From Seonamhaeicola algicola (GTDB lineage: Bacteria; Bacteroidota; Bacteroidia; Flavobacteriales; Flavobacteriaceae): a DNA stretch of 64,000 nt. The first letter of the stretch is position 1. The number at the start of each line of letters is the position of its first letter. The stretch covers positions 124,001 to 188,000 of the forward strand of contig NZ_VOSC01000005.1 in the NCBI RefSeq assembly GCF_007997385.1, given 5' to 3'. Positions 1 through 64,000 of this stretch are shown in pieces. The notes under the pieces were generated by a model that saw only the letters and a list, made by a program, of their open reading frames with translations, did no database searches and had not been told where the DNA came from. A program made the translations under genes and the position numbers.

Positions 1-1241
1 AATTGCAATTAGAAAAATGGGGGCACCCAAATAACTTTGGTTACAAAGATTTTATAAAAGAATTTAAACCAACAAAATTTAATGCAGAAGAGTGGGCAGA
101 TTTATTTGATAAAGCTGGTGCAAAATTTTGTGGCCCTATGGGAACACATCATGATAATTACATGTTGTGGGATTCTGAAGTTACACGTTGGAATAGTGTT
201 AAAACTGTTGGCGTTAATATTGTGGGTGATTTAGAAAAAGCCATTAGAAAACGAGGTATGAAATATTTAATCACGTTTCATCATGCCTTCTCTTGGTGGT
301 TTTTTAGTGAATCTTATAAATATGACGGTGGTGTTCCTGGAAATGAAGATTTGTATTGTAAACCCCATGAATTTTCTAGTGATCAGGATAGTTTTGATGA
401 ATATCCTGATGCCGAATATGAAGATCTTTGGTTTAAAAAACTTGAAGAGGCAGCATTAAAATATCATCCTGATTTATATTGGTTTGATATGGGCTTGGAA
501 CTGTTGAGTGATGATATTAGAAAAAAAGCCTATGCCAGATTATTAAACCTAGCCGCTTCTAAAAATCAAGATATAGGGATTAGTTATAAAATTAAGTTCC
601 AACAATGCATTCCTGCTTCAGCTGGTATTTTAGATTTTGAAAAAGGAAGATCTGTAAGAGCTTTAGAACGTCCGTGGCTAACAGATACACCATTAGCAGG
701 TTGGTTTTATAATGGAAGACCTTCTCGTTCTACTGAAGCAATTGTAGAAATTCTAGTTGATATTGTTAGTAAAAATGGATGTTTATTGCTAGATGTTAGC
801 CCCAAACCAGATGGTTCTATACCACAGGATCAAAAAGAAACGTTATTAGGTATTGGCGAGTGGTTAAAAATAAATGGTGAAGCAATTTACAATACACGCC
901 CATGGATTATTGCTGGAGAAGGCCCAACAGAATTAGATAAAGATGGACATTTTAACGAAAACTGGGAGGCTATTTATACAGAAAAAGACATCCGTTTTAC
1001 CCAAAGTAAAAACAAAAACATCCTTTATATAACCGTATTAGATAAACCAACTAAAGGAGAAGTAGTAGTCACAAAACTAGCTAGTATTTATCCCTATTTA
1101 GAGCGCGATATTGCCGAAGTTAAACTCTTAGGAACTAATGCAATTATTTCGTGGAAAAGAGATGAAAAGGGTTTGCATTTAGAATTTCCACAAAGCGCTA
1201 ATGGTAAGCATGCTTTTAGTTATCAATTAAAATTAAAATAA
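1..1241 (+). CDS. Alpha-L-fucosidase, GH29 (5' end outside the window)
   Basis: This is the C-terminal 412 residues or so of a GH29 glycosidase that hydrolyses terminal alpha-L-fucosyl groups. The frame is open to the window edge, and by comparison with the next gene about 110 N-terminal residues, including any signal peptide, are missing. The first codon seen (TTG at 3) is internal. The motif YWFDMG carries the aspartate expected to be the GH29 nucleophile, and a HHDNY segment and a later C-terminal beta domain are present. It is followed after 8 nt by a close paralogue, so the pair is almost certainly co-transcribed and arose by tandem duplication. Family assignment is firm; substrate (fucoidan, glycoprotein or algal glycan) cannot be told. 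Confidence 0.88.
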   Translation, partial: LQLEKWGHPNNFGYKDFIKEFKPTKFNAEEWADLFDKAGAKFCGPMGTHHDNYMLWDSEVTRWNSVKTVGVNIVGDLEKAIRKRGMKYLITFHHAFSWWFFSESYKYDGGVPGNEDLYCKPHEFSSDQDSFDEYPDAEYEDLWFKKLEEAALKYHPDLYWFDMGLELLSDDIRKKAYARLLNLAASKNQDIGISYKIKFQQCIPASAGILDFEKGRSVRALERPWLTDTPLAGWFYNGRPSRSTEAIVEILVDIVSKNGCLLLDVSPKPDGSIPQDQKETLLGIGEWLKINGEAIYNTRPWIIAGEGPTELDKDGHFNENWEAIYTEKDIRFTQSKNKNILYITVLDKPTKGEVVVTKLASIYPYLERDIAEVKLLGTNAIISWKRDEKGLHLEFPQSANGKHAFSYQLKLK

Positions 1242-1249
1242 AAATTAAA

Positions 1250-2827
1250 ATGAAACATTTTATAACATTAATAATGTGTTTGGTGTTAATGCAATTTAAT
1301 GCCCAAAACAAAAAAGAAAACGCTAGTGAGGTAGACCATATAGCCCAAGCAAAAAAAGCAGGTAATACATTTAAAGAAGAATGGCCATCTATAGCAAAAC
1401 ACAGTACACCAGAGTGGTTTAGAGATGCAAAATTTGGCATTTTTACCTGCATTGGGCCGGCAACACTTGGCACACAACATAAAACTACTGAGTGGTACGG
1501 TTGGGCAATGTATGATACAATTGGTGTTTACTGGAATAATGCTCCAAGACAAAAAGATCCTAAACCTTCAAATGTATATCTTAAACATAAAGAATTATTT
1601 GGTGGTACACCACATGAATTTGGTTATAAAGACATTATTAAGCAATTTAAACCCACCAAATTTGATGCCGAAGAGTGGGCAGAATTATTTCAAAAATCTG
1701 GAGCTAAATTTATGGGGCCTATTGGAGTATTTCATGATAATTATTTGAATTGGGATTCTGATGTTAGCCGATGGAATAGTAAAGATATGGCCGGTGTAGA
1801 TATTACAGGCAATTTAGAAAAATCTATAAAAAAACGAGGTATGAAATTATTAATTACTTACCACCATGCTTTTACTTGGTACTGGTACTACCACTCATTT
1901 GCTTTTGATGGCGGTGTTCCTGGTAATGAAGACTTATATGGAAAAGTACACAGCTTTTCTTCTGATAGCGATAGCTTTGAACCTTATCCTGATGCTGATT
2001 TTGAAGCACGTTGGTTTCAAATATTAAAAGAATCAGCTGATAAGTATAGTCCAGATTTGTTTTGGTTTGATATGGGGCTAGAGTTGTTAAGCGATGATAT
2101 TAGAAAAAAGGCATTTGCCTATTTACTTAACCAGGCAGAACAAAAACAGCAAGATATAGGTATAGCCTATAAAATTAAATTTGATGTTTGTATACCGCCT
2201 AGAGCAGGAATTTTAGATTATGAAAAGGGACGTTCAACAGGATTAAGACCAGACCCATGGTTAAGTGATACACCTCTGGGAGGCTGGTTTTATAACGGAA
2301 GAAAATCACGTTCAGCAAAGGCAATTGTTGAAATTCTAATTGATATTGTAAGTAAAAATGGCTGTTTGTTGCTAGATGTAAGCCCTAAAGCAGATGGTAC
2401 AATACCTAAAGACCAACAAGAAACCTTAATAGGAATTGGTGAATGGTTAAAAATGAATGGCGAAGCTATTTACAATACACGCCCGTTTACCATTGCAGAA
2501 GAAGGCCCTACAAAACTTGAAGCCGATGGCCATTTTAATGAAAATTGGGAAGCTATTTATACCGAAGAAGATATTCGATTTACTAGAAGCAAAGATAATA
2601 ACACGTTATATGTTATTGTTTTAGATAAGCCGTCAAAAGGGAAAGTTATTTCAAAAATGTTATCTACTGTAAACCCATATTTATCAAGAGACATCGCCTC
2701 GGTTGAACTTATAGGAAATGAAGATGAAATAATAACCTATAACCGCGGATTATCGGGTCTTGAATTGTCATTTCCTAAAAACGCTAAAGGCAAACATGCA
2801 TGGTGTTATAAAATTAAACTAAAGTAG
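1250..2827 (+). CDS. Alpha-L-fucosidase, GH29, secreted
   Basis: This 525-residue GH29 enzyme removes terminal alpha-L-fucose. A short hydrophobic leader ending FNAQ (about residues 1-19) looks like a Sec signal peptide, so it should act in the periplasm. The catalytic (beta/alpha)8 domain runs from about residue 50 to 400, with the expected nucleophile Asp274 in FWFDMG and a substrate-loop FHDNY at about 161-165; the C-terminal 110 residues are the usual beta-sandwich. It is a full-length paralogue of the gene 8 nt upstream and is followed by a hairpin terminator. Whether the two copies differ in linkage preference is not visible from sequence. Confidence 0.9.
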   Translation: MKHFITLIMCLVLMQFNAQNKKENASEVDHIAQAKKAGNTFKEEWPSIAKHSTPEWFRDAKFGIFTCIGPATLGTQHKTTEWYGWAMYDTIGVYWNNAPRQKDPKPSNVYLKHKELFGGTPHEFGYKDIIKQFKPTKFDAEEWAELFQKSGAKFMGPIGVFHDNYLNWDSDVSRWNSKDMAGVDITGNLEKSIKKRGMKLLITYHHAFTWYWYYHSFAFDGGVPGNEDLYGKVHSFSSDSDSFEPYPDADFEARWFQILKESADKYSPDLFWFDMGLELLSDDIRKKAFAYLLNQAEQKQQDIGIAYKIKFDVCIPPRAGILDYEKGRSTGLRPDPWLSDTPLGGWFYNGRKSRSAKAIVEILIDIVSKNGCLLLDVSPKADGTIPKDQQETLIGIGEWLKMNGEAIYNTRPFTIAEEGPTKLEADGHFNENWEAIYTEEDIRFTRSKDNNTLYVIVLDKPSKGKVISKMLSTVNPYLSRDIASVELIGNEDEIITYNRGLSGLELSFPKNAKGKHAWCYKIKLK

Positions 2828-2848
2828 TTTTTCTATTCTATAATTTTT

Positions 2849-2875
2849 AAGCACCTGTAAATAGGTGCTTTTTTT
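2849..2875 (+). terminator. Rho-independent terminator after the GH29 pair
   Basis: An 8-bp perfect stem, AAGCACCT / AGGTGCTT with a GTAAAT loop, runs directly into a T tract 22 nt after the fucosidase stop codon. Confidence 0.85.
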
Positions 2876-3040
2876 GTTAAAAACTTGTTTAAAAGGTATT
2901 TGCAGCACACTGATATTTTTTAGAAAGAAAATTCTATTTTTGGTTGTACGTAATAATTTAAATTGTAAACAACAGAAAATTACTGTTATTAGCTGTTTTT
3001 GATGGGGTATAATGTTAGTTTTATTCTTTATATAAGATAG

Positions 3041-3055
3041 TTGGCATAAATTTGA
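3041..3055 (+). repeat. Start-proximal cassette motif, copy 1
   Basis: The string GTTGGCATAAATTTG lies directly before the lipoprotein start. Nearly the same string (GGCATAAATTTG) lies at 4382-4393 at the start of the HNH gene, and a looser version (GTTGTGGTGCATTTTG) lies at 3805-3820 before the small membrane protein. Three unrelated genes sharing the same start-proximal string suggests a shared recombination or promoter element rather than chance. Confidence 0.5.
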
Positions 3056-3060
3056 AAAAG

Positions 3061-3672
3061 ATGAGAAAACTTTTAATACTATTTATGTTTTTATGTTTTT
3101 ATTCGTGTTCGAATGATGACGATGGAACAGGAAGTTCTCTGCCTGCAATAACTTCCGAAGGAAAAAATACTTTTGGATGTAGAATTGATGGAGAAACTTT
3201 CCTACCCAGAAATAATGGTGGATTTAGTGCAGGTTATACAACCGTATTAAGAGCACAATACCGCTATTATGAATACGAATATTATGGATTAGAACCAGGA
3301 TATCATCTAGCTATTAGCGCCTATAACTCTTTAACTGACAAAAGCATTAGAATTGAATTGCCAGCGTCAGATGAACCAATAATGACTGGAGAAACCTATC
3401 CAATAGTTCTAAAAAATAATGGTAATATTTCGGCAGAATATAGTTTTTCAACAAATACTCAAGACCCAGATAATCCCAACATTTATTATTATAATTCATT
3501 CAATCACATCACAACATCAAATTATAATGGAGAAATAACTTTTAATTTAGTTGATGAAGAAAACCAAATAATTTCTGGTGTGTTTTATTTTAGCTGTATA
3601 AATCCTGAAACTAATGAAATAGTTGAAGTTATTGACGGTCGATTTGATATTGAATATGACAACTGGTTTTAA
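3061..3672 (+). CDS. Small lipoprotein, DUF6252-like
   Basis: This encodes about 203 residues with a lipoprotein leader (lipobox near FYSC, followed by SNDDDG, the acidic tail usual for surface-exposed flavobacterial lipoproteins). I chose ATG 3061; a TTG three codons upstream is possible but would add a charged stub. The mature start contains NTFGCRIDGETF, which resembles the opening of flavobacterial DUF6252 proteins (KNTFGC-x-DG). The rest is predicted beta-rich with many tyrosines. Function is unknown. It sits between the fucosidase terminator and a structured repeat, and looks like part of an inserted cassette region. Confidence 0.65.
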   Translation: MRKLLILFMFLCFYSCSNDDDGTGSSLPAITSEGKNTFGCRIDGETFLPRNNGGFSAGYTTVLRAQYRYYEYEYYGLEPGYHLAISAYNSLTDKSIRIELPASDEPIMTGETYPIVLKNNGNISAEYSFSTNTQDPDNPNIYYYNSFNHITTSNYNGEITFNLVDEENQIISGVFYFSCINPETNEIVEVIDGRFDIEYDNWF

Positions 3673-3682
3673 AAAAACTTAT

Positions 3683-3814
3683 GCCAACAACGTGTATAGC
3701 TAATTGCGGCTGAATTCCTTAATCGGAATTCATTGCAATTTGCTATCTTTCAGTTACGGCGGAAAATCATAGCTGATTTTCCGCAACAAGCCATACACAA
3801 ACACGTTGTGGTGC
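3683..3814. repeat. attC-like structured repeat
   Basis: Outer imperfect inverted arms (3683-3709 and 3781-3814, both containing ACGTG/CACGT and TATAC-like blocks) enclose two perfect hairpins: GAATTCC/GGAATTC at 3712-3731 and an 11-bp stem GCGGAAAATCA/TGATTTTCCGC at 3759-3784 with a TAGC loop. The whole stretch could fold as one long cruciform. The layout, placed just after one small gene and just before the next, resembles an integron attC site, though the canonical GTTRRRY core is not clearly present. Alternative: an ordinary flavobacterial intergenic repeat. Confidence 0.55.
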
Positions 3815-3830
3815 ATTTTGACAATACTGT

Positions 3831-4355
3831 ATGAATAGAAATGAATTATTTGACAAATTACTAAAACATCTTTGCGAAAATAAAGATGGATTTTGGGGTT
3901 TGATTTCAACTTCTGAACAATATTTTAATATCACAGATGAAATTTTGATTGAATCAATAGTTGACGAAATGATTGAACGAGATTGGGTAAAAGAATCCAA
4001 CTATGATAAGTTTTCCGTAATGATAAAATACGATGGACAACAGGTTTATCATAAATACGGTTCTTATTCATCTTTTTTACGTGATTTGAAAAAATCTAAC
4101 AATAAAGAACTCGTTCAAAAAAGTACTGATAGAAAGCTAAATAATATAAGTAAAATAAGTGCTATACTATTCGGATTTAGTTCAATCATATTGAGCTATT
4201 ATAAAATTATTGATGATAAAAAAATTAGCAATCAAAAGACTGAAATAATCGAATTGAATAAAACGATTGATTCGCTCAAAACCGAATTAAAAAAACAGTC
4301 CACCACACCAAAAATAAAAAATGAGTCAGATACTACTAAAACCAAAGAATTATAA
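3831..4355 (+). CDS. Hypothetical single-pass membrane protein
   Basis: This encodes 174 residues I do not recognise. The N-terminal 100 residues look globular and alpha-rich, with several acidic helices. Residues about 110-126 (ISAILFGFSSIILSYY) form one transmembrane segment, and the tail is a lysine- and glutamate-rich, probably coiled-coil stretch with leucines spaced roughly seven apart, ending in a low-complexity Thr/Lys tract. It has no signal peptide, so the N-terminal domain is probably cytoplasmic. It sits in the cassette-like patch directly after the attC-like repeat. No function is proposed. Confidence 0.6.
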   Translation: MNRNELFDKLLKHLCENKDGFWGLISTSEQYFNITDEILIESIVDEMIERDWVKESNYDKFSVMIKYDGQQVYHKYGSYSSFLRDLKKSNNKELVQKSTDRKLNNISKISAILFGFSSIILSYYKIIDDKKISNQKTEIIELNKTIDSLKTELKKQSTTPKIKNESDTTKTKEL

Positions 4356-4375
4356 ATATTGACCTAAATCAATAT
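4356..4375. repeat. Short hairpin between cassette genes
   Basis: A 7-bp perfect inverted repeat, ATATTGA / TCAATAT, with a 6-nt spacer begins right after the stop codon of the small membrane protein and lies 16 nt before the next start. It has no T tract, so it is not a clear terminator. Confidence 0.45.
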
Positions 4376-4391
4376 AAGTCGAGGCATAAAT

Positions 4392-5531
4392 TTGGACTAT
4401 TTAAAAACATATTATAATCTAGTAAATTCAAGACAAAAACTCGTAAGAGATTGTTATCTAGAGAAACATCATATAATTCCAAGGAGCATATATGGTAAAG
4501 GTTATATGGATGACTCACATTTAAAGAGTGTTGAAGATGAAAGTAATATCGTAAAACTAACTGGACGAGAACATTTCATTGCACATTGGTTGCTACACAG
4601 ACAATTTCCTGGAGTTAGGCCATTTGCTGCAGCTTTTCACGCAATGGCTTCAATGTCAAATAAGCATCATTTTAGACATACACCAAGTTCAAGGGCTATA
4701 GAAGAGGCTAGAAAAGACTATGCTGAGCTTTTGAAAAAAAGTATTGCAATGTATTCTTTAGAAGGAGAATTAATTAAAGTTTTTGAATCTACAGAAGATG
4801 CAGCAATTGAATTTGAAGTAAGCGTGAATAATTTGTCTGCAGCGTGCAACGAAGAAAATAATGTCAATAATATTAAAGGCTATCAGTGGAGAAGATTTAG
4901 TGAGTTTCCGAAAAAGAAAATTGAGCCTTACATAAATTCAAACAATGAATCTAAACAGGTTTTACACGAATATGATTTAGAAGGCAACTATATTAAGTCT
5001 TATGAATCAATTCGTGATGCTGCTAGAAATGGAATAGAAAGATCTGTTTTCAAAAAAGAAAATCGAAATAAACCAATCTTCTTCAAAGACAAATGGTATT
5101 CATTTGCATCAAAAAATTTTCAAAATAAGCTAAAGGTAAAAAAATCCAATACACAGAAAAGAAAAGTCCATCAAATAGACCCAGAATCGGGAGAAATAAT
5201 AAGAACGTGGAATTCAAGCAGAGAGCCACAAAGAGTTTTAGGCATTTCAAATGTATCATCTGTTTGCAAAGGAAAAAGAAAAACTATGGGAGGTTTTATA
5301 TGGAAATATGCTGAAGAGGATTATAATTTAGATTTAAAAGAACATAAGAGAAAACTACCTCGAGCAAATGGAATTACTATTTATAAAAATGGTATTTTAG
5401 TTGGACAATTTGATTCCTTGAGAAAAGCAGAATATAAAACTGGTATTAAAAGAGCTCTTCTATCTAAACTTTTAAAATCAGGAGATACAAAAAATGATAT
5501 TAAAGTGATAAAAACGACACCACAACAATGA
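4392..5531 (+). CDS. HNH endonuclease-like protein with NUMOD1 repeats
   Basis: This encodes 379 residues. The N-terminus (about 1-75) is an HNH nuclease module of the phage/homing type: EKHHIIPRS followed by REHFIAHWLLHRQF. Downstream are four repeats of roughly 50 residues with the NUMOD1 pattern (aromatic-D-x-EG-x-IK-x-F-x-S-x-x-DAA, then GY/GFxWK) near residues 118-168, 198-245, 258-312 and 328-375; NUMOD1 modules are DNA-binding helices seen in homing endonucleases. The best start is TTG at 4392, because the encoded MDYLKTYY opening is typical of the family and no ATG precedes the HNH motif. It is probably a free-standing homing or mobile-element nuclease carried in the cassette patch. 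Confidence 0.75.
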   Translation: MDYLKTYYNLVNSRQKLVRDCYLEKHHIIPRSIYGKGYMDDSHLKSVEDESNIVKLTGREHFIAHWLLHRQFPGVRPFAAAFHAMASMSNKHHFRHTPSSRAIEEARKDYAELLKKSIAMYSLEGELIKVFESTEDAAIEFEVSVNNLSAACNEENNVNNIKGYQWRRFSEFPKKKIEPYINSNNESKQVLHEYDLEGNYIKSYESIRDAARNGIERSVFKKENRNKPIFFKDKWYSFASKNFQNKLKVKKSNTQKRKVHQIDPESGEIIRTWNSSREPQRVLGISNVSSVCKGKRKTMGGFIWKYAEEDYNLDLKEHKRKLPRANGITIYKNGILVGQFDSLRKAEYKTGIKRALLSKLLKSGDTKNDIKVIKTTPQQ

Positions 5532-5640
5532 CTATAAGTAATTGCTTGCTAATAGCCAACAGATAATAAAGGTTTTAATAAGTTGTTTTTTCTTAATTTC
5601 TAAAGAAAAAGTGTATAGCTTTTATGTGTGGTGTGATGTA
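5518..5640. repeat. Degenerate attC-like region after the HNH gene
   Basis: The end of the HNH gene (CACCACAACAATGACTATAAG, then TAATTGC) matches the left arm of the repeat at 3683-3709 with a few indels. At 5611-5637 a GTGTATAGC block and a GTGTGGTGTG block resemble the other arm in inverse orientation. I read this as a decayed second copy of the same element, with the HNH stop codon lying inside it. Confidence 0.4.
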
Positions 5641-5691
5641 TAATTAAGGTTTAATAAAGGCTATTAAAATCTATAAAATGTTTTAATACTT

Positions 5692-6351
5692 ATGAATTAC
5701 AAGTTACAAAACACACCAAATTATGATTTAGAAACCCTAAAGAAAGATGTAGATTCTGGAGCAAAGTTTGTTTTATTCAATTATAGAATTGGTCTAGGGT
5801 TATTTTCTTTATTAAGATTTTCACCAGCTATTTTTGTAAGAAGAGAAAAAGACATTCAAAAATTTAAAAAGAAATACAATGTATTAAATGTAATATTAGG
5901 GCCTTGGTTTATTTTTAAAGGTCCATTTTTAACATATAATGCATATAAAGTAAATAAAAGCGGTGGTATTGATGTAACTAAAGATGTTTTAGCAAATTTA
6001 ACGGAAGAACAGCTTAAAAATAAGGAAGTAAATATTAAAATAATTCATAACATTTTTCAAAAAGTAAATAAGTTAGATAAAAAAAGTATTACTAAAGCTA
6101 TTAGAAAAACAAACTTAAATTTAGTTCCTATAAAAAATACATACGTAGCATTATTTATTAATGTTGATGAATACAAAAAGCCATATTATGTAATTGGTAT
6201 TGAATTATATAAACAAATAGAAATTGATAAAAAACACATTAAAACAAATTTGAATCAATATTTTTATAAACACGTTGAATTCAAAATCTTCAATATTAAT
6301 GAAGATATTGACTATGCTAATAAATTAATAGAACAAGGTGATAGCATATAA
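5692..6351 (+). CDS. Hypothetical membrane-associated protein
   Basis: This encodes 219 residues of unknown function, very rich in Lys, Asn and Ile. The N-terminal 100 residues contain two moderately hydrophobic segments (about 26-50, ending SLLRFSPAIF, and 64-84 with ILGPWFIFKGPF) that may contact or cross the membrane. The C-terminal half (about 130-219) looks like a compact alpha/beta domain. No signal peptide and no catalytic motif are visible. Flavobacterial genomes contain many such short membrane-linked unknowns; I cannot name the family. It stands alone, 160 bp after the cassette patch. Confidence 0.55.
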   Translation: MNYKLQNTPNYDLETLKKDVDSGAKFVLFNYRIGLGLFSLLRFSPAIFVRREKDIQKFKKKYNVLNVILGPWFIFKGPFLTYNAYKVNKSGGIDVTKDVLANLTEEQLKNKEVNIKIIHNIFQKVNKLDKKSITKAIRKTNLNLVPIKNTYVALFINVDEYKKPYYVIGIELYKQIEIDKKHIKTNLNQYFYKHVEFKIFNINEDIDYANKLIEQGDSI

Positions 6352-6461
6352 AATATGTATTTATGCAATTAATAACCACAATTATCATAAATATTATTTA
6401 GTAAAAACCAACTACAACTGCTAAGTTATTGGCTAGTTTATAAAGTTAAAATACAAAAAAG

Positions 6462-6586
6462 AGGATGTTTAAAAAGTTGCTATTTAAAAAGGTGAAAAAA
6501 TACCTTTAAAGCAAATGCTTACTTACAAATTAATTTTTTTAGATAAACCTCAAAAAAATAATCATTTAATACGTTTTAAACATCCT
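6462..6586. repeat. 13-bp inverted repeat enclosing a nested hairpin
   Basis: AGGATGTTTAAAA at 6462-6474 is the exact reverse complement of 6574-6586, 99 nt apart. Inside lies a smaller stem AAAGGT/ACCTTT. The 6352-6594 gap holds no ORF that I trust. It could be a bidirectional terminator between two convergent genes, or a miniature mobile element. Confidence 0.45.
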
Positions 6587-6594
6587 TTTAAATA

Positions 6595-7773
6595 CTAATT
6601 AAAACGTTGCTTAACAATAATATTTTTAAGTTTAGCTTTTAGGTCTTCGCCAGTATCATATACCATTTGTTCGTTAGTAGGGAAGGGCACACGCCTGTTA
6701 TCAATTAAGCGTCTGTCTTCTTGTTCTAAAGCACGTTTATCTCCGCGGTAACGGGCAAAAATGTTTTCAAAAATAAAACCGCTATCAAATGAAAACGTAT
6801 CAATTATTTGTTTTGTTTTCAAATTGGTATAAACAACATCGGCAATAATTTGAGATTCTTTGCTTTGTATTATTTCATTTACACGTGCTTTTACACGTAT
6901 AATTTTATCTATTTTAATATCGTTACCCAAGCTATCTTTCATAACGTTGCCGTTGCGGTCTTTTTTGTATTTCCAACCATCAGCCACATCACGTTCTCTT
7001 ATAAACTCACGTTCTTTTATACGCTCTGGCGAAATATTTATGCGTTTTAATTGTAGTTGCATAGCAAAATCATAGCCTATATTTTTATTGGGTGTGGCGT
7101 GATAAACCGTCCAAAACTGATTTAAACCATAGGTATTAAAATTTAGTAAATCATCTTCTAAGCGCCTTGGAATTACTTGTTGTGTTTGGTTGTTTATTGA
7201 AACTAAAACGTAATGTGTGCCTCGGGCATGTGCCTCATTTAATAAATTGCGTGTGGTTTCATAATTAGGGTTTATATTATCTAAATACTCCAAAGTATTG
7301 TAGGCTTCTCTAATGGTGTATTTATCATCAGACTCTAATAAATCTATACCTTTTTCATATAAATAATCAGATAGTTTTGCTTTACTTTCGGCTATGGCAT
7401 CACTGTAATCGTTAAATTTAAATACAATGTTTTTACCATTTACATACAGTGGTAAAACGGGCTTAATGGCTTCTTGTCTTGCATCTAAATCATTATAAAT
7501 TTCAAATATATTTTTTAACAGTTCAGGGTTGTTATCTTTTTTAAAATGTTTTATGGTGTTTAAATCGCGTTCAACAGATTTGTAGTACGCATCTTGTAGC
7601 ATTATTACATATTCTGCTTTACGCTTTTTGTTTTTATTGGTTTTTAACTTTTGTAAAGCGGTTGTAATAGCTTGGTTGTAGTTACCAGTATTTACGGCTT
7701 GTTCTACTTGCTTTTTAGCACTACAAGCCACAAATAAGGTTATGCATGACGTTAAAAGTAGTAGTTTTTTCAT
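6595..7773 (-). CDS. Conserved lipoprotein with helical repeats
   Basis: This encodes 392 residues. The leader ends in a lipobox (LFVAC, Cys17), so the product is a lipid-anchored periplasmic or outer-membrane protein. Residues about 20-175 are helical and TPR-like (repeated tyrosine/alanine helices such as NYNQAITTALQKL). The C-terminal half is rich in charged, beta-forming sequence and contains a long description of ordered strands without a known catalytic motif. I recognise it only as a flavobacterial family of unknown role. It is convergent with the gene at 5692 and lies downstream of fahA, separated by a hairpin. Confidence 0.65.
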   Translation of the reverse strand: MKKLLLLTSCITLFVACSAKKQVEQAVNTGNYNQAITTALQKLKTNKNKKRKAEYVIMLQDAYYKSVERDLNTIKHFKKDNNPELLKNIFEIYNDLDARQEAIKPVLPLYVNGKNIVFKFNDYSDAIAESKAKLSDYLYEKGIDLLESDDKYTIREAYNTLEYLDNINPNYETTRNLLNEAHARGTHYVLVSINNQTQQVIPRRLEDDLLNFNTYGLNQFWTVYHATPNKNIGYDFAMQLQLKRINISPERIKEREFIRERDVADGWKYKKDRNGNVMKDSLGNDIKIDKIIRVKARVNEIIQSKESQIIADVVYTNLKTKQIIDTFSFDSGFIFENIFARYRGDKRALEQEDRRLIDNRRVPFPTNEQMVYDTGEDLKAKLKNIIVKQRFN

Positions 7774-7849
7774 AGGTTAAAATTTTAGGTTATTGGGTGT
7801 GTATTTCAATAGTAATGCCAAATGTAAATAAATTTCAATTTAAATATTT

Positions 7850-7872
7850 AAGCCTCTGAAAAACAGAGGCTT
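7850..7872 (-). terminator. Hairpin after fumarylacetoacetase
   Basis: A perfect 9-bp stem, AAGCCTCTG / CAGAGGCTT, with an AAAAA loop lies 29 nt past the fumarylacetoacetase stop. A T-rich run is present on the plus-strand side; on the minus strand the tract is weak, so termination efficiency is uncertain. Confidence 0.65.
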
Positions 7873-7900
7873 ATTTTTTATTAAAATGGTTCTTAAAAGT

Positions 7901-9184
7901 TTATTTTTTTGAAAAAACAGGCAGTAATTCTGTTTTTACTTCGCCAAAACCAATACGTGTACCGTCTTTTTCGCAATAGCCACGCATAATTACAGTATCA
8001 TAGTCGTTTATAAATTTACGTTCACTACCATCGGCCATTTTAAGTGGTTTTTCACCTTTCCATGTTAGCTCTAGCATTGAGCCATAACTATCTTCTGTTG
8101 GGCCAGAAATAGTACCGCTTCCCATCATATCACCAGAGTTAACAGGGCAACCGTTAATAGTGTGGTGTGCTAATTGTTGCGCCATATTCCAGTACATATA
8201 TTTAAAGTTAGATTTGCTAACCACGGTTTCTTTGGCACCTTTTGGCTGTATGGCAACTTCTAAATTAATATCAAAGCTCTTTTTGCCTTTGTATTGTAAA
8301 TACGGTAATTGAGGTTTAATAGGTTTTGGGCCCTGAACTCTGTAGGGTTCTAAGGCATCAAGCGTTACAATCCATGGCGACATTGAAGACGCAAAGTTTT
8401 TAGCTAAAAACGGGCCTAAAGGCACGTATTCCCATTTTTGAATATCGCGGGCACTCCAATCATTAAATAATACAACACCAAAAATATACTCCTCAGCTTC
8501 GTTAACAGGTATTGGTTCTCCTAAGTCGTTTGCATCGGTAGTAATAAAAGCCATTTCAAGCTCAAAATCTACCAACTTACTTGGGCCAAAAACAGGTTCG
8601 GTAGCACCATTTGGTAGTGTTTGCCCTTGTGGCCTGTGCACCGGAATACCCGATGGAATTATAGATGAGCTTCTGCCATGATACCCAACAGGAATATGTA
8701 GCCAGTTTGGTAACAGTGCATTATCAGGGTCTCTAAACATAGTGCCTACATTAGTTGCGTGTTCAATACTTGAGTAAAAATCAGTATAATCACCAACTTG
8801 TACAGGTAATTGCATTTCAATTTCATCTAAACGAAACAATACAATTTCTTTATGTTTTACGTTATTTTTAAGGGCATCATTTTCAGCATCAAAAATTTCA
8901 GCAATACGGTTTCTAACAGCACGCCAAGTTTTACGGCCATCGGCAATAAAATCGTTTAAGGTGTCTTGTAAAAAAATATCATCAGTTAAAGCAATACCAT
9001 CAAAATATCCTAATTGGTGTAATGCGCCTAAATCTATAGCGGTATCACCAATACGTGTACCAATGGTAATAATATCATCTCTGGTTAAAAATACCCCAAA
9101 CGGTATGTTTTGTATTGGGAAATCTGAATTTTTATCTACGTGTAACCACGATTTTCTATCTGGATTGTTAGCTGATAATGGCAT
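7901..9184 (-). CDS. fahA: Fumarylacetoacetase
   Basis: This 427-residue enzyme catalyses the last step of tyrosine and phenylalanine catabolism, hydrolysing 4-fumarylacetoacetate to fumarate and acetoacetate in the cytoplasm. The N-terminal domain (about 1-115) begins NIPFGVFLTRDD, and the C-terminal FAH hydrolase domain carries the metal and substrate motifs DFYSSIEHATNVGTMFRDP, YHGRSSS, DFELEMAF, NDWSARDIQ and GSGTISGP. Length matches the family. It is divergent from glyA, with a 213-bp shared upstream region; no other tyrosine-degradation gene is in the window. Confidence 0.96.
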   Translation of the reverse strand: MPLSANNPDRKSWLHVDKNSDFPIQNIPFGVFLTRDDIITIGTRIGDTAIDLGALHQLGYFDGIALTDDIFLQDTLNDFIADGRKTWRAVRNRIAEIFDAENDALKNNVKHKEIVLFRLDEIEMQLPVQVGDYTDFYSSIEHATNVGTMFRDPDNALLPNWLHIPVGYHGRSSSIIPSGIPVHRPQGQTLPNGATEPVFGPSKLVDFELEMAFITTDANDLGEPIPVNEAEEYIFGVVLFNDWSARDIQKWEYVPLGPFLAKNFASSMSPWIVTLDALEPYRVQGPKPIKPQLPYLQYKGKKSFDINLEVAIQPKGAKETVVSKSNFKYMYWNMAQQLAHHTINGCPVNSGDMMGSGTISGPTEDSYGSMLELTWKGEKPLKMADGSERKFINDYDTVIMRGYCEKDGTRIGFGEVKTELLPVFSKK

Positions 9185-9361
9185 AACTATATTTTAATTT
9201 GAATTATTGAATTATCTTCAAACGTACACAATTTTTTTTATTTTAATATAAAAATTACCTTAAAACAAATAAAATTTTAATGTGAAACCAATGGTTAATA
9301 ATATGGTTTAAAACTTACGTTTAAATATGCGTTTTTTAATGCTAAAAACTATTCTATTTTA

Positions 9362-9369
9362 TATTTTTG
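9362..9369 (+). promoter_or_regulatory. Candidate -7 element for glyA
   Basis: TATTTTTG fits the Bacteroidota -7 consensus TAnnTTTG and lies 28 nt before the glyA start. The -33 TTTG element is not clear, so this is a moderate call. Confidence 0.45.
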
Positions 9370-9397
9370 CACAAATATTTAATCATAATTTAATTTT

Positions 9398-10672
9398 ATG
9401 CAACGCGACGAACAAATTTTTGAACTTATTGAAGCTGAAAAAGAGCGTCAATTACATGGTATTGAACTTATAGCATCAGAGAATTTTGTAAGCAACCAAG
9501 TAATGGAAGCTGCAGGCTCTGTTTTAACCAATAAATATGCTGAAGGCTACCCAGGAAAACGCTACTATGGTGGTTGTGAAGTAGTTGATGAAGTAGAACA
9601 AATAGCTATTGATAGAGCAAAAGAATTATTTGGCGCAGCGTATGCAAATGTTCAACCACACTCTGGAAGTCAGGCAAACACTGCTGTTTTTGCAGCATGC
9701 ATAAAACCAGGCGATAAAATTTTAGGTTTTGATTTATCACATGGTGGGCATTTAACCCACGGATCGCCAGTAAACTTTTCAGGAAAATTATACGACCCTG
9801 TTTTTTATGGTGTTGAAGAAGAAACAGGTGTTTTAAACTATGATAAAATTCAAGAAATAGCTACTAAAGAGCAGCCAAAATTAATTATTGCAGGAGCATC
9901 AGCATACTCACGTGATATTGATTTTAAGCGTTTTAGAGTTATTGCAGATAGTGTTGGTGCTATTTTAATGGCCGATATATCGCATCCTGCAGGTTTAATT
10001 GCTAAAGGTATTTTAAATGATCCTATACCACATTGCCACATTGTAACAACAACTACGCACAAAACTTTAAGAGGCCCAAGAGGTGGTTTAATATTAATGG
10101 GAGAAGATTTTGATAACCCGTTTGGTATTAAGCTTAAAAACGGTAACCTACGTAAAATGTCATCTTTATTAGATTCGGCTGTGTTTCCTGGAAACCAAGG
10201 TGGGCCATTAGAGCATATAATTGCTGCCAAAGCTATTGCTTTTGGTGAAGCTTTATCTGATGCGTTTTTACATTACCAATTACAAGTTAAGAAAAATGCT
10301 GCTGCTTTAGCGGATGCTTTAGTAGCTAAAGATTATAAAATTATTTCTGGCGGAACTGATAACCACTGTATGCTTATTGATTTACGAAACAAAAACGTAT
10401 CTGGTAAAGATGCAGAACAAGCATTGGTAAAAGCCGATATTACAGTAAATAAAAACATGGTACCGTTTGATGATAAATCGCCGTTTGTAACTTCAGGAAT
10501 CCGTTTAGGTGTTGCTGCTGTAACTACGCGTGGTTTAAAAGAAGATGATATGGTTGTTATTGCTAATTTAGTTGATGAAGTAATTGCCAACCACGAAGAT
10601 GAAACAGTTTTAGAAACCGTAAGAGAAAAAGTAAATGCTATGATGGCAAATAAGCCTTTATTTGTAGCTTAA
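9398..10672 (+). CDS. glyA: Serine hydroxymethyltransferase
   Basis: This 424-residue PLP enzyme interconverts serine and glycine while charging tetrahydrofolate with a one-carbon unit. Family motifs are all present: [37 protein letters not shown], and [14 protein letters not shown], in which Lys222 should form the internal aldimine. Length is typical of bacterial GlyA. It is a single-gene unit with its own upstream -7 element and a strong terminator. Confidence 0.98.
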
Positions 10673-10689
10673 TTAAAAATTTATTCAGT

Positions 10690-10729
10690 AAAAAAAAGCC
10701 CGAAAATTCAATATTTTCGGGCTTTTTTT
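10690..10729. terminator. Bidirectional terminator between glyA and DUF2892 gene
   Basis: A long stem (AAAAAAAGCCCGAAAAT paired with ATTTTCGGGCTTTTTTT) with A tract on one side and T tract on the other can serve both convergent genes. Confidence 0.9.
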
Positions 10730-10739
10730 GTTTTCTGTT

Positions 10740-10991
10740 TTAATAATGTTTTTTTAACGATTTATTGTTTATTATGTTTTTTAAATCATAATCTATTGGA
10801 AGTTTTGATGTTTTATAAAGTGGGCAATAAGACGTTATACTAGAAAATGAAAATAATAAACCAACAACTAAGAATATTAAACCTAAAAAGCCTCTAACGC
10901 CTGCAACAAAAAATAAACTTAACAATAATACTGCAACAATAAATTTTGAAACTCTATCAAAACTACTCATGTTTCTTTTGAAATGAATCAT
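10740..10991 (-). CDS. DUF2892 (YgaP C-terminal-like) membrane protein
   Basis: This encodes 83 residues. It starts with NMSSFDRVSKFIVA, contains a hydrophobic hairpin of two transmembrane helices, and has a SYCPLYK motif right after them, which is the DUF2892 signature (the membrane part of YgaP-like proteins, usually xCPLY). No rhodanese domain is attached. The start could be the internal Met7 rather than the first Met. Role is unknown; relatives are sometimes linked to sulfur metabolism. Confidence 0.75.
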   Translation of the reverse strand: MIHFKRNMSSFDRVSKFIVAVLLLSLFFVAGVRGFLGLIFLVVGLLFSFSSITSYCPLYKTSKLPIDYDLKNIINNKSLKKHY

Positions 10992-11200
10992 AATATAGGT
11001 GTATAAGATTTGGGATAAACATTAATTTTTTGAGGGAAGAATTAATTAATGTGTAATAAAATTATAACGAAACTCAATTAAAATAAAATATTGAAAAAGT
11101 TATTCGTTTAAATTTAAAATTTTTCAGATTAAAATATAGTTCATGTTAAAAAATACCGATAAACTACATACGGTTTTTAAAATGTTGTAAGCACTTTATT

Positions 11201-12760
11201 TTAATCTTCTTCTGAAATAATAATGTGTTGGTAGGCACCTAAATCTGGTGAAGTTGTACGGTTTTTATTTAAAATATCAGTTGGTACTTGTAAAGCAAAA
11301 TTTAATGAACCTTTGTTGATAGCTGATGAATTTTCGCCAATTATGAACATATTTGAATCAGGGTTTTTAAAATCAGGAGTTTCATTAAAAATAATATTTT
11401 CGAAATGAGAAGTGTTTTCAAAATTGTAATTTTCACCAGTAAATTCAGAGTTATTATTTTGAAACCTTATTAAACAGTTTGTAAACTTAAAATTAAAGTT
11501 AACAGCATCATCTTCAACTTCATCAAATAAAATTTCATTGCTATCATTTCCATAAATAATACAATTATTAAAATTAGCTTCGGTTAAATTGGTAACAACC
11601 GTGTTTTCGTTATCATCTACTATAAAATTGTTTAAAAGTAACGCCGGAAATTGCCTAAAACTGGCATTCCAGTAGTTAGCAATGGTACTATGGGTAAAAT
11701 TATATGTACCACCAAAAGTACCCGCAAATGATGATAAGCCTGCATTGTTTATTACAACGTTTTCTCCATTAATAGCGGTATTTCGGCCTAAAATACCAAA
11801 GTTACTGCTATTATAAATTTGTGAGTTTGTTATGGTTAACTTATTAGTGTTGGAGTTACCATCACTTAAAATGCCAACTAATGCATTTTTTATGGTGGCA
11901 TAATTTATAATATTGTTAGTACTACCTTCTAAAAGCCAAATGGTGCCCCATTGCCCGGGTCTTTCGGCAAAACTAGGTTCTAAGCGGTCGCCTTCAAAAA
12001 TCACTTCATTTTCTAAAAGTTCTTGGTTTGTGCTGTATGCTCCGTTTACGTGTAATGATGCGTTGTTTTGAACAATTAAACCAGAGTTTTCATGAAAATG
12101 TAAGCGTGCACCAGCTTCAACGGTTAGGGTTTCTCCGGGTGGTACTGCTGCAAAACCATATATTACGTAAGGTTTTTGGTTAGTCATTGTTAATTCTGAA
12201 GTTAAAAGTTCACGCCCTTGTAATTCAGTTTCAACAGTTTCTCCAGCTATATTTAATGTAAGTGTTTCAACTATTTTGGTGGTGTTATCTCTGTTTGGGT
12301 AAATAAAAATGGCATCTTTAACTAAGGTAACTAGTTCTACTTTTTGTAAATGGTCACCAGCATCAAATTCAATTTGGTCAGTGTATAAATAGGTGCCATT
12401 AGGGTTGTTAAAATCATTAAAGTTAATGGTAGACTCAACAAAAATAAAAAGACTATCTTTTGCAAGCAGCTCTACATTTTCAAATACTTTGCCTGCAACA
12501 CCATCAACACTTAACCGGTAATTTGAGTTTTCGCCCAAAGCAAGTTTTACAGTTGGTATAGAAATATCATTATCACTTCTATTATATACTTTTAAGTTAT
12601 AGGTGCTTGAGCCAATGTTTGTAAAAACGGTATCTAAATACACGGTGTCTTTAGAGAATTGCAAATTTCCTGTACTTGGTGAAAATTCAAAATCTTTACG
12701 GCAAGAGCTCCAAAGGGTTAAAAAAATAATACTGAAAACTATATATACAAAGCGTTTCAT
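11201..12760 (-). CDS. Large lipoprotein with predicted parallel beta-helix
   Basis: This encodes 519 residues with a lipoprotein leader (TLWSSC, Cys20). Residues about 30-170 look like a beta-sandwich typical of Bacteroidota periplasmic proteins (SKDTVYLDTVFTNIGSSTYNLKVYNRS). From about 190 onward are repeated short strands with Asn ladders (NNASLHVNG, NSQIYNSSNFGILGRN, FNNCIIYGNDSN), the pattern of a right-handed parallel beta-helix. The end (SPDLGAYQH) matches the motif that ends many such helical 'right-handed parallel beta-helix repeat' proteins. Catalytic residues of lyases are not evident, so it may bind rather than cleave a polymer. Confidence 0.7.
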   Translation of the reverse strand: MKRFVYIVFSIIFLTLWSSCRKDFEFSPSTGNLQFSKDTVYLDTVFTNIGSSTYNLKVYNRSDNDISIPTVKLALGENSNYRLSVDGVAGKVFENVELLAKDSLFIFVESTINFNDFNNPNGTYLYTDQIEFDAGDHLQKVELVTLVKDAIFIYPNRDNTTKIVETLTLNIAGETVETELQGRELLTSELTMTNQKPYVIYGFAAVPPGETLTVEAGARLHFHENSGLIVQNNASLHVNGAYSTNQELLENEVIFEGDRLEPSFAERPGQWGTIWLLEGSTNNIINYATIKNALVGILSDGNSNTNKLTITNSQIYNSSNFGILGRNTAINGENVVINNAGLSSFAGTFGGTYNFTHSTIANYWNASFRQFPALLLNNFIVDDNENTVVTNLTEANFNNCIIYGNDSNEILFDEVEDDAVNFNFKFTNCLIRFQNNNSEFTGENYNFENTSHFENIIFNETPDFKNPDSNMFIIGENSSAINKGSLNFALQVPTDILNKNRTTSPDLGAYQHIIISEED

Positions 12761-13067
12761 TGAACTGTAATTTATGCTAAAATATAACTTTTGAATTTAT
12801 GAATTAGTATACAGTTGCTAATTTTTAATAGGATGATGTTTGTATTAAAAATAAACTAATTGTATGATATAAATCATAAAAAACGTGGTGTTTAGGTTGT
12901 ATTTTTAAGTGTGAATTTTTTACAGACTTTAGGTTAAGAAATCATATAACATAAGTAAACGTTTTACATGTTACTTTAGTTTTATGCCCGACTCTAACAT
13001 AAAGCTAGAAAAAAAGCCCTTGCATTATGCAGGGGCTTTTTACTTGCTATTAATACGGGAGATTAGT
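12761..13067. other. Intergenic stretch before the galactose locus
   Basis: This 307-bp gap holds the galT terminator at its right end. In the rest I see only AT-rich sequence with no credible ORF, RNA or promoter pattern beyond what the lipoprotein start needs. Confidence 0.5.
13011..13041 (-). terminator. Terminator of the gal operon
   Basis: AAAAAGCCCTTGCA pairs with TGCAGGGGCTTTTT around a TTA loop, with one G-U pair. The A tract on the plus strand gives a U tract for minus-strand transcripts leaving galT, whose stop is 27 nt away. Confidence 0.85.
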
Positions 13068-14087
13068 TTATACCAAACCTCTAATCATTTGGGCTGCTTT
13101 TTCTGCAGTAATATCACGTTGTGGTGTACCAAACATTTCATAACCAACCATAAATTTTTTAACCGTTGCACTACGTAATAGTGGTGGGTAAAAACTCATG
13201 TGCCAATGCCAGTGGCTATTATCTGCACCATTTGTTGGCGCTTGATGTATACCACTTGAATATGGGAATGATGTATTGAAGATTTTGTCATAAGCTTTTG
13301 TTAAAACTGCAATAGCATCAGCATATAACAAGGCTTCATTTTCAGTCATTTCTAAAATGTTAGTTTGGTGTTTTTTTGGTGCTATCATAACCTCAAAAGG
13401 CCAAACAGCCCAAAAAGGCGTTAATACAACAAAGGCATCATTTTGATAAATAATACGTTCGTTTTTTTCTAATTCTTGTGCTAAATAATCACCTAATAAA
13501 CTGCTTTTGTTTTTAGTAAAGTAGTTTAATTGCTGCGTATTTTTTTTGTCAACTTCATTAGGTAGGGTAGACTGGCTCCATATTTGACCGTGCGGGTGCG
13601 GATTACTACACCCCATTACAGCTCCTTTGTTTTCAAAAATTTGTACGTAGTTAATAAGTTCATTGTCGCCTAATTCTTTGTATTCCTTTTGCCATGCAAA
13701 AACAACTTTTTGAATTTCTTTTGCAGACATATCGGCTAAACTTTTAGAGTGGTCTGGGCTAAAGCAAATTACTTTACAAATACCTTTTTCACTTTCGGCA
13801 ATTAAAAGTCCGTCGTTAACCGAAAAATCTGGAGAGTCTTTTTGTAAAGCCGCAAAATCATTAGTAAAAATGTAAACATCAGTATATTCTGGGTTTACTT
13901 CGCCATTAATTCTTGTATTGCCTGGGCATAAATAGCAGTTTTCATCATAGCTTGGTCTAACTTCATTATTAACCGCTTCATTTTGTCCTTGCCAAGGTCT
14001 TTTAGCTCTGTGTGGTGATACTAATACCCATTCGCCTGTTAAAATATTAAATCTTTTATGCGAATAGTCTTGTAAATTAGATGTCAT
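13068..14087 (-). CDS. galT: Galactose-1-phosphate uridylyltransferase
   Basis: This 339-residue Leloir enzyme swaps UMP between UDP-glucose and galactose-1-phosphate. The active-site motif HPHGQIW is present, along with the N-terminal RPWQG segment, the metal-ligand region CYLCPGN, and the C-terminal HWHWHMSFYPP. Length is typical. It is the last gene of the regulator-galM-galK-galT set, 22 nt after galK. UDP-galactose 4-epimerase is not in the window, so the pathway must be completed elsewhere. Confidence 0.97.
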   Translation of the reverse strand: MTSNLQDYSHKRFNILTGEWVLVSPHRAKRPWQGQNEAVNNEVRPSYDENCYLCPGNTRINGEVNPEYTDVYIFTNDFAALQKDSPDFSVNDGLLIAESEKGICKVICFSPDHSKSLADMSAKEIQKVVFAWQKEYKELGDNELINYVQIFENKGAVMGCSNPHPHGQIWSQSTLPNEVDKKNTQQLNYFTKNKSSLLGDYLAQELEKNERIIYQNDAFVVLTPFWAVWPFEVMIAPKKHQTNILEMTENEALLYADAIAVLTKAYDKIFNTSFPYSSGIHQAPTNGADNSHWHWHMSFYPPLLRSATVKKFMVGYEMFGTPQRDITAEKAAQMIRGLV

Positions 14088-14109
14088 TTTTCTGTTGCGT
14101 TTATGTTGT

Positions 14110-15258
14110 TTATTTTACTACGTGTGTTCCGTTTGATAATTCAACTGAATAAAAAGTACAATCCATACCAAATTTATCTTTATAAGGTTTTGATACTAGT
14201 GCTTTAAAAGCGTCTTCTTTACCTTTTTCAATTAAATTAATGGTACAACCACCAAAGCCACCACCCATCATTCTTGCGCCAATAACATAATCTGTTGTTT
14301 TAGCTTTACCAACAAGAAAATCTAATTCTTCACAACTTACTTTGTATTGTTTTGAAAGGCCTTCGTGTGAGCCGTAAATTAAATCGCCAAGGGTTTCTAA
14401 ATCATCATTTTCCATGGCTTTTGATGCTTTACGGGCTCTGTTATTTTCTTGTATAACAAATAGTGCTTTTTGGTAATTTTCTGGGGTTACTTCGTTTTTT
14501 ATAGTTTCTAAATCTTCTTCTGTGGCATCTCTTAATGCTTTTACTTTAAGCATTTTTGAGATATTTTCACAAACTGAACGTCTATCATTATAAGCACTAT
14601 CAGATAAGCTGTGTTTTACGTTTGTGTTTATTAAAATTAATTGGTGGTGTTTAAAATCTATTTTAAAAGGTTTTGCTTTAATGGTACGGCAATCTAGCAA
14701 AAGAGCGTTATCTTTTACTCCAAACATACTTGCGTATTGGTCCATTATACCACAATTAACACCAACATAATTATGTTCTGCTTTTTGCGAAATAAATATC
14801 ATTTCTTCTTTAGAAAGCCCTAAGTTGAATATTTCATTTAAGCCAAAAACCACACTATTTTCTAAAGCGGCTGATGATGACATACCTGCACCTCCTGGAA
14901 TATCGCCTTTAAAAACGATATTGAAGTTACCTATAACTTTGTTACGGTTTTTAATTTCGGCAACAACACCTAAAATGTAGTTTTCCCAGCTACCTTCTTT
15001 TAATGGTTTAATAGTATCTAAATTAAAACTTACTAAGCTATCTTTATCAAGCGCGTAGGCAGATGATGTGTTGGCGTTGGTTTTTTGTATGGCTGCATAA
15101 ATACCTTTATTAACAGCTCCTGGAAATACAAAACCATCATTATAATCAGTATGTTCACCAATAATATTTATACGTCCTGGTGAAAAAATAAGCACAGGTT
15201 CTTGTTTAAATTCTTTAACAAAAACCTCTTTAACATCGTTAATTAATTTATTTGTCAT
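14110..15258 (-). CDS. galK: Galactokinase
   Basis: This 382-residue GHMP-family kinase phosphorylates alpha-D-galactose at C1. The signature GRINIIGEHTDYNDG near residue 30 binds galactose, the ATP motif GGAGMSSSAALE lies at about 120, and the GGGFGG motif near the C-terminus completes the GHMP set. Domain order and length are normal for GalK. It sits 12 nt downstream of the mutarotase gene and 22 nt upstream of galT, so all should be one transcript. Confidence 0.97.
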   Translation of the reverse strand: MTNKLINDVKEVFVKEFKQEPVLIFSPGRINIIGEHTDYNDGFVFPGAVNKGIYAAIQKTNANTSSAYALDKDSLVSFNLDTIKPLKEGSWENYILGVVAEIKNRNKVIGNFNIVFKGDIPGGAGMSSSAALENSVVFGLNEIFNLGLSKEEMIFISQKAEHNYVGVNCGIMDQYASMFGVKDNALLLDCRTIKAKPFKIDFKHHQLILINTNVKHSLSDSAYNDRRSVCENISKMLKVKALRDATEEDLETIKNEVTPENYQKALFVIQENNRARKASKAMENDDLETLGDLIYGSHEGLSKQYKVSCEELDFLVGKAKTTDYVIGARMMGGGFGGCTINLIEKGKEDAFKALVSKPYKDKFGMDCTFYSVELSNGTHVVK

Positions 15259-15270
15259 TTTTTATTGTTG

Positions 15271-16161
15271 TTAGTTGTTTTTTATAGATAATTTCCATGT
15301 AATACTGTAAGCTTCATTAGGCTTTAAAGTTTGTAAACCAATGTCATTATTAAAGCTATCAGACACACCAGTTGTTGGCTCTATAGCTATGGTGTTTTGT
15401 TTTGGTGGTGTATAAACTTGTAAAAAGTTTGTATTACCGGTAGCGTTAAATTTTAAATTATACTTTGGTGTTTTAAATATAACTTCATCAGTATTTAAAA
15501 CCCAACAATCATCAAGCTGTTTGTTTTCAATTTTTAAATCTTCAGTTGTATGTGTTGGCTCAATACCTGTAGTGATATTACGCTCGCCTAAAACTATTTT
15601 TTCATTACTATTAAATTGCAATGTGCTTTCTGCTAAATTAGCACTTAAAAAATAGGGGTGCCAACCTAATGTGAACGGAAATACTTTACTATCAGTATTA
15701 TTTATAGTTACTTTTAAAGCTAGATTTGTTTCAGAAAATAAATATTCTAATTGAATTTTGTATGTGTAAGGGAATCCTTTTGAAACGTTATTTTCAGTAT
15801 ATTCAAGTAAAATAGATGACGTATTTTCGTTTGAAACGGTTTTAATAACCTCAAAAGTTTTGTTGTAAACCAAACCATGTAAGGCGTTGTTTTCTTCTTT
15901 TTGATTGGTCTCAAACTGAAAACTTTGGTTGTTAAAAGTGTACTTGCCATCTTTTATTCTGTTTGCAAATGGAAATAGGATAGATGATGCATAAGTATCT
16001 GCATAGCTTAATGGTGCTAAATCTTTAATAATTTCATGGCCATTAAGTGTTAACTCTTGTAAACTAGCACCTTGGTTTAGGTGTATTTTACTGTATAGCT
16101 TTGTTTTATCGTTTTTAATTTCTAAAACATTAGCTGCCTTATTGTGGTTTATATTGTACAT
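15271..16161 (-). CDS. galM: Aldose 1-epimerase (mutarotase)
   Basis: This 296-residue protein has the galactose-mutarotase beta-sandwich fold and should convert beta- to alpha-galactose for GalK. Visible motifs include SILFPFANRIKDG, NALHG with the conserved His, and FTLGWHPYF with the second His, plus a late IAIEPTTG segment with the catalytic Glu. No signal peptide is seen, so it is cytoplasmic. Context between the regulator and galK supports galactose, but relatives act on glucose too. Confidence 0.88.
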   Translation of the reverse strand: MYNINHNKAANVLEIKNDKTKLYSKIHLNQGASLQELTLNGHEIIKDLAPLSYADTYASSILFPFANRIKDGKYTFNNQSFQFETNQKEENNALHGLVYNKTFEVIKTVSNENTSSILLEYTENNVSKGFPYTYKIQLEYLFSETNLALKVTINNTDSKVFPFTLGWHPYFLSANLAESTLQFNSNEKIVLGERNITTGIEPTHTTEDLKIENKQLDDCWVLNTDEVIFKTPKYNLKFNATGNTNFLQVYTPPKQNTIAIEPTTGVSDSFNNDIGLQTLKPNEAYSITWKLSIKNN

Positions 16162-16169
16162 TTAATTGG

Positions 16170-17162
16170 TTATAATGAGTTTCTTAAAATTAAATTATGC
16201 GGATTTTCAACCTGTGTTTGCTCTTTATTTAAAATCATTTCAGCTAAGCGTTTACCCATAGCATTAAAATCTGTAGAAATGGTGGTAATACCGCCTTCAA
16301 CAATTTCTTTTAAAAGCGCATCATTGTATGAAATAACGCCAATATCTTCGGCCAGTTTAAGGTTGGCTTCTTTCATTTTTTTTATAACTGTAAGTAAGCT
16401 ACTATCTTCAGGCATAATATAAACACTGCCCTTTTTTAAAGCCTTGTTGTTTAAAGAATTAATAACACTATGACTAAAATTATTTTGATAACAAAACTTT
16501 ACAAAACCATTTTGTAGACCTTGCGGTTGCTTATCATCTTGAAACACTAAAATGAGTTTTTTATATTTTTTTAAAAGATGCAGTGTTTTAGAAAGGTTGT
16601 TAAAAATAACACTTTCAAAATTTTGATAAACAGCAGGATAGTGTTTTAGGTCATCATGCATTTGGTCTAAAATATACACTTTATCTTCAGGTAAATGTTT
16701 TATTTCAGAGTTTGTATTCTTTAAATTAGCAGGCATAATAACATAGTAATTGTAATTACCAATGTTATCTTGTATGAGTTTTGAAAATAAATTTTTATTG
16801 AAATGATGAAAATAAATATCAACTTGAATATTGGTTCCTAAATGTTGTAAAAATGAATTGTATAAATCTTCTTTAAAAGCATTTAGCTCATCAAACAGTA
16901 AAAAAATCTTTTGAGTTACACTAACATTTTCACTTGAAACATAGTAACCTTTACCTACTACAGATTGAATAATACCACGATTTTTAAGTTCGTTAAATGC
17001 CATTAAAACAGTGTCTCTAGAGAGATTATGCTCATCTTTAATTTTATTAATAGATGGAATTTTGTCTCCCTTTTTAAGCGTACCTGATACTATCAATTCT
17101 TCAATAGAATTAATAATTTGTTTATACTTCGGAATTCCTATTTTGCTTTTAACTTTAATCAT
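16170..17162 (-). CDS. GntR-type regulator with sugar-binding domain (galactose locus)
   Basis: This 330-residue regulator has an N-terminal winged helix of the GntR type (IPKYKQIINSIEELIVSGTLKKGDKIPS, then SRDTVLMAFNELKNRG) and a C-terminal domain of the LacI/periplasmic-binding fold that would bind a sugar effector. ATG 17162 is chosen; an upstream start would only add 12 residues of unconserved sequence. It heads the gal operon (8 nt before galM) and is divergent from the symporter at 17310, so it probably controls both through the 147-bp gap. Galactose as effector is inferred from context. Confidence 0.85.
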   Translation of the reverse strand: MIKVKSKIGIPKYKQIINSIEELIVSGTLKKGDKIPSINKIKDEHNLSRDTVLMAFNELKNRGIIQSVVGKGYYVSSENVSVTQKIFLLFDELNAFKEDLYNSFLQHLGTNIQVDIYFHHFNKNLFSKLIQDNIGNYNYYVIMPANLKNTNSEIKHLPEDKVYILDQMHDDLKHYPAVYQNFESVIFNNLSKTLHLLKKYKKLILVFQDDKQPQGLQNGFVKFCYQNNFSHSVINSLNNKALKKGSVYIMPEDSSLLTVIKKMKEANLKLAEDIGVISYNDALLKEIVEGGITTISTDFNAMGKRLAEMILNKEQTQVENPHNLILRNSL

Positions 17163-17265
17163 GGTGTTGAAGTAACAAATATACAATTTTTTAAACAAAA
17201 ACCTACTAGACCCTACCAGTTTGGTTTTTTTCTTTTTAATGAAGCTATTTTTAAAATTTAATTTT

Positions 17266-17273
17266 TATATTTG
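17266..17273 (+). promoter_or_regulatory. Candidate -7 element for the galactose symporter
   Basis: TATATTTG matches TAnnTTTG exactly and lies 36 nt before the start at 17310. The gap it sits in separates the regulator from its likely target. No strong -33 element or palindromic operator is clear to me. Confidence 0.45.
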
Positions 17274-17309
17274 AGTTCTATTTTTCACTAACTAAACTAA
17301 TATTATACA

Positions 17310-18953
17310 ATGACAGCAGGATTTGATACGTGGGACTATATTGTCTTTATTGCTTATGCCATATTAATTTTGGGTGTAGGTTTATGGGTGTCTAGAGATA
17401 AAGACGGACACCAAAAAAACGCCGAAGATTACTTTTTGGCAAGTAAATCTTTACCATGGTGGGCTATTGGTACATCATTAATAGCCGCAAACATTTCAGC
17501 AGAACAATTTATAGGAATGTCTGGTTCTGGGTTTGCACTTGGTTTAGCTATTGCCTCATATGAGTGGATGGCAGCATTAACCTTAATTATTGTTGGTAAG
17601 TACTTTTTACCAATTTTTATAGAAAAAGGCCTTTACACTATACCAGAATTTGTTGAAAAACGTTTCTCAACAAACTTAAAAACCATATTAGCTGTTTTTT
17701 GGTTAGCATTATATGTGTTTGTTAATTTGGCATCAGTACTTTACCTAGGAGGTTTAGCTATTGAAACCATTATGGGTGTAGATATGATGTATGCTATTAT
17801 AGGTTTAGCCTTATTTGCAGCAGCTTACTCATTATATGGTGGATTATCTGCCGTGGCTTGGACAGATGTAATTCAAGTAGTGTTTTTAGTATTAGGTGGT
17901 CTTGTTACCACGTATTTAGCTTTAAACGCTGTATCTGATGGTCAAGGCATATTAGCTGGTTTCTCTCAAGTTATGGACGCAGCGCCAGATAAATTCCATA
18001 TGATATTAGAAGAAACTAATGATAATTATAATAATCTTCCTGGTATTTGGGTATTAATAGGCGGTTTATGGGTTGCTAATATTTACTATTGGGGTTTCAA
18101 TCAATATATTATTCAAAGAACTTTAGCGGCTAAATCATTAAAAGAATCTCAAAAAGGTATTCTTTTAGCAGCTGGTTTAAAACTAGTTATTCCATTAATA
18201 GTTGTAATTCCAGGTATTGCTGCTTACGTTATGGTAAATGATCCTGAAATTATGGCTAGATTAGGTGATATAGGTCAGTTAAACATGCCTTCAGCAGATA
18301 AGGCCGATAAAGCCTATCCTTGGTTATTACAGTTTTTACCAACAGGTCTTAAAGGGGTAGCATTTGCAGCTTTAGCAGCAGCCGTTGTATCTTCTTTAGC
18401 GTCTATGCTAAATTCAACATCTACAATATTCACAATGGACATATATAAGGAGTATTTTGATAAAAACGCAAGTGATAAGAAAACAGTAAATGTTGGTAGA
18501 ATATCTGCTGCAGTAGCTTTAGTTATAGCGGTTATTGTAGCGCCATTATTAGGTGGTATAGATCAAGCTTTTCAGTTTATTCAAGAATACACAGGTTTAG
18601 TTAGTCCAGGTATATTAGCGGTATTTTTATTAGGTTTATTCTGGAAGAAAACAACAAATAATGCTGCTATTTGGGGCGCATTATTATCTGTTCCTGTTGC
18701 TGGTTTGCTTAAATGGTTACCTGCTAAAGTAGCTGCTTTTGAGTGGTTAACACCATGGATGCATCAAATGGGGCTTGCAACGTTATTATCAATGGTTGTA
18801 ATTATGATTATTAGCCAAATTGAGAATAAGGGTGAGAATGATGCTAAGGGTATTCATTTTTCTAAAGATTTGTTTAAAACAACACCATTATTTAATGTAG
18901 GAGCATTTGTAATAATGTTAATATTAGCATTTTTATATACTAAGTTTTGGTAA
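17310..18953 (+). CDS. Sodium:sugar symporter (SSS family), probably galactose
   Basis: This 547-residue protein has about 14 hydrophobic helices and the SSS family pattern: DYFLASKSLPWWAIGTSLIAANISAEQFIGMSGSGFA near the N-terminus, PEFVEKRF, YGGLSAVAWTDVIQ, and a late LASMLNSTSTIFTMDIYK. These are the SGLT-like features for sodium-driven sugar uptake in the inner membrane. It is divergent from the galactose regulator and gal genes, which supports galactose as substrate; glucose or another hexose cannot be excluded. A 20-bp inverted repeat follows. Confidence 0.9.
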   Translation: MTAGFDTWDYIVFIAYAILILGVGLWVSRDKDGHQKNAEDYFLASKSLPWWAIGTSLIAANISAEQFIGMSGSGFALGLAIASYEWMAALTLIIVGKYFLPIFIEKGLYTIPEFVEKRFSTNLKTILAVFWLALYVFVNLASVLYLGGLAIETIMGVDMMYAIIGLALFAAAYSLYGGLSAVAWTDVIQVVFLVLGGLVTTYLALNAVSDGQGILAGFSQVMDAAPDKFHMILEETNDNYNNLPGIWVLIGGLWVANIYYWGFNQYIIQRTLAAKSLKESQKGILLAAGLKLVIPLIVVIPGIAAYVMVNDPEIMARLGDIGQLNMPSADKADKAYPWLLQFLPTGLKGVAFAALAAAVVSSLASMLNSTSTIFTMDIYKEYFDKNASDKKTVNVGRISAAVALVIAVIVAPLLGGIDQAFQFIQEYTGLVSPGILAVFLLGLFWKKTTNNAAIWGALLSVPVAGLLKWLPAKVAAFEWLTPWMHQMGLATLLSMVVIMIISQIENKGENDAKGIHFSKDLFKTTPLFNVGAFVIMLILAFLYTKFW

Positions 18954-18965
18954 AATTTAATATTA

Positions 18966-19007
18966 AATACACAAAAGCATCATATTTATATGATGCTTTT
19001 GTGTATT
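18966..19007. terminator. 20-bp inverted repeat after the symporter
   Basis: AATACACAAAAGCATCATAT is followed, after only 2 nt, by its exact reverse complement. The hairpin lies 13 nt past the symporter stop. The T-run is inside the stem (CTTTTG), not after it, so it may be a transcript-stabilising hairpin or a weak terminator. Confidence 0.6.
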
Positions 19008-19071
19008 ATAGCCTCTATAAAACCCTATTTTTAAGGTAGTTGAAATAAGGTTAAAAAATATGCAAATTTCT

Positions 19072-19103
19072 TTTGGTTAGAAAAAGGTTTAATTTTATAT
19101 TTG
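19072..19103 (+). promoter_or_regulatory. Promoter of the tRNA-Arg gene
   Basis: TTTG at 19072-19075 and TATATTTG at 19096-19103 are separated by 20 nt, close to the Bacteroidota sigma-ABfr consensus (TTTG-N19-TAnnTTTG). The tRNA begins 14 nt after the -7 element, as expected. Confidence 0.75.
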
Positions 19104-19116
19104 CAACCGCTTTAAT

Positions 19117-19190
19117 GGTCGCGTAGCTCAGCTGGATAGAGCATCTGCCTTCTAAGCAGACGGTCACAGGTTCGAATCCTGTCGCGATCA
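19117..19190 (+). tRNA. tRNA-Arg (anticodon UCU)
   Basis: The 74-nt cloverleaf is complete: acceptor GGTCGCG pairs with CGCGATC (one G-U), D arm GCTC/GAGC, anticodon stem TCTGC/GCAGA with loop CTTCTAA giving anticodon TCT, and T arm ACAGG/CCTGT with TTCGAAT. The discriminator is A; CCA is not encoded. It reads AGA (and AGG by wobble) arginine codons, which are common in this AT-rich genome. It marks the left edge of the mannan-type locus. Confidence 0.97.
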
Positions 19191-19191
19191 C

Positions 19192-19228
19192 AAAAATCCT
19201 CACTTTTTTAAGTGGGGATTTTTTGTTT
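19192..19228. repeat. 37-bp direct repeat, left copy (tRNA terminator)
   Basis: This sequence is identical over 37 bases to 37194-37230. It contains a hairpin (AAAAATCCTCACTT / AAGTGGGGATTTTT, one G-U pair) with a T tract, so it works as the tRNA-Arg terminator and possibly also for the convergent AraC-type gene. The two copies enclose the entire polysaccharide locus. Attachment-site duplication is an inference. Confidence 0.85.
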
Positions 19229-19267
19229 TATAGAACTTGTTTTTTAAAGTGTATTAAAAATTAAGTG

Positions 19268-20128
19268 TTACCTTAAAATTTCTTTTTCATAATTATGTTT
19301 AAACTCTTTTGGAGACATGTTATGTTTCTTTTTAAAGGCTCTATTAAAATTGGAAAGAGAATTAAATCCGGCCTCGTAGCATACTTCATTAATAGGCATG
19401 TTTGTTTCAGTTAAATATTTAGTAACAACACCAAGCCTATAATCCATTAGGTAATTGGTAAAACTTATACCAGTTCTTTTTTTAAAATAATGACTAAATG
19501 CAGATTCAGACATATTAACCATTTCGGCCACTTTAGATAATTTAATAGGAATTTTGTAATTGTTTTTTACGTAATTCATAATAAGTGACACTCTTCTGCT
19601 TTCTCTTTTTTCATTATAATTAGCACTTTGAGGACTACTAAGTATTTTAACATCATTTGAAGTAGATAGTATATGAAGTATTTCTAAAAAAATTAAAAAT
19701 GATTTAAAGGTATCATTACCAGTAATTAATTTCATTTTTTTGTAAATAATTTCTTTTGTTGGATTAGAAAATGAAATACCTCTTTTTGATAATTCTAAAA
19801 GCTTTTTTATATCTTTTGAAACTGAATAACTCATTATTTTTGAATACAAAAAATGCTCTTGAAACTGTAAAGTTATAACGGCTGCTTTACTAATTACACT
19901 ATCAGATTTCCATACATGTTTAAGCTCAGGACCAAGAAGTGTTAAGTCTGAGCCTTCAATTTTTTCAGTAGAATCTCCAACAGTTCTACTTCCTTTAAAA
20001 TCTGTTATAAGGTTTAATTCATACTCATTATGAAAATGTAAAGGATAGTCAAATAATGCATTTTTGTGCTTCAAAACAACAAAAGGGTCATCATTTTTTA
20101 TAGGTGTAATTTCTCTTATAGATCTCAT
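19268..20128 (-). CDS. AraC-family transcriptional regulator of the PUL
   Basis: This encodes 286 residues from ATG 20128; a TTG four codons upstream is the alternative. The N-terminal 130 residues form a cupin-like sensing domain (YPLHFHNEYELNLI), and the C-terminal 100 residues are a double helix-turn-helix of AraC type (KLSKVAEMVNMSESAFSHYFKKRTG, then INEVCYEAGFNSLSNFNRAFKKKHNMSPKEFK). It is transcribed away from susC, with a 218-bp shared control region, and likely activates the PUL in response to a mannose- or mannoside-type ligand. It is not a hybrid two-component sensor. Confidence 0.92.
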   Translation of the reverse strand: MRSIREITPIKNDDPFVVLKHKNALFDYPLHFHNEYELNLITDFKGSRTVGDSTEKIEGSDLTLLGPELKHVWKSDSVISKAAVITLQFQEHFLYSKIMSYSVSKDIKKLLELSKRGISFSNPTKEIIYKKMKLITGNDTFKSFLIFLEILHILSTSNDVKILSSPQSANYNEKRESRRVSLIMNYVKNNYKIPIKLSKVAEMVNMSESAFSHYFKKRTGISFTNYLMDYRLGVVTKYLTETNMPINEVCYEAGFNSLSNFNRAFKKKHNMSPKEFKHNYEKEILR

Positions 20129-20308
20129 AAATAAATACAATTTTTGTATTCAGATTTTAGGGTAAAATTAATAATTTAAAAAAATATTTCCCTTAAATTA
20201 ATGATATGATAATGTTTTTTGTTTGAAAATTCAGAATAAATAATTGTAAAGTTCAAAAAATGCAAAGTATTGAGCATTAAATAATCATTCTAAAGTTTAT
20301 TTCTTCTC

Positions 20309-20316
20309 TAATTTTG
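20309..20316 (+). promoter_or_regulatory. Candidate -7 element of the susC promoter
   Basis: TAATTTTG fits TAnnTTTG and lies 30 nt before the susC start. The -33 half is weak, as expected for a promoter that needs the adjacent AraC-type activator. Confidence 0.45.
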
Positions 20317-20346
20317 ACCAACAATTAAATTTTAAAACTAAACTAA

Positions 20347-23300
20347 ATGAATAAAAGAAATAGAATTAAGTTTCTTGCTAGCGTCATGTTTATTTTAGGA
20401 TTAACCACCTTAAATGCTCAGATTAAAGTTAGCGGTATTGTTACTGATGAAGGAGGCGTTCCTTTACCAGGAGCAAATGTTATAGAACAAGGTACTACTA
20501 ATGGTACTACTACAGATTTTGATGGCAGGTTTGCTTTAACGGTAAATGGTAAAACATCAAAATTAGAGTTAACCTATATTGGTTATTTACCTCAATTAAT
20601 AGCTGTTGAAAACAATACTAATTTTAATATTGTTTTAAAAGAAGATATAGCATCATTAGATGAAGTTGTTGTTGTTGGATACGGATCAGTTAAAAAAAGT
20701 GATCTAACCGGATCTGTTGCTTCAGTAGATATGGATGATATTCCTGCTAGACCAGCAAATTCTGTTGATGGTTTGCTGCAAGGGCAAGTTGCAGGAGTTC
20801 AAGTTACTTCTGCCTCCGATGATCCTGGAGCAGGAGCTGTTATTAGAATTAGAGGAGGTAGTTCATTAAGAGGTGGTAATGACCCCTTAGTGGTTGTAGA
20901 TGGTTTTCCAATAGGAACTGCTGGAGATTTAAAACAGATTTCTCCACAAGATATAGCCTCTATGGAAGTACTAAAAGATGCTTCGGCTTCGGCAATTTAT
21001 GGTTCTAGGGGCGCTAATGGTGTTATAATGATTACCACTAAAAAAGGTTCAAGAAATACAACCGAAGTAACAGTTTCTCAGCAAAATACATTTTCAAGTT
21101 TTACTTCAGATTTAAACCTTTGGAGAGATCCTGCATTAATGGCAGAATTAAGTAATGAATCTAGAATTAATGGTGGTTTTGTGCCATTGTACATTGGTTC
21201 AGAAGATGCAAACGGTGTGTACTATCCTTCTTTAAGTGAATTAAAAAATAACGCATGGCCATATTACACAAAATGGGATGATGTTGTTTTTAGAGATCCT
21301 GTTTCAAATAATACAAATTTAGCTGTAAGAAGCCAAACAGATAGAACTCAGTTTAGTTTAAGCGCAACATATTATACTAATGAAGGTGTTTACATTGAAG
21401 ACGATTACAATAAGCTAAACCTTAATTTAAATGTAACTCATAAATTGTTTGAGGATAAGGTAACAGTAGGTGCAAATGTAATTTACTCTAAAGGAAAGCA
21501 AAACAATAATGGAGATTTAGCATACTGGAGAAACCCAATTTTTCCAGTTTATGAAGACAATGATCCTACAAAAGATTATTTCTTAGTGGGCGTTCAAGAT
21601 TTTTCTCACCCAATAGCCTTAACAGAAAATAGAAGTAATGAAACTAGATTTTTAGACTTAATAAGTTCAGCATATGTAGATGTGCAATTATTACCTTCAT
21701 TAAAGTTTAAAACACAGTTAAATTATAAATACGGCCGTTCAATTAATGAGTTTTACAACCCTAAAATTTACACTTTAGATGGTACATTTAACAATGGTTC
21801 TGGAGGTATAAGTAATTGGGATAGTCATGAAACCGTGGCTGAGTCTTTCTTAACGTTTGATAAGTTGTTTAATGAAAAACATAAGGTAACCGCAATGGGT
21901 GGTGTTTCTTATCAATATTATCAGGCAAACACTTCTAATTTGAGAGCTTTTGACTTCTTAAACGAATCTTTAGGAAGCGGTAACCTAGCTTCTGGTAATC
22001 CAGAACAACAGTCTGTTTCAAATTCATTAACTGAAACCGTATTGTATTCGGGGCTTGGGCGTTTTAATTATACTTATGATGATAAGTACCTGGTAACATT
22101 TACCATGCGAGCAGATGGGTCTTCAAAATTTGGTGCTAATAACCAATGGGCATATTTCCCTTCTGGAGCTTTAGGTTGGAAATTACATAATGAGAAATTT
22201 ATTGAAAACTTAAATGTATTTGATCAATTAAAATTAAGAGCAAGTTTAGGTATTTCAGGTAACCAAGGTATTTCACCATATTTAATAAATAGCAGATATG
22301 GTCAAGATCAATATTATGTTAATGGTAGATGGCAAACAACAATTGGTCCGGGTTATGCAGTGGGTCAAGACAGTCAAACAGGAAAATTTATTTGGGGTGG
22401 TATACCAAACCCAGATTTAAAATGGGAAACAACAAGGCAATTTAATATTGGAGCAGACTTCTCGTTTTTTAAACGTCGTTTAAATGTAACACTAGATTAT
22501 TATAACAAATATACAGATGACCTATTGCGTGAGCGGTTAATTTCACCTTCGTCATCATATGACAGAATGTGGGTTAATGATGGTGAAATTGAAAATAGAG
22601 GTATTGAAATTACTTTAGATGGAAAACTTATTAATAATGACGATTGGGGTGTAAACGGAACCTTTATTTTCTCTAAAAATGAAAATGAAGTAGTTAGCCT
22701 AGGTAATGCATTATCATCTGGTTTAAACACTGATGCTTTAACAGGAATGCAGTACGAATTCTCAGGCAGCACAGTTGAAGCGTTTAGAGCGGTGCCAAAT
22801 ATTTTGGCTGTAGGACAACCTATTAATGTGTTTTATGGATATAAGGTAAATGGCATTGTGCAATCAGAAGCAGATGGATTGGCTTCTGGTTTAACCGGAG
22901 ATTTAGCGCATCCAGGTGAATTTAAATATGTAGACCTAAATGAAGATGGTGTTATAGATGAAGGAGATAGAACAATAATTGGTGATCCTAATCCAGATTT
23001 TTCTGCAAGTTTAAATCTACAATTTAGATATAAGAAATTTGATGCTTCACTATTCTTTAACGGAACTTTTGGACAAGATATTTTCAATACAAAACGATTT
23101 AGTGAACCAAATAATATACCATTAAGATGGACACAAGATAATTTAACCAATAATTATCCAAGTTTACGAGATGGCCGTAACCTTCTAATGTCAGATTGGT
23201 TTATAGAAAAAGGAAGCTTTGTAAGGCTTCAAAACCTTACAATTGGTTACAATTTAGATCTTCCAAACCTATTTAAAAGGGGTAGAATATTTGTTAACGG

Positions 23301-23424
23301 AACGAACTTATTTACAATAACTGATTTTGAAGGTTATGACCCAGAAATTGGCGAAAATGGTATATACTGGGGTGGTTACCCAAGGTTGAGAAACTGGACA
23401 TTAGGTGTAGAATTTACATTTTAA
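20347..23424 (+). CDS. SusC/RagA TonB-dependent outer-membrane transporter
   Basis: This encodes 1025 residues. A signal peptide (about 1-24, ending LNAQ) precedes a carboxypeptidase-D-like domain (VSGIVTDEGGVPLPGANV, residues about 28-105), then the plug (VVVGYGSVKKSDLTGSV and IRIRGGSSLRGGNDPLVVVDG), and a beta-barrel ending in the terminal aromatic strand LGVEFTF. With the SusD partner it should import oligosaccharides with energy from TonB. It heads the PUL operon; the next start follows closely. The oligomannoside ligand is inferred from downstream enzymes. Confidence 0.97.
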   Translation: MNKRNRIKFLASVMFILGLTTLNAQIKVSGIVTDEGGVPLPGANVIEQGTTNGTTTDFDGRFALTVNGKTSKLELTYIGYLPQLIAVENNTNFNIVLKEDIASLDEVVVVGYGSVKKSDLTGSVASVDMDDIPARPANSVDGLLQGQVAGVQVTSASDDPGAGAVIRIRGGSSLRGGNDPLVVVDGFPIGTAGDLKQISPQDIASMEVLKDASASAIYGSRGANGVIMITTKKGSRNTTEVTVSQQNTFSSFTSDLNLWRDPALMAELSNESRINGGFVPLYIGSEDANGVYYPSLSELKNNAWPYYTKWDDVVFRDPVSNNTNLAVRSQTDRTQFSLSATYYTNEGVYIEDDYNKLNLNLNVTHKLFEDKVTVGANVIYSKGKQNNNGDLAYWRNPIFPVYEDNDPTKDYFLVGVQDFSHPIALTENRSNETRFLDLISSAYVDVQLLPSLKFKTQLNYKYGRSINEFYNPKIYTLDGTFNNGSGGISNWDSHETVAESFLTFDKLFNEKHKVTAMGGVSYQYYQANTSNLRAFDFLNESLGSGNLASGNPEQQSVSNSLTETVLYSGLGRFNYTYDDKYLVTFTMRADGSSKFGANNQWAYFPSGALGWKLHNEKFIENLNVFDQLKLRASLGISGNQGISPYLINSRYGQDQYYVNGRWQTTIGPGYAVGQDSQTGKFIWGGIPNPDLKWETTRQFNIGADFSFFKRRLNVTLDYYNKYTDDLLRERLISPSSSYDRMWVNDGEIENRGIEITLDGKLINNDDWGVNGTFIFSKNENEVVSLGNALSSGLNTDALTGMQYEFSGSTVEAFRAVPNILAVGQPINVFYGYKVNGIVQSEADGLASGLTGDLAHPGEFKYVDLNEDGVIDEGDRTIIGDPNPDFSASLNLQFRYKKFDASLFFNGTFGQDIFNTKRFSEPNNIPLRWTQDNLTNNYPSLRDGRNLLMSDWFIEKGSFVRLQNLTIGYNLDLPNLFKRGRIFVNGTNLFTITDFEGYDPEIGENGIYWGGYPRLRNWTLGVEFTF

Positions 23425-23475
23425 TTTTTGGTTATGACTAAACAAGCATTTATAACAATAAACGAATTGAAAAAA

Positions 23476-24969
23476 ATGAATTTTAGAAATATAATATTAG
23501 GGTTAACTTTAGCAATAGGCTTAGCGTCTTGTGAGAGTTTAGATGTAGAGCCAGAAGGCTTTTACTCCGATGAGAACTTCTATAAAAGTATAGAAGATGC
23601 TGAAGCTTCTATACTTTATGCATATGATGCACTAACACTGGTAAGTTATGCTCCAATTACTTTTTATTTAACAGAACTTGCCTCAGATAATTGTATTGTA
23701 AAACCAGATGAAGGAGCAGATGCACAACAATTTGTAAACTGGGAAGTAAGTTCACAAAATGATTTGTTGTTGCAATTCTACAGATCAGCTTACATTGCAA
23801 TAAATAGAGCCAATGCCGTAATTGAAAATGTAGAAGGAAGAGGCTTTAATGAAGCCGATGAAAAACGCCTTTTAGGTGAAGCCTTATTTTTAAGAGCTTA
23901 TAATCACTTTAATGTTGTTAAAGCATTTGGGTTAGCACCACTACAAAGATCTTTAATTGATAGGTTAGATGAAACAACAGCTGTGTTACCTGCCAATATG
24001 GAAGAAGTTTACAATTTTCTAATTGAAGATTTAACAACAGCAATAGATTATTTAGAAGTAAACCGTGTAGCTGGAAGAGCAGACAAAGTTGCAGCCCAAG
24101 CGCTATTAGCAAAGGTGTATTTATTTGCAGCTTCTGCTAAAGAAAGTGGCGTGCCAAATTATAATGCCATTTCAGAGAGTGTAGATAATTTATATGCTAA
24201 AGCAGCCGAATACTCAGGAGCTGTATTAAATAATCAAGTTGAATATTACCACGATACTAACTTGCAGAATATTTATGATGTAAATGCTCCTAACGGACCA
24301 GAGCACATATTCATTTTATCAATGGATAGATCGGGAACAAAAGAGGGCGATTATTCAAAACTTTCAAAATATTTTATTCCCTGGATTGGAGGAGCTACCG
24401 TTTATCTTAGAAATACCGATGATTCTTTTTCCGCAACGCACGATGGTTGGGGCGTATTCCAAACTACTGATGATTTATATACATCTTACGAAGTGGATGA
24501 TAAGCGTAGAAATGAACTTCTAGTTTCTGAAGTCTATGATGAAAACGGAACATCTTTAGGAACTATTGGAGATGGTACGGTACAATACCCTTTCACAAGA
24601 AAGTTTATAGATCCAGAGTTTGAAGGAGACAAAACAAGTACTAGACCTTATTTAATTAGATATTCTGATATACAACTTGTATATGCAGAAGCAACAGCTA
24701 ATAACGAAGGTTTAGAACACTATAATATGATACGCCGTAGAGCAGGGGTTAGTGAATTATCAAGCATAACAGATGTAAATCAATTTAGAAATTTAGTAGT
24801 TGAAGAGCGTCAACGAGAATTAGCCTTTGAAGGTGACCGTTTGTGGGATTTAAGACGTAAAAATATGGTGCAATCTCAAGTATTTCAAGCCGCAGGTTTA
24901 TCACCAAATGCAGTGTCTTTTTATCCAATTCCGCAACGTGAAATTGATTTAAATCCAAACATCAACTAA
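23476..24969 (+). CDS. SusD/RagB-family glycan-binding lipoprotein
   Basis: This encodes 497 residues from ATG 23476, which directly precedes a lipoprotein leader (GLTLAIGLASC, Cys about 15); an upstream ATG would put 16 charged residues before it. SusD features are the TPR-like N-terminal region (GEALFLRAYNHFNVVKAFG), KVAAQALLAKVYLFAA, and the C-terminal RRRAGV, EERQRELAFEGDRLWDLRR and YPIPQREIDLNPN. It caps SusC on the cell surface and binds the polysaccharide. It lies 51 nt after susC. Confidence 0.97.
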   Translation: MNFRNIILGLTLAIGLASCESLDVEPEGFYSDENFYKSIEDAEASILYAYDALTLVSYAPITFYLTELASDNCIVKPDEGADAQQFVNWEVSSQNDLLLQFYRSAYIAINRANAVIENVEGRGFNEADEKRLLGEALFLRAYNHFNVVKAFGLAPLQRSLIDRLDETTAVLPANMEEVYNFLIEDLTTAIDYLEVNRVAGRADKVAAQALLAKVYLFAASAKESGVPNYNAISESVDNLYAKAAEYSGAVLNNQVEYYHDTNLQNIYDVNAPNGPEHIFILSMDRSGTKEGDYSKLSKYFIPWIGGATVYLRNTDDSFSATHDGWGVFQTTDDLYTSYEVDDKRRNELLVSEVYDENGTSLGTIGDGTVQYPFTRKFIDPEFEGDKTSTRPYLIRYSDIQLVYAEATANNEGLEHYNMIRRRAGVSELSSITDVNQFRNLVVEERQRELAFEGDRLWDLRRKNMVQSQVFQAAGLSPNAVSFYPIPQREIDLNPNIN

Positions 24970-24980
24970 AAATAAGCACA

Positions 24981-26681
24981 ATGAAAAAGTTATATCAAAT
25001 AAGTTTAATTGTACTGTCACTATTCATGGTAGCATGTACCGATAATCCTCTAGAAACAATTGAAGGAACTGGCTGGCAAAAAGAGCGAAATATCATTTCA
25101 ATTTTAGTTGAAGGACAAATAGGAACAGCCGTTATTGAAAGAGATTTTGATGATGCTAAAATTAAAATATTTGCAAAAGAAGAAAACATAGCAGATATAA
25201 GCAAGGTTGAAATTAAAAACATTGAACTTTCTCATGGAGCAACTACAATCAATAAAGCTGGTACTACTCTAGATTTCTCGTCTGGTGCAAGTACTATAGC
25301 AATTATGTCTGGTGCAGGTGAAACACTAAACTGGGAAGTATCTCTGTTACCTTTTGTCTCAGATCTGGAAGGAGATTGGTACATTGGTGAAATTGGATTG
25401 TATGCAGATATGTGGTCTTGGGAAAGCTGGGGCTGGGAGAAATATGAGAAAATAAACAATTATCTGCCAGAACTATCGCCAGAGCTAGACAATATATTAA
25501 GTTTTACTGTTGAAGGTGCAGATGAAAACGGTAATCCATTTGGTACTTATGAGCATAAACCAGGAAATGACGGACTTTACGGATCATTTACTGATGCTAA
25601 CCAAGGATGGAATTTCAATGAAAGGTTTAGAAAAATACCAACAGGGTCAGGTACTTGGTTAAGAGATTTTGAACGTAATAAAGTAATTATTACAGATGAA
25701 AATAGAAGAGTATATGAACTAGATTTAGAGGTGTTTGTTGATACTAAAGAAGTATCAATTAAAGCAGAAGTACTTTACCAATCAGAACTTTTTAATTGGG
25801 ATGAGCAAGCATGGGCTTATGAAGAGTTAGCACATATGTCTAAATCTATGTGGTATAGATTAACAAGAGAATATGTGCCGCAAGCAGGTAATGATATTAG
25901 ATCATTAACGGTTGCTAATCAAGTAGGAGATGCAACAATAGATGCAGGTAACAAAACTGTTACAGTTGTAATAGAAGATAATGGGACTGATATTTCGGCA
26001 ATTGAAATTACTGGTTTAGATGTCTCATTCGCAGCATCTTCTAATAAAACAGTTGGTCAAATCTTAGACTTCTCAGGAGATTACAGTACAGAAATAACCG
26101 TAACCTCAGAAGCTGGGGAAGCCGTAGTATGGACAATCAATCTAGAACTAGACATAGATGTAAGCGATGTTTCATTAGCAGGAACATGGTCTATTGATGA
26201 TATTGGTGTTTACGCCGATTTATTTACCTGGGAAAGCTGGGGCTGGGAGAAAAATGAATTATTAACAAACTATTTGCCTAACGCATCCACAGAGTTAGAT
26301 AACACAATAACTTTTGTTGTAATAGGAAAAGATGCTCAAGATAGACCATACGGAACTTATGAAAACAATGCAGGTACTGATGGTGCGTATGGAAATTTTG
26401 TGTCTGATGACGCTAGTTGGCCAGAAACAGATTTTAATAGCAGATATAGAAAAGTGCCAACAGGAACTGGTACTTGGATTTTAGATGGAGAAACGGTTAC
26501 CATCACAGATGGTGGTGGAACCGACTTCGTTTTAACCTTAGAGGTAAAAACAGGTTCTACAATAGCATTATCCGCAGATGTAGAATTTTTATCAGATCAA
26601 TTTGATTGGGATGTACAAAATTACAGTTATGAAGAAACAGCACACATGTCTAAAAGAATGTGGTATAATTTAAGTAAGTAA
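24981..26681 (+). CDS. SusE-position surface lipoprotein with duplicated domains
   Basis: This encodes 566 residues with lipoprotein leader (LFMVAC, Cys19). It holds two tandem copies of a two-part unit, about 35-300 and 305-566. Each unit has a beta domain of the DUF5018-like sort (ITVTSEAGEAVVWTINL in the second) followed by a module sharing ESWGWEK-x5-NYLP, ELDN, FGTYE/YGTYE, RKIPTGSGTW/RKVPTGTGTW and HMSKxMWYxL. The many Trp and Tyr suggest glycan binding. It occupies the SusE/F slot, 11 nt after susD. No catalytic motif is visible. Confidence 0.82.
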   Translation: MKKLYQISLIVLSLFMVACTDNPLETIEGTGWQKERNIISILVEGQIGTAVIERDFDDAKIKIFAKEENIADISKVEIKNIELSHGATTINKAGTTLDFSSGASTIAIMSGAGETLNWEVSLLPFVSDLEGDWYIGEIGLYADMWSWESWGWEKYEKINNYLPELSPELDNILSFTVEGADENGNPFGTYEHKPGNDGLYGSFTDANQGWNFNERFRKIPTGSGTWLRDFERNKVIITDENRRVYELDLEVFVDTKEVSIKAEVLYQSELFNWDEQAWAYEELAHMSKSMWYRLTREYVPQAGNDIRSLTVANQVGDATIDAGNKTVTVVIEDNGTDISAIEITGLDVSFAASSNKTVGQILDFSGDYSTEITVTSEAGEAVVWTINLELDIDVSDVSLAGTWSIDDIGVYADLFTWESWGWEKNELLTNYLPNASTELDNTITFVVIGKDAQDRPYGTYENNAGTDGAYGNFVSDDASWPETDFNSRYRKVPTGTGTWILDGETVTITDGGGTDFVLTLEVKTGSTIALSADVEFLSDQFDWDVQNYSYEETAHMSKRMWYNLSK

Positions 26682-26688
26682 AAATAAA

Positions 26689-26717
26689 ACCCCAAAAGCA
26701 CAACGCAGCTTTGGGGT
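26689..26717 (+). promoter_or_regulatory. Intra-operon hairpin between SusE-like and hydrolase genes
   Basis: ACCCCAAAAGC pairs with GCTTTGGGGT with one bulged A, in the 43-nt gap. It has no T tract after it. It may act as a processing or stability hairpin that sets surface-protein messages above enzyme messages. Confidence 0.5.
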
Positions 26718-26724
26718 ATTAAAT

Positions 26725-28272
26725 ATGTTTTTAAAAATGAAGAATATTAAATTAAAATATATGATTTCCATATTGTTTTCGCTATTTCTGGTTTTAATCA
26801 GCTGTGATGATAGTAATCTTAATGATGAAATAAATAAAGCTGTACAAGCAAATAGAGAAATACACATAACCTCAGAAGTTGTTTCCAACAATTTTGTTGG
26901 CAATGGTGCACAATGGGGAGGTTATGATTTAGTGCAAACGTGGTTAGGGCAAGAAACTTTAAGTGATGCAGACTGGAATAAGTTGTTTGAAAGAATTGAC
27001 TTTATGCGTCCTCCTTTTTTAAGAATAATGACTAATTCCGGGTGGTCTTATGACAACAATGGTACCTATGATGAGGTTACCAAAACCAAATCATTATTTA
27101 AAATGTTAGATTATGCACAAAGCAGAAATATAGAGATAACTTATGGCGAGTGGGGACACCAATCTGTTGGAGATATTAGTACAATAGACATGGATTGGAT
27201 TGCAAATTCTGTAAAATTCTTAAATCATTTAGTAAATGAAAAAGGATACACCGTAATAAAAACCATAAATATTATAAACGAACCTAATGGAAGTTGGGCT
27301 TCTACCCAAGGCAGTTATGCAATCTACAAAGATGTTCAAATAGCCTACTTAGCTGAAATGGCAAAATATGACTTATCAGGAGTAAAGCTTTTAGGACCAG
27401 ATATTGCCGTTTTTAATACAGCTAGTCAAACTGAGTGGATTGCCAATACTCACAATGATTTAGGCGATAATGTAGGGCTTTATGATATTCATGTGTATCC
27501 AAAGCAGCAGTTAATTCGTAATGGTGAGTTCAGTGATATGTTAAGAGCTTACAAAAAAGTAACTCCAGAAGGAAAACAAATTGTTTTAGGTGAAATAGGC
27601 TTTAAATATGATGAGGTTGATGCTGAATTAAAAAGACTTAACGAAGAAGCGATTGCTAATGATCCGTTTGCAGGAGAAGATTCTAATATGATGGTGTACG
27701 AGGCTTTTTATGGAATAGATATGGCAGATGCCTTAATTCAAACAATGAGAGAAGGCTTTTCTGGTGCTTTAGTTTGGAATATGGATGATGCTATGTACAA
27801 CAGTCCGGATAATGGTGATTGGCAAACAACCGCACTAAAGCGTTGGGGATTCTGGAATATTTTAGGAGAAGAACTTACTAGTAATGCAGCAGATGAAAAT
27901 ATACGCCCGTACTTCTATCCGGTGTCTTTGTTAACAAGATACTTTCCAGCTGGCAGCGAAATATACAATGTTAAGCTACCAAACAAAAAGGGTTTAAGAG
28001 CCGTTGTAGGCGTTTATAACGGAAAATATACCGTAGCCATTGTTAATTCGCATTATACAACGTATAACATTGTTTTAAAATCTGACGCATTAAATAGTCT
28101 AACCGCCAACAAGTACACTTATAAGTCGAATGCAGATGGCTCTTTTGTTGGAGAAGTAGATGGTAATGGATTTGCAGTACCATCAGAAAATAATGTTGTA
28201 TTAAATTTTCAAGAAGGCGAAGAAATGACGTTACAAGGAGAATCCTTTGTGTTATTTACCAATATGGATTAA
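26725..28272 (+). CDS. Clan GH-A glycoside hydrolase lipoprotein, copy 1
   Basis: This encodes 515 residues with a lipoprotein leader (LVLISC, Cys27); an alternative ATG lies at 26737. The body is a (beta/alpha)8 hydrolase with the clan GH-A pair: acid/base Glu186 in NIINEPNGSW and nucleophile Glu290 in VLGEIG, plus an aromatic GAQWGGYD segment at the first strand and ALVWNMDDAM at the eighth. A C-terminal beta domain follows. I cannot assign the exact family (GH5, GH39 and neighbouring families were considered). In this PUL an endo- or exo-beta-mannanase role is the natural guess. The gene at 29366 is a paralogue. Confidence 0.8.
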   Translation: MFLKMKNIKLKYMISILFSLFLVLISCDDSNLNDEINKAVQANREIHITSEVVSNNFVGNGAQWGGYDLVQTWLGQETLSDADWNKLFERIDFMRPPFLRIMTNSGWSYDNNGTYDEVTKTKSLFKMLDYAQSRNIEITYGEWGHQSVGDISTIDMDWIANSVKFLNHLVNEKGYTVIKTINIINEPNGSWASTQGSYAIYKDVQIAYLAEMAKYDLSGVKLLGPDIAVFNTASQTEWIANTHNDLGDNVGLYDIHVYPKQQLIRNGEFSDMLRAYKKVTPEGKQIVLGEIGFKYDEVDAELKRLNEEAIANDPFAGEDSNMMVYEAFYGIDMADALIQTMREGFSGALVWNMDDAMYNSPDNGDWQTTALKRWGFWNILGEELTSNAADENIRPYFYPVSLLTRYFPAGSEIYNVKLPNKKGLRAVVGVYNGKYTVAIVNSHYTTYNIVLKSDALNSLTANKYTYKSNADGSFVGEVDGNGFAVPSENNVVLNFQEGEEMTLQGESFVLFTNMD

Positions 28273-29369
28273 TGAGTCTTCAATCTAAAATTAACCAAGT
28301 AATTAAAAATATAAATAGAATGAATACTATTGAAAAAAATAGTGTAGGTGTAATACGTTTAAAAAAACACGAAAAAAATCCAATTTTTAGTCCAAACCCA
28401 GATAACCATTGGGAAAACATAGTAGTATGTAACCCTGGTGTGTGGTATGAAAACGGTAAATTTACAATGCTGTACAGAGCCGCCGGAGATGATGAAGAAC
28501 ATTACATAAGGTTTGGTTTAGCAGAAAGTTCAGATGGAGTGAACTTTGAAAGAATGTCTAATGAACCTATATTTTCACCTAGTGTTGATGGGCCTGATAT
28601 GGGCGGAGTGGAAGATCCAAGAATTGTAAAATTCGGAGACGAATATTACATAACCTACGCCTACAGGCCCTTTCCTCCAGGGCAGTATTGGAAATTTGCC
28701 CACGATGTTATTTTATTACCAGAATCTGGTGAAGACACACCGTTAGTTTATAAAAAAAACATTGCAAATTCAGGGTTAGCAATTACAAAAGATTTTAAAA
28801 ATTATAAACGTTTAGGAAGAATAACCACGTCTAATTTAGATGATAGAGATGTTATCTTATTTCCGGAAAAAATTAACGGAAAATTTGCAATGCTACATAG
28901 ACCAAAAGAGTGGATAGGTGAGGCATATGGTACAAATAAACCAGCAATATGGATTCGTTTTTCAGATGACCTAATGGTATGGGAAGAAGAAAGTACATTG
29001 TTAATAGCAGGAAGAGAAGGTACTTGGGAAGAAAAGGTTGGAGGTAGTACACCACCTTTAAAAACTAAAGATGGTTGGTTAATAATTTATCATGGTGTTG
29101 AAAATGGAGGATTAGGATATTACCGCGCTGGAGCTGCTCTTTTAGATTTAGAAGACCCAACAAAAGTTATTGGCAGATTAGAAGACTGGATTATGGAGCC
29201 AGAACATGATTATGAAATTGAAGGGTATTATAAAGGCTGTGTTTTCCCTACAGGTAATATGATTATTGATGACACACTTTATGTATATTATGGAGCAGCC
29301 GATAAATATATTGGTCTGGCTACATGTAATATTAATGAATTACTTGACAAATTGAAAAAATCAAAATGA
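28272..29369 (+). CDS. GH130 beta-mannoside phosphorylase
   Basis: This encodes 365 residues with no signal peptide, so it is cytoplasmic. GH130 enzymes split beta-mannosides with phosphate to give alpha-mannose-1-phosphate. The five-bladed propeller has the motif GGVEDPRI with the expected proton-donor Asp115, the phosphate-site segment MLHRP, and a later YHGVENGG. The start overlaps the previous stop by 1 nt; a second Met at 28321 would drop 16 residues. The acceptor sugar (glucose or mannose; 1,4 or 1,2 linkage) cannot be set from sequence here. The next gene overlaps its end by 4 nt, pointing to tight co-expression. Confidence 0.9.
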   Translation: MSLQSKINQVIKNINRMNTIEKNSVGVIRLKKHEKNPIFSPNPDNHWENIVVCNPGVWYENGKFTMLYRAAGDDEEHYIRFGLAESSDGVNFERMSNEPIFSPSVDGPDMGGVEDPRIVKFGDEYYITYAYRPFPPGQYWKFAHDVILLPESGEDTPLVYKKNIANSGLAITKDFKNYKRLGRITTSNLDDRDVILFPEKINGKFAMLHRPKEWIGEAYGTNKPAIWIRFSDDLMVWEEESTLLIAGREGTWEEKVGGSTPPLKTKDGWLIIYHGVENGGLGYYRAGAALLDLEDPTKVIGRLEDWIMEPEHDYEIEGYYKGCVFPTGNMIIDDTLYVYYGAADKYIGLATCNINELLDKLKKSK

Positions 29370-30937
29370 TAAAAAAAGGCATTCATTTCCTAGCGTATGG
29401 CGCTTTAATAATATTGGGGCTTACTCTAACCTATTGTGTAAATAAAAAACAGAAACAGGTAGATGTAAGCATCACGTTTAGTGAATCTGGAAGATTAGAT
29501 TTTCCTTTTATTGGTCATGGTGTACAGTGGTCTGCGTATCCGCATGCAGACTCTAACGAGGCAGAATGGGGTTTCTTAATGACCGATGAGAAATGGGAAG
29601 AACTGTATAAACGACTAGATTTTGTTAATCCGCATATTATTAGGGTAATGGATGTCTCTACATGGAGATATTATAAGGGGTTAGATGAAAGTGGAAGCCC
29701 AATTTTAGATTTTAATACACAAGAGGTAAAAAGCCTTTATAAACTGTTAGATTATTGCCAGAAACGTAACATCCCTGTTTTATTTGGAGAATGGGGAGCT
29801 CCAGGTTTATGGAATTTAGATGAATCTATTCCAGAAATTGAAAGAGCAGATGATCCTAGATGGATAAAAATGATTACCAAATATTTAAATCATTTAATAA
29901 TTGAAAAAGGATATACCTGTATAAAGTATTATAACTTGGTAAATGAACCTAATGGTTATTGGGCATCAACTGATGGTGATTGGGAGCAATGGCAAACTGG
30001 CTATAGATTATTGGCAAAAGAACTTGAAACTACTGGGTTAAACAAGTACGTAACACTTTCGGGGCCTGATGCTGTAACCCAGTGGGATCATCCAAAACAT
30101 CCAAAAAAAGCTCATGATTGGGTGTACTCCACGGTAACCGATCTAGATACTATTACGGGCTTATATGATTTTCATATTTATGCAGATCAAGATTTAATAA
30201 GATCGGGCAACTTCATTTCGTACCTACAGCCTTTTACTTCTGAAATCAACAAAACTAAAAAACCAATGGTTTTAGGTGAGTTGGGTATGAAATACAGTGG
30301 CGCTTTAAAAGAAGAAAATAAAAAGCGGGGTGAAGCAGATCCATATGCTGGACCAGATGACTCTTCTATGTTTGTATATGATTATTTCTACGGTGTAGAT
30401 ATGGCCGATGCAGCAATACAAAGTATGCTTGCTGAGGTTGGTGGTGCCATTGCTTGGGATTTAGATGATGCCATGCATACCGTTGGAGATTTAGGAGAAA
30501 AAAATCAACTGAAAAAGTGGGGCATGTGGAATATTTTAGCTGAAGAGTTTGGTAATTTAGAAGCTGATAAAACGCCAAGACCATGGTCTTATACTTGGGC
30601 GTTGTTATGTAATACATTCCCACCAGGTTCCGATATTTTTAAACCTGAGTTTTCAATAAAGAATGATAGTATTAGAGCTGTTGCCTCAATCAAGGAAGAT
30701 GTGTTTTCTATGGCTTTTGTAAATCAATCTGATGCTTCAAAATTAATTGAAGTTAAATCCGATTTAGGATGGTCTAAGAAAGGACTATTTCTATACGAAT
30801 ACTCAGAGGATAACAGACCTGTAAATGCAAAAGGTTTTCCTGTGGTAACAAGGCGTTTAGATTTTAAACCACAAGGTTTTACCTTAAGCTTAAAAGAAAA
30901 TAGTGTAGTGTTTATTAGTTCAATAGAACTCAAATGA
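29366..30937 (+). CDS. Clan GH-A glycoside hydrolase lipoprotein, copy 2
   Basis: This encodes 523 residues with lipobox TYC (Cys24). It shares the architecture of the gene at 26725: GHGVQWSAY at strand one, FGEWGAPG, acid/base Glu194 in LVNEPNGYW, FHIYADQ, nucleophile Glu305 in VLGELG, and IAWDLDDAM. Copy 2 has an insertion around residues 145-170 (LDESIPEIERADDPRW) near the active site, so its cleavage mode may differ from copy 1. It starts inside the last codons of the GH130 gene. Family below clan level is not assigned. Confidence 0.8.
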   Translation: MIKKGIHFLAYGALIILGLTLTYCVNKKQKQVDVSITFSESGRLDFPFIGHGVQWSAYPHADSNEAEWGFLMTDEKWEELYKRLDFVNPHIIRVMDVSTWRYYKGLDESGSPILDFNTQEVKSLYKLLDYCQKRNIPVLFGEWGAPGLWNLDESIPEIERADDPRWIKMITKYLNHLIIEKGYTCIKYYNLVNEPNGYWASTDGDWEQWQTGYRLLAKELETTGLNKYVTLSGPDAVTQWDHPKHPKKAHDWVYSTVTDLDTITGLYDFHIYADQDLIRSGNFISYLQPFTSEINKTKKPMVLGELGMKYSGALKEENKKRGEADPYAGPDDSSMFVYDYFYGVDMADAAIQSMLAEVGGAIAWDLDDAMHTVGDLGEKNQLKKWGMWNILAEEFGNLEADKTPRPWSYTWALLCNTFPPGSDIFKPEFSIKNDSIRAVASIKEDVFSMAFVNQSDASKLIEVKSDLGWSKKGLFLYEYSEDNRPVNAKGFPVVTRRLDFKPQGFTLSLKENSVVFISSIELK

Positions 30938-30950
30938 TAAAAAGAAATTT

Positions 30951-32546
30951 ATGGAATATAATTTAGGAATTGTAGATGTAACGGTACTTGTTGTATACTT
31001 TATATTCATAGTTTGGTTTGGAATTAAAGCCTCTAAAAAGGGAAGCAATTCAACTAGTGATTATTTTTTAGCAGGAAGAAACATGACTTGGCCAATTATT
31101 GGTTTTTCATTATTTGCCGCAAGTATTTCTAGTACAACTTTAATTGGTAAAAGTGGTGATGCGTATTCAACAGGAATAGCTGTGTTCAACTACGATTTAA
31201 TATCAGTATTGGTTATGGTGTTTTTTGCCATGTTCTTTTTACCGTTTTACATTAAATCGGGTATTTTTACCATTCCAGAATTCTTAGAAAAGCGTTTTGA
31301 TAAGCGTTCTAGGTATTATTTTTCCTTTATCACCTTAATGGGATCAACATTTCTTGATGCCGCAGGTGCTTTATATGCCGCATCACTGTTAATGAAGCTG
31401 GTATTTCCATCAATGTCAATAATGTCTTTATCTATAATTTTCGCATTAATTGTGGCAGCTTATACCATTCCAGGAGGGCTTTCTGCTGCAATAAAAGTAG
31501 ATTTAATACAGGGTATTTTATTATTAGGAGGTACATTTATCTTAACATTTTTAGCCATGAGTAATGGCGGTTTAGATTACCTTAAGAGTTTGCTTCTTGA
31601 TGGTGACTATATGATGAAATTAATTAGACCTTTAGATGATGCCTCAGTACCGTGGCTAGGAATGATTGTTGGAATTCCAATTTTAGGGTTTTACTTCTGG
31701 GGAAATAACCAAGTTTTAGTACAACGTGTTCTTACTGCAAAATCTATAGACCATGGTAGAAAAGGTATCTTGTTAGTAGGGTTTTTAACGGTGTCTCTTA
31801 TTTTTATAATTATTTTTCCTGCTGTAATAGGGAAGCATTTATTTCCAGGACTACCAAAAAATGATATGGTATATCCAAAGTTAGTAATAGAACTCATGCC
31901 AACAGGTTTGTTGGGCTTAATGTTAGCAGCTATGGTTGCAGCTTTAACCTCTACGCTTAGTGCACTTTTAAATTCTGTTGCTACATTGTTTACTATGGAT
32001 TTTTATACCAAAATTAAAAAGGATACATCTCAAAAAGAGCAAGTTTATGTTGGTAAAATTGTTTCGGTTATAGTATTGGTTTTAGCTGTATTATGGGTGC
32101 CTTTTGTTTCAAAATTCGATTCATTACTAAAATACTATCAAGAAATGCTTACGTATATAGCGCCTCCTGTAGTGGCAGTTTTCTTTTTAGGCGTTTTTTG
32201 GAAACGTATAAATAAGCATGGTGCATTCTGGGGACTAATAGGCGGAGCATTTGCTGCTGTAGTTACTGTTGTTGCTAAAGTAGCCTTTAATTACGAACTT
32301 TTAGGAGATATTCATTTTTTATTAAAAGTACCATTTTACTTTGTGTTTAGTGCGGCTATAATTATTGTTGTTAGTTTGTTTTCTAAGCCTGATAACAAAA
32401 CTGAAATTGAAGAATTAATCTGGACTAAAAAGATATATCAAGAAGAATCTAAAGCTTTAGCAGGCGTGCCATTCTACAAAAATTTTAGAATATGGTCCGT
32501 TATACTTATTATCTTCTGTTTGTTGGTCTTATATATTTATCAATAG
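30951..32546 (+). CDS. SSS-family symporter of the PUL
   Basis: This encodes 531 residues with about 14 membrane helices. SSS signatures are DYFLAGRNMTWPIIGFSLFAASISSTTLIG near the N-terminus, PEFLEKRFDKRSRYY, PGGLSAAIKVDLIQG, and LTSTLSALLNSVATLFTMDFY. It should carry a mono- or disaccharide released by the lipoprotein hydrolases across the inner membrane with sodium, feeding GH130 and the isomerase. It is 13 nt after the hydrolase gene. It is a different subtype from the galactose-locus symporter at 17310. Confidence 0.9.
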   Translation: MEYNLGIVDVTVLVVYFIFIVWFGIKASKKGSNSTSDYFLAGRNMTWPIIGFSLFAASISSTTLIGKSGDAYSTGIAVFNYDLISVLVMVFFAMFFLPFYIKSGIFTIPEFLEKRFDKRSRYYFSFITLMGSTFLDAAGALYAASLLMKLVFPSMSIMSLSIIFALIVAAYTIPGGLSAAIKVDLIQGILLLGGTFILTFLAMSNGGLDYLKSLLLDGDYMMKLIRPLDDASVPWLGMIVGIPILGFYFWGNNQVLVQRVLTAKSIDHGRKGILLVGFLTVSLIFIIIFPAVIGKHLFPGLPKNDMVYPKLVIELMPTGLLGLMLAAMVAALTSTLSALLNSVATLFTMDFYTKIKKDTSQKEQVYVGKIVSVIVLVLAVLWVPFVSKFDSLLKYYQEMLTYIAPPVVAVFFLGVFWKRINKHGAFWGLIGGAFAAVVTVVAKVAFNYELLGDIHFLLKVPFYFVFSAAIIIVVSLFSKPDNKTEIEELIWTKKIYQEESKALAGVPFYKNFRIWSVILIIFCLLVLYIYQ

Positions 32547-32554
32547 AATTCACA

Positions 32555-33391
32555 ATGAAAAATAAACTAAAAAAAATACTCATTGGTTTTGTATTATTTA
32601 CAGTATGTAATGTTTTTTGTCAAGACCCTAATTTTCATATTTATCTATGCTTTGGGCAATCTAATATGGAAGGATCTGCTCAAATTGAAGCCCAAGACAG
32701 AATAACTAATAGCAGGTTTTTAGCACTTCAATCTCTAGATTGTGATAATTTATTAAGAAAAAAGAATATTTGGTATCCTGCTTTACCACCGTTAAGTCAA
32801 TGCTATTCGGGGTTATCTCCCGCAGACTATTTTGGAAAAACTATGGTAAAGCATTTGCCAGATAGTATAAAAATAGGAGTAATTAATGTAGCTGTTGGCG
32901 GTAGTGATATTAGGTTGTTCGATAAAGATGTTTACCAAAATTATACGCAAACATATCCTGAGGATTGGTTCCAGAAAAAGATTAGAGACTACGGAGGGAA
33001 TCCTTATCAACATTTTATTGAACTTGCAAAATTAGCTCAAACAAAAGGTGTTATAAAAGGTATCTTATTACATCAAGGGGAAACAAACCAAGATGATGAA
33101 AACTGGCCAGAATATGTAAAAAAGGTTTATGAGAATATACTAAACGACTTGTCTTTATCGGCAGAAGAAGTGCCTTTACTTGCAGGAGAGGTAGTTCATG
33201 AAGATCAAAAAGGAATATGTGCTAGTATGAACCCTATTATAAATACACTTCCTGAGGTTATTCCATCATCTTATATCATTTCATCTAAAGGGTGCGAGGT
33301 AAGAGAAGATAATTTACATTTTAATTCAAAAGGTGTAAGAGAGTTAGGAAAACGCTACGCCCTAAAGATGCTAAACATTAAAGGTTTTTAA
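32555..33391 (+). CDS. SGNH/SASA-type carbohydrate acetylesterase
   Basis: This encodes 278 residues from ATG 32555, which gives a clear signal peptide (about 1-22, ending VFCQ); upstream in-frame codons lie within the symporter gene. The SGNH blocks are FGQSNMEGS with the nucleophile Ser, VAVGGSD, HQGETNQ, and DNLHFNSKG with Asp and His of the triad. The family includes sialate-9-O-acetylesterases and plant-polysaccharide acetyl esterases. In this PUL, removal of O-acetyl groups from mannan in the periplasm fits best. Confidence 0.85.
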   Translation: MKNKLKKILIGFVLFTVCNVFCQDPNFHIYLCFGQSNMEGSAQIEAQDRITNSRFLALQSLDCDNLLRKKNIWYPALPPLSQCYSGLSPADYFGKTMVKHLPDSIKIGVINVAVGGSDIRLFDKDVYQNYTQTYPEDWFQKKIRDYGGNPYQHFIELAKLAQTKGVIKGILLHQGETNQDDENWPEYVKKVYENILNDLSLSAEEVPLLAGEVVHEDQKGICASMNPIINTLPEVIPSSYIISSKGCEVREDNLHFNSKGVRELGKRYALKMLNIKGF

Positions 33392-33597
33392 AACTATTTA
33401 TTAAAGTATAGAAACTTTTTGATTAGAGCTTTTAATATTACTATTGTGTGAGGTACTACTATTTGTTTCTTACTGCCAACATATACAACAATAAATACGG
33501 AAATGTATTTGTGAAAAGTTTATAGGAAGTTAGTTTTAGTTTTGTTTAAAGAACTGTGCAAAACTTTTTATAGCAGTGCTTTTTTATTATTTAAAAT

Positions 33598-36213
33598 ATG
33601 AAGACATTATATTTCAAGTTATTATCAATAACTACAATTTTACTTTTTTTCGCTTCATGTAAAACGTACCAAAAATCACAAACTAAGATACATGAAAATT
33701 GGTTGTTTAAAGCAGAAAAAGATACTAGTTGGCTAAAAGCAAAAGTACCAGGAACTGTGCATACAGATTTGCTTTCAAATAATATTATTACAAATCCATT
33801 TTACAGAACAAATGAGAAACAACTTCAATGGATTGATAAGAACGACTGGGAATACAAAACATTTTTTGAAATAGATAAGGCTACGTTAAAAAAAGAAAAG
33901 GTTGAAATAGAGTTTAAAGGTTTAGACACTTACGCAAGTATTTTTTTAAATGATTCCTTAGTCTCTAGAACAGATAATATGTTTGTAGGGCATACCATAA
34001 ATGCAAAACCATACTTAAAACTAGGTAGTAATAACTTAAAAATAGTTTTTAATTCTCCAATAAAAAAAGGACTTGAAAAACGAGATGTTTTAGGCTACAG
34101 ACTTCCTAATGCTGTAAATGACCAATCTGAAAACGGTGGCTTAGGAAAAAAACAGGTAGCGGTATTTAGTAGAAAACCAGGATATCATTTTGGGTGGGAT
34201 TGGGGACCCAGACTAGTAACAAGCGGCATATGGAAAGATGTTAACTTACATGCTTGGAATAAAGCAATAATAAGAGATACCTATATAAAACAAGAAGAAA
34301 TAGCGCCAGATAAAGCAATATTAAATGCAGAATTAGAGATTGAGGCTATTACTGCACAAGCTACCATAATTAATATTAAAGTAGATAATAATACTGTTGT
34401 TAAAAAGGCAATAAATTTAAGTAAAGGATTAAACAGAATTAAAATCCCTTTTACTATTAAAAACCCCAAATTGTGGTGGACAAATGGGTTAGGAACACAA
34501 AAATTATATAATGTGGCTGTTGAATTAAAGAAGGGGCGAAAACTAATTTCTTCCGAAGAAAAAAAAATAGGCTTAAAAACTTTAAAAGTTGTTCAAAATA
34601 AAGATGAATATGGAGAAAGCTTTTATTTTGAATTAAATGAACAGCCAGTTTTCATGAAAGGTGCTAATTATATTCCTCAAGATGTGTTTTTAACAAGAGT
34701 AACTGTTGAAGATTATGAGCAAATTATAAAAGATATGGTAGACGCCAATTACAACATGATTCGTGTTTGGGGCGGAGGCATTTATGAAAAAGATATTTTT
34801 TACGATTTATGTGATAAATACGGTATTCTAGTTTGGCAAGATTTTATGTTTGCATGCGCCATGTATCCTGGTGATAAAGCTTTTTTAAATACTGTAAAAG
34901 AAGAAGCTATTTACAATGTAAAAAGATTAAGAAATCATACATGCATTGCGCTTTGGTGTGGTAATAATGAAAATTTAACGGCTTGGAAAAATTGGGGATG
35001 GATTCCAGAGGTTCTTAACAGTCAAGGTCAGGAGGTTGTAGATAAAATATGGAAAGGTTATAAAAATGTTTTCCATAAAATTCTACCAGATGTAGTTGAA
35101 GCATTTGATAATGATACTTTTTACTGGGCGTCATCACCAACATCTGCAAGAGGAGAAGATGCCACATTAACATCAGGAGATTATCATTATTGGGGTGTTT
35201 GGGGGCAGCAAGAACCGTTTTCTGCTTTCAATGAATACATTCCGCGTTTTATGTCTGAATATGGATTTCAATCATTTCCTGAGTTTAGTTCAGTAGCAAA
35301 GTTTACAACAAAAGAAGATTGGAATATTTATTCTGAAGTAATGAAGTCGCATCAAAGACACCCTATAGGTAATAAAAACATTGAGCATTACATGGAACCT
35401 TGGTATAAAAAACCAAAGGATTTTGAGTCATTTTTATATGTAAGTCAGTTATTACAAGCAAAAGGCATGCAAATAGCTATAGAAGCACATAGAAGAAATA
35501 TGCCTTATTGCATGGGGTCTTTGTATTGGCAAATAAACGATTGTTGGCCAGTGGCCTCATGGTCTACAATAGACTATTACGGCAACTGGAAAGCAGCTCA
35601 TTACAAGGTAAAAGATTTATACAAGCCCATTAAAGTAATGTTTTATGAGAATGAAAAAAAATTAGAAGTTCATATTGTTTCAGATAAATTAAAAGATGAA
35701 AAAGCACATCTTAAATTAAGTATTTTAGATTTTGAAGGGAAAGTTATTAAAACATTTACTGAGGCTATAACCATTAAGGCAAATACAAGTGCTATTTATT
35801 TTAGTAAAAACATTAGCGCGTTAATTTCTGAAGAAGAAAAAAATAAAACGGTTGTAGTTGCTGAATTAATAGGAAGTTATAATAAAGCTTTTGATGAGAG
35901 TATTCATTATTTTACTACACCTAAAGACTTAGAATTAGCAAAAGCTAAGATTGATTTTACAATTTTAAAAGTTGAAAACAATAATATTACAATTGAAGTT
36001 AAAACTAATACCCTAGCTAAAAGTGTGCGTTTAACTACAGATGTATCGGGGCGATTTTCAAATAATTATTTTGATATCATTCCAAATAAAGCTTATCACA
36101 TCAATTTCAATTCTGATAAAAAAATTGATGCTGAAAAATTTAAAAGTAGTTTAAAAATAATATCATTAATTAATACCTACAAAAACTCAAATGAAGCAAT
36201 TATATCCAATTAA
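33598..36213 (+). CDS. Beta-mannosidase, GH2
   Basis: This encodes 871 residues with a lipoprotein leader (LFFASC, Cys21), so it works in the periplasm or at the outer membrane. GH2 domain order is visible: sugar-binding jelly roll (about 30-220, with PGTVHTDLL and FGWDWGPRL), immunoglobulin-like domain, and (beta/alpha)8 barrel with acid/base Glu458 in WCGNNEN and nucleophile Glu554 in MSEYGFQSFP. PGTVHTDLL, GWDWGP and CGNNEN are the pattern of beta-mannosidases rather than beta-galactosidases. It removes mannose from non-reducing ends. A 206-bp gap before it, with no clear promoter, suggests a possible second transcript. Confidence 0.93.
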   Translation: MKTLYFKLLSITTILLFFASCKTYQKSQTKIHENWLFKAEKDTSWLKAKVPGTVHTDLLSNNIITNPFYRTNEKQLQWIDKNDWEYKTFFEIDKATLKKEKVEIEFKGLDTYASIFLNDSLVSRTDNMFVGHTINAKPYLKLGSNNLKIVFNSPIKKGLEKRDVLGYRLPNAVNDQSENGGLGKKQVAVFSRKPGYHFGWDWGPRLVTSGIWKDVNLHAWNKAIIRDTYIKQEEIAPDKAILNAELEIEAITAQATIINIKVDNNTVVKKAINLSKGLNRIKIPFTIKNPKLWWTNGLGTQKLYNVAVELKKGRKLISSEEKKIGLKTLKVVQNKDEYGESFYFELNEQPVFMKGANYIPQDVFLTRVTVEDYEQIIKDMVDANYNMIRVWGGGIYEKDIFYDLCDKYGILVWQDFMFACAMYPGDKAFLNTVKEEAIYNVKRLRNHTCIALWCGNNENLTAWKNWGWIPEVLNSQGQEVVDKIWKGYKNVFHKILPDVVEAFDNDTFYWASSPTSARGEDATLTSGDYHYWGVWGQQEPFSAFNEYIPRFMSEYGFQSFPEFSSVAKFTTKEDWNIYSEVMKSHQRHPIGNKNIEHYMEPWYKKPKDFESFLYVSQLLQAKGMQIAIEAHRRNMPYCMGSLYWQINDCWPVASWSTIDYYGNWKAAHYKVKDLYKPIKVMFYENEKKLEVHIVSDKLKDEKAHLKLSILDFEGKVIKTFTEAITIKANTSAIYFSKNISALISEEEKNKTVVVAELIGSYNKAFDESIHYFTTPKDLELAKAKIDFTILKVENNNITIEVKTNTLAKSVRLTTDVSGRFSNNYFDIIPNKAYHINFNSDKKIDAEKFKSSLKIISLINTYKNSNEAIISN

Positions 36214-37165
36214 ATTTGAACCCATTTTAAAAGAAAGAATTTGGGGAGGAACTAAATTAACATCAACTTTTAAAAAGAATTCAGATAAAACCAATATAGG
36301 TGAAAGTTGGGAGATTTCAGGTGTTGAGGGAGACGTTTCAATAGTGGCAAACGGGCCATTAAAGGGGCAAACATTAAAAACACTTCTGCAAACTTATAAA
36401 GGCAGTTTTGTTGGAAATAAAGTTTATGAAACTTTTAAAGATAATTTTCCTGTTTTAATAAAATTTATTGATGCTAAAACCCCGCTTTCTATTCAGGTGC
36501 ATCCTAGTAATGAAATTGCCAAAAAACGTCATAATTCATTCGGTAAGAATGAAATGTGGTATATAATGGATTGTGATGAAGACGCTGAATTAATTGTTGG
36601 TTTTAAAGAAAAAATAGATACAAATGAATACATTTTAGCATTACAACAGGGAAACATTTTAGATGTTCTTAATACAGAAAAAATTGAAACGGGAGATGTG
36701 TTTTATATACCTACAGGAAGAGTTCATGCCATAGGTGCTGGTACAGTTTTAGCAGAAATACAACAAACATCAGATATTACATATAGAATTTATGATTATG
36801 AACGTGTAGATAAAAAAACAGGAAAACAAAGAGAGTTACACACCGAATTAGCAGTAAACGCTATTGATTTTAATACATACAATAATTATAAAACAAATTA
36901 TGATACCATTAAAAATAAACCCGCAAAATTAGTTCATTCACCTTACTTTAAAACTAATATAATTGAATTAACCAATGAGTTAAAGTTAGATTATAATATT
37001 TTAGATTCATTTGTGATTTTTATTTGTGTTGAAGGTAATTTTAGTTTAAATTATAATGAAGATGAATTTAACATTAATAAAGGTGAAACAGTTTTACTAC
37101 CTGCAAGTATATCTCAAGTTACTTTAAAAGGAAAAAATGCCAAAATTTTAGAGGTTTATTTATAG
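36191..37165 (+). CDS. manA: Mannose-6-phosphate isomerase
   Basis: This 324-residue zinc enzyme converts mannose-6-phosphate to fructose-6-phosphate. The cupin metal motifs are seen: WEISG, IKFIDAKTPLSIQVHP with the QxH ligands, KNEMWYIMDC with the Glu ligand, and PTGRVHAIGAGT with the later His. It starts inside the last 23 nt of the mannosidase gene, so it is translationally coupled. It closes the pathway from mannan to glycolysis. No mannose kinase, phosphomannomutase or mannose-glucose epimerase is in the locus, so those steps are encoded elsewhere. Confidence 0.95.
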   Translation: MKQLYPIKFEPILKERIWGGTKLTSTFKKNSDKTNIGESWEISGVEGDVSIVANGPLKGQTLKTLLQTYKGSFVGNKVYETFKDNFPVLIKFIDAKTPLSIQVHPSNEIAKKRHNSFGKNEMWYIMDCDEDAELIVGFKEKIDTNEYILALQQGNILDVLNTEKIETGDVFYIPTGRVHAIGAGTVLAEIQQTSDITYRIYDYERVDKKTGKQRELHTELAVNAIDFNTYNNYKTNYDTIKNKPAKLVHSPYFKTNIIELTNELKLDYNILDSFVIFICVEGNFSLNYNEDEFNINKGETVLLPASISQVTLKGKNAKILEVYL

Positions 37166-37193
37166 TCAAGATTTTTTAAGAAAAAAATAAGCT

Positions 37194-37230
37194 AAAAATC
37201 CTCACTTTTTTAAGTGGGGATTTTTTGTTT
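37194..37230. repeat. 37-bp direct repeat, right copy (PUL terminator)
   Basis: This is identical to 19192-19228, including loop and T tract. It lies 28 nt after the manA stop and would terminate the PUL transcript. The remaining 217 bp up to the peptidase gene hold no ORF or RNA that I can support. Confidence 0.85.
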
Positions 37231-37447
37231 CACCCAAGTTTTCACTATTCAACTATTTCATAAAATTATAATACGTTAGTTATTAAAGCTACAAAAACCA
37301 TATTTATCAATAATTAAAATAAATTTCATAGTAAAATTATTATATCCACAAAACCACTAACAGTCTCTATAATTAGCTAACTAATTTGTAATTTTATCAA
37401 TTACAAAAATCAATTATATCTGTCAACATAATTACACTTTTTAAAAA

Positions 37448-40147
37448 ATGCGTATTAAATACTTTTATCTAGTTATTATTTTAATTACTTCTGTTAAATT
37501 TAGTTATAGCCAAAACACTAAAGAAGCATCACCTTGGACGCCCGAAGATATTATAAACACTGAATATATGAGATCTGTTTCCATAGCACCCAATAATACT
37601 ATGGTTGTATGGACCAAACAAAAAGGGGTTAAGGATAAAGACCGTTTTATATCTGATATTTATTTAACAAGATTAGATTTAAAAGATGAAGCTAATTTTA
37701 AAACCATTCAACTAACCAATGGTAAAGACAATGATTACAGTCCAATTTTTTCAAAAGATGGTGAGTATATTTATTTTTTATCATCTAGAGATAAAGGCAA
37801 AAAGTTATGGAAATTAAGTATTTATGGAGGAGAAGCACAAGAAGTAAAAGAATTTAAAAACGGAATTTCTAATTTACAATGGAAAGATGAAGAAACACTA
37901 TTGTTTCAATCTAATGACGGTAAAACATTATATGAAATTACTAATGAAAAAAATAAAGATAACGTAGTAATTGTTGAAGATACTTTACACTGGAAACCCA
38001 ACCACGTGTATGCCTATAATATTAAACATAAAACAATAAAAAAACTTACTAACAATACCAATCCATTAACAAGTTATAAAATATCTAAAGACGGAAAATG
38101 GTTAATTTACGGTATGCAGCGTAATATTGCCTATGCTTCTGATGCGCAAAAAGATCCTTATCAGTATTTAAAAAACCTTGAAACAGGCAAGGTTGAAAAA
38201 ATACTTTCAAATTTTGAATACCCAACCTACGGGTTTCAATTTACAAATAATTCAAAAGGCTTTTATTTTTCTTCGGCATATGGTTCTAACCCAAAATACA
38301 ACGGGGCCGGAATTAATGAGCTATATTATTTTAATTTAGAAACCATGACGCATACTAAAGTAAATTTAAATTGGAACTTAGGGCATGCAGGAGGTTATTA
38401 TGTTGTTGGAAATGATGTTATAATTTCTTTGGCAAACAAAGCAACAAGACGTTTAGCATACTATAAAAAGAATGGTGATTCTTGGACAAAGAAAAAAATT
38501 GATTTAAAAGAAAAAAATGATCATGTAGCAATAAGTGCTATTTCTAATGATGGTAGTAAAATAGCTTACACATATTCAACAGCCTCAAAGTTACCAAGTT
38601 TTCTTATTTCAGACTTAAAAGAACATAAATTTTTAAATGAAGCAGAATTAGTTAAGTTGAATGAAAATTTACTAAAAAAACACATTACTAAAAGCGAAGT
38701 TATGGTTTGGAAAGGCTATGACAATGAGGAAGTTACAGGCATTTTATACTACCCTAAAAATTATGTTGAAGGTAAAAAATACCCGTTAATGCTTTCTATT
38801 CACGGCGGGCCAGCAAGTCAAGATTTAGATATGTGGTCTGAACGTTGGAGTACTTACCCAAATTTGTTAGCTCAAAAAGGTATGTTTATTTTAAAACCTA
38901 ATTATCATGGCTCTTCTAACCATGGATTATCGTATGTAGAAAGCATAAAAGAAAACTATTATGTGCCCGAGTTAGAAGATATTATAAAAGGTATTGAGGT
39001 ATTACACAATGAAGGTAAAATAGATAAAACTAAAATGGGTACAATGGGCTGGTCTAACGGCGCAATAATTAGTACTATGTTAACAGTAAAATATCCTGAT
39101 ATGTTTAAGGTAGCCGCTCCTGGAGCAGGTGATGTTAACTGGACATCAGATTATGGTACGTGTAGGTTTGGTGTAAGTTTTGATCAGCATTACTTTGGTG
39201 GTGCACCCTGGGATGATGTTAATGGTAAAACCTACAATGAAAACTACATACTTAAATCACCATTATTTGAAATTGAAAAAATTAAAACACCTACCATAAT
39301 ATTTCACGGAAGTGCAGATAGAGCAGTGCCTAGAGATCAAGGTTGGGAGTATTACAGAGGCTTACAACAAGTTGGTAAAGCGCCTGTGCGTTTTCTTTGG
39401 TTTCCTGATCAGCCTCACGGATTGGGAAAAATTACGCATCAGTTACGTAAAATGAAAGAAGAAATTACTTGGATAGAAACCTATTTACTTAACAAACCTA
39501 CAACCAGAAATGAAGCATTTAAAAAAGAAAGTCCTTTAGGTAATATTTTAAAACTTCAATCTGTAAAATCCGTAAATGGTTTGTATGGCGAATTAAATAA
39601 TAACAAGTTAATTCCTGAAACGGTTAGCATACAAAAAGATTCAACTTCCATTGGTCGTTTTGAAGTAACAAACGCACAGTTAAAAGCGTTTAAACAAAAT
39701 TATACTTATGCAGTTGGTCACGAAAATTATCCAGCGGTTGTAGATTTAGAAACCGCTAAAAATTACATTAATTGGTTAAATAAGTTAACCGGAAATGTTT
39801 ACAGGTTACCTAACAAAAAAGAAGCAAAAGCATTGCATAAATCTGCTAGAAAAGTTGCATCAAAAGAAAACATAGTAAACTATTGGGCAGGTTATCAGTT
39901 AACACCAAGCGATTTTGAAAAATTACAATTAAAATTGAACGATGTAAAAACATCGCTTTTAAAACCTGTAGGAAGCTTTAAAGCTGTTAAAATAGGTAAT
40001 GCTGAAATTTATGATTTAGGTGGTAATGTAGCAGAGTTTTATAATGATGGTATTTACGGCTACAGTGCTTATGATTATTATGATGTTTATAATGATGAAA
40101 ATTTATTAAAAAGTGATTACACAGGCATTAGGTTAATAAAAGAATAA
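37448..40147 (+). CDS. S9 prolyl-oligopeptidase-type peptidase fused to an FGE-like domain
   Basis: This encodes 899 residues with a signal peptide (about 1-22, ending SYSQ). Residues about 30-370 form a beta-propeller, and about 400-680 an alpha/beta hydrolase domain with nucleophile Ser536 in GWSNG, acid Asp in GSADRAVP and His in QPHGLG. From about 705 to the end is a domain like the formylglycine-generating/SUMF1 fold (VSIQKDSTSIGRFEVTNAQL, YRLPNKKEAKAL, GGNVAEFYND, GIRLIKE). That domain contains no cysteine, so it cannot be an active FGE and probably binds. Substrate peptides are unknown. Confidence 0.88.
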   Translation: MRIKYFYLVIILITSVKFSYSQNTKEASPWTPEDIINTEYMRSVSIAPNNTMVVWTKQKGVKDKDRFISDIYLTRLDLKDEANFKTIQLTNGKDNDYSPIFSKDGEYIYFLSSRDKGKKLWKLSIYGGEAQEVKEFKNGISNLQWKDEETLLFQSNDGKTLYEITNEKNKDNVVIVEDTLHWKPNHVYAYNIKHKTIKKLTNNTNPLTSYKISKDGKWLIYGMQRNIAYASDAQKDPYQYLKNLETGKVEKILSNFEYPTYGFQFTNNSKGFYFSSAYGSNPKYNGAGINELYYFNLETMTHTKVNLNWNLGHAGGYYVVGNDVIISLANKATRRLAYYKKNGDSWTKKKIDLKEKNDHVAISAISNDGSKIAYTYSTASKLPSFLISDLKEHKFLNEAELVKLNENLLKKHITKSEVMVWKGYDNEEVTGILYYPKNYVEGKKYPLMLSIHGGPASQDLDMWSERWSTYPNLLAQKGMFILKPNYHGSSNHGLSYVESIKENYYVPELEDIIKGIEVLHNEGKIDKTKMGTMGWSNGAIISTMLTVKYPDMFKVAAPGAGDVNWTSDYGTCRFGVSFDQHYFGGAPWDDVNGKTYNENYILKSPLFEIEKIKTPTIIFHGSADRAVPRDQGWEYYRGLQQVGKAPVRFLWFPDQPHGLGKITHQLRKMKEEITWIETYLLNKPTTRNEAFKKESPLGNILKLQSVKSVNGLYGELNNNKLIPETVSIQKDSTSIGRFEVTNAQLKAFKQNYTYAVGHENYPAVVDLETAKNYINWLNKLTGNVYRLPNKKEAKALHKSARKVASKENIVNYWAGYQLTPSDFEKLQLKLNDVKTSLLKPVGSFKAVKIGNAEIYDLGGNVAEFYNDGIYGYSAYDYYDVYNDENLLKSDYTGIRLIKE

Positions 40148-40192
40148 TTAAAAAAACTAAATTCAGTATTCATAAATAATTTATAAGATTAT

Positions 40193-40228
40193 AAAAAATC
40201 TCCACCTTAAAGCGTGGAGATTTTTTTT
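40193..40228 (+). terminator. Terminator after the S9 peptidase
   Basis: AAAAAATCTCCAC pairs with GTGGAGATTTTTT around an 8-nt loop and is followed by an 8-T tract. Its outline resembles the 37-bp repeat hairpins but the sequence differs. Confidence 0.9.
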
Positions 40229-40410
40229 GCATGTACAATTTCAAATTAGTTTAAAAAGCTGCTATTTCTAACATTATTCACAACGTTTTATAATCAATAA
40301 CAACTTTTTTTAAGTTATTAATTAGTGGTTTATCAAGTCTTTCATAACATTTTCTTATGCTTAAATAATTTTTGTTTAATTAAAATAAAAATAAGTTAAA
40401 CAAAATATCG

Positions 40411-40418
40411 TATCTTTG
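40411..40418 (+). promoter_or_regulatory. Candidate -7 element of the photolyase operon
   Basis: TATCTTTG fits TAnnTTTG and lies 35 nt before the TetR-type start. No clear -33 element is at the right spacing. This is the only good promoter candidate before the next eleven closely packed genes. Confidence 0.45.
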
Positions 40419-40453
40419 AAGTAGATTACCTATTAACCTATAATAATACTACC

Positions 40454-41107
40454 ATGGCAAAGAAAAAAAATATCACAAAAACAGATTTAATATCAATGTA
40501 TATGGATTTTGTTTTAGAACATAACGAAGACCCAAAGTCTGTATACAAATTCAGTAAGGATAACAATTTTGATGAAGCATTGTTTTATCAAAGTTTTACA
40601 TCTTTTGAAGCTATTAAAAACGAAATTTTCACTGTATTTTTTGAAAACACAATTGATTTGCTTCATAAAAGTGAAGAGTTTGAAAGTTTTGATGCCAGAA
40701 ATCAATTATTAAGTTTTTACTATACATTTTTTGAAATGCTTACAGCCAACCGTAGTTATGTGGTGTACGCTTTAAAACAACAAAAAAACAAGTTAGATGC
40801 TGTAAAAAGTTTAAAAGGTTTAAAGCATGGTTTTACAAAATTTATTGATGGTTTAAACATTGAAAAACTAGACATTAAACAAGAACGTTTAGAAAAAATT
40901 CAAAATAAAGCATTATGTGAAACCGCTTGGTTGCAATTGGTAGTAACCATTAAATTTTGGTTAGATGATAGTTCTGCTGGCTTTGAAAAAACCGATTTAT
41001 TCATTGAAAAATCAGTTAACGCAAGTTTTGATGTAATAAATATTGCACCTGTTAAAAGTGTAATTGATTTAGGGAAATTTTTGTTTAAAGAAAAAATGAT
41101 GCAATAA
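40454..41107 (+). CDS. TetR-family regulator heading the photolyase operon
   Basis: This encodes 217 residues. The N-terminal 50 residues form a TetR-type helix-turn-helix, degenerate in the recognition helix (YKFSKDNNFDEALFYQSFTSFEAIKNEIF), and the rest is an all-helical ligand domain. I place it in the TetR group with a C-terminal domain common in Bacteroidota next to ABC1 kinases. It overlaps the kinase start by 1 nt. As first gene it probably autoregulates the set. It has no B12-binding or other visible light-sensing domain. Confidence 0.8.
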   Translation: MAKKKNITKTDLISMYMDFVLEHNEDPKSVYKFSKDNNFDEALFYQSFTSFEAIKNEIFTVFFENTIDLLHKSEEFESFDARNQLLSFYYTFFEMLTANRSYVVYALKQQKNKLDAVKSLKGLKHGFTKFIDGLNIEKLDIKQERLEKIQNKALCETAWLQLVVTIKFWLDDSSAGFEKTDLFIEKSVNASFDVINIAPVKSVIDLGKFLFKEKMMQ

Positions 41108-42420
41108 TGAAAACTATAGATACAATACCTACATCAAAAATTCAGCGTGCTTCAAAACTTGTGCAAACAGGGGCTAAAGTTGGTGTAAATTACCTAAAAT
41201 ACTACGGAAGTAAATTGGTTAATGGTGAAGATGAAGCTAAAGAGCAGTTAAACAAAGATAATGCTGAAGATATTTATGACGGTTTAAAGCAACTAAAAGG
41301 AAGTGCCTTAAAAGTTGCCCAAATGTTAAGTATGGAAAAAGGTATTTTACCCCAAGCATATGTTGAGCAATTTTCATTATCACAGTTTTCAGTGCCACCA
41401 TTATCGGCACCTTTAGTAAAAAAAACATTCAAAAAATACTTTGGTAAAAACCCAGATGAGTTGTTTGATACTTTTAACCTAAATGCAGTAAGCGGAGCAA
41501 GCATCGGACAAGTTCACGTAGCTAAAAAAGATGGTAAAAAATACGCAGTTAAAATTCAATATCCAGGAGTTGCCGAAAGTATTTCAACAGATTTAGCATT
41601 AGTAAAACCCATAGCAATTAAAATGTTTAACATACGTGGTAAAGACAGCGATAAATATTTTAAAGAGGTTGAAAATAAATTAATTGAAGAAACTAATTAT
41701 GTATTAGAAGTAGAACAAAGTCAGGCCATTGTTAATGCTTGTAAACACATACCAAATTTACAATTTCCAAATTATTACAAAAATTTATCTTCCGATAGAA
41801 TAATTACAATGGATTGGATGGATGGCATTCACTTGTCTGAATTCACAAAACAAAACACCAACAAAGAAGTTGCCAACAAACTAGGGCAAGCTTTATGGGA
41901 TTTTTACATGTACCAAATGCATGTGCTTAAAAAAGTACATGCAGATCCGCACCCCGGAAATTTTATGATATCTAAAAGCAATGAATTAATAGTAATTGAT
42001 TTTGGATGTATGAAAGAAGTACCCGAGGAGTTTTATGTGCCTTATTTTGAATTAGCTAAAAAAGAAAATATATCAAACCCAAATCTTTTTGAGCAAAAAC
42101 TTTATGAGTTAGAAATTTTAAGAGCAGATGATAGTAAAGAAGAACTTGCATTTTTCAAAGATATGTTTCATGAAATGTTAAGTTTATTTACCGAGCCTTT
42201 CAATACAGAAACTTTTGATTTTTCAGATGAAACTTTCTTTGGAAAAATAACAGAATTAGGTACAAAATATTCAAAAAACACAGAGTTGCGTAACATGAAT
42301 GGTAACCGTGGCTCAAAGCATTTCATTTATATAAACCGTACGTTTTTTGGCTTGTATAATTTAATGCATGATTTAAAAGCTACCAACATAATAATAAATA
42401 ATTTCAAAACATACATATGA
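41107..42420 (+). CDS. ABC1/UbiB (AarF)-family atypical kinase
   Basis: This encodes 437 residues of the UbiB/COQ8 protein-kinase-like family, linked to quinone and lipid metabolism. Motifs seen are SGASIGQVHVA (nucleotide-loop equivalent), YAVKIQYPGV with the catalytic Lys, LIEETNYVLEVEQS, HADPHPGNF (catalytic loop) and VIDFGCMKE (metal Asp). The N-terminal family motif KxGQ appears as KVAQ (Ala for Gly). No C-terminal membrane anchor is obvious. Overlaps both neighbours (1 and 4 nt). Confidence 0.9.
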   Translation: MKTIDTIPTSKIQRASKLVQTGAKVGVNYLKYYGSKLVNGEDEAKEQLNKDNAEDIYDGLKQLKGSALKVAQMLSMEKGILPQAYVEQFSLSQFSVPPLSAPLVKKTFKKYFGKNPDELFDTFNLNAVSGASIGQVHVAKKDGKKYAVKIQYPGVAESISTDLALVKPIAIKMFNIRGKDSDKYFKEVENKLIEETNYVLEVEQSQAIVNACKHIPNLQFPNYYKNLSSDRIITMDWMDGIHLSEFTKQNTNKEVANKLGQALWDFYMYQMHVLKKVHADPHPGNFMISKSNELIVIDFGCMKEVPEEFYVPYFELAKKENISNPNLFEQKLYELEILRADDSKEELAFFKDMFHEMLSLFTEPFNTETFDFSDETFFGKITELGTKYSKNTELRNMNGNRGSKHFIYINRTFFGLYNLMHDLKATNIIINNFKTYI

Positions 42421-43049
42421 TTTTTTTTAATACTGAAGATATACATGGCTTTGATAAAATTTACAGAATTAATTTAATGAATAGCCTTTCAGGTTACAAA
42501 TCTGCTAACCTAATTGGAAGTGTTTCAAACAATGCTGAAGAAAACGTAGCTGTATTTAGTTCTGTAATACATTTAGGTTCAAATCCGCCACTTTTGGGGT
42601 TTATTTTACGTCCAAACACAGTGCCTCGTAATACGTATGAGAATATAAAAGACACCGGTTTTTATACTATAAATCATATAAATGAAGCTTTTATTGAGCG
42701 TGCTCATCATACATCAGCAAAATATCCAAAAGGCGTTTCAGAGTTTGAGGTTACAGGTTTAACACCTGTGTATAAAAATAGTTTCAAAGCTCCTTTTGTA
42801 AAAGAATCATCAGTACAAATAGGTTTAAAGTATGTAGAAGAATATCATATTAAAGCCAATAATACCATTTTAGTTGTTGGTGAAATACAACAGTTTTATG
42901 TTGATACAGCTATGCTTGAAACAGATGGTTTTTTAAACCTTTCAAAAGCTAAAACAGCTACAATTAATGGTTTAGATGGTTATGCCATTCCAAAGTTAAA
43001 CACACGTTTTGAATATCAAAGACCAAAAACTTTAGAAAAAAAGTTATAA
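42417..43049 (+). CDS. Flavin reductase-like FMN-binding protein
   Basis: This encodes 210 residues of the FMN-binding split-barrel (flavin reductase-like) family. The pattern RINLMNSLSGYKSANLIGSVSNNAEENVAVFSSV and GSNPPLLGFILRP with NTYENIKDTGFYTIN is characteristic. It may reduce or hold flavin for the cryptochromes encoded just downstream, but that is inference from linkage. It overlaps the kinase by an ATGA. No signal peptide. Confidence 0.85.
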   Translation: MIFFNTEDIHGFDKIYRINLMNSLSGYKSANLIGSVSNNAEENVAVFSSVIHLGSNPPLLGFILRPNTVPRNTYENIKDTGFYTINHINEAFIERAHHTSAKYPKGVSEFEVTGLTPVYKNSFKAPFVKESSVQIGLKYVEEYHIKANNTILVVGEIQQFYVDTAMLETDGFLNLSKAKTATINGLDGYAIPKLNTRFEYQRPKTLEKKL

Positions 43050-43050
43050 A

Positions 43051-44475
43051 ATGAAAATTTTAATCACAGGAACAACCGGTTATATTGCCAAAAGGCTCGC
43101 TTTAAAGCTAATTGAAAGCGGGCACGAGTTGGTGTGTTGTGTACGTGATTTAAACAGAATTCCTGATGAAATAGAATTTAAAAACCAAGTTGAATTTATA
43201 AAAGTTGATTTTTTAAACAGCAACTTACCAGATTTACCTAAAGATATTGATGCCGCATATTATCTTATTCATTCTATGGCAACAACAGCCAATAATTTTG
43301 AGAATTTAGAAAAAAAATGTGCTCAAAATTTTAAAACATTGGTTGAAAAAACTAATTGCAAGCAGGTTATTTATTTAAGTGGTATTGTTAATGACAAATC
43401 ATTATCTACACACTTAAAATCTAGATTGCAGGTTGAAAATACTTTGCAATCAAAAAACTATGCATTAACCACATTTAGAGCAGGTATTATAGTGGGTAGT
43501 GGTAGCGCATCATTTGAAATTATAAGAGATATAGTTGAAAAACTACCAATAATGATAACGCCCAAGTGGTTAAATACAAAAACACAGCCTATTGCTATTA
43601 GAGATGTTTTACTGTTTTTAGAACGGGCATTATTAAACCCAAAACTATTAAATAAGTCTTTTGATATTTGTGGCCCCGAGGTTTTAACCTACAAACAAAT
43701 GCTATTGCAGTTTGCAAATGTTAGAGGGTTTAAAAGGTATATAATTACTTTGCCTGTATTGTCACCAAAAATGTCGTCATACTGGTTGTATTTTGTAACA
43801 TCAACATCATTTAATTTGGCAAAAGCTTTAGTTGATAGTATGAAAGTTGAAGTAGTAGCAAAACCAAGTAATATCAATCAAATTCTTGGAGTTTTTCCTA
43901 TTACCTATAAAAAAGCAGTAGACCTAGCTTTTCAAAAAATAGAGCAAAATGCTGTTGTTTCCAGTTGGAAAGATGCTATGAGTAGTGGTGTTTTCAATTC
44001 ACAATTAAGTAAACATATACAAATTCCGCAATATGGGTGTTTTAAAGATTTACGTTCTGTACCTGTTAGTAACGAAACTCAAACACTAAATAAAATATGG
44101 TCTATTGGCGGAGAAAACGGGTGGTATAGTTTCAATTGGCTATGGCGTATTAGAGGTTATATAGATAAGTTGTTTGGTGGTGTTGGCTTAAGGCGAGGCA
44201 GAACACATAATACATATTTAGAGCCTGGTGATCCGGTAGATTTTTGGCGTGTTTTATTAGCCGATAAAGAAGAAAAACGCCTATTGTTATTTGCCGAAAT
44301 GAAACTACCTGGAGAGGCTTGGTTAGAATTTAAAATAGTAAAAAATCAATTATTTCAGCGTGCCGTTTTTAGGCCCAAAGGTATTTGGGGTCGCCTATAT
44401 TGGTTCTCGGTTTTACCATTTCATGCCTTTGTTTTTAATGGTATGATAAAGGCTTTAGTAGCTAATGACAAGTAG
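43051..44475 (+). CDS. SDR-type NAD(P)-binding protein with DUF2867 domain
   Basis: This encodes 474 residues. The N-terminal 290 residues are an atypical short-chain dehydrogenase Rossmann fold ([25 protein letters not shown]), lacking the classical YxxxK at the usual spacing. The C-terminal about 150 residues match DUF2867 ([29 protein letters not shown], then [12 protein letters not shown]). This YbjT-like pair is often found near photolyase and carotenoid genes. The substrate is unknown. It overlaps the next small gene by 11 nt. Confidence 0.85.
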
Positions 44476-44608
44476 AAAAAAACAACATTTACCCAGTAAA
44501 ATATGTCCTGTTTGCGAACGACCATTTACATGGCGAAAAAAATGGGAGCGAGACTGGGAGAATGTAAAATATTGTAGTAAAAAATGCAGCAAAACAAAAC
44601 AGCCATAG
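44465..44608 (+). CDS. DUF2256 small zinc-ribbon-like protein
   Basis: This 47-residue gene reads [12 protein letters not shown], then [18 protein letters not shown], and ends with YCSKKC and a lysine-rich tail. The CPVC and CSKKC pairs should hold one zinc, and the [13 protein letters not shown] core is the DUF2256 signature. It overlaps the upstream gene by 11 nt and the DASH cryptochrome by 25 nt in other frames, so it is easily missed. The family is typically linked with cryptochrome/photolyase genes, which fits here. Function is unknown. Confidence 0.85.
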
Positions 44609-45888
44609 TATGGTTTACTAATAATTTACGTGTTCAAGATAATGAAGCTTTATATCAGGCTTGTGCTAATTACAAGCAAGTAATTGCAGTGTATTGTTTT
44701 GATGAGGAATTATTTACAAAAACACAGTTTGGATTTAAAAAAATTGAAAAATATAGAGCACAGTTTTTAAGAGAATCGGTTATAGATCTTCAAAAAAACT
44801 TACAATATTTAAATGTTCCTTTTTCTATTTATTATGGGTGTCCGCAACAGGTGGTTACAAGTGTATGTTTAGAAAACAAAGCGGACGCCCTCTTTTTTCA
44901 GAAAGAGTTTACTAGTGAAGAAAACAAACAAATAGATGCTGTATTAAAAAACTTGCCAAAACATGTAACAACTCATAGTTTTTATGATCAGTTTTTATTT
45001 CATCCAGATGATGTGCCATTTTCTATTAGAAAACTACCAGAGGTTTTTACAATATTTAGAAAAAAGGTTGAAAAATTATCAGAAGTAAGATCAAGGTTCT
45101 CACTTCTCCCTAAAAAAGAAACAAAAGTATCAGTTTCTGAATCTAAAGTACCATCTTTAAAAGCATTAGGCTTCGATTCATTTGAGCTTCCTGTAAATAC
45201 TGCTTTTCCTTTTAAAGGAGGAGAAACAGCCGCGTTACAAAGGTTAAATGATTATTTTTTTAATACTAAAAAGCTAGCTTTTTACAAGAAAACAAGAAAC
45301 GGACTTATTGGGACAGATTATAGTTCTAAATTTTCATCATGGCTAGCAAACGGAAGCATCTCAGCAAAAACCATTTATTGGAAAGTTAGAGAGTTTGAAA
45401 ATGAATTTGGTGGAAATCAATCTACCTACTGGATGATTTTTGAGCTTATTTGGAGAGATTATTTCAAGTTTATTGCTTTAAAACACCAAAATAAGCTGTT
45501 TAAAATTAGTGGTTTAAAAAACATACACTACGATTGGAAAGAAAGTCAAGCTCAAATAGATCGATGGATTAACGGAGAAACTCAAGAGCCATTTGTAAAC
45601 GCGAATATGATAGAGTTAAAATTAACTGGTTGGATGAGTAATAGAGGAAGGCAAAATGTAGCATCTTATTTTGCTAAAGAATTGCTGTTAGATTGGCGAA
45701 TTGGAGCTGCATATTTTGAGAGTATGTTAATAGATTATGATGTACACAGTAACTACGGAAATTGGCAATATGTAGCAGGTGTAGGGAATGATCCAAGAGA
45801 TAGAAAGTTTAATGTTCAGCTACAGGCAGAAAGGTATGATGGCAAAGGTGCTTTTCAACGCATGTGGTTACAACCAACACTTTTTTAG
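44584..45888 (+). CDS. Cryptochrome of the DASH type
   Basis: This 434-residue flavoprotein has the photolyase alpha/beta N-terminal domain ([17 protein letters not shown]) and the C-terminal helical FAD-binding domain. DASH-type features are [47 protein letters not shown] and [22 protein letters not shown]. The FAD-contact Asn and adjacent Trp in SNYGNWQY are retained, so electron transfer should work. DASH proteins repair CPD lesions in single-stranded DNA and may signal. The next gene begins 2 nt after its stop. Confidence 0.93.
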
Positions 45889-45890
45889 TT

Positions 45891-47396
45891 ATGAATGAAG
45901 TTACTGTTATATTTCCGCATCAATTATTTAAAAATACTGAGTTTTTACCATCAAAAACAACTGTGTTTTTAGTAGAAGAATACTTGTTTTTTAGTCAATA
46001 TAATTTTCATAAACAAAAAGTAGCTTTCCATAGAGCAAGTATGAAATTTTATGAAAGCTTTTTAGTAGACAAAGGTTTCAAAGTTACCTATGTAGAAGCA
46101 TCAGATAAAAGAAGTGATGTTAGAAAGTTATTTTCTTTTTTTATTGATGAAGAGATAACAACAGTTCATATAATAAACCCTACTGATAATTGGCTGGAGA
46201 AAAGAATAAAAACTTTTTCAGAGCAAATATCAATTCAGTATTATGAAAATCCGTTATTTATAAATTCTAAAGAAGAATTAAGTTCATTTTTTAAACCCAA
46301 CAAAAAGAAATTTTTTCAAACGTCATTTTATAAAAATCAACGTACAGATAGAAATATTTTAGTCACAAACGGTGAACCCGTTGGTGGTAAATGGACTTTT
46401 GATGCAGATAACAGAAAAAAATATCCAAAAGATAAAACACCTCCAACTATTACATATCCAAAGGTTAATAAACACTTTAAAGAAGCAGTAGGTTATGTAA
46501 ATGCCAACTTTAAAAATAATATAGGTGAGGTAGATTCAATCCAGTACTATCCTACAACTTTTAAAGAATCTGAAGATTGGTTACAAGATTTTTTTAAGGT
46601 GCGTTTTCATGATTTTGGAGCTTATGAAGATGCTATTGTAAAAAAAGAACATTTTTTAAATCACAGTATTCTATCTCCTTTAATTAATGTTGGATTATTA
46701 TCTCCATTATATGTAATTGAAGAGGCTATAGATTTTGCGGCTAAAAATGACATTCCTATTAATTCTTTAGAAGGTTTTGTCAGACAAATTTTAGGGTGGA
46801 GAGAATTTATAAGAGGTGTTTATGAAGTAAAAGGTACCGAAGAACGTACAAAGAATTTTTGGAATCATACTAGAAAAATACCAGCTTCATTTTATACCGG
46901 AACAACCGGTATTGATCCTATAGATACTACAATTAAAAAACTATTAAAAACAGGATATGCGCATCACATAGAACGTTTAATGATTTTAGGAAATTTTATG
47001 TTGTTATGTGAGTTTGACCCTGATGAGGTTTACAAATGGTTTATGGAGTTGTTTATTGATGCTTATGATTGGGTTATGGTACCAAATGTATATGGTATGA
47101 CTTTGTTTGCAGACGGTGGTTTAATGTCTACAAAACCCTATATAAGTAGTAGTAATTATATAAAAAAAATGAGTGACTATCCTAATGGAGAATGGCAGCA
47201 AATTTGGGATGGTTTATTTTGGAATTTTATGGATAAAAACAGAAGTTTTTTGAGTAAAAATCCACGTTTAAATATGTTATTGTCCAATTTAGATAAAATG
47301 GATAATTCCAAAAGAGAAACTCATTTTAAAAACGCTGCTATGTTTTTTGAACAATTAGAAAATCCTAAAAAAGAAACACAGCTTAATTTATTATAA
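45891..47396 (+). CDS. FeS-BCP-type cryptochrome/photolyase lacking the cluster cysteines
   Basis: This encodes 501 residues from ATG 45891 (an earlier in-frame codon lies within the DASH gene). The fold matches the bacterial (6-4) photolyase/CryB group: VTVIFPHQLF, then EGFVRQILGWREFIRG, HHIERLMILGNFMLL, VMVPNVYGMTLFADGG and TKPYISSSNYIKKMSDY. Relatives bind a 4Fe-4S cluster through one Cys before, and three after, this region. Here the places read GIDPIDTT near residue 342 and DYPNGEWQQIWDG near 427-440; the only Cys is in LLCEFDP. So cluster binding is very unlikely, while the FAD site looks intact. Confidence 0.9.
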   Translation: MNEVTVIFPHQLFKNTEFLPSKTTVFLVEEYLFFSQYNFHKQKVAFHRASMKFYESFLVDKGFKVTYVEASDKRSDVRKLFSFFIDEEITTVHIINPTDNWLEKRIKTFSEQISIQYYENPLFINSKEELSSFFKPNKKKFFQTSFYKNQRTDRNILVTNGEPVGGKWTFDADNRKKYPKDKTPPTITYPKVNKHFKEAVGYVNANFKNNIGEVDSIQYYPTTFKESEDWLQDFFKVRFHDFGAYEDAIVKKEHFLNHSILSPLINVGLLSPLYVIEEAIDFAAKNDIPINSLEGFVRQILGWREFIRGVYEVKGTEERTKNFWNHTRKIPASFYTGTTGIDPIDTTIKKLLKTGYAHHIERLMILGNFMLLCEFDPDEVYKWFMELFIDAYDWVMVPNVYGMTLFADGGLMSTKPYISSSNYIKKMSDYPNGEWQQIWDGLFWNFMDKNRSFLSKNPRLNMLLSNLDKMDNSKRETHFKNAAMFFEQLENPKKETQLNLL

Positions 47397-48887
47397 ATGA
47401 GTAAAAAAGAAAACATATCTGTTGTTTGGTTAAAACGAGATTTGCGTTTACATGATAATGAAGCAATATATAACGCTTTACAGTCAGGAAACAGAGTGCT
47501 TTTTATGTTTGTTTTCGAAAATTTACTACTTCAAGATGCACATTACAGTAAGCGTCATTGGAACTTTATAAAACAATCTATTCAAGATTTAAACGAAGAT
47601 TTAAAACACTATAACACGCAAGTTTTTTGTGCCACTGGAGAAATTTTTGCCATTTTTAATCAGTTACTTACCAATTTTGATGTAACACAAGTATTTTCTC
47701 ATCAAGAAACAGGATTACAAGTTACTTTTAATAGAGATAAAGAATTCGCTAGATATTGTAGAAACAATTCTATTGAATGGATAGAAAATATAAATAATGG
47801 TGTATTAAGAGGTTTATTAAATAGAGAAGATTGGTTTGATAAGTGGGAACGTTATATGTATTTACCACAAATACCTTTTGAAGCTTCTTCTGAAAATTTT
47901 ATTAGTATTGATGAAATCCAAAACATAAGTAAGTATTTTCATATTACAGATTTATCAACAGAAAAAGACGTAAATTTTCAATATGGCGGAACAAAAATGG
48001 CTTGGAAGTATGCAGATTCTTTTTTTAATGAACGATATGAAAAATATATGTTTCATATATCTAAACCAGAAGCGTCTAGAAGTAGTTGCAGTAGGTTATC
48101 ACCATATATAGCTTGGGGAAATGTATCTATCAGAACCGTATTTCAAAAAGCCAAAGAAGTTAAAGCGCAATCAAAAAATAAAAGACATTTAAGCGCTTTT
48201 ATATCTCGATTACGATGGCAAGCGCACTTCATTCAAAAGTTCGAAATGGAGTCTACTATGGAAAATGCAAGTGTTAATAAGGGATATCATAAGCTAAAAA
48301 AATCTATATCAGAAACCTATAAAACTGCTTGGGAAACAGGATATACGGGTTTTCCTTTAGTAGATGCTTCTATGCGTTGTTTAGCACAAACAGGTTATAT
48401 AAATTTTAGAATGCGCGCTATGTTAGTATCTTTTTTTACGCATATTTTATGGCAACCATGGCAAGAGGCAACCCATCATTTATCACGCTTATTTCTTGAT
48501 TTTGAACCTGGTATTCATTTTCCACAATTACAGATGCAAGCAGGTGAAACAGGTATTAATAATTTAAGAATTTATAATCCTGTTAAAAATGGACAAGAAC
48601 ATGACCCTGATGCTGTTTTCATAAAAAAATGGGTGCCTGAATTAGCTCATTTACCAGTTCCTTTTATTCATGAACCCTATTTATTGACTCCTTTAGAGCA
48701 ACAATTTAATAATTGCATTATTGGGGAAGATTATCCAGCTCCAATTGTAGATATTAAAGAGAATAGAAAACGTGCTAGTGATATTTTATGGAATATGAAA
48801 AAAGATCCTGAAGTACGTAGAGAAAGCTATAGAATTTTAAAAAAGCATACAATTGATAATAGAAGTAGAATGTTAAGAGATGAATAA
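47397..48887 (+). CDS. Divergent cryptochrome/photolyase-family flavoprotein
   Basis: This encodes 496 residues with the usual N-terminal domain (VVWLKRDLRLHDNEAIYNAL) and C-terminal FAD domain (TGYTGFPLVDASMRCLAQTGYINFRMRAM, RIYNPVKNGQEHDPDAVFIKKWVPELAHLP). Against classic CPD photolyases the damage-site Glu of ELxWREF is Arg-like (SRLRWQAHF), the Asn of HNRxRM is Phe, and the NNGGWQW block is HFPQLQMQ, losing the flavin-facing Asn and the first Trp of the electron chain. This fits a separate, little-studied subgroup with HFxQxQMQAG. It overlaps the next gene by 1 nt. Confidence 0.88.
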   Translation: MSKKENISVVWLKRDLRLHDNEAIYNALQSGNRVLFMFVFENLLLQDAHYSKRHWNFIKQSIQDLNEDLKHYNTQVFCATGEIFAIFNQLLTNFDVTQVFSHQETGLQVTFNRDKEFARYCRNNSIEWIENINNGVLRGLLNREDWFDKWERYMYLPQIPFEASSENFISIDEIQNISKYFHITDLSTEKDVNFQYGGTKMAWKYADSFFNERYEKYMFHISKPEASRSSCSRLSPYIAWGNVSIRTVFQKAKEVKAQSKNKRHLSAFISRLRWQAHFIQKFEMESTMENASVNKGYHKLKKSISETYKTAWETGYTGFPLVDASMRCLAQTGYINFRMRAMLVSFFTHILWQPWQEATHHLSRLFLDFEPGIHFPQLQMQAGETGINNLRIYNPVKNGQEHDPDAVFIKKWVPELAHLPVPFIHEPYLLTPLEQQFNNCIIGEDYPAPIVDIKENRKRASDILWNMKKDPEVRRESYRILKKHTIDNRSRMLRDE

Positions 48888-49312
48888 TGATATTTAATAC
48901 CACATATACAAATGAAGACTTTTTAGTCCATAGTAAAGAATTACTAGGGAAACCATTCTCGTTACTAAATAAAGTTAAACTGAATGGAGTAGGTTCTGGC
49001 CGTTTTATTATAGCAGAAGTAAGCCAGAAATTAAAATCAAAGAAAGTTCAATTTTCAGAATTAAATTATGGAAACATCGAAATGCGTCCTAAAGGTATTT
49101 TAGTGCATTTTACAAACAGATTAGAGCGCTTTTCATGGTGTATTCCATACCACAAATTAGTAGTGTACAACGCTTCGTTTTTTAGCATTCATGCCGAAGG
49201 AAGTTTTATAAAATTTTTAAAAAACAAAAACTATTCAGAGAATAAGAAATTCATTTCAAAAATGATTGATTATAAAAATGAATATCTAAATCTAGATTAT
49301 TATGACGGATAG
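48887..49312 (+). CDS. Hypothetical protein of the photolyase operon
   Basis: This encodes 141 residues, not recognised. It appears compact and beta-rich (SGRFIIAEVSQKLKSKKVQFSEL, GILVHFTNRLERFSWCIPYHKLVVY), then a lysine-rich helical end. There is no signal peptide or membrane segment. It overlaps both the upstream cryptochrome (1 nt) and the downstream TIGR03643 gene (11 nt), so it belongs to the same transcript and its product should be made in step with theirs. No function proposed. Confidence 0.75.
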   Translation: MIFNTTYTNEDFLVHSKELLGKPFSLLNKVKLNGVGSGRFIIAEVSQKLKSKKVQFSELNYGNIEMRPKGILVHFTNRLERFSWCIPYHKLVVYNASFFSIHAEGSFIKFLKNKNYSENKKFISKMIDYKNEYLNLDYYDG

Positions 49313-49568
49313 AGAAATCGATAGAATTATTGAAATGGCTTGGGAAGATAGAACCACTTTTGATGCTATTCAGTTTCAATTTGGTTTAAAAGAGCAGGAG
49401 GTTATTAACTTAATGCGAAGAGAAATGAAGCCTTCTAGTTTTAAAATGTGGCGCAAAAGAGTTCAAGGTAGAGCTACAAAACATGAAGCTAAAAGAGCAT
49501 TTATAAAAGGTCGTTTTAAATGTTCAAGACAAAGAAATATATCTAATAATAAAATATCTAAAAGATAA
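49302..49568 (+). CDS. TIGR03643 family protein
   Basis: This encodes 88 residues. The sequence MTDREIDRIIEMAWEDRTTFDAI, then FGLKEQEVINLMRREMKPSSFKMWRKRVQGR, is the TIGR03643 pattern: a short helix-turn-helix-like fold with a basic tail rich in Arg and Lys, suggesting nucleic-acid binding. The family is known mainly from its location near cryptochrome/photolyase genes. Role is unknown; together with the DUF2256 protein it makes two small basic proteins in this operon. Confidence 0.87.
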   Translation: MTDREIDRIIEMAWEDRTTFDAIQFQFGLKEQEVINLMRREMKPSSFKMWRKRVQGRATKHEAKRAFIKGRFKCSRQRNISNNKISKR

Positions 49569-49571
49569 AAT

Positions 49572-50252
49572 ATGAAAACAATTATAGTAGTAGGAGGGAG
49601 TAAAGGTATTGGAGCTGCCATTATAAACAGCTTAAAAGATACTCATAAGGTTATTAACATTAGTAGAACAGCAGCAATATCACATACTAATGTTACCAAT
49701 TACGCCGTAAATGTTTTAGAGGACGAGCTGCCAGAAATAGAATCGACAATTAATGGATTAGTGTATTGCCCAGGTAGTATTAATTTAAAACCTATTAACC
49801 TATTAAGTTTAGATGATTTTAGAGCTGATTTTGAGATTAATGTTTTAGGAGCTGTTAAGGTTATTCAAAAATATGTTAATAATTTAAAGAATAACAACGG
49901 TAGTGTAGTATTGTTTAGTACGGTAGCAACTAAGTTAGGAATGCCTTTTCATGCAAGTGTTGCAGCAAGTAAATCTGCCGTAGAAGGTTTAACAAAATCA
50001 CTGGCCGGAGAATTTGCTACCAAGGTACGTTTTAATTGTATTGCACCTACTGTTACAGAAACATCATTAGCAGACAAACTATTAAGAAACGACAAACAAA
50101 AAGAAAACATGGAGAATAGACATCCATTAAAAACCTATTTACAACCTACTGATGTTGCGAGTTTAGCAAATTATTTATTGTCAGATAACGCTTTGGCTAT
50201 TTCAGGACAAGTATTTCCAATAGACGCAGGTATTGTTAGTTTAAAATTATAA
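49572..50252 (+). CDS. SDR-family oxidoreductase
   Basis: This encodes 226 residues, a classical short-chain dehydrogenase: nucleotide motif VVGGSKGIGAAI, NVLGAVKVIQ, catalytic Ser in LFSTVATKLG and Lys in the HASVAASKSAVEGL segment where the expected Tyr of YxxxK is Val (VAASK). Loss of the Tyr may reduce or change activity. It ends in ISGQVFPIDAGI, as usual. It sits 3 nt after the TIGR03643 gene. Substrate is unknown. Confidence 0.88.
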   Translation: MKTIIVVGGSKGIGAAIINSLKDTHKVINISRTAAISHTNVTNYAVNVLEDELPEIESTINGLVYCPGSINLKPINLLSLDDFRADFEINVLGAVKVIQKYVNNLKNNNGSVVLFSTVATKLGMPFHASVAASKSAVEGLTKSLAGEFATKVRFNCIAPTVTETSLADKLLRNDKQKENMENRHPLKTYLQPTDVASLANYLLSDNALAISGQVFPIDAGIVSLKL

Positions 50253-50256
50253 TAAT

Positions 50257-50784
50257 ATGATGTTCCTTTATCTTTTAAATTTATTATTTATACAAACACA
50301 TATTATGATAGCAGATTTTTCAAATTCATACCCTATAGAATCATGGAATATTACTAATGATGTTGTTATGGGAGGCCTATCAAATTCTTCTATGAGTTTA
50401 ACTAGTGATGGCTATGCTGTGTTTTCAGGAGATGTTTCCACCAAAAATAATGGAGGTTTTGCTATGACAAGACATACAGAATCCATCAATTTTGATAAAA
50501 GTCATTCTAAAATAGTTTTAAAAGTTAAAGGGGACGGAAAAAAATATCAGTTTAGAATAAAATCTAATATATATCAACGTTATTGGTACATACAAACATT
50601 TAATACAACAGGCGAGTGGGAAGAGATTACCTTATTGCTAAACGATTTTTATCCATCTTTTAGAGGAAGAAAGCTAGATATAGCTAACTTTTCATCAGAA
50701 AATATTGAAGAGATAGCACTATTAATCGGTAATAAAAAAGACGAAAGCTTTAAGTTATTGATAGATTCTATCAAAATTTATTAA
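50257..50784 (+). CDS. CIA30-domain protein
   Basis: This encodes 175 residues with a CIA30 (complex I intermediate-associated protein 30) jelly-roll fold: WNITNDVVMGGLSNSSMSL, SGDVSTKNNGGFAMTR, KVKGDGKKYQFRIKS and a closing LLIDSIKIY. The N-terminal 18 residues are hydrophobic and could be a signal peptide, though an internal Met (about residue 17) would give a cytoplasmic form. In bacteria this fold is often linked to carotenoid or photoprotection loci. It is 4 nt after the SDR gene. Confidence 0.85.
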   Translation: MMFLYLLNLLFIQTHIMIADFSNSYPIESWNITNDVVMGGLSNSSMSLTSDGYAVFSGDVSTKNNGGFAMTRHTESINFDKSHSKIVLKVKGDGKKYQFRIKSNIYQRYWYIQTFNTTGEWEEITLLLNDFYPSFRGRKLDIANFSSENIEEIALLIGNKKDESFKLLIDSIKIY

Positions 50785-50793
50785 ATTAGTTAC

Positions 50794-51264
50794 ATGTTTA
50801 AACCAATAATTCGTTTTTTTATATTTTTAGTTGCTAATTTTTTGGCATTGTACATTGGTACTTTATTGATGAATGAAGGACCACAAACTCCTTGGTATCA
50901 AAATTTAAATAAAGCTCCGTGGACGCCACCCGGTTGGGTTTTTGGTGCAGCATGGACTACCATAATGGTTTTATTTGCGCTTTACATGACCAAACTAAGC
51001 TTTCAATTTTATCTTTTTGATAAAAAACTAATTCTTTTATATTCTTTACAATGGGTTTTAAATGTAAGTTGGAACTTATTCTTTTTTAACAAACACCTTA
51101 CAGCTATTGGTTTAGTAATCATAACACTGCTTTGGTTAATAATAGGATATTTTACGTTTAAGTTTAAAAAAGATCTTAGCTATAATACGTTATTTATTTT
51201 ACCTTACTTAATTTGGATGACCATTGCTACTAGCTTAAATGCCTATGTAGTTTTGTATAATTAA
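50794..51264 (+). CDS. tspO: TspO/MBR-family membrane protein
   Basis: This encodes 156 residues with five transmembrane helices. Family marks are TPWYQNLNKAPWTPPGWVFGAAWTT and LQWVLNVSWNLFFF. TspO proteins bind porphyrins and other tetrapyrroles and, in other bacteria, tune light- or oxygen-dependent pigment and stress responses. It is the last gene of the photolyase set, 9 nt after the CIA30 gene. The following gene is 37 nt away and of unrelated function. Confidence 0.95.
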   Translation: MFKPIIRFFIFLVANFLALYIGTLLMNEGPQTPWYQNLNKAPWTPPGWVFGAAWTTIMVLFALYMTKLSFQFYLFDKKLILLYSLQWVLNVSWNLFFFNKHLTAIGLVIITLLWLIIGYFTFKFKKDLSYNTLFILPYLIWMTIATSLNAYVVLYN

Positions 51265-51301
51265 AGAAGCTAAGTTTGTTATTGTTTGATACTTTTGTGG
51301 T

Positions 51302-51760
51302 ATGAACAATAATTTTATAAATGAGTTTTTTGGAATTGGTATTTTAAATGGTAAAACTCCTGAAAATTTAGGTGTTTTATGGAGATCTGCCCAAAACTTA
51401 GGTGCTAGTTTTATCTTTTCTATTGGCAACAGGTATGCCAAACAAGCGTGTGATACACATGACGCTGTTAAATCAATGCCTTATTATCACTACAACACTT
51501 TTGAAGACTTTTTTAATAATTTACCCAAAGGTACACGTATTGTTGGGGTAGAATTAGATGAGAGCGCTCAAGATTTAGAGACTTTTAATCACCCAAGGCG
51601 ATGTGTATATTTATTAGGAGCTGAAGATCATGGGTTAACTAAAGAAGCGATTGAAAAATCGCATTTTTTAGTTAAATTCAAGTCAACTTTAAGTTTAAAT
51701 GTTTCAGTTGCAGGTAGTATTGTAATGTATGATAGGCAGTTAAGTAAACCTCGAAGTTAA
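51302..51760 (+). CDS. RNA methyltransferase, TrmH/SpoU type
   Basis: This 152-residue SPOUT-fold enzyme should methylate a ribose 2'-OH in tRNA or rRNA. Motif 1 is ENLGVLWRSAQNLGASF with the Asn/Arg pair, motif 2 is VYLLGAEDHGLT, and motif 3 is SLNVSVAGSIVMYD, together forming the knotted cofactor site. A TACTTTTG (-7-like) element at 51290 lies right before the start, so it may have its own near-leaderless transcript. Its stop region overlaps the convergent gene by 4 nt. Confidence 0.9.
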   Translation: MNNNFINEFFGIGILNGKTPENLGVLWRSAQNLGASFIFSIGNRYAKQACDTHDAVKSMPYYHYNTFEDFFNNLPKGTRIVGVELDESAQDLETFNHPRRCVYLLGAEDHGLTKEAIEKSHFLVKFKSTLSLNVSVAGSIVMYDRQLSKPRS

Positions 51761-52113
51761 TTAACATGAGCTTCCGTTTTTACTCTAAAGCACCGCTCGG
51801 TTCCTAAAAAATTGGGGTCGCCATAGGTTTCAGACCAAAAACCTTCTAAAATATCTTTCGTTAAACATTTATAAACAACTACGCCTGTAAACACATCATT
51901 ATCAACACCTAAATATTCAAAATTAATTACTAAAATGTGGTCTTTAAAAAAGCCATAACCTGTCTGTTTTTGTTGGTTGTTAATAAGCCATTTAGCAACA
52001 ACTCTATTATAATCATCAGTAGTTAGTGTAAGTGTGCCTCTGTATTGTATATTGGTTTCATTTTGGTTGGTACCAATAATGGTATATGTGCCTTCTAAAT
52101 CATTTACCGTCAT
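51757..52113 (-). CDS. Hypothetical small beta-rich protein
   Basis: This encodes 118 residues with no signal peptide. The pattern DLEGTYTIIGTNQNETNIQYRGTLTLT and GYGFFKDHILVINFEY, with EGFWSE, looks like an eight-strand lipocalin-like barrel, but I do not recognise a family. It is 6 nt after the methyltransferase-like gene at 52120-53295 and likely co-transcribed with it. Confidence 0.6.
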   Translation of the reverse strand: MTVNDLEGTYTIIGTNQNETNIQYRGTLTLTTDDYNRVVAKWLINNQQKQTGYGFFKDHILVINFEYLGVDNDVFTGVVVYKCLTKDILEGFWSETYGDPNFLGTERCFRVKTEAHVN

Positions 52114-52119
52114 TTGCCT

Positions 52120-53295
52120 TTAAACTTTGCTGCAAAGTAACGCTATTTTATTATTATCAATATCTGTTGTGAAGAAAATATACAAACTACCACCATCTTT
52201 AATATGTAATTTTTTTCTAATTTGTTGTACCGTTTCCGGGAAGTTTCGGGTGGTAATATTTGCTTTTGAAATGCCTAATTTTTTAAATACTTTTTTGTTA
52301 TAAGCTATGTTGTTTTCTATTTTAAAAATGCGCCCAGGAAATGTTTCTAACATCGTTTCGTTGGTATACAAATGTGAATGTTGATGTAACTTAAAAACGG
52401 GCAATTGTTGTGTAATTTGGTTAAAAGCCCCTGATTTTAAAATAGCAGCATTGGGTTCATATAAAAAAGAAAGTGGTTTGCTATAGTTAGCATGTGTTGA
52501 GATGCTAAAGTTGAAATTAAAATAAGCGTTGGTGTCTTTTTTTATGTTTACCGTTTTAATAGTAATAGCATTGTTGTAATCATGCTCTAAAACCCAAAGT
52601 AGTTCTTTTACTTCATTATTTACAGCAACAATATGTATGGTTTTAACATGGTTTAGCTCGTTAATGCCAATTGAAATATCTAATAATGGCGATGTTTTTA
52701 CAAGTATGTTTTTTGCTGTTTTAAAAAGTAACTCTAAATGTTCTGGTACATTAGGTAAACAATCTTTTAAAAAAAAGACTTTCCCTTTACTGTCATGCCT
52801 GCGTGATGGATCAATATATATCCAATCATAGGTTTTTGGTTCAGATTGTAAATAGGCAATCCCATCGGTTTTAACAGTAGTTATATTTTCTATTTGAAGT
52901 TGTTTGTAGTTATGCGCTACAATTTCAGATAGGGTTTCGTTTATTTCGCAATGTGTAACAGCCTTAAAGTGTTTTGAAAAATAAAAACAATCTACACCAA
53001 AACCACCAGTTACATCAATAATAGTATTGCCAGAAATTAGTTCAGCTTTGTATTTAGCTGTTATTTCTGATGAGGTTTGTTCAATATTTAATTTGTTTGG
53101 GTAATAAATGTTGGTGGTATTAAACCATGTGCTAAGTTTGGTTTTACAACGTTTTTTAGCTTCAATTTGCGCAACAATAGCTTTAGTATCAACACCTTCA
53201 AAATTAGTACCTTTTAGTAGTATTGCGTTAATATCTGTTTGAAGGTTTTCTGAAATAAATTCCTGAACTTCAGTATTTAAAATGGCTAAATTCAA
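52120..53295 (-). CDS. Class I SAM methyltransferase with THUMP-like domain (PG_1098 family)
   Basis: This encodes 391 residues. The centre has a Rossmann methyltransferase fold (NTIIDVTGGFGVDCFYFSKHF, CEINETLSEIVAHNY, DWIYIDPSRRHDSKGKVF). The C-terminal part (from about 270) matches the PG_1098 ferredoxin-like and THUMP-like domains seen in Bacteroidota. An RNA substrate is likely from the THUMP-like part and the DPSRR motif, but no target is proven. It is followed by the small beta protein and preceded, 6 nt away, by the AI-2E permease. Confidence 0.88.
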   Translation of the reverse strand: MNLAILNTEVQEFISENLQTDINAILLKGTNFEGVDTKAIVAQIEAKKRCKTKLSTWFNTTNIYYPNKLNIEQTSSEITAKYKAELISGNTIIDVTGGFGVDCFYFSKHFKAVTHCEINETLSEIVAHNYKQLQIENITTVKTDGIAYLQSEPKTYDWIYIDPSRRHDSKGKVFFLKDCLPNVPEHLELLFKTAKNILVKTSPLLDISIGINELNHVKTIHIVAVNNEVKELLWVLEHDYNNAITIKTVNIKKDTNAYFNFNFSISTHANYSKPLSFLYEPNAAILKSGAFNQITQQLPVFKLHQHSHLYTNETMLETFPGRIFKIENNIAYNKKVFKKLGISKANITTRNFPETVQQIRKKLHIKDGGSLYIFFTTDIDNNKIALLCSKV

Positions 53296-53301
53296 TAGTA
53301 A

Positions 53302-54390
53302 CTATAAATCTTTTGTAAGTTTTTTAACTATTTTGTTTTCAGATAAAAAGGCTTTTAAAATTACTTTAATAGCAGTGTAAGCAGGTACAGCAATTATTAG
53401 CCCTAAAACACCAAATAAAATACCTGCAATTAAAATAACTAAAAATATTTCTAGAGGGTGCGATTTTACACTTTTTGAAAAAATTATAGGCTGGCTAGCA
53501 AAATTATCAACCAATTGGCCAATAGCAATTATAAGTAATACCCACAATGTTTTTGGTAATATAACGTCACTAAAACTTTGCCCAAGTGAGCTTGTCATGG
53601 TTAAGGTAACCATTAAAAGGCCGCCAATTAATGGGCCCACGTACGGAATTAAATTTAGTAAAGCACATAAAAAGGCAATAACTACAGCGTTTTCAACACC
53701 AATAATTAACAACCCAATCATGTAAATAATAAACAAAATGAGTATTTGAAAAATTAGCCCAACAAAGTAGCGTGATAGTAAATCTTTTATTTTTTCAGAA
53801 GACGCTTTCCAGCGTGTTTCTTTATTATCAGGTATAAGTGTTAATATGCTGTTTTCAAATAAACGACTGTCTTTTAAAAAGAAAAATGAAATAAATAACA
53901 CCGAAAAAAGCCCAATACTAAAGCTGCCTAAGCCACTAATTACCGAGTTTAAAAAGTTTGGAATTACCGAGAAATCTAGTTTTGAAAACAGATTGGAGTC
54001 TTTTAATGATTGCTCAACATCAATTTGATGTAAATCAAAATACGTAATTATTTCAGTGTATAGTGTTTCTATATCACTTTGTAATTCATTGATGTTTAAT
54101 AATGATAAATTTTGCCCTTGTTTAATAATTAACGGAATAAACAAGCTAATTAAACCTGCAAATATACCTAAAAGAAGCACCATGGTTACAACTACAGCTA
54201 TGGTGTTTTTAAATTTTAGGCGCCTTTCTAAAAACAACACAATAGGTCTGCCAATTAACGATATTACAGCGGCAATGGCAATATATCCAATAACCGATTG
54301 AATTTTATACAAAAACAATAGCACTAAAAATATACCACAAATTATGGCTATAGCACGTAAAATACCGTTGGCAATTATTTTAGAGTTCAT
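53302..54390 (-). CDS. AI-2E family transporter (PerM-like)
   Basis: This encodes 362 residues with about eight membrane helices. Family features are the paired N-terminal helices, a long helical segment (about 90-150), SIGLFSVLFISFFFLKDSRLF, and the C-terminal GPLIGG and ILFGVLGLIIAVPAYTAIK. Members are trimer-like permeases of broad role (autoinducer-2 export, pH or sodium resistance). The substrate is not visible here. It is the first gene of the three-gene run ending at 51757. Confidence 0.92.
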   Translation of the reverse strand: MNSKIIANGILRAIAIICGIFLVLLFLYKIQSVIGYIAIAAVISLIGRPIVLFLERRLKFKNTIAVVVTMVLLLGIFAGLISLFIPLIIKQGQNLSLLNINELQSDIETLYTEIITYFDLHQIDVEQSLKDSNLFSKLDFSVIPNFLNSVISGLGSFSIGLFSVLFISFFFLKDSRLFENSILTLIPDNKETRWKASSEKIKDLLSRYFVGLIFQILILFIIYMIGLLIIGVENAVVIAFLCALLNLIPYVGPLIGGLLMVTLTMTSSLGQSFSDVILPKTLWVLLIIAIGQLVDNFASQPIIFSKSVKSHPLEIFLVILIAGILFGVLGLIIAVPAYTAIKVILKAFLSENKIVKKLTKDL

Positions 54391-54432
54391 TTAGTAAATA
54401 TATAATAATATCATTTTTTAGCCCATAAATTG

Positions 54433-54936
54433 TTACAATAACTGTTTTGTAATTTCATAAAGGGCTATGTTTGTGGCTTGTACAACATTCATGCTGCTGT
54501 TTTGCCCAAACATATTAATATGAATGACAGCGTTTGAAATTTCTAAAATATTCTGTGAAACTCCAAAATTTTCATCGCCAATAATTAAAGCAATAGGTTT
54601 TTTTACTTCAGAAAAATTAAATGTATGAATAGGTTTACTGTTGTTAGTTATTTCTAATGAAATTATATAATAGCCTTTGTTTTGTAATGTTGAAATGGTG
54701 TTGCTAATGTTTGATTCTATATGATAATTAACAGACTTTTGGGTAGCTCTTGATGTTTTTGTCATTTTACGCCCAAACGGAATGTTTTCACAACAAAGTA
54801 TAAGTTTTTCAACACCAAACGCATCGCAAATTCTAAATAAGCTTCCAATATTTGGAGCATTAGTTACGTTGTTACAAACCACAGTAACAGGAAATATTTG
54901 TTTTGAAAATTTAGTGTTATAATGGGTTAGCTGCAA
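54433..54936 (-). CDS. RNA methyltransferase, TrmH/SpoU type
   Basis: This 167-residue SPOUT enzyme has motif 1 NVTNAPNIGSLFRICDAFG, motif 2 IALIIGDENFGVS and motif 3 NMFGQNSSMNVVQATNIALYE. It is a second TrmH-like enzyme in this region, distinct from that at 51302. The likely job is 2'-O-methylation of a tRNA ribose, but the position cannot be told. It is a single-domain form without the N-terminal substrate-binding domain. Confidence 0.9.
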   Translation of the reverse strand: MQLTHYNTKFSKQIFPVTVVCNNVTNAPNIGSLFRICDAFGVEKLILCCENIPFGRKMTKTSRATQKSVNYHIESNISNTISTLQNKGYYIISLEITNNSKPIHTFNFSEVKKPIALIIGDENFGVSQNILEISNAVIHINMFGQNSSMNVVQATNIALYEITKQLL

Positions 54937-54968
54937 AATATTTTTAAATTTTAAGTTTACTATTAATG

Positions 54969-55613
54969 TTAGTTTTCAAAAACATACTTAATAATATTTG
55001 CCCCCATTTTTAGTGCTTTTTCTCGCACATTGGCAGGGTCATTGTGCACAGCCTCATCTTCCCAACCATCACCTAAATCACTTTCAAAAGTAAATAATAA
55101 TACAAGCCTATCTTTTTCAAAAATACCAAAAGCTTGTGGGCGTTTACCATCGTGCTCATGTATTTTAGGTAACCCATTTGGAAAATTATAAGCTATATTA
55201 AAAATTTTATGGTTAGCGGGTAATTCAACCAATTCCTTATCTGGAAAAACTTTTTTTAATTCATCAGTTATAAAAGGCTGCATGCCATAATTATCATCAA
55301 TATGTAAAAAGCCACCAGAAGTTAAGTAATTCCTTAAGTTTTCAGCATCATCATCACTAAAAAAAACGTGTCCATGCCCTGTCATGTGCACAAACGGAAA
55401 TTGAAAAATATCGGTACTACCAACTTCAACATTTTGTACATTGGTTTCTAATTGGGTGTTAATGTGCGTATTGCAGTAGTTTATAAGGTTGGGTAATGCT
55501 GTTGGGTTGCTATACCAATCGCCACCACCACTATATTTTAAAACAGCTAATTCTTGCGCATTTATATTTAAAATAAATGAGTAAAAGGTTAAAAGAAATA
55601 CTAGTTTTTTCAT
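54969..55613 (-). CDS. DUF4159 periplasmic protein
   Basis: This encodes 214 residues with a signal peptide ending INAQ (about 1-19). The rest is the DUF4159 domain: VLKYSGGGDWYSNPTALPNLINYC, FVHMTGHG, FSDDDAENLRNYLTSGGFLHIDDNYG, and the EALKMGANIIKYV end. The fold is like a glutamine-amidotransferase or ThuA-like flavodoxin fold. The catalytic role is unknown. It starts 2 nt after rsmE's end, so the two are co-transcribed. Confidence 0.9.
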   Translation of the reverse strand: MKKLVFLLTFYSFILNINAQELAVLKYSGGGDWYSNPTALPNLINYCNTHINTQLETNVQNVEVGSTDIFQFPFVHMTGHGHVFFSDDDAENLRNYLTSGGFLHIDDNYGMQPFITDELKKVFPDKELVELPANHKIFNIAYNFPNGLPKIHEHDGKRPQAFGIFEKDRLVLLFTFESDLGDGWEDEAVHNDPANVREKALKMGANIIKYVFEN

Positions 55614-55615
55614 GG

Positions 55616-56320
55616 TTATTCATTAACAAAAGCAACAGAATGGCATGCAACAATGGCAGCGGTTTCTGTTCTTAATCTGGTATTTCCCAAAGTTACAGGA
55701 ATAAATTTATTTGCTAAAGCAGTTTCTATTTCTTGTGTGCTAAAATCGCCTTCAGGACCAATTAAAATGGTAACATTTGTATGTGGTTTTAGTTCACTTT
55801 TAAGTGATTTTTTATCGGTTTCTTCGCAATGTGCAATGTATGTGTTGCCTTCAAAATTTTGAGTAATAAAATCTTTAAACGTTACAGCGTTATTAAGTTT
55901 AGGTATGTAATAGTGTAATGATTGTTTCATGGCCGATTGCAAAATACGCTCAAAGCGTTCCGGTTTTATTACTTTTCGTTCGCTATGGTCGCAAATAATA
56001 GGTGTAATACTATCAATGCCAATTTCGGTGGCTTTTTCTAAAAACCACTCATAGCGGTCGTTCATTTTGGTTGGAGCCACAGCTAAATGCAAGCTGTAGT
56101 TTTTTTTATCTTGTTTTTCTTTTGAAATAATATTAGCAATGCATTTGTTAATATTTGGCATTGTTATTTGGGCTTTAAATAACCAACCGTTACCATTTGT
56201 AATATTTAAAACATCGTCTATGTTTTTGCGTAGTACTTTAATAATATGCTTACTTTCATCTTTAGGAAAGATGATTTGGGTTGTGTTTTCAGTAATATCA
56301 GGATTGTAAAATAGTTGCAT
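55616..56320 (-). CDS. rsmE: 16S rRNA (uracil-1498-N3)-methyltransferase
   Basis: This 234-residue SPOUT enzyme methylates U1498 of 16S rRNA. The N-terminal PUA-like part (HIIKVLRKNIDDVLNITNGNG) and the C-terminal knot (LLIGPEGDFSTQEIETAL, LGNTRLRTETAAIVA) are standard; EKATEIGIDSITPIICDHSERKV is a further RsmE mark. Length matches the family. It begins the rsmE-DUF4159 pair. Confidence 0.96.
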   Translation of the reverse strand: MQLFYNPDITENTTQIIFPKDESKHIIKVLRKNIDDVLNITNGNGWLFKAQITMPNINKCIANIISKEKQDKKNYSLHLAVAPTKMNDRYEWFLEKATEIGIDSITPIICDHSERKVIKPERFERILQSAMKQSLHYYIPKLNNAVTFKDFITQNFEGNTYIAHCEETDKKSLKSELKPHTNVTILIGPEGDFSTQEIETALANKFIPVTLGNTRLRTETAAIVACHSVAFVNE

Positions 56321-56384
56321 TTAAAACCTTGTGTTTTAAGCAAAGGTATTTAAAAAAGACAAGTTATTAATAAAGTATAAAAAC

Positions 56385-56416
56385 AAAAAAGCCGAGTTTT
56401 AACAAACTCAGCTTTT
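56385..56416 (-). terminator. Terminator of the PhoD gene
   Basis: AAAAGC-C-GAGTTT pairs with AAACTC-A-GCTTTT across a TAAC loop with one mismatch, 24 nt past the phosphatase stop. The plus-strand A tract gives a U tract for minus-strand transcripts. Confidence 0.75.
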
Positions 56417-56439
56417 CATTTTAAAAATGTATATTTTTA

Positions 56440-58128
56440 TTAAGAATAGGTTATGGTATTTCCTATTTCGGTTCTGTAGTTTGATGTTAAAATAGTGTCT
56501 ACAAAAATCCATTCAGATTTTACTTCGGTACTTGTAAAAGTAGCCATTAAAAAACCACGTTTTGAGGCATCAAAGTAATTTAAATCATCTATTAAAATGG
56601 TTAAGGCTTGTTCAAAACTAGCCACTGTTGTAGGGTCTGTACCAATAAAGCTTTCAAAACCTGGAGAACTTACACCGGCTGTTGCTAATTCTATACCAAC
56701 TTCAGTGTTATTTAGTGTTTTTAATGTGTTGCTCCAAGCGTTATGGGTATCACCGGCTAGGGTTATTATTTTTTTACCGTTTAAAGCGTTGTAAATAATT
56801 TCGCGTTCTGCTGGGTAACCATCCCAAGCATCTAAATTATAAGGTAAAACAGTAGTTACACGGGCTTTTTCTTGTTCGGTTAATGTAGGATCGTTTTGTA
56901 AAAGCCTAGACTTAATTGTTACTAATTCTGTTAAAACTTCGGTAAAATTAGAAGCGCCAAAAGCAGTAAGCATTTCAGCAGGAATATACATTTTGCCCAT
57001 TAAAACCTGTTGCCCTAAAACTTGCCATTTTGCGTTGCTTGCATTTATTTGGTTTAATAGCCAATTACGCTGAGTTTCGCCTAAAATGCTTCTGTTAGGG
57101 TTGCTTATATCTGTTTGAAATGCGGCTACATCAAAACCTGAGGTACCAAAATAACTAAAAATGTCTAGTTGTTTATCTCTACCTATTAAACGGGTATCTA
57201 GCATTATTAAGTTAACAAGGTTTCCTATGTTTATGTTTCTGTAAATTAAACTATTATCATCTTGTTGTAATCTAGAAAAAGGTAAAAACTCACTGTATGC
57301 TTTTAGGGCATTTTGCTTTCTTGTTTCAAAACTTCCTTCAGTAGTTTCGTCATGGTTTTCAGCACCGTTTTTATAAGCATCGTTAGCTATTTCATGGTCA
57401 TCCCAAACGCAAATAAATGGTTTTTTTTGGTGGGCTAACTGTAATGAAACATCAGATTTATATTGTTTGAAACGTGTTCTGTAATCTTCTAAAGTTATAA
57501 CTTCTCTGTCTGGTTCATGAAACCTGTTTAAACTGGCATTTTCTGCTGTAGAACCATATCCGCCAGCGGCATATTCATAAAAATAATCGCCTAAATGAAT
57601 TATAATGTCTGCCTCAGAATTAGCCATGGCATCATAAACATTAAACAAACCTGCTTGATAGTTTGAACAAGAACACACTGCTAATTTTGCGCTAGAGGCA
57701 TCTTTGGGTAACGTTATAGTTTCACCAATAACAGATACTTCTTGGTCTTCAATGTTAACAAAGCGGTAATATAATTTTTGATTTTCCTCTAGTTGAGTAA
57801 CTTCTATAGCTACAGTAAAATCTCTATCAGCATTTGTAGTTACTTTACCGTCTCTAATTTTATTTTTAAAGTTACTATCAGTAGCAATTTCCCATACAAT
57901 TTCTTGGGTTGTACCACTGTAGCGCGTCCATATAATTACTTTAGAGTCCGTAGGATCAAAACTAGCAACACCTTCTTTAAATTTGGTGGTTGTAAAGTTA
58001 GTAGTATCAAAATTAAAACCTAAATCGTCATCACTTTTACAACTAATAAAATTTGGGGCTAAAATAATGCCGCCTGTTGCAAATAGCGCTTTTTGAAGAA
58101 AATGTCTTCTGCTGTTATGTTTGTTCAT
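56440..58128 (-). CDS. phoD: PhoD-type alkaline phosphatase, Tat-exported lipoprotein
   Basis: This encodes 562 residues. The leader has twin arginines (NSRRHFLQKA) and a lipobox (PNFISC, about Cys30), so it is folded in the cytoplasm, exported by Tat and lipid-anchored. An N-terminal beta domain (about 45-140) leads into a metallophosphoesterase core: CSCSNYQAGLFNVYDAM, IIHLGDYFYEY, VWDDHEIANDAYKNGAENH, QVLMG and LAGDTHNAWSN. PhoD enzymes need calcium and iron and release phosphate from mono- and diesters. It likely supports phosphate uptake in poor sea water. Confidence 0.94.
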   Translation of the reverse strand: MNKHNSRRHFLQKALFATGGIILAPNFISCKSDDDLGFNFDTTNFTTTKFKEGVASFDPTDSKVIIWTRYSGTTQEIVWEIATDSNFKNKIRDGKVTTNADRDFTVAIEVTQLEENQKLYYRFVNIEDQEVSVIGETITLPKDASSAKLAVCSCSNYQAGLFNVYDAMANSEADIIIHLGDYFYEYAAGGYGSTAENASLNRFHEPDREVITLEDYRTRFKQYKSDVSLQLAHQKKPFICVWDDHEIANDAYKNGAENHDETTEGSFETRKQNALKAYSEFLPFSRLQQDDNSLIYRNINIGNLVNLIMLDTRLIGRDKQLDIFSYFGTSGFDVAAFQTDISNPNRSILGETQRNWLLNQINASNAKWQVLGQQVLMGKMYIPAEMLTAFGASNFTEVLTELVTIKSRLLQNDPTLTEQEKARVTTVLPYNLDAWDGYPAEREIIYNALNGKKIITLAGDTHNAWSNTLKTLNNTEVGIELATAGVSSPGFESFIGTDPTTVASFEQALTILIDDLNYFDASKRGFLMATFTSTEVKSEWIFVDTILTSNYRTEIGNTITYS

Positions 58129-58216
58129 AGTATCAATTTGTTTGCCTAAAATTGATGCTATTTTTAATACTGCGAGTTATTTTAAGTTTAATTTTGTATT
58201 ATGCTTTTCTAAAAAA

Positions 58217-58852
58217 TTAAACTTTAGGCTCTACAATTTTTAGCACTTCAATTTCAGGAATTTCTTTAGGCTCTTCAGTTAAAACAACCACATAATACCA
58301 GTTTTGTGATGGAATATCTAGGGTGAAAGCTTCACCAATGGTATGTGTGTTTTTTAAAATTGCTTGTTCAAAATCGGGATGTAAATCGCCATTAGTAAAC
58401 CAACCTAAATCGCCTCCTTTGTTGGCATTAGCATCCATGGAATATTGTTTAGCTAAAAAATTAAAAGTTGCTCCTGCATTGTAGCGCCCAATGATATTTT
58501 TTCTTAAATCATTAATACTTTCAAGTGTGTATTTTGAACCATCTAAATAAATATATGAAGCACGATAATACGTTTTACTTTTTTTAGCAACTACTTTGTA
58601 AAAGGTTTTTTCAAATTCGTTTTCAACTGTTTTTGTTCTACCAATACCTAATTTAAAAAGAGCTTTAGCTAATATGGTTTTATGCTTTTCTTCGTTAAAC
58701 GTAATTACCTTATTTTTTTTAGAATTTTTAGTAGCTAAATAACTTTCTATTTGTTCTGGTGTTTCAATGGTTTCAAGCTCTTTTTCGGTAGTGCTTTGTG
58801 CAAATAATTGTGTAAAAGTTAGTGTAAATAAAAAAAGTAATGTTTTTTTCAT
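58217..58852 (-). CDS. Parvulin-type peptidyl-prolyl isomerase
   Basis: This encodes 211 residues with a signal peptide ending LFAQ (about 1-18). The C-terminal half is a parvulin rotamase domain (YNAGATFNFLAKQYSMDANANKGGDLGWFTNGDLHPDFEQAI, then FTLDIPSQNWYYVVVL). The N-terminal half is helical and Lys-rich and may hold clients. It would help fold outer-membrane or secreted proteins. It is 34 nt after tsaD and transcribed the same way. Confidence 0.9.
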   Translation of the reverse strand: MKKTLLFLFTLTFTQLFAQSTTEKELETIETPEQIESYLATKNSKKNKVITFNEEKHKTILAKALFKLGIGRTKTVENEFEKTFYKVVAKKSKTYYRASYIYLDGSKYTLESINDLRKNIIGRYNAGATFNFLAKQYSMDANANKGGDLGWFTNGDLHPDFEQAILKNTHTIGEAFTLDIPSQNWYYVVVLTEEPKEIPEIEVLKIVEPKV

Positions 58853-58886
58853 AATGTAAATTTGGGGTTTTTAAAGTATAAATGTT

Positions 58887-59909
58887 TTATATTTTTAATC
58901 GGGCAGAAGCCATTATGTTTTGAGCTGTGGAGTAGCCTTCTAAGTATTTTAAATAACCAACAATGGCAATCATAGCAGCGTTATCTGTGGTGTATTCAAA
59001 TTTAGGAATGTAGGTAGTCCAGCCAAATTTTTGTTCGCCATCTTTTAAAGCCTGACGTATTCCTGAATTGGCAGATACACCACCACCAATAGCAATGTGT
59101 TTTATACCGGTTTCTTTTGATGCTTTTTTCAATTTATCAATTAAAATACCAATAATGGTGTATTGTATTGATGCACAAATATCATTTATATTTTCTTCAA
59201 TAAAATTGGGGTTTTCTTTTGTTTCACGCTGAATAAAATACATAATACCTGTTTTTAAGCCAGAAAAACTAAAGTTTAAACCATCAACTTTTGGTTTAGT
59301 AAATTTAAACGCTTTAGGGTTACCAAGTTTGGCACGCTTATCAATTTCAGGGCCAGCAGGATAACCAAGGCCTAAAATTTTTCCGCTTTTATCAAATGCT
59401 TCGCCAACGGCATCATCAATAGTTTCACCAATAACTTCCATATCAAAATAATGATTCACTTTTACTATTTGTGTATGGCCGCCAGAAATGGTCATGGCTA
59501 AAAACGGAAATGGTGGTTTCTCAAAACCTTCTTCATCAATATAATGTGCTAAAATATGGCCTTGCATATGGTTAACATCAATTAACGGAATGTTTAAGCC
59601 ATAGGCCAAAGATTTTGCAAATGATGTACCCACAAGTAAACTACCCATTAAACCAGGGCCACGTGTAAAGGCTACAGCGTTTAAGTTTTCTTTGGTAATT
59701 CCTGCTTTTTTTAAAGCTTGGTGCACAACAGGTACAATGTTTTGTTGGTGTGCTCTAGAGGCTAATTCTGGTACAACACCACCATATGCTTCGTGTATTT
59801 TTTGGTTGGCAATAACATTACTTAAAATTTTACCGTTGTGTATTATAGCGGCAGCGGTATCATCGCATGAAGACTCTATTCCTAGTATATAAATATTTTG
59901 TGAATCCAT
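58887..59909 (-). CDS. tsaD: tRNA N6-threonylcarbamoyladenosine transferase subunit
   Basis: This 340-residue ASKHA-fold enzyme transfers threonylcarbamoyl to A37 of ANN-reading tRNAs, with TsaB and TsaE. Marks are GIESSCDDTAAAI, PELASRAHQQNI, GPGLMGSLLVGTSFAKSLA, the metal motif HMQGHILAH, TISGGHTQIV and IAIGGGVSANSGIR, with a closing YTTDNAAMIA. The gene is divergent from the TamB-like gene, as often seen in flavobacteria. Confidence 0.97.
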   Translation of the reverse strand: MDSQNIYILGIESSCDDTAAAIIHNGKILSNVIANQKIHEAYGGVVPELASRAHQQNIVPVVHQALKKAGITKENLNAVAFTRGPGLMGSLLVGTSFAKSLAYGLNIPLIDVNHMQGHILAHYIDEEGFEKPPFPFLAMTISGGHTQIVKVNHYFDMEVIGETIDDAVGEAFDKSGKILGLGYPAGPEIDKRAKLGNPKAFKFTKPKVDGLNFSFSGLKTGIMYFIQRETKENPNFIEENINDICASIQYTIIGILIDKLKKASKETGIKHIAIGGGVSANSGIRQALKDGEQKFGWTTYIPKFEYTTDNAAMIAIVGYLKYLEGYSTAQNIMASARLKI

Positions 59910-59935
59910 TAATAAATATTAGGCACAATAATTGT

Positions 59936-59943
59936 TAATTTTG
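59936..59943 (+). promoter_or_regulatory. Candidate -7 element before the TamB-like gene
   Basis: TAATTTTG matches TAnnTTTG in the tsaD-tamB gap. Transcription would start near 59950, upstream of the reading frame. No -33 element at standard spacing is seen. Confidence 0.4.
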
Positions 59944-60017
59944 GCATTATAATAAACGTCTAAAACTATTTTAATAAACGTAAGTACAAAAATAGTTTAT
60001 TCTTAATAATATCAATA

Positions 60018-63000
60018 ATTTTATCGCATATCAAAAAAGCACTTAAAATAGCACTTAAAATAGCGGGGATTTTCCTGCTTTTGTTCATCATTTTGGTGTT
60101 GGTGTTTTCTATTCCTTCAATTCAAACAAGTTTAGGTAATTATGCTACTAAAGAGCTAAATAAAGAATTTGGCACAAATATAAATATTGAAAAAGTTGGT
60201 TTACAGTTTAATGGCGATGTAGAGTTTAAAAATATTTATGTTGAAGATTATAAAAAAGACACCTTAATTGGCATTACTGAGCTTAATACCTCTATTTTAA
60301 GTTTTAGAAATTTAGTTAATAATAAAATGACTTTTGGTGATATTGATATTATTGATTTAATATTAAATATTAAAACCTATAAAGGCGAAACCGATACTAA
60401 TTTAGATGTTTTTATAGCCAAGTTAGAAGGTGATAACCCTAAAAAAAGTAGCGGTACTTTTCTTTTGTCATCTAGTGATGTATCAATTTACAACGGTATT
60501 TTTAGACTTATTGATGAAAACCGCGAAACCCCAAAACGGTTAGATTTTTCAAACTTAAACATTAACGGCACTAATTTTTTAATAAAAGGAAGTGATGTTA
60601 GTACCAGAATTAATAAACTAGCATTTGTTGATAGTCGTGGATTAGTAGTTAAAGATATGATGACTAATTTTGAGTATACTTTAACAAGCATGACTTTTAA
60701 TGACCTGGTGCTTAAAACACCAGAATCGGTTTTAAACGGTAATATTAAATTTACATACAACCGCGAAGATTTGCAATACTTTACAGATAAAGTTCAAATT
60801 AACGCTAATTTTAAAGACTCAAATATTCTGTTAAATGAATTAAATATTCTTTACAACGAATTTGGTAAAACACAAAGAGCAGAATTTAGTACTGAGGTTT
60901 CAGGAACTTTAAATAACTTAAAAGCTACAAATTTAAATTTAAGTACTAGCCGAAGCACTAAAATACAAGGCAATATTTATTTTGAAAACCTATTTAATAG
61001 TAAAGAAAATAACTTTTACATGAATGGGCGTTTTTCAAATTTAACCTCTACCTATCAAGATTTAACCAATTTATTACCCAATGTAATTGGTGATGCCATA
61101 CCTTCAACCTTTGATAGGTTAGGCCGCTTTACCATAGTTGGAAATACCCAAATAACATCAACACTTATAAATGCCGATGTAGAAATTAATACTGATATTG
61201 GTTTTATAGATTCTAACCTTGAAATAAATAAGGTAAATGACATTGACAACGCAACATATAAAGGAAATATAGCTTTAAAAGATTTTGATTTTGGTACTTT
61301 TCTAGACGAACCAAAAATTGGCATAGGCTCACTTAATTTTGATGTGAACGGAAATGGTTTTATTACCGAAAATTTAAACACACAAGTAAGTGGCGATGTT
61401 TTTAATGTAATTTATAACAACTATAATTACAACAAAATAAAAGTAGCCGGTAAAGTAATAAATAAAATTTTTGATGGTAATTTAATTGTAAATGACAGAA
61501 ACTTACAATTAAATTTTAATGGTTTAGTAGATTTTTCTGAAGAAGTAAAAAAATACGATTTTGAGGCAAAAGTAGATTATGCCAACCTAAACACCCTAAA
61601 CTTTGTAAAAAAAGACAGTATTTCAATTTTTAAAAGTAGGGTTAAAATGAATATGAATAGTAGTAGTTTAGATGATGCTAAGGGTGTAATATCATTTAGC
61701 AACACAACCTACAAAAATGAACACGATACTTACTATTTCAAAAAATTTGACATTTCTTCACGTTTTGAAAATACCACGCGTTATATTGAATTTAAATCGC
61801 CCGATATTGTTGAGGGCAATTTAAAAGGCACCTTTGTTTTTAAAGATTTAAAAAAGCTTTTTGAAAACTCAATTGGCCATATTTACACCAATTATCAACC
61901 ACATAAAGTACGTACAAATCAGGGCATAGATTTTAATTTTAAAATTTATAATAAAATAGCCGAAGTTATTTTTCCTGAAATAGAGTTAGGTAAAAACACC
62001 TTTATACGAGGGCGTGTTGAGAGTGATGAAACCAAGTTTAAACTAACGTTTAAATCGCCTCAAATTAAAGTGTATAATTACTTTGCAGATAACATTGAGG
62101 TGCAGGTAGATAACAGTAATCCACTTTTTAATACCTATGTAGAAATAGATAGTTTAAATACCAAATTTTACAACGTATCAAAATTTAATTTAATTAATGT
62201 TACTGTAAATGATACGCTATTTATGCGGTCTGAATTCAAAGGAGGTAAACGAAATGATGATGATTTTAACCTAAGTTTTTATCACACAATTAATGAAAAT
62301 AAAGAATCGGTTATAGGTTTTAAAAAATCAGATTTTACAGTAAAAAATCGCAAATGGTTTATTAATGAAGCTGGTGATAGGTTTAACAAAATATCGTTTG
62401 ATAAATCGTTATCAAAATTCAATGTAGATAATTTTAAAATAAATCATAAAAACGAGGAAATTAAACTTTCAGGCTTTTTAAAAGATTCTACTCAAAAAGA
62501 CATAAAACTCAACTTTAAAAATGTAAATCTTGCTAAAATAACACCAGATATTGATAGTTTATCTTTAGCAGGAAACGTAAATGGTAAATTAGATATTCTT
62601 CAAAAAAACGGCAGCTATTTACCCAATTCAACCATAGTAATTAATGATTTTGCAGTAAACAACTTTCCCTTAGGCGATTTTAATGCCCAAATAACAGGAA
62701 ATGACAATTTAACACATTATTTAGTTGATGCTTCAATAAAAAATAACATATCAAAATCCTTTACAGCAAAAGGAGATATTGTAGTAAATAGGCGGCAATC
62801 TAACCTTAATGTAGATTTAATGTTTGATGATTTCAAACTAGCACCCTTAAACCCGCTGCTTTATGATGTTTTATCAAATATTAGGGGTGAAGTTTCGGGT
62901 AAAGTAAAACTTATTGGAGACACTAAAAAACCCAATATTAACGGCTCATTAACCCTAGCCGACGCAGGTTTTACAATACCCTATTTAAATGTTGATTATG

Positions 63001-64000
63001 CCTTTAAAAATAAAGAACAAGTAACATTAAAAGCGCAAAGTTTTATTTTTAATAATATTGAATTAATTGATACAAAATTTAACTCTGGCGGTACATTAAA
63101 CGGTACATTAAACCATGTTAATTTATCAAAATGGGATTTAGATTTAGATATTAATACAAAACGATTGCTAGTTTTAGATACCCAAGAAACCGATGATGCG
63201 CTGTATTATGGACGTGGTTTTATAGGTGGTGAAGCTAAAATTTTTGGTCCTACAGATCAATTAACTATTAGTGTGGTAGCGCAAACAAAACCCGGAACTG
63301 TATTTAAAATTCCTTTAAATGACACTGAATCGTTTGGTGATAATACCTTTATAAGGCTGGTTTCAAAAGAAGAAAAAGAAGCCAAAAACAAAAACAAAGC
63401 CTACGTTTTTGATGATATAAAAGGATTAGAATTAGATTTTGATGTTGATATTACAGAAGATGCAGACCTAGAGATTATAATAGACAAAAGTACTGGGCAT
63501 TCATTAAAAGGTAATGGCCGCGGAGGTATTTTAGTTGAAATAAATACAAACGGAAAGTTTGATATGTGGGGAGATTTTTCGGTATTTAAAGGTGTTTACA
63601 ATTTTGCTTACGGTGGTTTGGTGCAAAAACAATTTATTGTGCAACCCGGTGGATCAATAAACTGGGAAGGAGATCCGTTAAAAGCTAGAATTGATATGCT
63701 AGCCATTTACAAAACACAAGCAAACCCATCGCCTTTACTTGATAATCCTATAAACAGAAGCATTCCCGTTGAATTAAATATTGCACTAACAGGAGAACTT
63801 GAACAACCAGACCCCGAGTTTAGTTTTGAATTTCCTAATGTAAATTCTGCAGTAAAATCTGAGCTTCAATATAGATTAGATTCTCCTGAAGATATGCAAA
63901 ACCAAGCCCTGTATTTAATTTCTACAGGTTCGTTTTCAAGAGGTTTAAATGAGTTGAATTTTTCTGGAACTATAGCTGAAAGACTCAACGGCATTATAAA
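60018..64000 (+). CDS. TamB-like translocation/assembly module (3' end outside the window)
   Basis: This frame is open from 59964 past the window end, giving at least 1,320 residues. An N-terminal membrane anchor (KIALKIAGIFLLLFIILVLVFSIPS) is followed by long repetitive beta-strand sequence of AsmA/TamB type, and close to the window end by the DUF490 C-terminal region (GGLVQKQFIVQPGGSINWEGDPLKA, then SPEDMQNQALYLIS and AERLNGI). It should bridge inner and outer membranes, in lipid transport or outer-membrane protein assembly. No ATG, GTG or TTG lies in frame before the anchor; ATT at 60018 is the best placed codon, and 60030 (ATC) is another. Confidence 0.88.
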   Translation, partial: MLSHIKKALKIALKIAGIFLLLFIILVLVFSIPSIQTSLGNYATKELNKEFGTNINIEKVGLQFNGDVEFKNIYVEDYKKDTLIGITELNTSILSFRNLVNNKMTFGDIDIIDLILNIKTYKGETDTNLDVFIAKLEGDNPKKSSGTFLLSSSDVSIYNGIFRLIDENRETPKRLDFSNLNINGTNFLIKGSDVSTRINKLAFVDSRGLVVKDMMTNFEYTLTSMTFNDLVLKTPESVLNGNIKFTYNREDLQYFTDKVQINANFKDSNILLNELNILYNEFGKTQRAEFSTEVSGTLNNLKATNLNLSTSRSTKIQGNIYFENLFNSKENNFYMNGRFSNLTSTYQDLTNLLPNVIGDAIPSTFDRLGRFTIVGNTQITSTLINADVEINTDIGFIDSNLEINKVNDIDNATYKGNIALKDFDFGTFLDEPKIGIGSLNFDVNGNGFITENLNTQVSGDVFNVIYNNYNYNKIKVAGKVINKIFDGNLIVNDRNLQLNFNGLVDFSEEVKKYDFEAKVDYANLNTLNFVKKDSISIFKSRVKMNMNSSSLDDAKGVISFSNTTYKNEHDTYYFKKFDISSRFENTTRYIEFKSPDIVEGNLKGTFVFKDLKKLFENSIGHIYTNYQPHKVRTNQGIDFNFKIYNKIAEVIFPEIELGKNTFIRGRVESDETKFKLTFKSPQIKVYNYFADNIEVQVDNSNPLFNTYVEIDSLNTKFYNVSKFNLINVTVNDTLFMRSEFKGGKRNDDDFNLSFYHTINENKESVIGFKKSDFTVKNRKWFINEAGDRFNKISFDKSLSKFNVDNFKINHKNEEIKLSGFLKDSTQKDIKLNFKNVNLAKITPDIDSLSLAGNVNGKLDILQKNGSYLPNSTIVINDFAVNNFPLGDFNAQITGNDNLTHYLVDASIKNNISKSFTAKGDIVVNRRQSNLNVDLMFDDFKLAPLNPLLYDVLSNIRGEVSGKVKLIGDTKKPNINGSLTLADAGFTIPYLNVDYAFKNKEQVTLKAQSFIFNNIELIDTKFNSGGTLNGTLNHVNLSKWDLDLDINTKRLLVLDTQETDDALYYGRGFIGGEAKIFGPTDQLTISVVAQTKPGTVFKIPLNDTESFGDNTFIRLVSKEEKEAKNKNKAYVFDDIKGLELDFDVDITEDADLEIIIDKSTGHSLKGNGRGGILVEINTNGKFDMWGDFSVFKGVYNFAYGGLVQKQFIVQPGGSINWEGDPLKARIDMLAIYKTQANPSPLLDNPINRSIPVELNIALTGELEQPDPEFSFEFPNVNSAVKSELQYRLDSPEDMQNQALYLISTGSFSRGLNELNFSGTIAERLNGII

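Follow-up and report, generated by a model that had tools for sequence, protein, structure and literature searches.

The thirteen-gene operon at positions 40454-51264 of the window (the whole 64,000-nt stretch of the Seonamhaeicola algicola genome analyzed here) is probably part of a light regulon controlled by a MerR protein of the CarH/LitR type, encoded at the carotenoid locus, and not by the TetR-like protein that the operon itself encodes. A predicted operator common to the operon and the carotenoid genes suggests that a vitamin-B12-type light sensor switches both on together. This reading retains two parts of the interpretation given in the first-pass annotation, a conserved module and a light-related role, the latter backed by the operator common to the carotenoid locus, and departs from it on TetR control, on CIA30 and on the linkage of DUF2805 outside the family.

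The operon comprises 13 genes in one run on the + strand, and all the ORFs described earlier were found at their coordinates on that strand; their tight packing was likewise recovered, the widest gap being +9 nt and the most negative -25 nt. The gene families named earlier agreed with the family profiles, except that the "TetR" protein (40454-41107) matched only the C-terminal model TetR_C_23 and not the HTH model TetR_N; it is possibly COQ9-like and not a repressor. It is followed on the + strand by an ABC1 (UbiB/COQ8 family) atypical kinase (41107-42420), a flavin reductase-like protein (Flavin_Reduct, PF01613; 42417-43049), an NAD(P)-binding SDR with DUF2867 (PF11066 and PF13460; 43051-44475), the small four-Cys protein DUF2256 (PF10013; 44465-44608), a Cry-DASH photolyase with its key residues present (44584-45888), a DPRP or prokaryotic (6-4) photolyase (45864-47396), a third photolyase-family protein (FAD_binding_7; 47397-48887), the 141-aa protein U141, which has a conserved family (48887-49312), a DUF2805/TIGR03643 protein with a basic C-terminal tail (49302-49568), a short-chain dehydrogenase (SDR; 49572-50252), a CIA30 domain protein (50257-50784) and TspO/MBR (50794-51264). 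A TrmH-like gene begins 37 nt downstream of the operon. Upstream, between an S9 peptidase gene and the operon, lies a terminator-like stem-loop with a run of T as its 3' arm (about 40193-40228, + strand; RNA fold of 40190-40235, -15.8 kcal/mol); it was absent from the list returned by the consensus terminator scan, and the sigma-70 and terminator scans gave no more matches than shuffle level.

Comparison of upstream regions delimited a candidate operator, the perfect inverted repeat TTGTTTAA-N16-TTAAACAA (40372-40403, strand-neutral), placed just upstream of TATCTTTG (40411-40418, + strand), which occupies the equivalent position in the compared regions and which we take to be a -7 box of the Bacteroidota TAnnTTTG type; the palindrome ends 3-8 nt short of the box. 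An exact match to the window palindrome arose once in 1500 dinucleotide shuffles of the window, and among 47 regions preceding the first gene, 44 had a palindrome with a 16-nt spacer (up to two mismatches per half). When at most one mismatch per half was allowed in these 47 regions, a spacer of 16 accounted for 38 cases, a spacer of 12 for two and the remaining spacers from 10 to 22 for none. At two mismatches the window held one operator match against 0.83 expected, and no second operator was detected within the window operon at up to two mismatches; in other genera, additional operators were located ahead of U141 and of SRPBCC.

Beyond the window, the genome of S. algicola contained eight operator sites at up to one mismatch, against two for the control, and 35 against 31 at two mismatches, which corresponds to background. 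The sites included the operon promoter, both sides of the MerR regulator gene (the second between merR and crtI), a twin ahead of a fasciclin gene and the mvaD/mevalonate-kinase-like junction. Around the class I photolyase of the same genome (C2:112935), the fetched stretch held no operator within three mismatches. A rhodopsin search of this genome gave no match, but its controls were equally silent. Across the family, the palindrome together with the -7 box was found in 94 of 149 genomes, and the reversed control pattern gave one hit. The operator was present in 91 of the 111 genomes with a strong MerR orthologue versus 3 of the 38 others (Fisher 1.7e-16, phylogeny ignored); the exact operator was thus missing from 20 of the 111, and 28 genomes had the operator in the absence of DUF2805. 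At 30 operator loci, where cluster genes and crtI were named by eye from N-termini, the adjoining gene was TetR in nine, U141 in six, SRPBCC in five, crtI and fasciclin in two each, and TspO and DUF2805 in one each; the -7 box faced the opposite way at crtI and at one fasciclin gene.

The regulator (C3:60307-61203, outside the window), to which crtI is adjacent, contains MerR_1 (PF13411) and B12-binding_2 (PF02607), both over cut-off, and its top PDB match was the regulator 3whp, followed by CarH 5c8d. By domains and motifs it resembles the CarH/LitR proteins of Thermus, Bacillus and Myxococcus, with which it has in common a MerR HTH, a B12-binding four-helix bundle, Wx9EH and ExHxxG, as well as a putative promoter-sited operator and a putative crt target. 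It departs from them in scoring below the cut-off of the CarH equivalog NF052513 (66.9 bits versus 400, yet its best family hit), in carrying Gln in place of His next to the motif Trp and in ending the B12 motif without GG: instead of x41-SxV/T-x22-27-GG, we found YFT and then GP 30 residues on (hand count), the SxV/T element being only half conserved. The operator also differs, being inverted here, while CarH operators are direct 11-bp repeats with the consensus nAnnTnnACAn, as given in the accessible part of PMC8156234. Both halves of the window operator fit this consensus, and among 42 operators only 28 left halves and 17 right halves fit it in full; TnnACA itself provides no independent support because the search pattern nearly contains it already.

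We infer binding, B12 use and the direction of the light response as follows. In the dark, the AdoCbl-bound regulator would sit on the palindrome and block the promoter; in light, the cobalamin bond would break and the regulator would be released. Release would lead to joint production of the carotenoid genes, the photolyases (DASH and the DPRP of (6-4) type) and genes for photo-oxidative defence, here SDRs, flavin reductase and TspO; other genera would add FolE and glutathione peroxidase, together with a class I photolyase and a protein of the SRPBCC type. It is less probable, at perhaps a minor share of the likelihood, that the MerR protein owns the operator as a B12-independent, CarA-like or redox/singlet-oxygen sensor, the operon answering photo-oxidative stress and light only indirectly. 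The partly degenerate B12 motif and the low NCBIfam score are compatible with such a sensor, as is a Vibrio cholerae MerR protein proposed, in the accessible text of PMC5241685, to work through ROS. Against it stands Wx9EH, which the available portion of PMC8156234 describes as missing from CarA and as defining CarH jointly with the B12 motif; our regulator has both Wx9EH and ExHxxG, which were kept in 8/9 and 9/9 distinct sequences, respectively.

We consider it improbable that the TetR-like protein binds the palindrome, represses its own operon and senses a photoproduct or tetrapyrrole, as the first-pass annotation had proposed for the signal, and TetR as the operon repressor was ranked below MerR control. 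In its favor, the TetR gene is the first one after the operator in nine of the 30 operator loci, the structure model is TetR-like, a PDB profile search found TetR regulators (and not COQ9), and the charge of the 24-residue HTH core, between -3 and +3, is close to neutral and not strongly acidic. However, when the whole genome was searched with TetR_N, eight proteins matched, none of them encoded at 40454-41107, and the net charge of the TetR_N-equivalent stretch was below zero in 37 of 46 homologues (median -3; homologues not independent), versus +1, +1, +1, +2, -1, +4, +4 and +1 in the eight TetR proteins of the same genome. The operator also occurs at merR-crtI and in the 28 DUF2805-free genomes. 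The unmatched TetR_N, the acidic N-terminus and the operator at the genes for the B12-type MerR protein and carotenoid synthesis together make light itself the likelier signal. That this is an ordinary UV-repair cluster under a constitutive promoter, and that the palindrome is a structural or RNA element, is very improbable: a standard -7 box is present and chance can yield AT-rich palindromes at two mismatches, but the 16-nt spacer is dominant, the reversed control gave its single hit in 149 genomes and the operator tracks the MerR gene.

The pair that the TetR-like protein forms with the ABC1 kinase may be COQ9/COQ8-like; the window protein, as COQ9, has a TetR fold without a recognizable TetR_N, and the ABC1 kinase gene adjoins it. 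In the structure comparison, COQ9 chains ranked 4-7 (TM up to 0.60/0.66, E 0.009-0.03), interspersed with TetR regulators, and nothing reached E <= 0.001; the profile search favoring TetR regulators and an ABC1 score below the UbiB equivalog cut-off count as differences from COQ9/COQ8. The TetR and ABC1 genes each occurred in 37/80 sampled Flavobacteriaceae loci, and the pair retains the operator at loci without photolyases.

Among the photolyases, the Cry-DASH protein scored 502 bits with TIGR02765 (cut-off 317), its best structures being 6kii and 1np7. By inspection, the likely start codon of the DPRP is the ATG at 45891 and not the GTG at 45864. Where four FeS-coordinating Cys are expected (columns that we assigned by what we take to be the PhrB numbering), it has P, a gap, a gap and Q; all four Cys were retained in 30/62 DPRP sequences of the sampled loci, and the His-His pair in 60/62. 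The window protein has the DPRP fold and His-His pair in common with the prokaryotic (6-4) photolyases (FeS-BCP and subgroup M) and differs from FeS-BCP in lacking the four Cys. Subgroup M is likewise described without these Cys in the accessible part of PMC9178010. The third photolyase-family protein carries A, H and L in place of the catalytic WRE/WRD acid, the FAD N5 Asn and the proximal Trp, and the motifs around these altered columns were conserved across 38 sequences of its group. As for the small proteins, the DUF2256 cysteines were invariant among 26 sequences, this family belonging to the TRASH clan (PMC4047054). U141 gave no match in the family search and is modelled with a predicted PH-like fold; PDB profile searches with U141 and DUF2805 found no convincing match.

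Conservation was assessed in 80 Flavobacteriaceae loci anchored on DUF2805 and in 59 loci outside the family. The proposed neighborhood linkage was borne out, as the gene order recurs across many Flavobacteriaceae genera, and this recurrence indicates that the arrangement is not due to chance. A photolyase-family gene lay within 10 kb in 56/80 family loci; at least seven of the nine genes from TetR to U141 occurred in 21/80 and none of the nine in 16/80, and U141 was present in 35/80. The statement that DUF2805 is known mainly from such neighborhoods did not extend beyond the family, where 14/59 loci had a photolyase-family gene. CIA30, previously counted as a module member, was found in 1/80 family loci and 3/59 outside and was rejected as a core gene; in Tenacibaculum, it was labelled in 5/6 loci (L002-L006).

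Two known regulons resemble this gene set. The Pseudomonas LitR regulon contains PhrB, CryB, FolE and an SDR in the accessible text of PMC9758184, and its class II form (PplR/PmlR; phrB, ufaM, SDR, cryB and folE) is similar in its photolyase, CryB/DPRP, SDR and FolE content and in MerR-type LitR control, which is predicted here. Unlike in Pseudomonas, the regulator here keeps the C-terminal ExHxxG and sits with crt genes, the operator is an 8-N16-8 inverted repeat and not TGTACA-N12-TGTACA (as far as the available text gives it), and TetR-fold/ABC1, U141 and DUF2805 are extra. The Rhodobacter singlet-oxygen response under RpoE-ChrR, according to the accessible part of PMC7074977, includes photolyases, CryB, SDR, FolE2, fasciclin, glutathione peroxidase and TspO, in likeness to the content found here, whereas our operon has no ECF sigma/ChrR pair and a different regulator class. 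Among the open-access matches listed, none that we noticed described a LitR/CarH regulon for Flavobacteriaceae; for the light-induced carotenoids of Chryseobacterium, the available portion of PMC7064467 states that genes of a car or lit operon were not found and does not settle on a regulator.

More tentatively, and as a whole somewhat doubtful, TetR-fold/ABC1 could be a COQ9/COQ8-like, light-induced pair for isoprenoid-lipid handling in a carotenoid maker, the third photolyase-family protein a non-repair flavoprotein, and U141 (PH-like) and DUF2805 dedicated partners of the B12-light regulon. CarH/LitR-type control would place DUF2256, DUF2805, U141, the TetR_C_23/ABC1 pair and the photolyase-like protein, which have no assigned job, alongside carotenoid synthesis in a single predicted light regulon, and for a gene set spread over many Flavobacteriaceae genera it names a regulator, an operator and a stimulus that can be tested.

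ORF and family searches bore out the 13 genes and the families named for them in the first-pass annotation; all are encoded on the + strand, between 40454 and 51264, and the intergenic gaps measure -25 to +9 nt. RNA folding placed a stem-loop with a T-run at the close of the upstream gene, which the consensus terminator scan did not list, and a TrmH-like gene starts 37 nt downstream of the operon. An S9 peptidase in the window (37448-40147) carries a C-terminal FGE-sulfatase (formylglycine-generating-enzyme-like) domain. Upstream of the first gene, comparison of the window with 46 relatives revealed in most regions the arrangement TTGTTTAA-N16-TTAAACAA, followed after 3-8 nt by TATCTTTA/G. This inverted repeat, hereafter the operator, was present in 44 of the 47 regions when each half was allowed two mismatches, seven of the 47 being the window and Tenacibaculum relatives. 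When spacers of 10 to 22 nt were compared at up to one mismatch per half, 38 regions were recovered with 16 nt, two with 12 nt and none with any other length. The window operator is a perfect repeat at 40372-40403, for which 1500 dinucleotide shuffles of the window gave a single exact match; at two mismatches, the one match in the window against 0.83 expected is at chance level. A tandem form with an additional half-site (TTGTTTAA...TTAAACA...TGTTTAACTTT) was observed in four genomes from other families of the class.

Scanning the whole genome of S. algicola (G000) at up to one mismatch revealed eight operator sites, compared with two for the reversed pattern, while at two mismatches the 35 sites and 31 reversed matches represent background. 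Besides the operon, the eight include one site directly before a 299-aa MerR-type gene and another between that gene and crtI, which is followed by genes for a phytoene/squalene-synthase family protein and a lycopene cyclase-domain protein. Two adjacent sites form a twin operator before a fasciclin-domain gene (G000:C1:472619-472693, on contig C1), and one lies where mvaD meets a mevalonate-kinase-like gene. The last two, one where a cytochrome gene ends and one inside an ORF, may reflect chance. Together with the -7 box, the operator was detected in 94 of 149 family genomes and in 31 of 247 genomes of the class sample, the reversed control giving one match in each. Among 30 fetched loci, the adjoining gene, mostly assigned by eye, was TetR (9), U141, the operon's 141-aa protein (6), SRPBCC (5), TspO (1), DUF2805 (1), crtI (2) or fasciclin (2); of the other four, two lie beside cluster-type genes. 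At the crtI loci and one fasciclin locus the -7 box is directed away from the gene, and at four loci the operator's TetR gene adjoins a divergent htpG-like gene outside the photolyase cluster. Apart from the twin operator of S. algicola, operators stand beside fasciclin genes in L167 and L176, and the Rhodobacter singlet-oxygen RpoE regulon includes a fasciclin gene (PMC7074977).

The MerR-type protein (G000:C3:60307-61203, on contig C3) combines MerR_1 and B12-binding_2 domains in profile searches, and among PDB entries it matches the regulator 3whp and CarH 5c8d best. CarH was also the best NCBIfam match, although the score is 66.9 bits where the cut-off is 400. CarH has been defined by Wx9EH plus a B12 motif (PMC8156234); Wx9EH occurred in eight of nine distinct regulator sequences and ExHxxG in all nine, and the end of the B12 motif was not found in the regulator sequence. 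A relative was present in 121 of 149 family genomes, ten of these being weak (E above 1e-55). With genomes treated as independent, the operator was present in 91 of 111 genomes carrying a strong orthologue versus 3 of 38 other genomes (Fisher 1.7e-16); restricted to the 116 genomes of 95% completeness or more, the comparison gave 83 of 100 versus 1 of 16. Among the matches listed, seven exact operators from seven genomes, examples picked by eye, are separated from the regulator gene by 4-62 nt; a further 12, examined on contigs shared with it, are more than 28 kb distant. All five fetched strong-orthologue loci, two of them picked knowing that the operator was present, carry it in their flanks (up to two mismatches); the flanks of the one fetched weak paralogue contained none. 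Both half-sites in the window match the CarH consensus nAnnTnnACAn, but of 42 operators just 17 match it in the right half and 28 in the left.

Conservation of the neighborhood, put forward for checking in the first-pass annotation, was evident from gene strings, which displayed one common order across many genera: TetR, ABC1, flavin reductase, SDR-DUF2867, DUF2256, DASH, DPRP (prokaryotic (6-4) photolyase), a third photolyase-like gene and U141, then DUF2805, FolE (PF01227), SDR, glutathione peroxidase (assigned by eye), TspO, SRPBCC (PF03364) and class I photolyase. Searches for DUF2805 detected it in 113 of the 395 phylum-sample genomes and in 83 of the 149 sampled from the family, and the U141 relatives in named genomes (8/8) comprise six Tenacibaculum, one Algibacter and one Winogradskyella locus. 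We compared 140 loci, 60 outside the family and 80 within it, the latter drawn from 84 non-window match rows after leaving out four fragment or second rows in three genomes. The 80 family loci contain TetR in 37, ABC1 in 37, DPRP in 45, DASH in 32, U141 in 35, SDR226 in 47, SRPBCC in 41, class I photolyase in 40 and CIA30 in one; all nine genes from TetR to U141 are present in 12 and none in 16. Outside the family, where one locus lacked the anchor, 14 of the 59 DUF2805-anchored loci have a photolyase-family gene and none of the 59 has U141. At twelve loci an AlkB-like 2OG-Fe(II) oxygenase (PF13532, from one representative), in many cases accompanied by a DoxX-like gene, adjoins or lies near DUF2805 instead of photolyases, and at several of these a TetR/ABC1 pair is nearby, beside an htpG-like gene (by eye). 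Many genomes of one large genus encode a second, divergent DUF2805 of ~97 aa (E ~1e-20). Alternative clusters at 14 loci contain a ~370-aa short photolyase-like protein, SPL-like by size only, accompanied in some by DUF2452.

The 200 photolyase-family sequences fell into five groups. The third protein (47397-48887) has A, H and L at the columns of the acid, N5 Asn and proximal Trp of DASH and class I members (E. coli numbering). All four FeS Cys are present in 30 of 62 DPRP sequences and none in 32, the window protein among these; the name subgroup M is used for FeS-less DPRP relatives (PMC9178010). DUF2256 is a member of the TRASH clan, which is rich in cysteine (PMC4047054).

The first gene product yielded no TetR_N match, which eight other proteins of the genome did. 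Over the stretch equivalent to TetR_N, 37 of 46 homologues carry a net negative charge (median -3), compared with -1 to +4 in the eight TetR proteins, seven of them positive. On these charges, with the narrow HTH core itself close to neutral, the protein has probably lost DNA binding. Conservation was 0.86 for residues 81-104, 0.76 for 151-215, 0.65 for the HTH region and 0.54 for 105-150. Its model (pLDDT 78) matches both TetR regulators and human COQ9, with no match reaching E <= 0.001, and that of U141 (pLDDT 84) matches PH-like folds, at best with E 0.001.

The gene content found here parallels that described for the Pseudomonas LitR regulon (PMC9758184), the Rhodobacter singlet-oxygen response (PMC7074977) and the Vibrio cholerae blue-light genes (PMC5241685). 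From these parallels, the operon is probably part of a LitR/CarH-type light regulon in Bacteroidota, our confidence being slightly lowered by the weaker half-site match to CarH across the operator set. Such a regulon would presumably use B12 and respond to light, and any role given to its proteins beyond family level is predicted. What would set the putative regulon apart from known ones is a distinct form of operator, along with several members to which no function is assigned.
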